DNA of 33,502 bases, from assembly GCF_000177675.1 (NCBI RefSeq), contig NZ_ADGX01000092.1, positions 1 to 33,502 on the forward strand, given 5' to 3'. Of the stretch, positions 1 to 33,502 are shown piece by piece; position 1 is the first letter of the stretch; every line of letters starts with the position of its first letter. Below the pieces are notes generated by a model. It was not told where the DNA came from. It was given only the letters and a program-made list of their open reading frames with translations, and did not search any database. Origin of the DNA: Parafrankia sp. EUN1f (GTDB taxonomy: Bacteria > Actinomycetota > Actinomycetes > Frankiales > Frankiaceae). The position numbers were made by a program, and so were the translations under genes.

Positions 1-134
1 CGCGCACGGGCTCCGCCGTGCGCACGGGCTCCGCCGCGCGCACGGGCTCCGCCGCTGCCGCCGGTTTCGCCGAGGAACGGGACGAACTCGTGGCCACGGG
101 CCCGTTGGCCCGCGGCCGACACTCCGAGTCCTGA
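1..134 (+). CDS. 3' end of an unidentified gene with a hexapeptide repeat (partial)
   Basis: The gene enters from the left edge; its frame starts at base 3 and ends at TGA 132-134. The visible 43 residues begin with three near-identical six-residue units of the form RTGSA(A/V), then an acidic/alanine stretch with EERDELVATG and the terminus RGRHSES. About 90% of codons in this frame end in G or C, which fits coding DNA here better than the other frames. No domain is visible, so no function is assigned. It converges on the VWA gene that ends at 253, and a hairpin element lies between them. The low-complexity tail could be a flexible C-terminal extension. It remains possible that the repeat is simply GC-rich non-coding DNA. 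Confidence 0.5.
   Translation, partial: RTGSAVRTGSAARTGSAAAAGFAEERDELVATGPLARGRHSES
2..55 (+). repeat. Three tandem 18-bp repeats
   Basis: Three copies of GCGCACGGGCTCCGCCGY run head to tail at 2-19, 20-37 and 38-55, differing only at the last base. The 18-bp period is a multiple of three and encodes the RTGSA(A/V) hexapeptide of the partial gene. The array may continue beyond the left edge. Confidence 0.85.
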
Positions 135-211
135 CCGCGGTCGCACCGCACGTGCCCCGCGCCGCGGCACATCGCCGGCGCGGGGCACGCCCCGCCCGCC
201 GCTGCTCCCGA

Positions 212-276
212 GCAAGAAGTGAAGGCAATGGCTGCGACAGCAGCCGAAATCTTCACTTCTTGCGGATTGTCAAGTG
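212..276. repeat. Dispersed palindromic element, copy 1 (also a terminator-like hairpin)
   Basis: Perfect 13-bp inverted arms GCAAGAAGTGAAG (212-224) and CTTCACTTCTTGC (251-263) enclose an inner 6-bp stem GGCTGC/GCAGCC (230-235/240-245). On the minus strand, 276-255 reads CACTTGACAATCCGCAAGAA followed by GT, which matches 27878-27899 at 20 of 22 bases. It lies between convergent genes and supplies the last codons and TGA of the VWA gene. A bidirectional terminator role is likely but inferred; there is no U tract. Confidence 0.8.
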
Positions 277-1458
277 GCCCTGTGCGCCCTTATGTCGCTG
301 TTGGTATGAGTTGCGAGCACTGGGTGTCGGTGCGGAAGCCCCGGTGGGCCGGCGTGCGGCGGGAAGCGGCTGTGGGCGGCGCAGGCGGTTCCACCACAGG
401 GAGAGGCCGAGGGCCGCGGCGACGAGGAGGCCGCCGATGCCGGCGAACCAGGAGGCGATGTCGCGGTGCTCGTGCGTCACGGTGATGGTGCGGGGGAGGT
501 CGGTCAGGGCGTCCTGCAACTCGTTCGCGTTCTGCGCGCGGTAGTAGGTGCCCCCAGTGGTGCTCGCGACCTGCTTCAGCGCGTCCTCGTCGATGGCCCG
601 CGGGTCGCGTTCACCGTTACGGCCGCCGAAGCCGCCACCCCCGCCGCCGAAGCCGCCGCCACCGCCCCCGCCGAACCCGCCGCCGAAGCCGAAGGCGTCG
701 TCGCCGATCTGCGAGCTGTCGCAGACCATCGGCGCCGGTGTCGTCGTCCCGAAACCGATCGTGTAGACCCGCAGGCGCCGCGTGGCGGCTTCCCCCGCGG
801 CGGTCCGCGGGTCCACGCCCACGGTGTTGGCGCCGTCGGTGAGCACCACGATGACGTCCGCCGCGTACTCCCCGCCGGTGCCGCCCGGGACGTCCGCCCC
901 GGTCGGCGGCACCGACGGGTCGACCTCGGCGATGGCGTCGATGGAGGTGAGGATCCCCTGGCCGATGGCGGTGCCGCGGGACGTCGTCAGGCTCTTCAGC
1001 GCCGCCAGCAGCTTGTCGGTGTCGTCGGTCGGCGGGACGAGCAGGCCGGCGCTGCCGGCGAAGGTGACCAGGCCGATGCGGGAACCGCCCGGCTGGGCCC
1101 GGATGAAGTCGGTGGCCGCCTTCTCTGCGGCGGTGAGGCGGTTCGGGGACACGTCGGTGGAGCACATCGAGCCCGAGACATCCAGCGCCAGCAGGATCGT
1201 CGTCGAGTTCGCCGCGATCGGGACGCTCGCCTGCGGGCGGGCGGCGCCGACGCCGAGCGTGGCCAGCCCGAGCACGAACAGGGCGACGGGGATGTGCCGC
1301 TGCCACCGTTTCCGGCCGGGCAGCGCCACCCGCAGCAGCGCGACTGACGTCACCCGAATGGCGGCCCGCCGCCGGCGGCGCCGGGCCAGCCAGGTGACGG
1401 CGGTCAGCAGCGGGACGACGAGCAGCGTCGCCAGCGCCCAGGGCCAGGTGAGGGACAT
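253..1458 (-). CDS. VWA-domain membrane protein (BatA-like), last gene of the MoxR operon
   Basis: A 401-residue protein of the BatA/Aerotolerance type. Membrane segments are near residues 6-24, 55-75 and 335-355, so the von Willebrand A domain (about 86-320) faces one side of the membrane. A complete MIDAS metal site is visible: DVSGS at 93-97, Thr163 and Asp208. Such proteins work with MoxR ATPases in envelope assembly or stress; the client here is unknown. A glycine-rich loop (about 257-279, runs of G broken by F) is inserted before the last helix of the domain. Cys99 beside the MIDAS and Cys246 are absent from the sister protein. The start overlaps the stop of the upstream VWA gene by one base (TGATG). 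The C-terminal tail ends TIRKK and is encoded by the palindromic element, so the original terminus was probably replaced. Confidence 0.9.
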   Translation of the reverse strand: MSLTWPWALATLLVVPLLTAVTWLARRRRRRAAIRVTSVALLRVALPGRKRWQRHIPVALFVLGLATLGVGAARPQASVPIAANSTTILLALDVSGSMCSTDVSPNRLTAAEKAATDFIRAQPGGSRIGLVTFAGSAGLLVPPTDDTDKLLAALKSLTTSRGTAIGQGILTSIDAIAEVDPSVPPTGADVPGGTGGEYAADVIVVLTDGANTVGVDPRTAAGEAATRRLRVYTIGFGTTTPAPMVCDSSQIGDDAFGFGGGFGGGGGGGFGGGGGGFGGRNGERDPRAIDEDALKQVASTTGGTYYRAQNANELQDALTDLPRTITVTHEHRDIASWFAGIGGLLVAAALGLSLWWNRLRRPQPLPAARRPTGASAPTPSARNSYQQRHKGAQGHLTIRKK

Positions 1459-2510
1459 CAGGCGACCCTTCCCGTGCGCAGGATCGTGGGGACCGCGCCG
1501 GCTGCCAGCAGCAGGACCGCGAAGGCGGTGAACGCCCCGGCCAACGGCAGATCCTCGTGGTGGGTGGTCCGCCGGAGGTCGATGGCCGAGGCGACGCCGT
1601 CCAGTTCGGATGCCTGCGAGGCCGGGTGGTAGGCGCCGCCGGTCGTCTGGGCGATGGCCTTCAGCGTGTCCTCGTCCAGCGCGGTGTTCAGCCGGTAGCC
1701 GTCCACCTCGACGGTCGCGCCGGCGGTGGTGCCGACACCGACCGTCTCGACGTGCACCCCGGCGGCCTGGGCGGCCCCGGCGGCGGCCTCGGTCGCCCCG
1801 GCGGCGTCGCCGCCACCGGCGCCACTGCCACCATCACTGCCACCACCGTTGCCGCTGCTGGTGCTGCCGCTGCCGCCGGTGCCGGCGTTCGCACCGGTGC
1901 CGCCGTCCTCCCCGTCGGAGAACAGCACGATGGTCGCCGAGCTCCAGTACCCGATGTCCGGCGCGGAGCCGTCCGCGCCGAGCCGGACCGTGCGGCCCGT
2001 GATCGCCGACAGCGAGGTGAGGATCGCCTCCGCCAGCGAGGTGCCGCCGGTGACCTTCAGCCGGTCGATCGCCGCCTCGGCGGCGGCGTGGTCGGCGCTG
2101 GGCTGATGGGTGGTGAGCGCGCCGTCCTGGAACGCGACCACGCCCACGTCGACGCTGTCGGGCTGGGCGGCGACGAACGCGGCCGCCGCCTTCTTCGCCG
2201 CGTCCAGGCGGGTGGGCGTCACGTCGGTCGCGCCCATGCTGTTCGAGACGTCCACGGCGACGATCACCGTGCCCGCGGCGCGGGAGACGGGAACGGAGGC
2301 CGCCGGCCCCGCCGCCGCGAACGTGAGCACCGCGATCCCCGCGAGGCTGAGCCAGAACCCGGGCTGTGGCCCGCGGCGGCCCGCGGCGGCGTCCACACCT
2401 GCCGCGGCGAGCGCCGCCCGGCGCCGCCGCGCCGTCGTCGTCGCGGCGACGGCGAGCGCGGCCACGACCAGCACGCCCGGGACGAGCAGCCAGGGGGCGG
2501 TGAGGCTCAT
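1458..2510 (-). CDS. VWA-domain membrane protein (BatB-like)
   Basis: A 350-residue VWA protein taken from the ATG at 2510, because its N-terminus (MSLTAPW) matches that of the next gene (MSLTWPW) and the ATG overlaps the DUF58 stop as ATGA. A start 12 bases upstream is possible. Membrane helices are at about 6-24, 53-72 and 325-345. The MIDAS is intact: DVSNS at 87-91, Thr157 and Asp199. Directly after the metal Asp there is a Gly/Ser/Ala-rich insertion (about 203-250), at a different place from the insertion in its neighbour. Two adjacent VWA genes suggest duplication, and the pair probably acts as a heterodimer under MoxR control. That role is known for the family; the partner here is inferred from order and overlap. 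Confidence 0.88.
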   Translation of the reverse strand: MSLTAPWLLVPGVLVVAALAVAATTTARRRRAALAAAGVDAAAGRRGPQPGFWLSLAGIAVLTFAAAGPAASVPVSRAAGTVIVAVDVSNSMGATDVTPTRLDAAKKAAAAFVAAQPDSVDVGVVAFQDGALTTHQPSADHAAAEAAIDRLKVTGGTSLAEAILTSLSAITGRTVRLGADGSAPDIGYWSSATIVLFSDGEDGGTGANAGTGGSGSTSSGNGGGSDGGSGAGGGDAAGATEAAAGAAQAAGVHVETVGVGTTAGATVEVDGYRLNTALDEDTLKAIAQTTGGAYHPASQASELDGVASAIDLRRTTHHEDLPLAGAFTAFAVLLLAAGAVPTILRTGRVA

Positions 2511-3394
2511 GTGCGCCGCCACCGGGTGCTGGCGGCGACCCCGGCGAGGGCGGGGAGCAGGTCGCGGTCGGTGTCGATCCGGTGCAGCGGGACCCCGGCG
2601 CGGCGCATGCGGCCGGCCAGGTCCGCCTCACGTTCCGCCACCGCGTCGCTCAGCCGGGCGCGCAGCAGCGGATCACCGGAGTCGACGAGCAGCTGCTCGC
2701 CGGTCTCGGTGTCCTCGACCAGGACGAGCCCCACCTCCGGCAGGGCGTCGTCGGCGGCATCCACGACGCGCAGCGCCACGACCTCGTGGCGGTGTGCCAG
2801 CCGCAGCAGCGGCCGGTCCCAGCCGGCGGTGCCGATGAAGTCGGAGATGACGATGATCAGCGACCGGCGCCGTGCCAGGCGCGCCGCGGTGCCCAGCATC
2901 GCGGCGACGTCGGTGGTGCCCGCCTTCGGCGGTGCCGTGGCGGTGCGGGCGAGCTCATGGCCGATGCGCAGCACCTGCCCACGGCCGGTGGCCGGTGGCA
3001 CGATCCGGGTCGCGGCGCCGTCGTGGAGCACCGCGCCGACCCGGTTCCCGCCGCGGCCGAACAGCCGCGCCAACACCAGCGCCAGCTCGGCCAGGACGTC
3101 GTGCTTCCCTCGGCCGGGGACACCGACGGTCATCGACGCCGTCCGGTCGAGCACGAGCCACAGGGTCAGCTCACGGTCCTCGGTGAACTGGCGTACCTGC
3201 GGCTCGTCCAGCCGGGCGGTCGCGTTCCAGTCGATGCGGCGGGCGTCGTCGGTCTCGACGTAGCCGCGCAGGCCGGCGAAGTCGAGACCGGACCCGCGGT
3301 ACGGCGTGCGGTAGGCGCCCAGCACCCGCCCGTCGAGGCGGCGGACCACCTGCCACTCCAGCCGCAGCAGCAGCCGGTCGGGTGCGCCCGCCAT
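2507..3394 (-). CDS. DUF58 domain protein
   Basis: A 295-residue DUF58 protein. The open frame runs much further upstream, but that part is antisense to moxR; the ATG at 3394 overlaps the moxR stop by one base (TGATG) and is the natural start. The diagnostic DUF58 stretch is at about 43-62, with RGYVETDDARRIDWNATAR. It is followed by a VWA-like fold whose metal motif is degenerate (DRTAS at 83-87 instead of DxSxS) and by the strand IIVISDF. DUF58 proteins sit between moxR and VWA genes across bacteria and are thought to bridge ATPase and VWA partners. The 3' end overlaps the next gene by four bases, so translation is likely coupled along the operon. Confidence 0.9.
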   Translation of the reverse strand: MAGAPDRLLLRLEWQVVRRLDGRVLGAYRTPYRGSGLDFAGLRGYVETDDARRIDWNATARLDEPQVRQFTEDRELTLWLVLDRTASMTVGVPGRGKHDVLAELALVLARLFGRGGNRVGAVLHDGAATRIVPPATGRGQVLRIGHELARTATAPPKAGTTDVAAMLGTAARLARRRSLIIVISDFIGTAGWDRPLLRLAHRHEVVALRVVDAADDALPEVGLVLVEDTETGEQLLVDSGDPLLRARLSDAVAEREADLAGRMRRAGVPLHRIDTDRDLLPALAGVAASTRWRRT

Positions 3395-4491
3395 CACCGG
3401 GCCCGCAGCGGGACCTCGGGCATCGGCACGGCCCGCAGCACGCCGGCTATGACGGTGTCGGGGGCGACGTCGTCGGCCAGCGCCTCGTACGACAGCACGA
3501 GGCGGTGGCGCAGCACGTCGGGGACGAGCGCGTACAGGTCCTGCGGTATGGCGTAGTCCCGGCCGCGCAGGTAGGCCAGCGCCCGGGCGCCCAGCACGAG
3601 GGCGATCGACGCGCGCGGGCTGGCGCCGTGGGTGACGTAGCGGTCCAGGTTGCCCAGCCCCACCGTGCCCAGCGAGCGGGTGGCGACGACGAGCCGCACC
3701 GCGTAGTCGACGATGGCCGGGTCGACGTACACGTCCTGGACCTGCGCCCGCATCCGCACCAGGTCCTCGGGGCGCAGGATCCGCTGGGTCGGCAGGGGGG
3801 GCCGCAGGGCCCGGTCGACGATGGCGTGCTCCTCCACCGGCGCCGGGTAGTGCACCAGGACCTTCATCATGAAGCGGTCGACCTGGGCCTCCGGCAGCGG
3901 ATAGGTGCCCTCGGACTCGATCGGGTTCTGCGTCGCCAGGACCAGGAACGGGTCGGGGACGGGGTAGGTCTCGCGCCCGATCGTCACCTGACGTTCCTGC
4001 ATCACCTCCAGCAGCGCGCTCTGCACCTTCGCCGGGGCCCGGTTGATCTCGTCGGCGAGCAGCAGGTTGGTGAAGACCGGGCCGAGCGTCGTCTCGAACT
4101 CGCCGGTGTGCTGGCGGTAGACCCGGGTGCCGACCAGGTCGGCGGGCAGCAGGTCCGGGGTGAACTGGATGCGCTGGAACTGCCCGCCGACCGCGCTGGC
4201 CAGCGACTTCACCGCCAGCGTCTTCGCCAGCCCCGGCACGCCCTCGACCAGCAGATGGCCGCCGGCGAGCAGTGCGATCGCCATGCGCTCCAGCAGGACG
4301 TCCTGCCCGACGATCGTGCGTTTCACCTCGAACAGCACCTGCTCGAGCGGACTGCTCGCGCCGCGGGCGCGGGCGGGCGCCGGGGCGGGCGTGGGCACGG
4401 GTACGGGCGTGGGTGCGGTCACGGGGGTCCCGCCGCCGGTACCTCCGTCGGCCGTTCCAGCGGGGCTGCTGACGTCGGCGTCGTGTGTCAT
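3394..4491 (-). CDS. moxR: MoxR-family AAA+ ATPase
   Basis: A 365-residue MoxR ATPase. Residues 10-45 are a disordered Thr/Pro/Ala-rich extension. The AAA core follows: MoxR-type Walker A GVPGLAKT (84-91), Walker B LLLADEINRAP (from 143), the family motif ATQNPIESEGTYPLPEAQ, and an arginine-rich lid. MoxR proteins act as chaperone-like motors that activate or insert metal into VWA partners, which here are encoded directly downstream. The ATG at 4491 is the only sensible start; an AAAGG about 14 bases upstream is a weak ribosome site. The gap to the preceding protease gene is 35 bp on the same strand, so they are probably co-transcribed. Mycobacteria have a comparable moxR-DUF58-VWA order. Confidence 0.95.
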   Translation of the reverse strand: MTHDADVSSPAGTADGGTGGGTPVTAPTPVPVPTPAPAPARARGASSPLEQVLFEVKRTIVGQDVLLERMAIALLAGGHLLVEGVPGLAKTLAVKSLASAVGGQFQRIQFTPDLLPADLVGTRVYRQHTGEFETTLGPVFTNLLLADEINRAPAKVQSALLEVMQERQVTIGRETYPVPDPFLVLATQNPIESEGTYPLPEAQVDRFMMKVLVHYPAPVEEHAIVDRALRPPLPTQRILRPEDLVRMRAQVQDVYVDPAIVDYAVRLVVATRSLGTVGLGNLDRYVTHGASPRASIALVLGARALAYLRGRDYAIPQDLYALVPDVLRHRLVLSYEALADDVAPDTVIAGVLRAVPMPEVPLRAR

Positions 4492-4526
4492 GGTCTTCGT
4501 CGATACCTTTCGTGACCTTGGTGACG

Positions 4527-5342
4527 TCAGATCCGCGGCCCGCGGCCGCCACCGGGCCCGGAACCGCCACCGCCGCTGCCGAGGGCGCTGGAGATGGGCA
4601 CGGCGAAACCGATGCCGGCGAACGCGTCGTCCTCGCCGGGATCGGCGATGGACACGACGATCCCGACGACCAGGCCGTCGGCGTCGAGCAGCGGCCCCCC
4701 GGAGCTGCCGGCGTTCACTGCGGCGTCGAACTGGATCAGCCCCGACAGCTCGCCGCTCTCCGTGGCCGCGGTGCGATCCAGGCCCGACACGACGCCGGAG
4801 GAGACGCTGTACGTCAGCCCGAGCGGGTTGCCCAGCGCGATCACCTCGCCGCCGACCTCGACGCGGCTGCCGAGCGTGGCCGGCACGACCGGCTGCGGCA
4901 GCGTCGCCGGTGTGAGCATCGCGGTGTCGGTCTCCGGGTCCGTCGAGGCCACCGTTGCGGTGGACCGGGTTCCGTCGGAGAAGGTGAGGGTGATGGCGCC
5001 GCCGTCGGCGACGACATGGCCGGCTGTGAGGACGGTGCCGGCGTTCGCCACGATCACCCCGGAGCCGAGCGACCCGTGCTCTGTGCGCACCACCACCACG
5101 GACGGCACGACCCGCCGGTAGACGTCCGCGACGCTGGGGGACGCGCCCGCGCTGGGACTCGCCGACGGCGTCGGGGCGGTGGCCGCCCGTGTCTGCGGGC
5201 TTCCGCCGGGCCGGGACGCGAGCACGGCGACCACCACGGCGAGCGTGACGATCGTGACAGCGGAGGCGATCAGCAGCGCGTGAATGCCGCGTAACCCGAA
5301 TGCGCGCCCGGTGGCCGCTCGGGGCTCGGGCCCGGACGTCAT
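4527..5342 (-). CDS. Membrane-anchored trypsin-like serine protease (S1C/HtrA-like, no PDZ)
   Basis: A 271-residue protease taken from the ATG at 5342; GTG codons just upstream are alternative starts. One membrane helix (about 21-43) is followed by a Ser/Pro/Thr/Ala linker (48-70), then a chymotrypsin-fold domain. The triad is readable: His109 in LTAGHVV, Asp139 in DPETDTAML and Ser214 in GSSGGP. The usual Asn of GNSGG is replaced by Ser. No PDZ domain follows; the protein ends in a glycine-rich tail. The topology suggests an extracytoplasmic protease. It lies 35 bp upstream of moxR and probably heads that operon, which suggests a shared envelope-quality role; that is inference from position only. 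Confidence 0.9.
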   Translation of the reverse strand: MTSGPEPRAATGRAFGLRGIHALLIASAVTIVTLAVVVAVLASRPGGSPQTRAATAPTPSASPSAGASPSVADVYRRVVPSVVVVRTEHGSLGSGVIVANAGTVLTAGHVVADGGAITLTFSDGTRSTATVASTDPETDTAMLTPATLPQPVVPATLGSRVEVGGEVIALGNPLGLTYSVSSGVVSGLDRTAATESGELSGLIQFDAAVNAGSSGGPLLDADGLVVGIVVSIADPGEDDAFAGIGFAVPISSALGSGGGGSGPGGGRGPRI

Positions 5343-5487
5343 GGTCACCACGCTAGGGCCTGTTGCTGAGGAGCACCTGAACAACTGCTGTGTATCGGAC
5401 GCGACGGGTAATAACCGCCCGAGAGTCGCGGCCTGTGGTCCACGACCGGCAGCTCGGTGCTGGTGCCACTGCGCGAGACCGGCTGGA
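5343..5487. other. Intergenic region upstream of the protease operon
   Basis: 145 bp between the CadD-like gene stop and the protease start, both minus strand. It is less GC-rich than its surroundings around 5385-5420 and must hold the operon promoter if cadD is not co-transcribed. I could not pick a convincing -35/-10 pair. A short imperfect dyad around GGGTAATAACC (5406-5416) is the only structure seen. Confidence 0.4.
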
Positions 5488-6090
5488 TCAAAGGCCGAAC
5501 GCGCCGCCTTCGACGAGGATCAGGACACCGAGGCCGATCAGGACCAGCGGCAGCAGGATATGGCCCCGGCGGGCGAGCGCCCCGGCGATGACCGGGCGGG
5601 TGGCGAAGAAGCGGCCGGCGAAGCACCACACCGCCACCAGCACGAGGAACACAGACGTGTACACGGCCATCCCGCCGACTCCCGCGGTGGCGAAGACGGG
5701 TACGTAGACGCCGATGTTGTCGCCGCCGTTGGCGAAGGTGACCGCCGCGACCTCCAGCGGGCGCGGCCCCCCATCCCTGGTCTGTACCGACTCGTCCTCC
5801 CCGCCGCCACGGCGGTTCCTCCACGTCTGGGCCGCGGCTTTGAGACCCAGGGCCAGCGGCAGCAGGCCGAGGTAGGGGATCGCGGACTCCGGCAGGAAGG
5901 TGGCGCCGAACGCAGCGGCCACCGCAACGGCGAGGATCGCGCTGAAGCCGACGTACTGCCCGAGCACGATTCGGCGAGTGGAGTCACGATCGCCGGCGCC
6001 TTGGGCGAAGAAAAGAGCCAGGACCACGATGTCGTCGACGTTGGTGACGGCGAACAGGCCCGCCGCCTGCCCGATGATGCCCAGGTTCAC
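5488..6090 (-). CDS. CadD-family cadmium resistance transporter
   Basis: A 200-residue polytopic membrane protein with about six helices. Family signatures are visible near both ends: TNVDDIVVLALFFAQ at the start and FANGGDNIGVYVPVFA in the second half; these paired acidic motifs are typical of CadD/LysE-superfamily exporters. Family members export or confer resistance to cadmium and related divalent metals; the substrate here is not proven. The start is GTG at 6090, with GAGGAG about 13 bases upstream as a rather distant ribosome site. It is divergent from the GPP34 gene, with a 109-bp shared promoter region. No metal-responsive regulator (ArsR/MerR) gene is adjacent. Confidence 0.88.
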   Translation of the reverse strand: MNLGIIGQAAGLFAVTNVDDIVVLALFFAQGAGDRDSTRRIVLGQYVGFSAILAVAVAAAFGATFLPESAIPYLGLLPLALGLKAAAQTWRNRRGGGEDESVQTRDGGPRPLEVAAVTFANGGDNIGVYVPVFATAGVGGMAVYTSVFLVLVAVWCFAGRFFATRPVIAGALARRGHILLPLVLIGLGVLILVEGGAFGL

Positions 6091-6199
6091 GGGTGGGCGT
6101 GCTCCTCAATAGCGGTGCTGCCGCGAGCCGATCCACGCGGGCGGGGGGCTGTCGGCTACGGTACTGGCCCCGTGGGCGTGGTGTTGTATCCACGTTCCT

Positions 6200-6865
6200 G
6201 TGCATTCTGACCTGCCCACATCGCTGCCCGCGAAGCTCTATCTCCTGGCCTACAACCTGGAGAAGGACCAGATGTACGCCAACCGGCGGCTCGGCCGGGC
6301 CCTCCGGGCTGCCGCCCTGGTCGAACTGGAGATCGACGGATGGCTCATTGACGATGACGGGCTGGCCCGGGTGGCCGCGGACCCGCCGCCCGGGCGGCAG
6401 GAACCGACACCGCGGGGTGGGGTGGGGCGTCCCGATCCGCTCGTGGCTGCGGTCTACCGCCAGATCAGCGCGGCTCCCGCCCCGCGGGCCTGGGCGGACT
6501 GGATCGTCCACGAGCACCGCTCGGCGGTGGTGGAGACCCGTGACGACCTGGAGTCGGCGGGCTGGCTGCGGGTGGCCCGGGGGCGGCCGCTCTCCCTCAT
6601 CCCGACTTCGGCGGTCGTGCTCGTCGACCGGCCCCGAGTGCGGGAGCTGAACCGCGCCGCCGGTCAGGTGCTGCGCGGTGAGGTCGCCCCTGCGGTCGCC
6701 CCGGCGGATCTCGTCGCGCTGGTGGCGCTGGCGGCGGCCGGCGATGTGATCACTGTGGTGAACGTCAGCCAACGCAGGGCGTTCGCCGACCGGATCGACA
6801 CACTCACCGCCCTGGCCGGCCCCGCGGCCGCCGCGCTCGCCGGCCGACGTCCCGTCGAGGAGTGA
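6200..6865 (+). CDS. GPP34 (Golgi phosphoprotein 3-like) family protein
   Basis: A 221-residue GPP34-family protein. The N-terminus is diagnostic: LPAKLYLLAYNLEKDQMYANRRLG... with alternating helices, then DDLESAGWL and a C-terminal helical half with NVSQRRAFADRIDTL. The eukaryotic relatives bind phosphatidylinositol 4-phosphate; the many actinobacterial copies are uncharacterised, so only a membrane- or lipid-associated role can be suggested. The start is GTG at 6200 with no clear Shine-Dalgarno, possibly leaderless. The TGA stop lies at the beginning of a degenerate copy of the palindromic element. Confidence 0.9.
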   Translation: MHSDLPTSLPAKLYLLAYNLEKDQMYANRRLGRALRAAALVELEIDGWLIDDDGLARVAADPPPGRQEPTPRGGVGRPDPLVAAVYRQISAAPAPRAWADWIVHEHRSAVVETRDDLESAGWLRVARGRPLSLIPTSAVVLVDRPRVRELNRAAGQVLRGEVAPAVAPADLVALVALAAAGDVITVVNVSQRRAFADRIDTLTALAGPAAAALAGRRPVEE

Positions 6866-6915
6866 AGAGATGAGGATCGTGGTCGCAGGAACGGCGAAAA
6901 GCCTCAACTCTTCGG
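6863..6915. repeat. Dispersed palindromic element, degenerate copy 3
   Basis: Starts at the GPP34 stop. GAGGATCGTGGTCG (6872-6885) matches GAGGATTTTGGTCG of copy 2 at 12 of 14 positions, and CGAAAAGCCTCAACTCTTCGG (6895-6915) resembles the right arm of copy 2. The palindrome is decayed, so pairing is poor. Assignment rests on two matching blocks in the right order. Confidence 0.45.
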
Positions 6916-7013
6916 ACTCGCCACGTGCGAAAGGCGGGGTTAGGCCGCGGGGCCGGCGCCCTGGTACTCGGCGCCTGCGTGCCGCGGACCGGAACCAGCG
7001 GGTGCTCCCGGCA

Positions 7014-7082
7014 TCGCAGAACTTGCAGTCAGAGGCTCGCAAAACGTGTACTCGAAGCCCCGCAAAACTTGTACTTGGACCG
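7014..7082 (+). repeat. Three 23-bp iterated repeats upstream of the DUF4143 ATPase
   Basis: Units begin at 7014, 7037 and 7060, exactly 23 bp apart. Their first halves are TCGCAGAACTTGCAGTC, TCGCAAAACGTGTACTC and CCGCAAAACTTGTACTT; the rest is loosely conserved. At about two helical turns, the spacing would put bound proteins on nearly the same face. The third unit reaches the expected -35 region of the ATPase promoter, so an operator is the simplest reading. There are no spacers or palindromes, so it is not a CRISPR array. Confidence 0.75.
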
Positions 7083-7094
7083 CCGCGCACCAGG

Positions 7095-7100
7095 TAGTGT
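7095..7100 (+). promoter_or_regulatory. Probable -10 box of a leaderless promoter
   Basis: TAGTGT fits the actinobacterial TANNNT pattern and lies six bases before the ATG at 7107, so transcription would start at or near the A of the start codon. No Shine-Dalgarno is present, which agrees. The -35 would fall in the third 23-bp repeat (for example TTGTAC at 7069-7074, with a long 20-bp spacer). Confidence 0.5.
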
Positions 7101-7106
7101 CGCTGT

Positions 7107-8360
7107 ATGGCCACGTCAGGGTACGTGCCGAGGATCGCGGACGGCCCGCTGGCCAACCTGCTCGCCGAGCTGCCTGCAGTCATGGTCACGGGCCCGCGCG
7201 CCGCCGGGAAGACGACCTCGGCCCGGCGGATCGCGAGCGACGTTCTGAGGCTTGACGACCCCGCGGTCGCCGCCGCCGTCGCGGCGAATCCGGACGCTGC
7301 CCTGCGCCGGGCGCACGAGCCGGTCCTCCTCGACGAGTGGCAGGAGGTGCCCGAGGTCCTCGGCGCCGTCAAGCGGGCGGTCGACGAGGATCCCCGACCT
7401 GGCCGGTTCCTCCTCACGGGCAGCGTCGAGGCGGAGTTCACGACCCGCCAGTGGCCCGGGACGGGGCGCGTTGTCCGGCTGGTGCTGCATGGGCTCACCG
7501 AGCGGGAGATCGCCGGTGCGGTCGACCAGCCGAGCCTGATCGAGCTGCTTCTCACCTCCGACATCTCACGCCTGAATGTCGCCGGCCCGCCGCCGAGCCT
7601 GGACGACTACGTGGACCTGGCGCTGCGGAGCGGTTTCCCCCAGGCGGCTCTGAACCTGAGCACACGCGGGCGTCTTGCCTGGCTGGACGCGTACGTCGAT
7701 CACGTCGTCACGCGGGACGTGGTCGCCGCCGGGGAGCAGCGCGACCCCGTCCGGCTGCGCCGCTATCTCGAGGTGCTCGGGCTTTCGACGGCTGGGCTTC
7801 CCGCCGACGACACGCTCTGCCAGGCCGCCGAGATCAACCAGCGGACAGCCGACGCCTACGATCGGATCCTGGCCGCGCTGTACCTGCTCGACCTCGTTCC
7901 GGCGTGGTCGACGAACCGCCTGCACAGGCTGACCAAACGGGCGAAGCGGTATCTGACCGACCCTGCCCTCGCGCTCGCCGCCGCCCGGGTGGACGAGCGA
8001 AGCGTCCTGCGCGATGGGGACCTGCTCGGTCGGATCCTCGACACCTTCGTCGTGGCCCAGCTGCGGCCGGAGGTGACGCTGCTTCACCCGCGTGCCCGGC
8101 TGCACCACATCCGTTCCCGTGACGGGCAGGAGGCCGACCTCGTCATCGACCTCGGCAGGGGCCAGGTGATCGCGATGGAGATCAAGGCATCCTCGGCGCC
8201 GTCCGCCCGGGACGCGCGTCATCTCGCGTGGCTGCGCGATCAGCTCGGTGCGGACTTCCGCGCGGGGGTCGTGTTCCACACCGGTCCGCTGCCTTTCGAC
8301 CTCGGTGACCGGATCTGGGCCCTGCCCATCAGTGCCCTGTGGGCCGCCCGAGTCAGTTAG
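7107..8360 (+). CDS. AAA ATPase with DUF4143 domain
   Basis: A 417-residue protein of the AAA_14/DUF4143 group. Walker A GPRAAGKTT is at 29-37 and Walker B VLLDEWQ at 73-79; RFLLTGS follows as a sensor-like strand. The middle holds the DUF4143 segment WLDAYVDHVVTRDV, and the C-terminus carries EADLVIDLGRGQVIAMEIKAS, which looks like a PD-(D/E)XK nuclease-like core. The biological role of this widespread, horizontally mobile family is not established. The gene stands alone behind 23-bp iterons and a leaderless-type promoter, and converges on minus-strand remnants. A fragment of a second family member lies at 17178-17267. Confidence 0.9.
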   Translation: MATSGYVPRIADGPLANLLAELPAVMVTGPRAAGKTTSARRIASDVLRLDDPAVAAAVAANPDAALRRAHEPVLLDEWQEVPEVLGAVKRAVDEDPRPGRFLLTGSVEAEFTTRQWPGTGRVVRLVLHGLTEREIAGAVDQPSLIELLLTSDISRLNVAGPPPSLDDYVDLALRSGFPQAALNLSTRGRLAWLDAYVDHVVTRDVVAAGEQRDPVRLRRYLEVLGLSTAGLPADDTLCQAAEINQRTADAYDRILAALYLLDLVPAWSTNRLHRLTKRAKRYLTDPALALAAARVDERSVLRDGDLLGRILDTFVVAQLRPEVTLLHPRARLHHIRSRDGQEADLVIDLGRGQVIAMEIKASSAPSARDARHLAWLRDQLGADFRAGVVFHTGPLPFDLGDRIWALPISALWAARVS

Positions 8361-8615
8361 CCGTAGTTGGCCGTGGCCGGCTCGTTCAGTCCTCGAAGCG
8401 CGCGAGGGCGATGTGCAGCTGGCTGCGTGAGCGGACCCCCGGCTTGGGATACAGCCGATACACAGCACCCGAAGCCCCGCGTGTGCCGTGGTGCGGCGAA
8501 CGCGGGGCGCGGGCCGGTGCGCTGAGGGTTCAGTCGCAGCGGGTGACGTCGAAGGGGACCTCGCGTCCGAGACGGAAGCAGTGGTCGTGCACCGCACAGC
8601 GGGCCCGGGAAAAGA
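8361..8615. other. Intergenic region containing a LuxR remnant
   Basis: 255 bp between the ATPase stop and the FG-GAP gene stop. It holds the LuxR C-terminal remnant described separately at 8386-8463. The remaining part (8464-8615) shows no readable gene and no clear terminator. Confidence 0.6.
8386..8463 (-). pseudogene. C-terminal remnant of a LuxR-type helix-turn-helix
   Basis: On the minus strand, just before TGA 8388-8386, the frame reads VYRLYPKPGVRSRSQLHIAL and then ARFED. This matches the end of a LuxR/GerE DNA-binding domain (HLRRLYPKLGVRSRSQL...). In an intact domain this is preceded by the LSPRE and RQIA helices; here the upstream sequence does not continue the domain. Pro replaces the usual Leu in KLGV. 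It is therefore a decayed or truncated regulator gene. Confidence 0.6.
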
Positions 8616-9752
8616 TCAGGGCCAGTATGCGATGCCTAGTGCGTAGTATCCCGTCGAAAAGTTGTCGTGCCATTTTTCGCCGTTTCCGAAGTACCGGACG
8701 ATACCGGTCCGGGGCGTCCAGAAATAGGTGCTGAGTGCGACCCACACGTCATTGGCGGGACTGCCGGTGTAGACCAGGATGTCGTCGCGGCCGTCCCCGT
8801 CGGCGTCGCCCACTCCCGGGTATTCTGACCAGAGCGCAAAGTTGTCCTGCCATTTCGTCGTCCCGGAGAATCCACTGCCCGTCGACAGCGCTACGTACAC
8901 ATCGGCCGCGGAGTCGTGGGTGAAGGTCACTACGTCGTCCCGGCCGTCACCGTTGAAGTCCCCGATCGCGGGATACCCGCTGCCGCCCGCGAAACTGTCA
9001 TGCCACAGTGCGGCGGGATCGAACCCGTAGCCGGTCGACAACGAGACATACACGTCCGCGGTGGCGCCTCGGGTGAAGACGGCGAGATCGTCCAGGCCGT
9101 CACCGTTGAGGTCTCCCACCTCGGGCGCTGCTCCGGTCCCGGTGGGAAACGCGTCGGCCACCGTCTGGACGGAATCGAAACCGGTACCGGTCGACAGCGC
9201 GAACCGGACGGTGCCGGCCGCGGAGCCTGCGGTGACGAAGGCCGCGACATCGTCCAGGCCGTCGCCGTTGAAGTCGCCGACCGCGGGTACGACGCCCAGG
9301 TCATCGACGGTCACCAGCTGCCCGGCCGGAAGGGAGTCCTGCCAGCCGGGCGAGTCGACGAACGTGGAGCCGGTACTGAGCCAGACGCGGACCGCACCGG
9401 CATTGTTCCCCCGCGCGGTGATGGTCACGAGGTCGTCCATGCCGTCTCCGTCGGCATCGCCGACCAGCGTCAGATCGTCGGCGCCGCGCGGCGTGTCCGC
9501 CCAGTGTTCCCGCACGCCGAAGGTCTGCAGCGAGCTCCACTGCGCCGGCAGGACGATACTCAGAGCGACGTCCACACCACTGGTTTGCGAATCGAAGGAA
9601 AGGATGTCGTCGCGGCCGTCACCATTGAAATCGCCACTGCGGCTGGCGAAACCGGGGATCGTCGAAGTCGCCGCGGCGCTGTCGGCGACGGCCCAGCTGG
9701 CCGACCACATAACAGCCGCGACAAGCGCGACCCAGCCCGCCTGAAGCCTCAT
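8616..9752 (-). CDS. Secreted FG-GAP/VCBS repeat protein
   Basis: A 378-residue protein with a signal peptide (about 1-27: MRLQ, hydrophobic core AGWVALVAAVMWSASWAV, then ADSAAA). The mature part has about six FG-GAP units, each with a calcium-loop motif of the form GD(F/A/L)(N/D)GDGxDD, joined by VxLSTGxGF strands. The repeats fold as a beta-propeller of the integrin-alpha type. No catalytic domain is attached, so binding to a surface, carbohydrate or protein partner is the most that can be said. The start at 9752 (ATG) is five bases after the stop of the monooxygenase-like gene, so the two are probably translated from one message. The open frame continues upstream only as antisense-like sequence. 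Confidence 0.88.
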   Translation of the reverse strand: MRLQAGWVALVAAVMWSASWAVADSAAATSTIPGFASRSGDFNGDGRDDILSFDSQTSGVDVALSIVLPAQWSSLQTFGVREHWADTPRGADDLTLVGDADGDGMDDLVTITARGNNAGAVRVWLSTGSTFVDSPGWQDSLPAGQLVTVDDLGVVPAVGDFNGDGLDDVAAFVTAGSAAGTVRFALSTGTGFDSVQTVADAFPTGTGAAPEVGDLNGDGLDDLAVFTRGATADVYVSLSTGYGFDPAALWHDSFAGGSGYPAIGDFNGDGRDDVVTFTHDSAADVYVALSTGSGFSGTTKWQDNFALWSEYPGVGDADGDGRDDILVYTGSPANDVWVALSTYFWTPRTGIVRYFGNGEKWHDNFSTGYYALGIAYWP

Positions 9753-9757
9753 TCTGC

Positions 9758-10051
9758 TCAGCTGACCGGCTGGCTGACGTAGGCGCGTGCGACGTCGAGG
9801 CCGATGATCTCCGGTCGGCCGGCGGGCTCTGGGCCCAGCGCGCGGGCCAGCGCCGGGCCCAGCGTCGTCGCGAAGAAGTCGTCCGCGTGCGCCTTCGACT
9901 CCCACAGGGCGACGACGCGCAGCCTGCCGTCGGGGCCCGTCCCGACATAGCGCGCCCGCAGCCCGGCGGGCTCCGCGCCCACCTGGGCGAACACGGCGTC
10001 GGCCTGCTCGACCGTCTCGAACGGCGGAATGGCGACAGTGATCCACTGCAT
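9758..10051 (-). CDS. Antibiotic biosynthesis monooxygenase-like (ABM) small protein
   Basis: A 97-residue alpha/beta protein that looks like a ferredoxin-like dimeric ABM protein: the first strand MQWITVAIPPF, the core VVALWESKAHADDFFATTLGP (typical W-x-S-x-x-A helix) and a terminal strand. ABM proteins oxidise or cyclise small molecules without cofactors, but many members have no known substrate. The ATG at 10051 has GGAGGAAA a few bases upstream, an excellent ribosome site. It is the first gene of a two-gene unit with the FG-GAP protein and lies 107 bp downstream of the LuxR-type regulator gene on the same strand, so that regulator is a candidate controller. Confidence 0.75.
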   Translation of the reverse strand: MQWITVAIPPFETVEQADAVFAQVGAEPAGLRARYVGTGPDGRLRVVALWESKAHADDFFATTLGPALARALGPEPAGRPEIIGLDVARAYVSQPVS

Positions 10052-10158
10052 TTCTGGTTTCCTCCCGGTTCCTGCTGTTTCTTTTCGCTTTCCGGCCCGG
10101 GCGGGGCCGGCGACGGGAGGAACGTTAGGCGGGCGGCAGCGCCGTGACGTCCGCCGAA

Positions 10159-13100
10159 CTACTCAGCGGGCATACTCATCCGCTGCTCATCGCGTGAGTT
10201 GCGGACGACCCAGGCGGCGATCTGGCTGCGCGCGCGGAAACCGAGCTTGGTGAGGATGTGCTGGACGTGGTTCTGCGCGGTGCGCTCGGAGATGACGAGC
10301 CGTGCCGCGATCTGCCGGTTGGTCAGGCCCTCGGCGACCAGGCGGGCGACCTGTCGCTCCCGCGGGCTCAGCATCTCCTCCCCCGGATCCGGCACCGGCT
10401 CCGCGGCAGCGGGCCCGTCGACCACGGCCGATCCGTCGACCGACGCAGGCAGGTGGACGTCAGTGGGTGGGCGGACGCCGAAGGGCGTGCCGGCATCGCA
10501 GAGGTCGGCGACAAGCGCCGAGGTTCGGTCGGTGTAGGCCGTCATGCCGAGGACCTGTGCGACGCGGTCGGCATCGCGGGCGGCTGCAACGGCCAGGTCC
10601 CGGTCGCCAGGCGCGCCGCGAGCCAGCAGCGCGGTCGCCAGGTGGTATCGCGCCTGGGCCGCGAAGCCGGGCGCACCGGCGCGGCCTGCGCTCCCAGCCG
10701 CGGTGGTCAGGTCGTCGACGGCCTGGTCGAGCCGGCCGAGGGCGAGCGCGCCGCGCCCCAGTGCCAGCTCCACCGGGCCCAGGTAGGAGACCCCGCCGCC
10801 GCTGGCGTGCTCGCCGCGGAACGCCTGGAGCCGCTCGAGCAGGCCGTCGAGCTCGTCGGCCCTCCCGAGCCCCGCGGTGACGAGTCCGGCGACCGTGAGT
10901 ACGGCGTACACCCAACCAGGCAGGACGAAGAACGCCGGCAGCGACCACGAGGAGGGCGGCCCGGCGAGCTCGTACGTCGCCGCTGCCGCCTCCGGCTGCC
11001 CGGCGATGAGGAACATGGCCGCCCGGGTGAGCGGGGCCATCGCCCGGAAGCGGGGCGGCGGCTCGAACGTCTGCCGCAGGACCGCCTCCGCCCCGCTGCC
11101 GGCCCCGGCGCTGAAGCCGCTGCCGACGCCGGTGCCGGCACCGAAGCCGAGGTGGCAGGCGAGAGCGTAGGTGAGCGCCATGTAGGCGCCGCTGGCCGGT
11201 GCGGGTTCGATGACACGCATCCGGTCGAACCCGCGCCGCCCGGCCGCGAGTGCCTCGGCGTAGCGGCCCCGCGCCTGGGCGACGCACGCGGTGGCCCGGT
11301 CACGGTGCCAGGCACTGACCGGTCCGCCGACCTGCTCGACAGCTGCCCGCAGCCCGGCGAGCTCCTCGGCCGCCGCCGGAAGTTGGCCGCTCTCGACCAG
11401 CGCCTCGATTCGCCACAGCTCGCCCCACATGGCTGTTCGGGCGCTGTTCGTCCGCCGGGAGAGTGCCAGCATCTCGGTGGCCAGACCAAGCCGTTCCTCC
11501 CGGCCCGCCGGCCCCGGGCAGGCTTCCTGCCGGGCGCGCAGCGCGTCGGTGAGCGCGTGGTCGTCACCACACCTGCGGGCGAGCGTGAGCGCCTCGGTGC
11601 TCTGGCTCGCCAGCTGGTCCTGCTCGCCGGCGTAGAACGCCAGGTGGGCGCGCTGGGCCAGCAGCCGGGCGCGCAACGCCACCGTTGGGGACCTCGGGTC
11701 CTCGGCCGCCGTGGCTGTTGCCGCTGTGGCTGTTGCCGCTGTGGCTGCGCCCAGCCGGGCGAGGGCCTCCTCGCAGAGCCGGTGGGCGAGCGCGTTGACG
11801 TCCTGTCCCGGCGCTGCCTCGAGCACCAGTGCGGCGTGGGCGAGGAGATCGGGCCGTCCGGCCGCGCGTGCCGCCTCGGCCGCCCGGGCGGCGGCGTCCA
11901 GGCAGCCCGGCAGATCACCGGCCAGGTAACTGGCCCGGCCGAGCGCGACCAGCAGGTGGCACCGCTCGGTGTCGGTCGTCGAGGTCTGGCCGAAGGTGAG
12001 CGCGGCCCGGTACAGCCGTGCGCCCTCCTCGTGGCCGAGGCGGCGCACCGCCTCATCGGCGGCCCGTGCCGTCCAGACGCGGGCCGCCTCGGCCTCGGCC
12101 GCGCCGTAGGGCGCGAGCTGCGCCCAGTGCCGCGCGATGTCCGCGAGGTGCTCGGCCGGGTCGTCCGCAAACCGGTCCGCGAGGGCGGTGGCGGCCGCGC
12201 GGTGCAGGCTGGCCGCTTCCGGGCCGGCGAGTGACGCCTCGACGGCGTCCCTGGTCAGCACGTGCACGAACTGGAACTCGCCGGCGCCGAGCCGGTCGAG
12301 CAGGCCATGCGCGACCGCCTCGTCGGCCAGGCGCAGGCACTCCTCGACGGGCTCGCCGACCACGGCGGCGACGAGCGCGATCCCGAAGCGGCGGCCGGCG
12401 ACGGCGGCCGCCTGCAGCAGGCGGCGGCACCGTGGACCGACCCGGTCGAGCCGGGCGCCGACGGCGTCGAGCACGGTGCGCGGGGGCTGCTCCGGTCGCC
12501 ACGTGCCTTCCACCACCGCCCGCCCGATTTCCCGGACGAACAGCGGGTTCCCAGCGGTGACCTCAAGCACCAGCCGCGCCGTCGCCGACGCCGTCATCTC
12601 GGCCCCGTCGGCGTCGGCGTCGGCGTCGTCGGCGGCGGCGGCGGAATCGCCGTCGGACGCGGCGACCTCTGTCCCCGAGGCCGTCATGTGCCGCAGCTGT
12701 TCGCTGACCTCCGCCAGGTCGAATCCCCGTAGGTCGAGCCGCACGGCGGCCGGCGACCGCAGCAGATCGGGCAGCACGCGGGCGAGTGCGCCGGCCGGTT
12801 CCCGGTCACGGAAGGTGGCGAGGAGCAGCAGCCGCGCGTCGGCCACCTGGTCGGCGAGATGGCGCAGGACGAGCAGGGACGACTCGTCGGCGCGGTGGAT
12901 GTCGTCGAGGACCACGGTCAGGCCACCCTGAGCCGCGATGCCACCGACCGCGTCGGCGACGCCCTCGAACACCCGGAACCTGTCCTGCGGCGACTGCGCC
13001 TCTCCGCGCCCCAGCACACCGTCGGGGTCGACGCCGAGCGACCGCAGCGCCTGGCGCCACGGCCAGAAGGCGGGTGCACCCTCCGTCTCGGCGCAGCGAC

Positions 13101-13344
13101 CCCACGCCACGGCGCACCCACCGGCCAGGACCATCCCGGCCAGCTCACGCGCCAGGCGGGTTTTTCCGATTCCCGCCTCGCCCGTGCACAGCACCAGGCG
13201 CCCGGCGCCGCCGCCAGCCGACCTCAGCCATCCGCGCAGCGCCGCGATCTCCCGTCTGCGCCCGACGATCGCATCGGGCGCAGGCACATCGCGGGCTGGC
13301 GCCTCGTTCGCTTTGGCGCGATCATCCACCGGCTCAGTGTGCAC
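10159..13344 (-). CDS. LAL-type LuxR transcriptional regulator with AAA ATPase domain
   Basis: A 1061-residue regulator, the usual size for large ATP-binding LuxR (LAL) proteins. The N-terminal AAA_16 domain has Walker A GEAGIGKT (55-62) and Walker [10 protein letters not shown] (142-150). A long helical TPR-like middle follows, then a C-terminal LuxR HTH (about 985-1050) with [20 protein letters not shown] and the recognition helix [17 protein letters not shown] proteins activate pathway genes after sensing a ligand with the middle region. Two low-complexity insertions are seen: an Asp/Ala repeat near 12600-12650, and a Gly/Ala stretch near 11095-11155. An exact 15-bp duplication lies at 11711-11740. 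The start is GTG at 13344 without a clear Shine-Dalgarno. Confidence 0.9.
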
Positions 13345-13395
13345 CGCGGGTTAGCAGCTGGCGGTCTCCCTGCGCGGGTGGTGGTCAGCCAGGCT

Positions 13396-13424
13396 CGGCG
13401 AGGAGACGGCCCGTCGCCTCGCCG
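13396..13424 (-). terminator. GC-rich hairpin after helR
   Basis: CGGCGAGG (13396-13403) pairs with CCTCGCCG (13417-13424), and inside it GACGG (13405-13409) pairs with CCGTC (13411-13415), giving a long stem. It starts eight bases beyond the helR stop. No U tract follows, as is common in high-GC actinobacteria. It probably ends helR transcription ahead of the LAL regulator gene. Confidence 0.6.
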
Positions 13425-13432
13425 CTCCGGCG

Positions 13433-15616
13433 TCAGGGGCTGGTGAGGATGACGAGCTGCTGGGTGGCGCGGGTCATCGCGACATAACGGTCGACGGCTC
13501 CTTCGATGCCGTCGCCGAAGGCCTTCGGGTCGACGAGGACGACCAGGTCGAACTCGAGCCCCTTCGACAGCTCCGGTGGCAGCGACCGCACCCGCGACGT
13601 CGCCGCGAACGTGGGATCGCCGATGACGCAGGCGGTCCCGTCGGCGTTCGCGGCAAGCCAGGTGTCGAGCACCGAGCCCAGCTCGGACGTCGACCCGTAC
13701 ACGACGGGGAGGCCGCTGCTGCGGATCGAGGTCGGCACGTTGGCGTCCGGCAGCGCCGCGCGGATGACCGGCTCGGCCGCGGCCATGACCTCCTCGGGGG
13801 TGCGGTAGTTGACGGTCAGCGACGCCAGCGTGATCCGGTCGAAGCCGACCCGCCCGATCCGTTCCTGCCACGACTCGGTGAAACCGTGCCGGGCCTGGGC
13901 GCGGTCCCCGACGACGGTGAAGCTGCGGGACGGGCAGCGTGCCAGCAGCATCTGCCACTGTGCGTCGGTCAGCTCCTGGGCCTCGTCCACGATGATGTGC
14001 GCGAACGGGCCGGCGAGCAGGTCCGGGTCGGCGCTCGGCAGCGCGGCGGAGTCGACGAGGGTGTCCCGAAGGTCCTGCCCGCGCAGCATCGTCATCGCGC
14101 CCTCGCCGTCGTCGTCGGCCGCGAGGAGGTTGTCGATGACCCTGGTCATGCGCTCCTGTTCGGCCGCGGTCGCGGCGGACTGCCGGCGTCGGCGGCGGGC
14201 TTCGGCCGGGTCACCGAGGCGGCGGCGGGCCGCGTCGAGGTACGGCAGGTCGGAGACGGTCCAGGACCGGCCTCGCGGGCGCTGGAGCCGGCGGATTTCG
14301 TCCGGGCTCAGCCACGGCGCGCATCTGCGCAGGTAGGCGGGCACCGACCACAGGTCCGCGACCAGGTCGGCCGCCTCAAGCAGCGGCCAGGCGTTGTTCA
14401 GGGCCGTGAGCAGCTCCCGGTTGCGCAGCAGCGACCGGCGGACCAGACCGGCCGTGGCCTCGCCGCGGTCGCCGCCGTCGGAATCCATCCCGGCGGCGTC
14501 GATGTGCTTGTCCAGCAGGATCGTGAGCAGCTCCGCCAGGACCCGGTCACGTGCCTCGTTGTGCGGGGTGCCGGGCTCCGGCGCGTCGAAGGCCTCGGCC
14601 CAGTCGTCGGGGCCGAGCCACAGCTCCGACCAGCCGGTCGTGATCGTCATGCCCTGGGTGGGGGGCTCCTCGTAGAACCGGACGGCCGCCTCGATCGCCC
14701 CCACCAGGTCCGCCGACGACTTCAGCCGGGCCACCTCCGGGTCGGCCTCGACCACCGCCGCCGCACCTTCGATGACCAGGTCGCGCACGGTGCAGGTCTG
14801 CACGCCCTCCTCGCCGAGGCTCGGCAGGACGTCCGCGACGTAGGCCAGGTACGGCTGGTGCGGGCCGACCACCAGCACGCCACCCCGGCGGGCACCGACC
14901 CGGGCGTCGGAGTAGAGCAGATAGGCGGTGCGGTGCAGCGCGACGACGGTCTTGCCGGTGCCCGGGCCGCCGTCGACGACCAGCGCGCCGTCGGACCCCG
15001 CCCGGATGATGGCGTCCTGGTCGGCCTGGATGGTGCCGAGCACGTCGCGCATGCGGGACGTCCGGCTGCTGCCGAGGCTGGCGATGAACGCGGACTGGTC
15101 GTCGAGCGCCGCGTGCCCGTCGAAGACGTCGTCGGTGAAGATCTCGTCCCAGTAGTCGCTGATCCGGCCGCGGGTCCAGCGGTAGCGGCGGCGGCTGGTC
15201 AGGCCCATCGGGTTGGCGTGGGTCGCGCCGAAGAACGGCTCGGCCGCGGGGGAGCGCCAGTCGAGCAGCAGCCGGCGCCCCGCGCTGTCGGTGAGGCCGA
15301 GCCGCCCGACATACAGCGGTTCGGGCTCGTCCGGGTGGACCATGCGGCCGAGGCACAGGTCCAGACCGAAGCGGCGCAGGGCGCGCAGGCGGGTGCTCAG
15401 CCGGTAGATCTCGATGTCCCGATCCATCGCCGCCTGACCGAGACCGCCGGGAGCCAGCCGCTCGGCGTCGAGGCGGCGGACCAGGTCGGCGATCGACTGC
15501 TCCAGGCTCGCCGCGATGGCCGCCAGGTGCCGCTCGTCGTCGGCGATCAGCTCCGACGCGGCCTTGGCGGCGAGATGGTCGGGAAGACCGAACGCGTTCG
15601 TCGTCACCGGATTCAC
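13433..15616 (-). CDS. helR: HelR-type RNA polymerase-recycling/rifamycin-resistance ATPase
   Basis: A 727-residue UvrD/Rep-like ATPase of the HelD/HelR group. The N-terminal helical arm (about 15-90, a coiled coil that enters RNA polymerase in this family) is followed by Walker A GGPGTGKT (216-223). Later come Walker B HIIVDEAQE, motif III VVGDRAQ, the VNYRT motif and the C-terminal VAMTRATQQLVIL. HelR proteins free stalled RNA polymerase and dislodge rifamycin in Streptomyces and Mycobacterium abscessus. The HelR rather than HelD assignment rests on overall sequence style and on the RAE-like palindrome upstream. The start is GTG at 15616, overlapping a leader ORF as GTGA; a second GTG three codons later (MTTNAFGLPD) is an alternative. 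A GGAG lies about eight bases before the first GTG. Confidence 0.85.
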   Translation of the reverse strand: MNPVTTNAFGLPDHLAAKAASELIADDERHLAAIAASLEQSIADLVRRLDAERLAPGGLGQAAMDRDIEIYRLSTRLRALRRFGLDLCLGRMVHPDEPEPLYVGRLGLTDSAGRRLLLDWRSPAAEPFFGATHANPMGLTSRRRYRWTRGRISDYWDEIFTDDVFDGHAALDDQSAFIASLGSSRTSRMRDVLGTIQADQDAIIRAGSDGALVVDGGPGTGKTVVALHRTAYLLYSDARVGARRGGVLVVGPHQPYLAYVADVLPSLGEEGVQTCTVRDLVIEGAAAVVEADPEVARLKSSADLVGAIEAAVRFYEEPPTQGMTITTGWSELWLGPDDWAEAFDAPEPGTPHNEARDRVLAELLTILLDKHIDAAGMDSDGGDRGEATAGLVRRSLLRNRELLTALNNAWPLLEAADLVADLWSVPAYLRRCAPWLSPDEIRRLQRPRGRSWTVSDLPYLDAARRRLGDPAEARRRRRQSAATAAEQERMTRVIDNLLAADDDGEGAMTMLRGQDLRDTLVDSAALPSADPDLLAGPFAHIIVDEAQELTDAQWQMLLARCPSRSFTVVGDRAQARHGFTESWQERIGRVGFDRITLASLTVNYRTPEEVMAAAEPVIRAALPDANVPTSIRSSGLPVVYGSTSELGSVLDTWLAANADGTACVIGDPTFAATSRVRSLPPELSKGLEFDLVVLVDPKAFGDGIEGAVDRYVAMTRATQQLVILTSP

Positions 15617-15684
15617 GCGAGCGGCTCCGAACCGAGGTGGATGTCCACCCCGCGTGGCTCGTTCGTCGACAGCGACACGTGCAT
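15613..15684 (-). CDS. Leader ORF of 23 codons, translationally coupled to helR
   Basis: ATG 15684-15682 to TGA 15615-15613. The peptide begins MHVSLSTNEPRG and ends HLGSEPLA. A good ribosome site (GAGGG) lies seven bases before the ATG. The stop overlaps the helR GTG by four bases (GTGA), and the frame differs from that of helR, so the two are distinct but coupled. No family is recognised. Its place between the RAE-like palindrome and helR suggests a leader peptide, possibly one that tunes helR translation. No Northern or ribosome data can be seen here, so expression is inferred. Confidence 0.55.
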   Translation of the reverse strand: MHVSLSTNEPRGVDIHLGSEPLA

Positions 15685-15741
15685 ATCGCGACCCTCGTTT
15701 CCGCAGTTCCGGCTTCGGTCCGCGATTCTGCGGTACAACCT

Positions 15742-15760
15742 GGGTCTTGCGGCAAGCCCC
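15742..15760 (-). promoter_or_regulatory. Rifamycin-associated element (RAE)-like palindrome
   Basis: GGGTCTTGCGGCAAGCCCC is a 19-bp near-perfect palindrome: nine-base arms with one mismatch around a central G. From memory, the published RAE upstream of rifamycin-resistance genes is GGGGCTTGCGGCAAGGCCC, which agrees at 17 of 19 positions. It lies 57 bp before the leader ORF and 125 bp before helR. A TTGCCG inside it could serve as -35 for a weak -10 (CAGAAT) 19 bp downstream; this promoter call is tentative. Confidence 0.75.
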
Positions 15761-15862
15761 CTGGCATGCTATAGCTTAAAAATGGCAGCAGGATGCTGCT
15801 CCGGCCCGAATCCGCTCTGCTGACCGAGACTGCTCTGCTCACCGAATCCGTCCCGCTGACGG

Positions 15863-17122
15863 TTACGGGGCGCCGCGGCGGCCGGCGCGGGCGGCGAACG
15901 AGTCCAGCGCGCTGAGAACCTCGGACGACTGCCACATCCGGTTGCGGGTGAAGCCGGTGAACTCGGTGATGATTCCGGCCTCCGCGAGTGGCGCGATCAC
16001 TCGCTGGGCGTTCTGTCGAGTGATCCCCAGCTCGGCCGCCACGGCCTGGGCGTCGACGACGGGCTGGCGCAGAAGCAGGTCCGCGAGCTGCCACGCCCGG
16101 GCGTCGCGCCGGATTTTCAGCCGATTCTCCCAACCGGCGCGGATCGCCCGCAGCTCGCTCGCCAGCTGGCGCCCGTTCGTGATCGCGGTGACCGACGCGG
16201 TCGCGAACCTTTCGACGATCGGGGCCACGTCGCCGTCACGGTAGGCGTCGAGGGCGTCGAAGTAGGCGGTGGTGTCGGTGAGCAGGCCGGCCGAGACCGG
16301 CACCGTGACGTTCCGGGTCAGGCCATGGCGACGCAGCATCGCGTGGACGAGCGCGCGGCCAGTTCGGCCGTTCCCGTCGGGGAACGGGTGGATCGTCTCG
16401 AACTGGGCGTGCGCGACGGCGGCCTGGCTCAGGACCGGAATATCGGCCCTGTTCGCGAAGCGCAGGAGATCCGCCATCAGGGCTGGGACGTGGCAGTGGT
16501 GCGGGGGTATGAAGGACGCCCCATGGGGCCCGTAGGAGTCGCCGCCGATCCAGACCTGCTCCTCGCGCCACCGGCCGCCGATGCCCGGCGCATGGCCCGC
16601 CATCAGCGCGGCGTGCATCGCGAGGACGGCGGATTCGTCCAGACGGTCGGCGAGGTCGAGGGCCGCCCGCATCGCGGCGACGTTGCCGACGATCTCGGCC
16701 GCGTTGCGTTTCTCGGTGCTGCCGAGCTCGGCGAGGGCGATCGCCTTGGCTCCCGAGGTGAGGTTCTCGATCCTGGAGGACGAGGCGGACTCGGAGCGGA
16801 GCAGCACGGAGGCGAACGGCGCGACCTCCGCGCCGAGCTCCGCGTCGAAGCGGGCGATCTCGGCCGAGGCGTCGTCCGCCATCGACGCCACGTGGCTGGG
16901 TAGAGCCGGAGCCCGGCCGGCGATCATCGGCACGACGGCGGCTCGATACGGACCCTGGTGGCGTGCGCGCATCCGGGTGGAGACCAGATCATCCGGGATC
17001 TTCGAGACCCAGTCGTGCTCCTCCCAGCCCAGGGCCGGCCAGCCGGTGCCGGTACCCGTGGCCGCGCCCGTGCCGACCTGGGTATCGACGGCCGGCTGGC
17101 CGCCCGACTGACCTGAAACCAT
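15863..17122 (-). CDS. Fic-domain AMP-transferase with N-terminal inhibitory motif
   Basis: A 419-residue Fic protein. The catalytic loop HPFPDGNGRTGR (245-256) is complete, with His245 as general base. An inhibitory motif of the (S/T)xxxE(G/N) form, SSRIEN (115-120), precedes it, which makes this a self-inhibited (class II type) enzyme. Thus no separate antitoxin is required, and none is encoded next door. The C-terminal part (about 340-405) looks like a winged helix, with ELGITRQNAQRVIAPLAEAG, so it may bind DNA. Fic enzymes transfer AMP to hydroxyl side chains of target proteins; the target here is unknown. The N-terminus before residue 40 is Gly/Thr-rich. A -10 box lies seven bases before the ATG, suggesting a leaderless transcript. 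Confidence 0.93.
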   Translation of the reverse strand: MVSGQSGGQPAVDTQVGTGAATGTGTGWPALGWEEHDWVSKIPDDLVSTRMRARHQGPYRAAVVPMIAGRAPALPSHVASMADDASAEIARFDAELGAEVAPFASVLLRSESASSSRIENLTSGAKAIALAELGSTEKRNAAEIVGNVAAMRAALDLADRLDESAVLAMHAALMAGHAPGIGGRWREEQVWIGGDSYGPHGASFIPPHHCHVPALMADLLRFANRADIPVLSQAAVAHAQFETIHPFPDGNGRTGRALVHAMLRRHGLTRNVTVPVSAGLLTDTTAYFDALDAYRDGDVAPIVERFATASVTAITNGRQLASELRAIRAGWENRLKIRRDARAWQLADLLLRQPVVDAQAVAAELGITRQNAQRVIAPLAEAGIITEFTGFTRNRMWQSSEVLSALDSFAARAGRRGAP

Positions 17123-17164
17123 GGTCGAATCTTAGCTTCAGTAATGCTGTACCTGAAACTATGG
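17111..17164 (-). promoter_or_regulatory. fic promoter with direct and inverted repeats
   Basis: On the minus strand, -10 TAAGAT (17134-17129) lies seven bases before the ATG, and TTCAGG (17157-17152) sits 17 bp further upstream as a weak -35. Two 14-bp direct repeats, ACCTGAAACCATGG (17111-17124) and ACCTGAAACTATGG (17151-17164), are exactly 40 bp apart; the first covers the start codon. AGCTTCAG (17134-17141) and CTGAAACT (17153-17160) form an imperfect dyad over the -35/spacer. This looks like an autoregulatory operator, perhaps for the winged-helix end of Fic itself. Confidence 0.5.
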
Positions 17165-17177
17165 GGTGGGGTCCCGG

Positions 17178-17267
17178 GTGACGCCGAGCGCCGGGGGCTT
17201 TCCGGGTCGCCAGGTGGTCGACGTAGCCGGTCAGCCAACGGTCGCGGGCCCGCACATAGTTGACCAT
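17178..17267 (-). pseudogene. Fragment of a second DUF4143 ATPase
   Basis: From ATG 17267 the minus strand reads MVNYVRARDRWLTGYVDHLA and then TRKAPG. The stretch WLTGYVDHLATR lines up with WLDAYVDHVVTR of the intact ATPase at 7107-8360, including the R-x-x-W-L-x-x-Y-V-D-H spacing. Nothing recognisable of the Walker motifs or the C-terminal domain is nearby, so this is a short remnant. It sits between the fic promoter and the thioesterase gene. Either the fragment was left when fic arrived, or recombination removed the rest. Confidence 0.5.
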
Positions 17268-17371
17268 GGAAATAGCACGTAGATCATCAGTGATTCAGCA
17301 CGCGTTTCGGGGCCCACCAAACGCCTCCGCGGCGTCGCGTAGACCACGGATCGCAGACCCGGGGGATCGGC
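17268..17371. other. Spacer between thioesterase stop and DUF4143 remnant
   Basis: 104 bp with no open gene. A short GC-rich inverted repeat (ACGCC 17322-17326 and GGCGT 17332-17336) could help end transcription from the thioesterase gene. AT content is higher around 17265-17300, as at a recombination junction, but no repeat boundary is evident. Confidence 0.35.
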
Positions 17372-18207
17372 TCAGCTGGTGGCGGCGTGGGTGGTGCCGA
17401 TCAGGGCGAGTGCCCCGGTGCCGCTGTCGTGGACGTCGACCTCGCCGATGCCGCCGTGCACGGCGGCGCGGGCGACGGCGGGCCCGACCCGCACCGGCCG
17501 CAGGTAGCGGACGTGCATATGCGCCAGCGGCCGGTTGTCGGGGTCGGCGGAGCGCGCGGCCTCCTCGACGGTCGCGGTGAGCAGGCCGCCCTGGATCGCC
17601 TTCGTCCCGTTGACCACATAGGGGGCCACGGGCATCATGGCCTCGCCCGGCGCGGTGCGCTCGCAGCCGACCCGCCGCGCGAAGGGCTCGTCCAGGGGTG
17701 CCTGCCCGGCCTGGTACCTGGCCAGCGCCTTCGCGATGCTGGGCATCGTCTTCGTCGGGTCGGGTGCGGCCATGAACGTGCCGTGGCCGAAACCGACCCG
17801 TGCCCCCGCCGCCGTGGTGATGTCCATCCGGGCGACGACCACCGACGACCCGGCGCGGGCGATGCGCGCGGCGGTGCGCAGTGAGGTGGCGCCGTCGATC
17901 CCGTCGAACAGGTGGACGTCCAGTTCGAGGGTGACCACCAGCCGTGGTTCGAGGGCCTGGATGGCGAGCATGCCGAGTGGGTGTCGACCCAGGTGGCCGC
18001 GATCGAGATCATCGGCCGGCGGCTGCCGGACGCCCACATCGTCGGGAGAACCGCGACGGTTCCGGGCAGCTCGCCGTCCACGATCTGGCCCAGGCCGAGC
18101 CCGACCTCGGCGTAGGCCGGCAGCCGTCTGCGTGTTTCCTGGGGACTGGTCACGCGTCCGAATATGGCACGGATGGCCAGTTCCGTGTCCCGTGCGGTGA
18201 CCGTCAT
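17372..18207 (-). pseudogene. Double-hotdog thioesterase-like gene with one frameshift
   Basis: The N-terminal frame starts at ATG 18207 (MTVTARDTELAIRAIFG...) and reads properly to GELPGTVAVLP near 18044. The remainder (DDVGVRQPPADDLDRGHLGRH to the end ATTS-like terminus at 17372) is in the -1 frame. Adding one C to the CCC run at 18044-18042 restores a continuous protein of about 278 residues. Two hotdog halves are visible: PADDLDRGHLG...LGMLAIQAL and VNGTKAIQGGLLTATVEEAA. Such proteins act as acyl-CoA thioesterases of PaaI type. The start overlaps the upstream TetR gene as ATGA, so the pair forms an operon. Either the gene is truly inactivated or the base call is wrong. Confidence 0.75.
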
Positions 18208-18815
18208 CGCCGACCGGGGTGCGGGGAGCGCAGTGCCGCGTGTAGTCCCGGGGAGAGGTACCGGACTAATTCATCGGCGGGCATGCTCGCGATGGGTTCG
18301 AGCCGGAGGATGTAGCGGCTGAAGATGGTGCCGGCCACCTGCGCGGTGAACGCGGCCGCCCGTTGCGGGGCATCGGCGCCGCCCAGGTGGTCGGCGACCC
18401 GGCCGACGATCTCGCGTTCCAGCACCTCCCGGAAGAGCCGGGCCAGCTCGGGCTCCTGCACCAGCGCCACCGCCATGACCGCCAGCTGGCCGCCGAGGTC
18501 GGGATCGTCCCAGGTGGTGAGGATCGTGCGCAGCACCCGCTCCGGCATGGTGGCCCGGTCACCCTGCAGCGCGCTGGAAAGCAGCTCGGGCGGGTTGGCG
18601 AGCAGGCCGAGCGCCGCGCCGAACAGGCCCTTCTTGGAGCCGAAGAAGTAGCTGATCAGGGCGACGTCCACCTCGGCCTCGGCGGCGATCGCACGCAGCG
18701 AGACCGAGCGGTACCCCTGGTCGAGGAAACGGCGGCGGGCGACCTCGAGGATCGCGGCGCGGGTGTCCGGGCTGCCGGGCCGTCGGCCGCGGCTGCCCGC
18801 GGCGGGTTTATTCAT
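18204..18815 (-). CDS. TetR/AcrR-family regulator
   Basis: A 203-residue TetR regulator taken from the ATG at 18815 (MNKPAAGSRGRRPG), with a possible start 15 bases earlier at 18830. The HTH covers about 20-60: TRAAILEVARRRFLDQGYRS, then SLRAIAAEAEVDVALISYFFGSKKGLF. The C-terminal ligand domain includes MAVALVQEPELARLFREVLE and FSRYILRLEP. Its gene is divergent from the DHA2 exporter with 68 bp between starts, the classic layout of a repressor and its efflux pump. It also overlaps the thioesterase gene by four bases, so it probably represses itself, the thioesterase and the pump. Confidence 0.92.
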   Translation of the reverse strand: MNKPAAGSRGRRPGSPDTRAAILEVARRRFLDQGYRSVSLRAIAAEAEVDVALISYFFGSKKGLFGAALGLLANPPELLSSALQGDRATMPERVLRTILTTWDDPDLGGQLAVMAVALVQEPELARLFREVLEREIVGRVADHLGGADAPQRAAAFTAQVAGTIFSRYILRLEPIASMPADELVRYLSPGLHAALRSPHPGRR

Positions 18816-18883
18816 CACCGTTGAAATCATGGGACGCGGTGCCGCAGGTTGGCAACGTCAGCATCTCCCCACCGGAGGTCACG
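18816..18883. promoter_or_regulatory. Divergent tetR/exporter promoter region
   Basis: 68 bp shared by two divergent starts. A small dyad GTTGGCAAC (18848-18856) sits near the centre and is the best visible operator candidate. GGAGG (18874-18878) is a strong ribosome site for the exporter ATG at 18884. I could not define -35/-10 boxes with confidence. Confidence 0.4.
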
Positions 18884-20512
18884 ATGACCATCCTCAGTGC
18901 GGCCCAGGAGCCGCCGACCGACCCGCAGGGCGGTACCAGCGGCAGAGGCACCGTCGGTTCCAGCGATGCCAGCAGCCACGGGGGCGGCGCCACCACCAGT
19001 CGCGCCACTCTTCCAGTGATCATGCTCGCGCTCGCCACGGTCGTCGCCGCCGTCGCATCCCTCAACGTGGCGCTCCCGTCGATCGCCCGTGACACCCACG
19101 CCACCCAGACCCAGCTGTCATGGATCATCGACGCCTACGCCCTGCCGTTCGCTGCCCTGCTGCTGCTCGGCGGGGCCGTCGGTGACCGGTACGGACGCCG
19201 CCGAGCCCTGATCGCCGGCCTCGCGATCTTCGGCGCCGGCTCGGTGGCGGCGCTGACGGTGAGCACCCCCGGCTGGCTGATCGCCCTGCGCGCCGTGCTC
19301 GGCGCCGGTGCCGCCCTGGTGATGCCGGCGACCCTGTCGACCATCACCGCGACGTTCCCCGCGGACCAGCGTCCGCGTGCCGTCGGGGCCTGGACGGGCG
19401 TCGCCGGGGCGAGCGCCCTGCTGGGAGTGCTCACCTCCGGCCTGCTCCTGGAGTTCTGGTCGTGGCGTTCCGTCTTCGGGCTGAACGTCGCGCTCGCCGT
19501 GCTCGCCCTGGCCGCCACGCTGCAGGTGATCCCCGAGTCGGCCGACCCGTCCGCCCCGCGGCTGGACCTGTTCGGCGCGCTGCTGACGGCGATCGGCCTC
19601 GGCGTCGCGGTCTACTCGGTGATCGAGGCGCCGACCAGGGGATGGACCAGCCCCTGGACGCTCGGCGGCATCACGGCCGGGCTCGCGGTGCTGGCCGGGT
19701 TCGTGGCCTGGGAGCTCCGGGCCCGCAGTCCGCTTCTCGACCCGCGCCTGTTCGGCCATCGAGCCTTCGCCGCCGGGACGCTGTCGATCACCGTGCAGTT
19801 CTTCGGCTTCTTCGGCTTCATCTTCCTGGTCCTGCAGTATCTGCAGCTCGTCCGAGGCGACAGCGCGCTGCGCGCGGCCCTGAGCCTGCTGCCGATGTCC
19901 CTGGCGATCATGTCTGGTGCCCGTGGGATGGCGCCCCGGCTGGCTCCCCGGGTGGGCGCGCGACCGGTGATCATCCTCGGGCTTGTCCTGGTCACCACCG
20001 GCCTGCTGGTGATCTCGCGGCTGGACGGCACGAGTGCCTACTGGTCGCTGCTCGCCGGCCTGCTGCCGCTCGGCGCCGGTATGGGCCTGGCCATGACCCC
20101 GGCGACGACCGCGATCACCGAGGCGCTGCCGGCCGCGAAGCAGGGTGTCGGCTCGGCGGTGAACGACCTGGCCCGCGAGCTGGGCGGCGCGCTCGGCATC
20201 GCCGTGCTCGGCAGCGTCATGCAGTCGACCTACCGCGACCGGCTGCAGCCGGCCGGTCTGCCGGAGCAGGCCGTCGAACAGGCCCGCTCCTCGCTGGCGG
20301 TCGCCTCCCGGCTGGGACCTGAGGTGGCGCGCCAGGCGCAGAGCGCGTTCGTCGACGGCATGCAGCTCGCGCTGACCTGCGCTGCCGTCGCGGCCGCGGT
20401 CGCCGCCCTCGCCGTGACGGCCCTGCTGCGCCGCGACCGGGCCGCGGCCGCCGTCCCGCATCCGGCGTCGCCGCCTGCCCCGGCCGGCCGCCCGATGGAC
20501 CTGGAGTCATGA
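18884..20512 (+). CDS. MFS drug exporter, DHA2 (EmrB/QacA) family
   Basis: A 542-residue, probably 14-helix transporter. The ATG at 18884 is chosen over 18821 because GGAGG lies five bases upstream and the first helix starts about 40 residues later (VIMLALATVVAAVASLNVALPS). Family features: the DHA2 motif LSWIIDAYALPFAALLLLGG followed by motif A GDRYGRRRAL, and a central helix pair with FFGFIFLVLQYLQLVRG. DHA2 pumps use proton antiport to expel drugs, dyes or metabolites. The divergent TetR gene is its likely repressor. The N-terminal 40 residues are Gly/Ser/Thr-rich and presumably cytoplasmic. Confidence 0.93.
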   Translation: MTILSAAQEPPTDPQGGTSGRGTVGSSDASSHGGGATTSRATLPVIMLALATVVAAVASLNVALPSIARDTHATQTQLSWIIDAYALPFAALLLLGGAVGDRYGRRRALIAGLAIFGAGSVAALTVSTPGWLIALRAVLGAGAALVMPATLSTITATFPADQRPRAVGAWTGVAGASALLGVLTSGLLLEFWSWRSVFGLNVALAVLALAATLQVIPESADPSAPRLDLFGALLTAIGLGVAVYSVIEAPTRGWTSPWTLGGITAGLAVLAGFVAWELRARSPLLDPRLFGHRAFAAGTLSITVQFFGFFGFIFLVLQYLQLVRGDSALRAALSLLPMSLAIMSGARGMAPRLAPRVGARPVIILGLVLVTTGLLVISRLDGTSAYWSLLAGLLPLGAGMGLAMTPATTAITEALPAAKQGVGSAVNDLARELGGALGIAVLGSVMQSTYRDRLQPAGLPEQAVEQARSSLAVASRLGPEVARQAQSAFVDGMQLALTCAAVAAAVAALAVTALLRRDRAAAAVPHPASPPAPAGRPMDLES

Positions 20513-20522
20513 CCGGACCATG

Positions 20523-20552
20523 GCTTCACTAAGGGGCTAGCTGAAACTAAGC
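20523..20552. repeat. 30-bp motif resembling the fic promoter dyad
   Basis: GCTTCACTAAGGGGCTAGCT followed by GAAACTAAGC matches 17135-17164 at 22 of 30 bases, with the TTCA and CTGAAACTA blocks in the same order and spacing. It lies between the convergent exporter and tetR stops and overlaps the second tetR stop codon. Function unknown; a shared binding site, a terminator or chance are all open. Confidence 0.35.
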
Positions 20553-21197
20553 GTCGGATGAAGGTTCGGATGCCGTCTGCGGCGTGAGGCCGACGAGCTT
20601 GGCGAGGAAGCGGTCGACCTGCTCGGCGATGGGTGGCCAGGGCAGGTCGGGCTCGTTGATCCGCAGCGAGAGCATGCCGATGACGGCGGCCCGGAGATCG
20701 AGCGCGACCACGAGTGGGTCGCCGGGCGGGGCGGCCCCGGCGTCCATGCAGTCCTGTACGGCAGCGGTGGCGTGCGCGAGGAGCACTTCCTTGAACGGCA
20801 TACCGGGCCGCCGGCCGACCTTGCTTTCGTGCATCACCTTGTAGAGACCGGGATGCTGCTGCGCCCAGGCCGCCTGGGTCAGCAGGCGCACACGCAGTCT
20901 GGACGCGGGATCAGTGTGCCCTGCCATGGCATCGCCGACAGTTCTGACGATTTGCTCGTGGCAGCGCTGCATGGCGGTCAGGACAAGCGAATCCCGATCC
21001 GGAAAGTACAGGTAAACGGAATTCGGAGAGATCGACAGTGTGCGCGCCACCGCACGCAGGGAGAGCGCCTCGTCGTCGGCGAGCTCGTCGAGCATCCGCA
21101 GGGCAGCCGAAACGATCTCCTCGCGCAGTAGCTCACCCTGGCCCCGTGCGTTCGGGCGGCGAGGGCCGGCTGGAGCCGCGGCTGCGTCGCTGTCCAT
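20547..21197 (-). CDS. TetR/AcrR-family regulator (second)
   Basis: A 216-residue TetR protein taken from the ATG at 21197 (MDSDAAAAPAG). Upstream starts at 21242 and 21278 are possible but would run over the operator. The HTH lies at about 25-70: LREEIVSAALRMLDEL, then LSLRAVARTLSISPNSVYLYFPDRDSLV. The C-terminal domain has QHPGLYKVMHESKVG and ends with polar residues. A perfect 9-bp dyad lies between this gene and the divergent GlcG/HbpS-like gene, so it probably represses itself and that gene. It converges with the exporter gene, leaving only 34 bp between stops. Confidence 0.9.
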   Translation of the reverse strand: MDSDAAAAPAGPRRPNARGQGELLREEIVSAALRMLDELADDEALSLRAVARTLSISPNSVYLYFPDRDSLVLTAMQRCHEQIVRTVGDAMAGHTDPASRLRVRLLTQAAWAQQHPGLYKVMHESKVGRRPGMPFKEVLLAHATAAVQDCMDAGAAPPGDPLVVALDLRAAVIGMLSLRINEPDLPWPPIAEQVDRFLAKLVGLTPQTASEPSSDA

Positions 21198-21248
21198 GGC
21201 CCACTCATCGTACTGACGCGTGCTTGCATGGCGGGCGTTCATCTCAGT

Positions 21249-21274
21249 ACAGTCGTCGATGCAAGGACGACTGT
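21249..21274. promoter_or_regulatory. TetR operator candidate (9-bp dyad)
   Basis: ACAGTCGTC (21249-21257) and GACGACTGT (21266-21274) form a perfect inverted repeat with an 8-bp spacer, ending 20 bp before the GlcG/HbpS-like ATG and 51 bp before the tetR start. Size and symmetry suit a TetR dimer pair. Confidence 0.7.
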
Positions 21275-21294
21275 TCACCTAGCTGGGAGCTCAA

Positions 21295-21701
21295 ATGCCG
21301 CTGACACTCCAGGAAGCTCAGCGCGTGATCGCCGGTGCCCAGGAGCGGGCGACCAGACTGGGAGCGCGGTCACGGTTGCTGTCGTCGACGAAGGCGGTCA
21401 CCTGCAGGCCCTCGGCCGGATGGATGGCGCACCCCCGCTCTCGGTCCAGATCGCCGAGACCAAGGCGGCCACCGTCGCCCTTTTCCGCCGCGACGGCGCA
21501 TCCCTGCGGCAGATGCAGGAGGCGTGGCCCGCCTTCTTCGCCCAGATCGACCAGGCGGCCCGCAGGCCGATCCTGGCCGGTGCGGGTTCGGTACTCATTC
21601 GGCAGACGGACGCCGTCCTGGGTGCCGTCGCCGTCAGCGGTGGCCTGCCCCAGCAGGACGACGAATGCGCCGAGGCCGGGCTGGCTGTTCTCACATCCTG
21701 A
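21295..21701 (+). pseudogene. GlcG/HbpS-family heme-binding-like gene with one frameshift
   Basis: ATG 21295 has GGGAG six bases upstream. The first 23 codons read MPLTLQEAQRVIAGAQERAT and then RLG; the family continues with AVTVAVVDEGGHLQALGRMD, which is found only in the -1 frame from 21363 onward, to the stop at 21701. Adding one G to the GGG run at 21360-21362 joins them into about 135 residues, the normal length. Later family features are present: IAETKAATVALFRRDG and the GAVAVSGGLPQQDDECAEAG end. GlcG/HbpS proteins bind heme or cobalamin and are often secreted or redox sensing. It is divergent from a TetR gene. As in the thioesterase gene, the fault sits in a short homopolymer. Confidence 0.75.
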
Positions 21702-21767
21702 CCCAATCCCCGCCGGCGTCCGGCGCCGGTGGCATCGATGGGCGGGCACGCGGTCGACGTCGAGGCA

Positions 21768-21797
21768 GCCATCGCGGCCATCGCGGCCATCGCGGCC
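21768..21797. repeat. Short 9-bp tandem repeat
   Basis: GCCATCGCG is repeated three times (21768-21776, 21777-21785, 21786-21794) and followed by a fourth partial unit. It lies in the non-coding gap between the GlcG/HbpS-like stop and the remnant at 21884. Function unknown; probably replication slippage. Confidence 0.75.
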
Positions 21798-21883
21798 GCC
21801 GCTGGTCGTCCCGCGTCGCGGCCCGAAGCCGGGGAAGGGCCTGCGTATGCCGGCCACAGCCCCGGGCTTCGGAACTGCCTGTC

Positions 21884-22285
21884 TCAGGCGACGGGCGACT
21901 CGAACACGATCAGCTCCGTGCCGGCGACCTCCTCGCCGTCGTCCGGCGCGGTGAACAGACGCAGCGTGTTACCCATCCGCTCCAGGGCAACGGGGTTGCG
22001 GGTGACGACATGGCCGGCCGAGGAGAACTTCGGGAACGGGATCTCGTGCAGGTTCGCGTTGTCCGACAGGTCGCGCAGCGCGATCCCGCCCAGCTCGTAG
22101 CTGCCGCCGGTCGCGGTCGCAAGGCCCGTGACCCCGCCGCAGATCTGCTTGCCGGAGCCGGCGTAGTCGCAGTCCTGGTAGTCGAGCAGATGGTCCTCGT
22201 TCGCCTGCCGGGTCAGCTGGCGGCCGTTCGCCGCCCAGGCGTACAGGGTGCGGTGGCGGACGGACGTCCGGAAGAGGGAGTGTCC
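21884..22285 (-). pseudogene. Headless C-terminal remnant of a secreted protein (DUF6454-like)
   Basis: A frame with codon bias typical of the window ends at TGA 21886-21884. It reads RTLYAWAANGRQLTRQANED, HLLDYQDCDYAGSGKQICGG, a GGSYELGGIALRDL strand, LHEIPFPKFSSAGHVVTRNP, and a C-terminal GTELIVFESPVA. The pair of cysteines and the DYQDC/ICGG pattern remind me of the C-terminal half of DUF6454 secreted proteins; this is recall, not a search. There is no start codon in frame back to a stop at 22358, and the acyl-CoA ligase stop occupies that space. The 5' half is missing, so a deletion probably fused this fragment to the ligase gene's 3' end. Confidence 0.6.
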
Positions 22286-22292
22286 CCGCCTC

Positions 22293-24257
22293 TCAGGTGA
22301 CGGGAACGTTCGGTGGGGCTGCGAACATCGCGGCGATGTCCGCGGCGTACTTGGCGGCTATCTGGGCGCGCCGCAGCTTCGCGGTCGGCGTGAGCTCGTC
22401 GGAGTCCGGCAGCCAGTCGGTCGCCAGCACGCGGAAACGGCGGACCTTCTCCGGCCGGACCAGGGTCTCGTTCGCCGCGCCGATCTGCCGGGCCAGCTCG
22501 GCGACCAGGTCCGGATGCGCGGCAAGCTCGGCCGGGCCGGCCGCGCCGGCCGGGTCAGCCGGGTCGCGGCCCACGCCGCCCCGTTCGGCAGCCCAGCTCG
22601 CGGCGGCCTGTGCGTCCAGGATGACCAGTGCCCCCAGGCCCGGCTGGCCGTCGCCGACGACGCAGACCTGCCCGACGAGCGGCTGCGCCGCGAGAGCGAT
22701 CTCGACAGCCACCGGTGACACGTTCTCCCCGCCGGCGGTGATGAGAAGCTCTTTCTTACGGCCTCGGAGGACGACATGGCCGTCATCGAGGGAGGCGAGG
22801 TCGCCGGTGCGGATCCAGCCATCCCGATCGACCGCGGCGCTGGTCTGCGCGGGGTCGTCGAGGTAGCCGCGGAACGCGGCCCCGGAGCGGAACAGCAGCT
22901 CACCGTCGTCGTCGAGGCGTACCTCGACACCCGGCATGGGCCGGCCGACGGTGCCGGGCCGGTACGCGAACGGGTCGACGGTGAGCAGGCCGGTCGACTC
23001 GGACAGGCCATAGCCTTCGAACATCGGCACGCCCAGGCCGATCCAGCTGGCCAGCAGCGCCGGGTTCGCCGGCGCGGCGCCGATCGCGCCCGTCCACAGG
23101 TCACCGAGGCCGAGGCGGGCACGCAGCTCCCGGGCGGCCGGTCGTAACCGTGCGTACTCGCCGGCCAGCTCGCCGGGGATCGCCTCGCCCGCGAACTCGT
23201 GCAGCGCGACCCGCTGGCCGAGCTCCAGCGCGCGCCGGTACCGATCCGCCAGCGCCGGGTCACCGAGGGAGTCGACCCAGGCCCGCAGCTCACCCAGGAA
23301 CCGTTCCCACAGGTAGGGCGGGGCGAAGAACAGCTGTGGCGGACGGTCCGGGAGTACCGACGCGACGTCGGCCGGGTTGGGGCAGACGACATCCTCCAGG
23401 CCGGCGTAGACGTGGCAGTACTGGGCGTAGAAGCGGGTCGCGATGTGGGCGAGCGGCAGGTAGCTGATCCAGCGGGCACCGGTCAGGTCACGGTCGAGCC
23501 GGCGGCGGTAGCTCTCGCACTGCCACAGCACCGCCCGCTGGTCGAGCAGCACGCCTTTGGGGAGCCCGGTCGTCCCGGAGGTGTAGATGACGGTGGCGAG
23601 ATCCTCGGGCCGGGCCAGCGCCGCCCGCCCGGCGAGGTTCACCGGCTCGGCTTCGAGCAGGTCCGCCCAGCTCAGCACGCCGTCGGGCAGCACACCGTCG
23701 CCCAGCACGCCACCGGGTAGCGGGGCTTCGGCCGGAGTGCCGCTGGCCGGCGTGCCGCCGGCCGGGTCGCCGGCGCCGGGGCGCAGCACGATGACGTGCC
23801 GCAGCCCCGGCAACGCGTGGCGGACGGCCAGGACCCGGTCGAGGAGCACGCGATCCGCCACGACGACGACGCTCGCGCCCGCGTGCGCGACGAGGTGGCG
23901 GATCCGCTCGGGCGGCGACGAGTTGTAGATCGAGATCGGGCATCCGCCGAGCAGGAGCACGGCCGAGTCCAGCACGTGGAACTCGGGGCCCGGGTGGGTC
24001 AGGAGCACCGCCCGGTCACCGCGGCCGAACCCGAGCCGTTCCAGCGCTCCCGCGATCCGGGCGACCTGCGCCCCGTACTCCCGCCACGACCAGGCCCGCC
24101 AGGTGTCCTCGTCCCGCCAGTGCACGCTGGCCTCGTCGGGCCGTGTCCGGCACTGCCGCGCGAGCAGTCCGGGCACGGTGAGGCCGGCGACCGCGGCCTG
24201 GATGTCCGCCGCCTCGGCCGCCGCCTGAGCCCCCGTCTCCGCTGACCCGTCGGCCAT
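22293..24257 (-). CDS. AMP-dependent acyl-CoA ligase (long-chain fatty-acid type)
   Basis: A 654-residue ligase from the ATG at 24257; a TTG at 24299 would add 14 Arg/Ser/Asp-rich residues encoded by short repeats. The AMP-binding P-loop YTSGTTGLPKG is at 225-235. Later come the YGLSE motif near FEGYGLSESTGL, the RTGD motif in WIRTGDLASLDDG, and the hinge/lysine region LRGRKKELLITAGGENVSP. Length and domain order suit long-chain acyl-CoA synthetases, which activate a carboxylate with ATP and CoA. A short Pro/Gly-rich insertion with two DGVL repeats lies at about 165-195. It follows the P450 gene on the same strand by 50 bp, so the two probably act on one substrate. Confidence 0.9.
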   Translation of the reverse strand: MADGSAETGAQAAAEAADIQAAVAGLTVPGLLARQCRTRPDEASVHWRDEDTWRAWSWREYGAQVARIAGALERLGFGRGDRAVLLTHPGPEFHVLDSAVLLLGGCPISIYNSSPPERIRHLVAHAGASVVVVADRVLLDRVLAVRHALPGLRHVIVLRPGAGDPAGGTPASGTPAEAPLPGGVLGDGVLPDGVLSWADLLEAEPVNLAGRAALARPEDLATVIYTSGTTGLPKGVLLDQRAVLWQCESYRRRLDRDLTGARWISYLPLAHIATRFYAQYCHVYAGLEDVVCPNPADVASVLPDRPPQLFFAPPYLWERFLGELRAWVDSLGDPALADRYRRALELGQRVALHEFAGEAIPGELAGEYARLRPAARELRARLGLGDLWTGAIGAAPANPALLASWIGLGVPMFEGYGLSESTGLLTVDPFAYRPGTVGRPMPGVEVRLDDDGELLFRSGAAFRGYLDDPAQTSAAVDRDGWIRTGDLASLDDGHVVLRGRKKELLITAGGENVSPVAVEIALAAQPLVGQVCVVGDGQPGLGALVILDAQAAASWAAERGGVGRDPADPAGAAGPAELAAHPDLVAELARQIGAANETLVRPEKVRRFRVLATDWLPDSDELTPTAKLRRAQIAAKYAADIAAMFAAPPNVPVT

Positions 24258-24307
24258 CGTCGACCTGTCCGACCTGTCCTCCGCCGCCGACCTGTTCAAC
24301 GTCGTGG

Positions 24308-25543
24308 CTACGAGTCCGCCGGGAAGACCCGGGGGCCGGGGCGGAAGGTGATCGGCACCGACAGCGGTGCCCGGTTGAAGGTCGAGTGGTAGTGGACGTC
24401 CGCGCCTGGCTGCAGTCGGATGTCATGCAGCCGGCGGACGATCTCCTCGTACGCGATGCGCAGGTTCATCCGGGCGAGGTTGGAGCCGGCGCAGCGGTGC
24501 GGGCCGGCGCCGAACGCGATGTGCCGGTTCTGCTCCCGGGCGACGTCGAACTCGTCGGGGTTGGCGAACTCGCCCTCATCCCGGTTGGCGGACGCCCAGT
24601 AGATGAGTACCTGCTCACCTGCCTTGATCTGCCTGCCGCCGAGCTCGGTGTCGTGCCGGGCGGTGCGGCCGATGCAGATGAAGGACCCGTCGAGGCGCAG
24701 GAGCTCCTCCATCGCCTTGGGGATCAGCTCCGGCTGCTCGCGCAGCAGCGCCGGGATCTCCGGGTGCGCGCAGAAGCGCAGCAGCGAGGCGCCGAGCACG
24801 CCCGCGGTCGTCTCCAGGCCGCCGAGAATGAGCAGGTGGATGGTGCCGATCGCCTCCTCGATGGTGATCGGCCGGCCGTCGATCTCCGCGTTCATCACCG
24901 CGTCCACGACGTCGTCGCGCGGGCCGGACCGCCGCCGTTCCTCGAGGAAGTCCTTGATCCAGAGGGCCAGTTTGCCGTGCGACTCGCGGGACTCCGGCAG
25001 GTGCGGTGACGAGGCGAGCGTCGCCAGCCGGTTGACCTCCTCGAGGTCCTCGGCGGGTGCGTGCAGGGCCAGGTCGAAGAACGCCATGCCGGGCAGCGGC
25101 CGGGCGAAGGCCTCCATGAACTCGCATTCACCGGCCTCGATGAATCCGTCGATGAGACGGTTCACGAGATCGCGGGTCGCTGATTCCCAGGCGGCGACGG
25201 TCGCCGGGCGGAAGTGAATGTTGATCAGTTTCTTGAAGGTGCGCTGCAGCGGCGGGTCGATCGTGACCGGGAGGACCTTTCGCTGCTCATCCTGACGCGG
25301 CACCGTGATACCCAGCTCGGAGCTGAAGGTCTGCCAGTCCTGGGCGACCTTCAGAACGTCCTCGTAGGCGGTCGCGACCCAGAATCCTCCGTACTGATCG
25401 CTGTGGGCGACCGGGCACTTCGAACGGGCCAGCGCTAACGCGGGATGCAGATCGCGGGCGAGCTCCGGGGAGAGGTGATCGAAATGCTGCTCGACCCACT
25501 CCGCGTCAATGGCCCCCGTGGTGGGGGTCGTCGTATCGGTCAT
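24308..25543 (-). CDS. Cytochrome P450
   Basis: A 411-residue bacterial class I P450. The I-helix oxygen-binding motif is GGLETT (241-246; Glu in place of the more common Asp), the ExxR pair is E280-R283, and the heme loop FGAGPHRCAG places Cys351 as the iron ligand. No membrane anchor and no fused reductase are present, so a separate ferredoxin is needed; none is encoded in the window. The ATG at 25543 has AAGGAA directly upstream. It is the first gene of a pair with the acyl-CoA ligase. The substrate cannot be read from sequence; terpenoids, steroids or fatty acids would all fit the neighbours. Confidence 0.95.
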   Translation of the reverse strand: MTDTTTPTTGAIDAEWVEQHFDHLSPELARDLHPALALARSKCPVAHSDQYGGFWVATAYEDVLKVAQDWQTFSSELGITVPRQDEQRKVLPVTIDPPLQRTFKKLINIHFRPATVAAWESATRDLVNRLIDGFIEAGECEFMEAFARPLPGMAFFDLALHAPAEDLEEVNRLATLASSPHLPESRESHGKLALWIKDFLEERRRSGPRDDVVDAVMNAEIDGRPITIEEAIGTIHLLILGGLETTAGVLGASLLRFCAHPEIPALLREQPELIPKAMEELLRLDGSFICIGRTARHDTELGGRQIKAGEQVLIYWASANRDEGEFANPDEFDVAREQNRHIAFGAGPHRCAGSNLARMNLRIAYEEIVRRLHDIRLQPGADVHYHSTFNRAPLSVPITFRPGPRVFPADS

Positions 25544-25716
25544 TTCCTTGGCTCCTGTGCGCCCGATTGGTCGGTTCGCTCAGGATAACAATAAGTTAGT
25601 GTTCGTTTATCCCTTGGGGCCCTGAGCTGGGACGATCCGGCGCTGGGACGTCGGGCGGGTGGCCGGGCCACTGCTTGTTCCAGGGGGTCCCGGCCGCCCA
25701 ATCCGTCGACGAGTCG
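25544..25716. promoter_or_regulatory. P450 upstream region with a 30-bp dyad
   Basis: The gap is AT-rich around 25580-25612. GGATAAC (25583-25589) and GTTTATCC (25605-25612) form an imperfect dyad around AATAAGTTAGTGTTC. AGTGTTCGTT (25598-25607) matches AGTGTACGTT inside the amidohydrolase/gntR operator at 9 of 10 bases in the same orientation. This suggests control by the same GntR protein; the exact -10/-35 could not be fixed. Confidence 0.5.
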
Positions 25717-26889
25717 TCAGATCCGGTAGAGCTTGGCGGCGTTTCCGCCCATGACCTTCTCCTGCGTCTCCGGGCGCAGGGTCAGAATCTTCTCGCTGAC
25801 CAGACCGATGGGGTCCGGGTGCAGGCAGGTCGGGTGCGGGAAGTCCGTCTCGAACATGATGGTGTCCTCGCCGACCTGGTCGATGAGGTGCTGCAGGTCG
25901 CCGCGGCCGGTCTCGAACCAGAACGTGGCGTACCAGTTGTCACGGAAGTACTCCGACGGCAGCTTGTTCAGCTTCTCCGCGTGCTTGGGGGCGTTCTCCT
26001 CAAGCTCGTAGTCCATCGCCTCGAGCATGAAGGGGATCCAGCCGATGCCGCTCTCGACGGAGACCATCTTCAGGTCGGGGTGCCGGTCGAACATGCCCGA
26101 GTAGGCGCTGTTGAGCAGCACCCGGGAGTTGTTCTGGAACAGCGAGGCGCCGCCGATGGCCGGCTTGACGTAGGTGTCCTGGCTGGGCCAGTAGGTGGTG
26201 CCGAAGTAGGACAGCGAGGTCTGGCTGGCGCCGATGTGGAAGTGCACCGGCAGGCGCAGCCCGGCGCAGACCTCCCAGAACGGGTCCCAGTCGGGGTGGC
26301 CGAGGTCGGGGGAGCCCGAGTCCTGCGGGTCGGCGGTCATGTTGACCCCGCGGTAGCCCAGCGCGGCGCAGCGCTCGGCCTCGCGGACGCAGGCCGCGAT
26401 GTCCCACGCCGGCATGATCGGCATGGGGAGCAGCCGGTCGCCGGACTCGGCCTGCACCTCGGCCATCGCGTCGTTGTACAGCTCGACGCAGAGCCGGAGA
26501 AGTACCTCGTCCTTGACCGAGTTGCGCAGGTTCTGGCCGCCGATGCCGATGGCGTTCGGGTAGAGGACCTGGGCCTGGATGCCGAGCTCGTCCATCAGGG
26601 CCAGGCGCGTCTTCGGGTCCCACGCCGCGGGGTGCACGTCCTTGATGCCCCACGAGCCGCCCTGGGAGTCGCGGAACGCGTGCTTCTTCCCGTCGTGGTC
26701 GACAGTGCCGCCCGAGCCCGCCTTGCCGAACGTCTTGCCCTCGATGACCCACATGTCCATACCGTCGATCTTCTCGACGTGGGGGACCCGGTCCTCGTAC
26801 CCCTTCGGCGCGCGCTCGGTGAACAGGTCGTGCCGTTCGGTCATGTGGGCGTCGGCGTCCACCACGCGCAGACCAGCCAGTCCCGCCAT
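25717..26889 (-). CDS. Metal-dependent amidohydrolase (amidohydrolase_2 / ACMSD-like)
   Basis: A 390-residue TIM-barrel hydrolase. Features in order: VVDADAHM near residue 10 (first metal-ligand strand), LPVHFHIG in the middle, VSVESGIGWIPFMLEAMD, and the characteristic FETDFPHP near 340, with the final Asp as catalytic/metal residue. Family members decarboxylate or hydrolyse ring-cleavage products and related acids. The ATG at 26889 has AAGGAGG seven bases upstream, a near-perfect ribosome site. Promoter and operator upstream are unusually clear. It is divergent from gntR and lies 173 bp upstream of the P450 gene on the same strand. Confidence 0.92.
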   Translation of the reverse strand: MAGLAGLRVVDADAHMTERHDLFTERAPKGYEDRVPHVEKIDGMDMWVIEGKTFGKAGSGGTVDHDGKKHAFRDSQGGSWGIKDVHPAAWDPKTRLALMDELGIQAQVLYPNAIGIGGQNLRNSVKDEVLLRLCVELYNDAMAEVQAESGDRLLPMPIMPAWDIAACVREAERCAALGYRGVNMTADPQDSGSPDLGHPDWDPFWEVCAGLRLPVHFHIGASQTSLSYFGTTYWPSQDTYVKPAIGGASLFQNNSRVLLNSAYSGMFDRHPDLKMVSVESGIGWIPFMLEAMDYELEENAPKHAEKLNKLPSEYFRDNWYATFWFETGRGDLQHLIDQVGEDTIMFETDFPHPTCLHPDPIGLVSEKILTLRPETQEKVMGGNAAKLYRI

Positions 26890-26932
26890 TCAGGGCCTCC
26901 TTGGGTCGGTGCGGCCGTGGCCGCGCTCACGC

Positions 26933-26959
26933 GTACATGAGTGTACGTTCACTCTGTAC
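26933..26959. promoter_or_regulatory. GntR operator candidate between amidohydrolase and gntR
   Basis: GTACATGAGTG (26933-26943) and CACTCTGTAC (26950-26959) form a dyad, with one unpaired base, around TACGTT. It overlaps the amidohydrolase -10 and the gntR -35, so binding would block both promoters. Confidence 0.7.
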
Positions 26960-26968
26960 CAGTGGCAA
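26940..26968 (-). promoter_or_regulatory. Amidohydrolase promoter
   Basis: Minus strand: -35 TTGCCA (26968-26963), an exact 17-bp spacer, and -10 TACACT (26945-26940). The operator dyad covers the -10. The transcript would have a leader of about 45 bases before the ATG at 26889. Confidence 0.65.
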
Positions 26969-26976
26969 TCTACAAT
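26948..26976 (+). promoter_or_regulatory. gntR promoter
   Basis: Plus strand: -35 TTCACT (26948-26953), a 17-bp spacer and -10 TACAAT (26971-26976). It overlaps the divergent promoter and the operator dyad. The transcript would begin near 26983, which favours the GTG start at 27026 over the TTG at 26990. Confidence 0.6.
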
Positions 26977-27025
26977 TTTGGATACTTAATTGACGTTTGC
27001 CGCTCGTGGTGGTCACGATGGTCAG

Positions 27026-27784
27026 GTGGTTGTCCCAGCCGCGCTGCGGCGCACCAGAACAAGCGCCGCGGTCGTCGAGTACGTGCAGCGGGAGATCTTC
27101 GCGGGCAGTCTCCGGCACGGCGACCGGATCGACGTCGAACGGATCGGCACGGCGCTCGGGGTGAGCCCCACCCCGGTCCGCGAGGCACTCGTGCTGCTCG
27201 AGCGGGATGGGCTGATCGCCACCCGGATGCACCGGGTGGCGATCGTGGCGCACTTCGACGCCGGCACGCTGCGCGCGGACTTCCACGTCCTTGGCGTGCT
27301 GAGCGGGGTCGCGGCGGCGCGGGTCGCGAAGGACCGCGACCCGCAGGTGCTCGCCCGGCTCCAGGACCTCCTCCAGGCGCTGGCCGGCAGTGCGTCTGCC
27401 GGCAGTGCGTCTGCCGGCAGCGCGTCTGCCGGCAGCGCGTCCGCCGACGGCCGGGCCGAGGCAGGGGTGACCGGCACCCGTACGAAGGATCTCGTCGCCG
27501 AGATCGTCCAGCTGCAGCATGATGCGGGTGCGACCCCACGCCTGCTCGCCGAGCTGCAGGGCGTGGGCGGCTTCCTCTCCTGGGCCGCGCGGGAGAGCGA
27601 CCGGCGCACACCCGAGGAGGTCGTCGAGGCTCAGCGGCGTGTCGTCGACGCCATCGTCGCCGGTCACTCGCAGGCGGCGGCGCGGGCCCGGCTCGCCGAC
27701 GCCCGCGCGGCGGCCGAGGAGGTCATCGGCGAGCTGGTCCGCCGTGGCGTGCTGCGCGCGGACGGGACGAATGCCGCCGGTTGA
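27026..27784 (+). CDS. GntR-family (FadR/FCD subfamily) regulator
   Basis: A 252-residue GntR regulator taken from the GTG at 27026; a TTG at 26990 would add 12 residues but lacks a ribosome site. The winged helix lies at about 13-70, with EYVQREIFAGSLRHGDRIDV and LGVSPTPVREALVLLERDGL, followed by a helical FCD-type ligand domain. An unusual insertion of four SASAG-type units (27386-27445) splits that domain after LLQALAG. The gene faces the amidohydrolase, and a clear dyad operator sits between them, so it likely represses the amidohydrolase and itself until a carboxylate ligand binds. The P450 operon may share the site. Confidence 0.9.
   Translation: MVVPAALRRTRTSAAVVEYVQREIFAGSLRHGDRIDVERIGTALGVSPTPVREALVLLERDGLIATRMHRVAIVAHFDAGTLRADFHVLGVLSGVAAARVAKDRDPQVLARLQDLLQALAGSASAGSASAGSASAGSASADGRAEAGVTGTRTKDLVAEIVQLQHDAGATPRLLAELQGVGGFLSWAARESDRRTPEEVVEAQRRVVDAIVAGHSQAAARARLADARAAAEEVIGELVRRGVLRADGTNAAG
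27386..27445 (+). repeat. Four tandem 15-bp repeats inside gntR
   Basis: GGCAGTGCGTCTGCC at 27386-27400 and 27401-27415, then copies with one and two changes at 27416-27430 and 27431-27445. They keep the reading frame and encode repeated (G)SASA units. Each unit can also fold back on itself (GGCAG/CTGCC). Copy-number variation by slippage is likely. Confidence 0.9.
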
Positions 27785-27998
27785 GACCGGGGCCGCCCGC
27801 CGCACGGAAGCCCACCGAGGATCCCGTACCGCCGCGCAGCGTCAACAACCCATTAGAGGGCAAAAGGGGCGCGGAATCACCTGGCAATCCGCAAGAAGTC
27901 CGCAAGAAGTGAGGATTTTGGTCGTTCCGACGACCAAAATCCTCCACTCTTGTTCGGTAGCAACGCCAGTCGAGGCGGCGGGGCTCGGATTCGCCCAG
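27785..27998. other. Gap between convergent gntR and M13 peptidase genes
   Basis: 214 bp holding copy 2 of the palindromic element (27878-27955). The sequence before it (27785-27877) shows no gene; its last part has an A/G-rich stretch (27856-27870) that loosely resembles the sequence flanking copy 1. Confidence 0.6.
27878..27955. repeat. Dispersed palindromic element, copy 2 (strong hairpin)
   Basis: GAGGATTTTGGTCGT (27911-27925) pairs perfectly with ACGACCAAAATCCTC (27930-27944) over 15 bp with a 4-base loop. Outer sequence AAGAAGT on the left and ACTCTTGTTCGG on the right pairs imperfectly. Before it CCGCAAGAAGT is duplicated in tandem (27889-27899, 27900-27910). 27878-27899 matches copy 1 at 20 of 22 bases. 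Lying between convergent stops, it may terminate both genes. Confidence 0.85.
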
Positions 27999-29954
27999 CT
28001 ACCAGATGCGGACCCGGTCGTCCGGGTCGAGCCACAGGCCGTCGCCGGGGGCGGTGCCGAAGACCTCGTGGAACTCGTCGAGGTTGCGCACGATGTTGGC
28101 CCGCAGCTCCGGCGGGCTGTGAGGGTCGGTGGCGAGGTACTGGCGCTCGAGCTCGAGGCGGCGCTTGGTGCGCCACACGTAGGCCCAGTTCATGAACAGC
28201 CGCCGCCGGTCGTCCCGGGACGCCTCACCGCCGGTGGAGATGATGTACGCGGTGTGCGCGATGGTCAGGCCACCGAGGTCACCGATGTTCTCGCCCACGG
28301 TGAGCGCACCGTTCACCTTCTCCCCGGGGAGGTTGCGCGGCTCGAGCGCGTTGTACTGCTCGACCAGCGTCTTGGACTTCACCTCGAAGGCGGCCTTGTC
28401 GGCCGGGGTCCACCAGTCGTTGAGGTTGCCGGCGCCGTCGTACTGCGCACCCTGGTCGTCGAAGCCGTGGCCGACCTCGTGCCCGATGACCGCGCCGATG
28501 CCGCCGTAGTTCTCGGCCGGGTGGGCGTCCGGGCTGAAGAACGGCTTCTGCAGGATCCCGGCAGGGAAGCAGATCTCGTTGGTGCCCGGGTTGTAGTAGG
28601 CGTTGACCGTCTGCGGGAGCATGAACCACTCGTCCCGGTCGACCGGCGAGCCGATCTTGGCAAGCTCCCGGTCCGTCTCGAACGCGGCGGCGGCCTGCGC
28701 GTTGCCGACCAGGTCGTCCCGGCGCACCTGCAGGGCCGAGTAGTCCCGGAACCGGTCGGGGTAGCCGATCTTCGGCCGGAACGTCTCGAGCTTCTCGTAG
28801 GCGCGCTGCTTGGTCTCCTCGGTCATCCAGTCCAGCCGGGAGATCGACTCGCGGTAGGCCGCGAGCAGGTTCGCGACGAGGTTGTCCATCTGCGCCTTGG
28901 CCTGCGGCGGGAAGTGGCGGGCGACGTACTCCCGGCCGACGGCCTCACCGATCGCGGTCTCGACGAACGACACCCCGCGCTTCCAACGCGCCCGCGGCTC
29001 GGGCGCGCCGCTGAGAGTGCGGCCGTAGAAGTCGAAGTTCGTCTGGACGAACGGTTCGGAAAGGTACGGTGCGGCCGCGCGCAGCACCCGGCTCGCCAGC
29101 CACTCGCGCCAGACCTCGACCGGAGTGTCGCTCAGCACGATCGACAGGTGCTCGAAGAACGACGGCTGCCGCACGCACGCCTCGGCGAGCGTGGCGTGCG
29201 GGCCGGTCAGCTGACCGCCCAGCGCGGTGACGTAGGCGTCCCAGTCGAAGCTGGGGCACAGCGCCGCCAGCTCGGCGGTGGTCATGAGGTTGTAGGTCTT
29301 CTGGACGTCGCGGGTCTCGGCCCGCTCCCAGTGGCCCTTCGCGAGCAGGGTCTCCAGGGCGAGGATCCGCTGCGCGGCCTCCTCGTGGTCGGGCAGCTGC
29401 GCGAGCTCGAACATGCGGGCCAGGTAGGCGGCGTACTTCTCGCGGATCTCGGCGAACCGGTCGTCGCGGTAGTACGACTCGTCGGGCAGGCCGAGGCCGC
29501 CCTGCCGCAGATGGAACAGGTAGCGGTCCGAGTTGCGGTCGTCGGTGTCGACGTAGGAGCCGAACAGCCCGTTGCCGCCGATCCGCTCGAAGCCGCCGAG
29601 GAAGGCGGCGAGGCCCTGGACGTCACCCAGCGCCCCGGCGGCGTCCAGCAGCGGACGTACCGGGTCGAGGCCGAGCGCCTGGACCGCGTCGAAGTCCAGG
29701 AAGGAGTTGTAGAGGTCGGCGATCTTCCGCGTCTCCTCGCCCTGGGCGGCGGGGTCCTGGGCGGCGAGGTCGGTGATGATGTCGCGGACCTGCTGCTCGG
29801 CGGCATCGGCGAGCTGTACGAACGGGCCCCAGCTCGAACGGTCCGAAGGGATCTCCGCCTCGACGAGCCATCGGCCGTTCACATGGCCGAAGAGGTCGTC
29901 CTGCGGTCGGACGTCGAGGTCCATGCCCTCAAGGGCGTCGTCGAGGATGCTCAC
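27999..29954 (-). CDS. M13-family zinc metallopeptidase (PepO/neprilysin-like)
   Basis: A 651-residue M13 endopeptidase. The zinc motif HEVGH (492-496) is followed by GFDDQGAQYDGAGN, and the third ligand is the Glu of ENIGDLGGL further on. The substrate-binding motif NAYYNP (451-456) and the C-terminal region with DGLWLDPDDRVRIW are also present. No signal peptide is visible, so this is a cytoplasmic PepO-type enzyme, or one exported by other means, that cuts oligopeptides. The start is GTG at 29954 without a good ribosome site; there is no better in-frame alternative that keeps the N-terminal domain. It follows the lipoprotein gene on the same strand by 123 bp. Confidence 0.95.
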   Translation of the reverse strand: MSILDDALEGMDLDVRPQDDLFGHVNGRWLVEAEIPSDRSSWGPFVQLADAAEQQVRDIITDLAAQDPAAQGEETRKIADLYNSFLDFDAVQALGLDPVRPLLDAAGALGDVQGLAAFLGGFERIGGNGLFGSYVDTDDRNSDRYLFHLRQGGLGLPDESYYRDDRFAEIREKYAAYLARMFELAQLPDHEEAAQRILALETLLAKGHWERAETRDVQKTYNLMTTAELAALCPSFDWDAYVTALGGQLTGPHATLAEACVRQPSFFEHLSIVLSDTPVEVWREWLASRVLRAAAPYLSEPFVQTNFDFYGRTLSGAPEPRARWKRGVSFVETAIGEAVGREYVARHFPPQAKAQMDNLVANLLAAYRESISRLDWMTEETKQRAYEKLETFRPKIGYPDRFRDYSALQVRRDDLVGNAQAAAAFETDRELAKIGSPVDRDEWFMLPQTVNAYYNPGTNEICFPAGILQKPFFSPDAHPAENYGGIGAVIGHEVGHGFDDQGAQYDGAGNLNDWWTPADKAAFEVKSKTLVEQYNALEPRNLPGEKVNGALTVGENIGDLGGLTIAHTAYIISTGGEASRDDRRRLFMNWAYVWRTKRRLELERQYLATDPHSPPELRANIVRNLDEFHEVFGTAPGDGLWLDPDDRVRIW

Positions 29955-30068
29955 AACACCGAAGTCTGGCGCCCAACCCGGGTTCAGGGAAGGAGCCCAC
30001 GGCGAATCCGTTCTGGGTGAACATCGGTCGGCCGGTCCGCCGGCGCCCTGATCGGCGCCCCTGATCGG

Positions 30069-30086
30069 TGGCCCTGATCAGGGGCT
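30069..30086 (-). terminator. GC-rich palindrome at the lipoprotein gene stop
   Basis: CCCTGATCAGGG (30073-30084) is a perfect 12-bp palindrome overlapping the stop codon of the lipoprotein gene. Just beyond it CCTGATCGG occurs twice more (near 30049 and 30060). It may stop or slow transcription ahead of the peptidase gene; no U tract. Confidence 0.4.
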
Positions 30087-31298
30087 GATCGCGCTGCCAC
30101 ACAGATCCGGCTCGACCACGAGGAACCCGTTGCCGGCCGCGTTGGCCTGCACGAAGGAGTAGCACGTGGTCGGCCGGAGCGCGTCGGTGCGGAAGCTGAT
30201 CGGGCTGATCAGGCCGCCGGCGTCGTAGCTGTTCACCGCGCGCAGCCGACCGATGAAGCCCTGGCGGTTCGGGCAGGCCCCGGCCAGGCGCAGGCCCTCC
30301 AGGTAGATGTCGGTGGCGATGTAGGCGAGCACCGAGGCGTCGTTCTCGGGATGGGTGACCTGCGGTGCGTACCGCGTCATCGCATCGAGGTAGGCCTGGG
30401 TCGCCTGGCCGCCGAGCTCCAACGGCCGGTAAACCAGCGGCATGGTGATTCCCGCCGCCTGCGCCCCGAAGTTCTGCAGCAGCTCCCGGCCGTAGCCGTT
30501 GGTCGAAAGGACCACCTTCGGCGCGCGACTGGCCTGCCGCAGCAGGTTGAGGACGCCGATGAGATTCTCCGGGGAAATGAGGCTGATAATCGTGTCGGCC
30601 TTTGCCGAGATGACTCTTTTGGCAACCGCGGTCGGCGTGTCGACACCCGAGGTGAAGTTGACGACGTCGACCACGCGAACGCCGGCGGCCTTCATGCTGG
30701 CCTCGTATTTCTGCCCGGTCTCGGTCATGCCCGCCGACAGTGCGGGCTGCAGGATCATCGCACGGGTACCGCCCTGGGAACTCACAAACCGCCCCTGTGT
30801 GTCGACGGCGGCGCCGGTCACATAGGTGAAGGCGAACATGTTCGGCATCGTCGACCAGACCGGCTCGTTGGCCAGGCCGGTCACGGGAACTCCCTGGCCG
30901 GCCAGGTAGGCCGCGCTCGCCGAGGCCGCCACCGACAGTTCGACCAGCCCGAAGACCCGCTGGCGCTCGACGAGTTCGCGGGCACCGAGGTCGTTTCCGG
31001 TTGCCGAGCCCTTGTCGTCGCGCCACTGGTAGACGACCTTGCGGCCGTTCACCCCGCCGGCCGCGTTCACCGCGCCGAGGCGGGCCTCGACCCCGGCCAG
31101 TGAGTTCGTGAAGCCCTCCGCGGCCGGCCCGGAGTCCGGGACCAGCACGCCGAGACTGATCTGGTCGTCGGTCACACCGGGCGCCGTGCAGCCGACGGCC
31201 GCGCTTGCCTCGGGCGACGAGCATCCGGCGAGCAGGCTCGCCGTTCCGAGGATGACCGCGCAGAGCGCAGCGCACAGCGTCCGACGGCGGGAGAGCAT
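30078..31298 (-). CDS. Branched-chain amino acid-type ABC transporter substrate-binding lipoprotein
   Basis: A 406-residue lipoprotein. The signal peptide ends in the lipobox LLAGC, with Cys26 as the lipidated residue, and a Ser/Ala linker follows. The rest is a Peripla_BP_6 (LivJ-type) fold: DDQISLGVLVPDSGPAAEG at the start, GGVNGRKVVYQWRDDKGSA, and the hinge region VAYRPLELGG-like stretch near 270. Such proteins capture amino acids, amides or aromatic acids for an ABC importer. No permease or ATPase genes are adjacent, so it is an orphan binding protein here and could act as a sensor. The ATG at 31298 follows AGGGGG seven bases upstream. Confidence 0.9.
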   Translation of the reverse strand: MLSRRRTLCAALCAVILGTASLLAGCSSPEASAAVGCTAPGVTDDQISLGVLVPDSGPAAEGFTNSLAGVEARLGAVNAAGGVNGRKVVYQWRDDKGSATGNDLGARELVERQRVFGLVELSVAASASAAYLAGQGVPVTGLANEPVWSTMPNMFAFTYVTGAAVDTQGRFVSSQGGTRAMILQPALSAGMTETGQKYEASMKAAGVRVVDVVNFTSGVDTPTAVAKRVISAKADTIISLISPENLIGVLNLLRQASRAPKVVLSTNGYGRELLQNFGAQAAGITMPLVYRPLELGGQATQAYLDAMTRYAPQVTHPENDASVLAYIATDIYLEGLRLAGACPNRQGFIGRLRAVNSYDAGGLISPISFRTDALRPTTCYSFVQANAAGNGFLVVEPDLCGSAISP

Positions 31299-31988
31299 CA
31301 GGCCCCCTGGCTGGTGGTCTCGAAAGAAAAGTGGGATCGGGTCGTGTCGCCGTACGTCAGGCGCGCCGTAAACCTGGCATCCCGATCACCTGTGAGCTCT
31401 CCCCTGGAGCGGAGTTCGCGGCTGTGATCCATCCACCGGACTCCGCAGGCTGAACACTTTCGCGGCAACAATATCAAGATCGACTACCCTGGTGAGTGCG
31501 GGTTGCCGTCGTTGGGAAATGTGTTCTCGCCATGGCTTTGAGCTGTCGACCTCGTCGACGGAAATTCTCCTTCGATTCACCGTCGAGCCACCTGGCGGAG
31601 CTACCCCCGGACCGCCCGGCGGTGAGCGGTGCGCTATCCGCCGGGCCGCGGTTTCTCGCCGTGGGGCCTCGGCGGCTCGTCACCCGCGGGTGGCTGACTC
31701 CAAACCGCCGAGCCGGAGGAGATGAGTGATCATCGCCGGCTTCGGTGGTGATGTCAATGTCGCTGGCACGACATTGTCGCCGCCGGGTCGGCGGTGCCGC
31801 GGTTCAATACCGGTTCCCATGGCGGGCTGGCAGTTCGGACGATTGTCCGGAGCGCGATTGGTGTCACGCCGACCCGGCGCTGTGCCGGCTTCGCCCGCGG
31901 TCCTTGAACCGGATCTCCTCCGGGGTGGTCAGCGGCGCCCGAAATGTGCGATCATGTGGCAAAGTGTGGAGACGGGGGCGAGCTCTGC
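31299..31988. other. 690-bp region without a supported gene
   Basis: Two short + frames (31496-31729 and 31726-32154) overlap as GTGA, but their codon third positions are not G/C biased at the start, their residues are Arg/Pro-rich without a domain, and no ribosome site is convincing. The minus strand holds the lipoprotein promoter, which I could not define. Base composition is noticeably less GC-rich around 31430-31500 and 31740-31770. No repeat, tRNA or hairpin stands out. Confidence 0.5.
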
Positions 31989-32501
31989 GTGCGTAATTAC
32001 CGATTTCTGGCGGCGAATGAGCAGGCAATTGTCCGGATTAGACTGCACTGGGTGGTTCTTGCTCGGGTGGTGCTCGAGACGGTCGCGGTCCTCGTGGGCG
32101 TCGTGGCACTCAACATCTATGCCGCGGCCCATGGCCGGGGTGGCGGCATTCTGATCACGCTGCTGTGGTGGGGTGCACTCGCCGCTGTCCTGCGGTTGCT
32201 GTGGCGCATGCTCACCTGGTACTGCACGATCCTGCTGGTCACGAACTCGCGGTTTGTCAAGGTGTCCGGCATCATTTCCCTCAAGGTGCAGAGCATTCCG
32301 ATGTCGAAGATCACGGACCTCTCGTACACCCTCGATCCCAACGGTCGGGTGCTCGGCTACGGCACGTTCGCCCTGGAGACCGAGGGGGACCACAAGAGCG
32401 AGCTGGAGAAGCTTGAGTACGTGCCCCAGCCCGACCAGTTCTACCTGCTGTTCTGCAACAGCATTTTCGGTGGCGCACCGGAGCCCACCACCGGCGACTA
32501 G
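31989..32501 (+). CDS. PH-domain (bPH2/YdbS-like) membrane protein
   Basis: A 170-residue protein from the GTG at 31989 (MRNYRFLAANEQAIVRIRLH); an ATG at 31944 would add 15 residues of poor quality. Two membrane helices (about 20-42 and 55-77) are followed by a bacterial PH-like domain: TWYCTILLVTNSRFVKVSGI, then IPMSKITDLSYTLDPNGRVLGYGTFALETEG. Proteins of this type are common in actinobacteria, with mostly unknown function in membrane or stress homeostasis. It is on its own, converging with the FtsX-like permease gene 48 bp away. Confidence 0.85.
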   Translation: MRNYRFLAANEQAIVRIRLHWVVLARVVLETVAVLVGVVALNIYAAAHGRGGGILITLLWWGALAAVLRLLWRMLTWYCTILLVTNSRFVKVSGIISLKVQSIPMSKITDLSYTLDPNGRVLGYGTFALETEGDHKSELEKLEYVPQPDQFYLLFCNSIFGGAPEPTTGD

Positions 32502-32549
32502 CCGCGGGCGATCAGCCGCGGCAGGCGTCGGATGGTGGGCTCCGGCGGG

Positions 32550-33502
32550 TCAATCGGAGCGCAGCGCCGTCGCGGTCCTGCTTCCCGCCGCCCACCCGGC
32601 GGGTGCCAGCGCTCCCGCGACGGCGATGACGAGGCCGCCGGCGAGCAGGCCGAGCTGTTCCGGCAGGCGCAGGACGTCCAGATAGCGGGCCGGGACGCTG
32701 GTGCCGCCGGTGGCACCCATCCTGGGCACGACGAAGTGGTGCAGGGCGATCCCGGTGGGTACGCCGACGAACCCGGCCAGCAGCCCGATGCCGGCCACCG
32801 AGGTCACGATCACCACCATGGTCTGGCGCGGCGTCATTCCCAGCGCCTTGAGGATGCCGAAGTCCCGCACCCGGCGTCGGACATCCAGCACGACCGTGTC
32901 GAGGACGCCGAGCACCGCCACGGCCGCGATCATCAGGGTCAGCATTGTGATCAGCGATTTCATGATGATGATCGTGCTGCCGGGCGCGGGATCGTTCGTC
33001 CGGCCCATCGCACCGGCCGCCTCGAGGTCCGGCCGCAGCCGCGCCAGGTACTGCACGGCGTCCGTGCCGGTCCTGAGATCGACGTCGAACCTGCTTGGAG
33101 CCAGGCTGAGTCCGAGGCTCGCGAGCGAGCCCATGTCGGTCCTCAGGTCGATGGTGTCGGCATTGAGGTCGAAGAACTCGCCGACGATCCGGAGTGTGAT
33201 CGTGTGGCCGTCGTCGTCGAGGGTGACCGTCCCTCCGACCTCGGTGTTCGCCGCGCGCAGGAACCGGGTGTCGACGACGGCCTCGCCGGGTCCACCGAAC
33301 CACCTGCCGGAGATCATCGGAAGGCTCGCCCAGGAGGCGTCGCCGTCGTACGCGGTGACCCGAAGCGGGCCGGCGATCGCCGCCGCGGACAGTTCGATCT
33401 CGCCGGTTCCGTAGAAGTGCTCCGTGCCCTGTGCGGCGGCGATCGCGGCTGCCGCCGCCCGTGGGTCCGGCTCCTGCGCCGGGCCGCCGCCGACCGGGCC
33501 GC
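32550..33502 (-). CDS. FtsX-family ABC permease (partial, runs off the right edge)
   Basis: About 317 residues of the C-terminal part are visible; the open frame continues to the window edge with no start chosen. An extracytoplasmic MacB_PCD-type domain (EHFYGTGEIELSAAAI, SWASLPMISGRWFGGPGEAVVD) is followed by a membrane segment (IIIMKSLITMLTLMIAAVAVLGV). Next comes the FtsX signature RRRVRDFGILKALGMTPRQT, and then two more helices (about 215-235 and 285-305). Such permeases work with an ATPase partner in lipoprotein release, peptide export or cell-wall control. The partner gene is probably just outside the window. Confidence 0.9.
   Translation of the reverse strand, partial: GPVGGGPAQEPDPRAAAAAIAAAQGTEHFYGTGEIELSAAAIAGPLRVTAYDGDASWASLPMISGRWFGGPGEAVVDTRFLRAANTEVGGTVTLDDDGHTITLRIVGEFFDLNADTIDLRTDMGSLASLGLSLAPSRFDVDLRTGTDAVQYLARLRPDLEAAGAMGRTNDPAPGSTIIIMKSLITMLTLMIAAVAVLGVLDTVVLDVRRRVRDFGILKALGMTPRQTMVVIVTSVAGIGLLAGFVGVPTGIALHHFVVPRMGATGGTSVPARYLDVLRLPEQLGLLAGGLVIAVAGALAPAGWAAGSRTATALRSD

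Follow-up and report, generated by a model that had tools for sequence, protein, structure and literature searches.

A short leader ORF in front of Frankiaceae helR: a probable relic of rgt that may still load ribosomes

Our analysis indicates that the 23-codon open reading frame (ORF) in front of helR in Parafrankia sp. EUN1f almost certainly originates from the start of rgt, the rifamycin glycosyltransferase gene. Sequence comparison identifies this leader as the worn-down start of an rgt gene that was once the first gene of the same operon as helR. On balance, we favour a combined reading in which the leader is the fossil first cistron of an RAE-rgt-helR operon (RAE, rifamycin-associated element) and still couples translation to helR; taken by itself, the coupling, a hand-over of ribosomes from leader to helR, appears probable.

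The helR locus and the samples compared

In the window, by which we mean the whole stretch of DNA that was analysed (33,502 nt), the helR product scores 1258 bits against its NCBIfam model (cut-off 750). Read along the minus strand, a -10-like TATAGC is followed by the RAE palindrome, CAGAAT as a further -10-like element, the SD-like GAGG, the leader ATG with its 23 codons, and finally the leader TGA, which has TG in common with the helR GTG (15616-15614) and forms GTGA at 15616-15613, a stop-start overlap of the kind seen in translationally coupled pairs. The earlier note had described just such an ORF with an SD-like site between the RAE palindrome and helR, its TGA lying over the GTG, and the coordinates bear this out (Table 1); an origin of the ORF from rgt was not part of that note. 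Pairing with the anti-SD amounts to -6.4 kcal/mol at the leader and -5.8 kcal/mol at helR's own SD. The leader value is favourable without standing out: among 780 random upstream 15-mers, the top 10% reach -6.6. An open frame of 23 codons is itself unremarkable here, since the DNA is GC-rich and the other two frames of the leader stretch (locus L010) are likewise open.

Table 1 Features of the helR locus in the window
Feature	Position	Strand	Remark
helR, RNA polymerase recycling motor ATPase (rifamycin target protection), 727 aa	13433..15616	minus	NCBIfam NF041254
Leader ORF, 23 codons (MHVSLSTNEPRGVDIHLGSEPLA)	15613..15684	minus	ATG 15684-15682, TGA 15615-15613
Leader part probably from the helR 5' flank	15613..15648	minus	weak alignment to six loci
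helR's own SD, GGAG, within the leader	15625..15628	minus	8 nt before GTG
Leader codons 1-12, almost certainly derived from rgt	15649..15684	minus	decayed start of a rifamycin glycosyltransferase gene, from the rgt-start match and blastn
Leader SD-like site, GAGG	15693..15696	minus	8 nt spacing to the leader ATG
TTGCCG (within the RAE), 19 nt, CAGAAT: probable promoter P2	15725..15755	minus	CANAAT-like element recurs, by eye
RAE palindrome	15743..15761	minus	CTTG to leader ATG, 72 nt
TATAGC: probable -10 of an upstream promoter P1	15768..15773	minus	recurs upstream of RAEs, by eye

Both HelR and the RAE are described in the available parts of PMC10719064, PMC8655204 and PMC12802891. An exact match to GGNCTTGCSGCAAGNCC lies at 15743-15759 and is the sole exact one in the 9.35-Mb genome; degenerate RAEs escape this pattern, and sites with one mismatch are no evidence, because a reversed control pattern matches eight places per strand at that tolerance. 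With an RAE upstream, as in the RAE regulon, with helR identified by NCBIfam and with a layout suggestive of two promoters, the locus resembles the RAE-controlled rgt, rox and helR genes of actinomycetes in the portions of PMC10719064 and PMC8655204 that we could draw on, the former of which gives for M. smegmatis helD a two-promoter layout in which the RAE overlaps the P2 -35. For helR of Frankia alni, the accessible part of PMC8655204 reports no clearly identifiable RAE, whereas we find the element at 25 of 26 Frankiaceae helR loci, the 26th (L115) being cut short with only 149 nt upstream.

The counts given below come from three overlapping collections. In the Frankiaceae sample, which is also the order-level sample, helR scored above the cut-off in 26 of 35 genomes; contig-end loci L007, L041 and L054 were replaced by L117, L116 and L115, and the 25 loci called readable exclude L115, where the contig ends 149 nt upstream. 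The window and its sister G003 count as one, since their leaders are nearly identical. In the class-wide sample, helR scored above the cut-off in 136 of 393 genomes and 135 upstream regions were examined, G226 being excluded for a helR match without its start. The named set consists of the best 80 of at least 568 confirmed helR loci; it overlaps the class sample, and the tallies are not additive.

Origin of the leader from rgt

Compared with the start consensus of 11 intact rgt genes, the leader start matches at 25 of 33 nt, the best value among the 1,994 NTG sites of the window (the runner-up reaches 21), a match to the rgt start beyond chance. A blastn search with the module of the Frankiaceae locus L043 aligned to window positions 15648-15761 (76%, E 2.3e-15). 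Less decayed leaders of the family read MRVLLSTYGS..., MRVLLSKYGSRRDVEPLGRAAVRSRAL (L043) and MRVLLSTYGSCGDGGPLVGRAARLRAL (L038), and tblastn with intact Rgt recognised L043 (E 1.3e-4), L038 (E 1.6e-5) and L052 (E 3e-11, residues 1-74), as well as L151 from outside the family (9e-26, residues 1-72). The spacing tells the same story: 17 of 20 Frankiaceae leaders start 72-74 nt from the RAE, and in 18 of the 20 intact operons with a recognised RAE the rgt start lies 73-78 nt away from it. In the DNA search with the L043 module, the succession of RAE, UTR, SD and start was also found ahead of glycosyltransferase ORFs (L086, L091 and L103), and at L090 an rgt start precedes a glycosyltransferase ORF with no recognisable RAE. 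Protein-level searches added little: Pfam gave no match to the leader peptides, as expected for 23-41 residues, and phmmer with the L043 leader against the PDB placed designed alphaRep proteins on top (E 7e-5, summed weak repeats), with GtfB (1iir, E 0.07) and GtfA (1pn3, E 0.55) aligned residues 1-29 to 1-29, a lead only.

Beyond codon 12, the remainder of the leader most likely derives from the helR 5' flank. From leader nucleotide 37 onward, together with the first eight helR codons, the sequence can be aligned with the corresponding position of six loci, with 33-36 matches over 41-48 nt and scores of 18-22 against shuffle maxima of 15.5-18, a weak alignment carried in part by the helR codons. 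If this part is indeed helR flank, the scar of the rgt deletion would lie near its upstream end. The window's genome itself contains no rgt at E up to 1e-130 among the four candidates scored, a threshold below which shortened rgt genes, such as those at L086 and L103, also fall; elsewhere in the same genome, the L043-module search detected an orphan rgt start (G000:C377, L099).

Living genomes still carry the arrangement from which such a leader could arise. In 7 of the 135 class-sample loci, a full-length gene stands between RAE and helR for which Rgt (NF000354) is the sole family at E up to 1e-100, covering at least 97% of the model; since its 495-600 bits lie below the strict NF000354 cut-off of 800, we call these products putative Rgt, rifamycin glycosyltransferase. 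A full-length rgt precedes helR in 14 of the 80 named loci (the best 80 of at least 568 confirmed): Streptomyces inhibens, S. sp. NBC_00620, S. jeddahensis, S. sp. ISL-98, S. glomeratus, Actinomadura craniellae, S. sp. ISL-96, Nonomuraea typhae, S. sp. HD, S. albicerus, S. achromogenes (RAE not recognised), S. europaeiscabiei, S. ureilyticus and S. albiflavescens. A deletion junction is preserved in the Frankiaceae locus L036, where eight rgt codons remain and codon 8 is joined directly to the rgt-helR spacer; this spacer and the first helR codons are identical to the intact operon L134 at 183 of 213 nt (score 149, shuffle maximum 34). Intact ancestral arrangement and deletion junction are thus both on hand. 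At L225 and in Streptosporangium minutum (L246), both ends of Rgt are present and the middle is gone, while at L312 and L279 the full-length rgt itself terminates at the helR start.

The remaining loci form a graded series, with a leader counted where at least 20 of 33 nt match the rgt-start consensus. Among the 26 Frankiaceae loci of the class sample, 19 carry rgt-start leaders that end at the helR start, six an RAE with no rgt trace, and one (L115) neither. At one further locus, L046, a start codon occupies the homologous position, but decay has taken this leader below the counting threshold; adding it gives 20 of the 25 readable Frankiaceae loci with a leader. The 109 loci from outside the family comprise, besides the seven full-length genes, 11 rgt-start leaders (five fused in frame or running past the helR start, four ending upstream, two near the start), three rgt fragments without the start, 77 loci with an RAE and no rgt trace, and 11 with neither. 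In the named set (the best 80 of at least 568 loci), the 14 full-length genes are accompanied by 26 rgt-start leaders (15 ending near the helR start, eight upstream, three fused), four fragments, 33 loci with an RAE only and three with neither. In both sets, the majority of helR loci show no rgt trace, or only some. In Streptomyces spinosisporus (L315), VRTSLSAFDLP is fused in frame to helR from a start at RAE+75, below the 20/33 threshold.

Neither a leader ORF nor an rgt-helR operon or a remnant of rgt is mentioned in the available parts of PMC10719064, PMC8655204, PMC13246000, PMC13214531 and PMC12802891, and the titles and abstract openings surveyed on HelR and rifamycin glycosyltransferase likewise show no rgt-relic leader or rgt-helR operon; an earlier notice in the primary papers (Surette 2022, Hurst-Hess 2022, Spanogiannopoulos 2014) is possible.

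Reading frame, peptide and probable ribosome loading

To judge from codons 2-8, the encoded peptide has become free to change in Frankiaceae: pN/pS is 0.247/0.276 = 0.89 in 19 leaders (L046 left out), against 0.081/0.398 = 0.20 in 11 intact rgt genes, and leader lengths range from 13 to 135 codons. Constraint on the amino acids is lost in these leaders, and the codon substitution pattern, which the earlier note had suggested as a test for a conserved ORF, shows no conservation at the peptide level. A start codon stands at the homologous place before helR in 20 of the 25 readable loci and is absent in the other five, which include three of the six genomes of the window's own genus; the leader is therefore dispensable.

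The place at which the leader ends has been kept far better. Relative to the helR start codon, the leaders stop at +1 (16), -4 (3) or +10 (1) nt, which places all 20 between -4 and +10; there is no case of fusion to helR or of a stop more than 10 nt beyond its start. By itself, the stop-start overlap is weak evidence, because the helR flank often brings stop codons of its own, at -7 or -4 and at +1, which close two of the three possible incoming frames near the start. When mapped on a tree of helR DNA, the leaders require a minimum of 14 length changes but only three frame changes (P ~7e-4, by hand, under the null that indel lengths are random modulo 3 and about two thirds change the frame), and the three frame-changed leaders stop at a TGA 4 nt before the helR start. 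In the control region between RAE and leader start, all five length changes alter the length modulo 3 (Fisher ~0.005, by hand); both the parsimony counts and the null model for length modulo 3 are approximate. Outside Frankiaceae, the frame of rgt-start leaders varies. The leader SD pairs better than that of helR in 15 of 20 loci, with one tie and four loci in which the helR SD is stronger, and its mean of -6.9 kcal/mol lies near the -6.6 that the top 10% of random upstream 15-mers attain.

Since selection keeps a frame only if it is read, frame retention is indirect evidence of translation, and it suggests that the leader is translated and passes ribosomes to helR. The rgt origin, the intact operons and the junction, the lost amino-acid constraint and the retained frame can all be read off the sequences; translation, reinitiation and a benefit to helR are what we infer. 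The leader probably still loads ribosomes for this gene. In the ancestral operon, the RAE promoter was most likely followed by rgt and then by helR. Deletions inside the operon probably removed nearly all of rgt but spared the RAE, the 5' UTR, the rgt ribosome-binding site, the start codon and a few codons, and joined these to the spacer before helR. Ribosomes would then continue to enter the RAE transcript at the former rgt start, make a meaningless short peptide, reach its stop at the helR start codon and begin again on helR by termination-reinitiation, supplementing those recruited by helR's own SD. Selection in Frankiaceae would accordingly act on where the frame closes, at the start of helR, and would be indifferent to the peptide, and in-frame fusion (L315) or loss of the leader start elsewhere would be compatible with the same pressure.

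Coupling by termination-reinitiation is known, from the available part of PMC6728339, at overlapping stops and starts of the type ATGA or TGATG. The helR leader is similar in that it shares stop and start bases (GTGA) and has an SD-like site of its own; it differs in that the upstream cistron appears to be an eroded gene start with an unconstrained peptide, and in being known from sequence alone. As a possibly translated stretch upstream of an antibiotic resistance gene, it also recalls regulated leaders such as that of vmlR (PMC9226507); in the helR leader, we found neither a constrained peptide nor an unusual single-sequence fold.

rgt starts ahead of other resistance genes and competing explanations

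The rgt start is not confined to helR. In 8 of 19 other Frankiaceae loci that we scored (12 rox-like, five rph, two with a second helD), 21-28 of 33 nt match the rgt start at a position 69-75 nt past the RAE: rox-like L087, L094, L102, L107 and L108, rph L088 and L105, and helD L089. L087, L094 and L105 (21/33) are marginal, since stub-free loci reach 17-19, and the start codon at this site is lost in L087, L102 and L105. The NCBIfam cut-offs for rifampin monooxygenase, rifamycin phosphotransferase and HelD/HelR are exceeded by L094, L088, L105 and L089; L107 falls below its cut-off, and L087, L102 and L108 are classed as rox-like by similarity to L094 only. At L094 and L107, a 23-codon leader ends in a TGA that overlaps the gene start (+1); L108 shows the same overlap by eye, where the gene start estimated by our script places the stop at -17, and at L088 the rgt start is fused in frame. 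Among 31 rgt loci, two of which are neighbours, read with flanks of ~1.5 kb or less, no intact rgt-rox or rgt-rph operon was seen, so that deletion is shown for helR only.

These loci bear on a different history for helR, in which recombination pasted the RAE and the 5' module of rgt before the gene instead of rgt being deleted from an operon. The same start ahead of other Frankiaceae resistance genes and the missing rgt-rox and rgt-rph operons would suit such a capture, which may be right for rox, rph and helD; for helR, the intact operons and the junction at the level of the spacer make it very unlikely. A chance ORF in GC-rich DNA, unrelated to rgt, draws some credit from the openness of the other frames of the stretch, but the graded series from intact operon to stub and the L036 junction reduce its probability to practically nil, and the best rgt-start match among the window's NTG sites rules it out.

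What the leader now does is a separate question. If it were only a decaying rgt fragment, with helR translated from its own SD and the overlap accidental, one would expect much of what is seen: helR retains its GGAG, some relatives have lost the leader start, stops near the helR start are often inherent in the flank, the frame varies outside Frankiaceae, and leader SDs are just moderately above random 15-mers. This neutral outcome nevertheless seems unlikely, if well short of negligible, given that 14 length changes in Frankiaceae brought only three frame changes where the adjacent UTR scored five of five, that 0 of 20 leaders are fused or run more than 10 nt past the helR start, and that the leader has a stronger SD than helR in 15 of 20 loci. 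Rifamycins target RNA polymerase, not the ribosome. Still less can be said for a regulatory leader peptide, whose stalling, or speed relative to a rifamycin-perturbed polymerase, would control helR translation or attenuation: position, SD, overlap and the frame retained in Frankiaceae fit it, but the amino acids are unconstrained over lengths of 13-135 codons with no conserved peptide or codon run, the start is missing in 5 of 25 readable loci, Rfam has no match in the leader region, and single-sequence folds are ordinary, with z 0.37 for 161 nt of the leader region and z -0.86 for 66 nt. According to the accessible part of PMC10719064, moreover, rifampicin induces class II HelD at the level of transcription, not of translation, and we regard such a peptide as highly improbable. 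Nothing we found suggests that the leader senses the drug. The earlier note had proposed that ribosome behaviour on the leader controls helR; the coupling half of this idea gains support from the start in 20 of 25 loci, the ends at -4 to +10 and the retained frame, whereas the regulatory half loses it to the pN/pS of 0.89, the absent starts, the variable frame outside the family, the ordinary single-sequence fold and the silence of Rfam. The homologous upstream regions to which that note looked for missing ORFs and frame-breaking indels give a divided answer, as five Frankiaceae loci lack the start and at least 14 length changes include only three of frame.

We thus return to an rgt relic that probably still hands ribosomes to helR. 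Rifamycin glycosyltransferase starts before other genes of the regulon imply that this regulon may be partly built by re-using the rgt promoter and start. Tentatively, and with slightly less than even confidence, we propose that the actinomycete rifamycin regulon was assembled in part by deletion or capture that repeatedly re-used the RAE promoter and the rgt start (for helR, rox, rph and a second helD), and that in Frankiaceae selection has kept the leftover start as a leader that loads ribosomes whatever peptide it encodes, conserving nothing but a stop on the next start codon. On our reading, a two-gene resistance operon combining drug destruction with target protection would have lost its first gene and passed promoter and ribosome-binding site to the second, with many intermediates of that loss still living. 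This would explain a class of short leader ORFs otherwise mistaken for sensing peptides, cautions that an upstream ORF ahead of a resistance gene is not necessarily a regulator, and provides an account, open to testing, of how part of the RAE regulon arose.

The helR promoter region

The layout of putative P2, the second promoter before the rifamycin-resistance gene helR, is reminiscent, in both spacer length and palindrome position, of activator-dependent promoters at which the activator has to twist the DNA.

Features of the helR promoter region in the window
Feature	Position	Strand	Remarks
Putative P2 promoter	15725-15755, and homologous places	-	Spacer 19 nt; -35 covered by the palindrome of the rifamycin-associated element (RAE)
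Fic/DOC-family protein gene	15863-17122	-	Nearest gene upstream of the helR promoter

By eye, helR loci in which no RAE was recognised (L135, L142, L144, L153, L176 and L204) have an upstream block in common, approximately TTATAGCAGA..CCTCATGAG..AAATTTGGATCTAAGGTnnCnAACCTCAGATCGGAGCTGATG, with a hairpin-like repeat directly 5' of the Shine-Dalgarno sequence. Two loci from the genus of the window, L006 and L117, appear on the same visual inspection to carry an RAE promoter followed by the final portion of this block.

rgt starts and rgt-like starts away from rgt

The genome of the window holds another start of the rifamycin glycosyltransferase gene rgt, ATGCGTGTGCTGTTGTCGACGTATGGGTCGCGTGGGGAC, near contig base 5849 of locus L099 (G000:C377:5400-8500), which is better preserved than the leader before helR. 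No RAE was recognised at this locus, and nothing downstream matched rgt, rox, rph, helD or helR; this start is an orphan relic. At locus L113 (G023:C37:84500-87600), an RAE is followed at RAE+177 by an rgt-like start, MRVLLST (24/33 nt), in frame with a 359-residue open reading frame, whose sole NCBIfam match is a weak one to NF053874 (E 2e-6).

rgt-like codons in frame with HelR

In six further loci (L145, L148, L154, L171, L183 and L315; f18/Streptomyces), the first codons after the RAE are rgt-like (MRT.., MRV.., MCALLS..) and in frame with HelR, the resemblance of 14-18/38 or 17/33 nt lying under the counting threshold of at least 20/33. These codons look as if they had been turned into the N-terminus of HelR.
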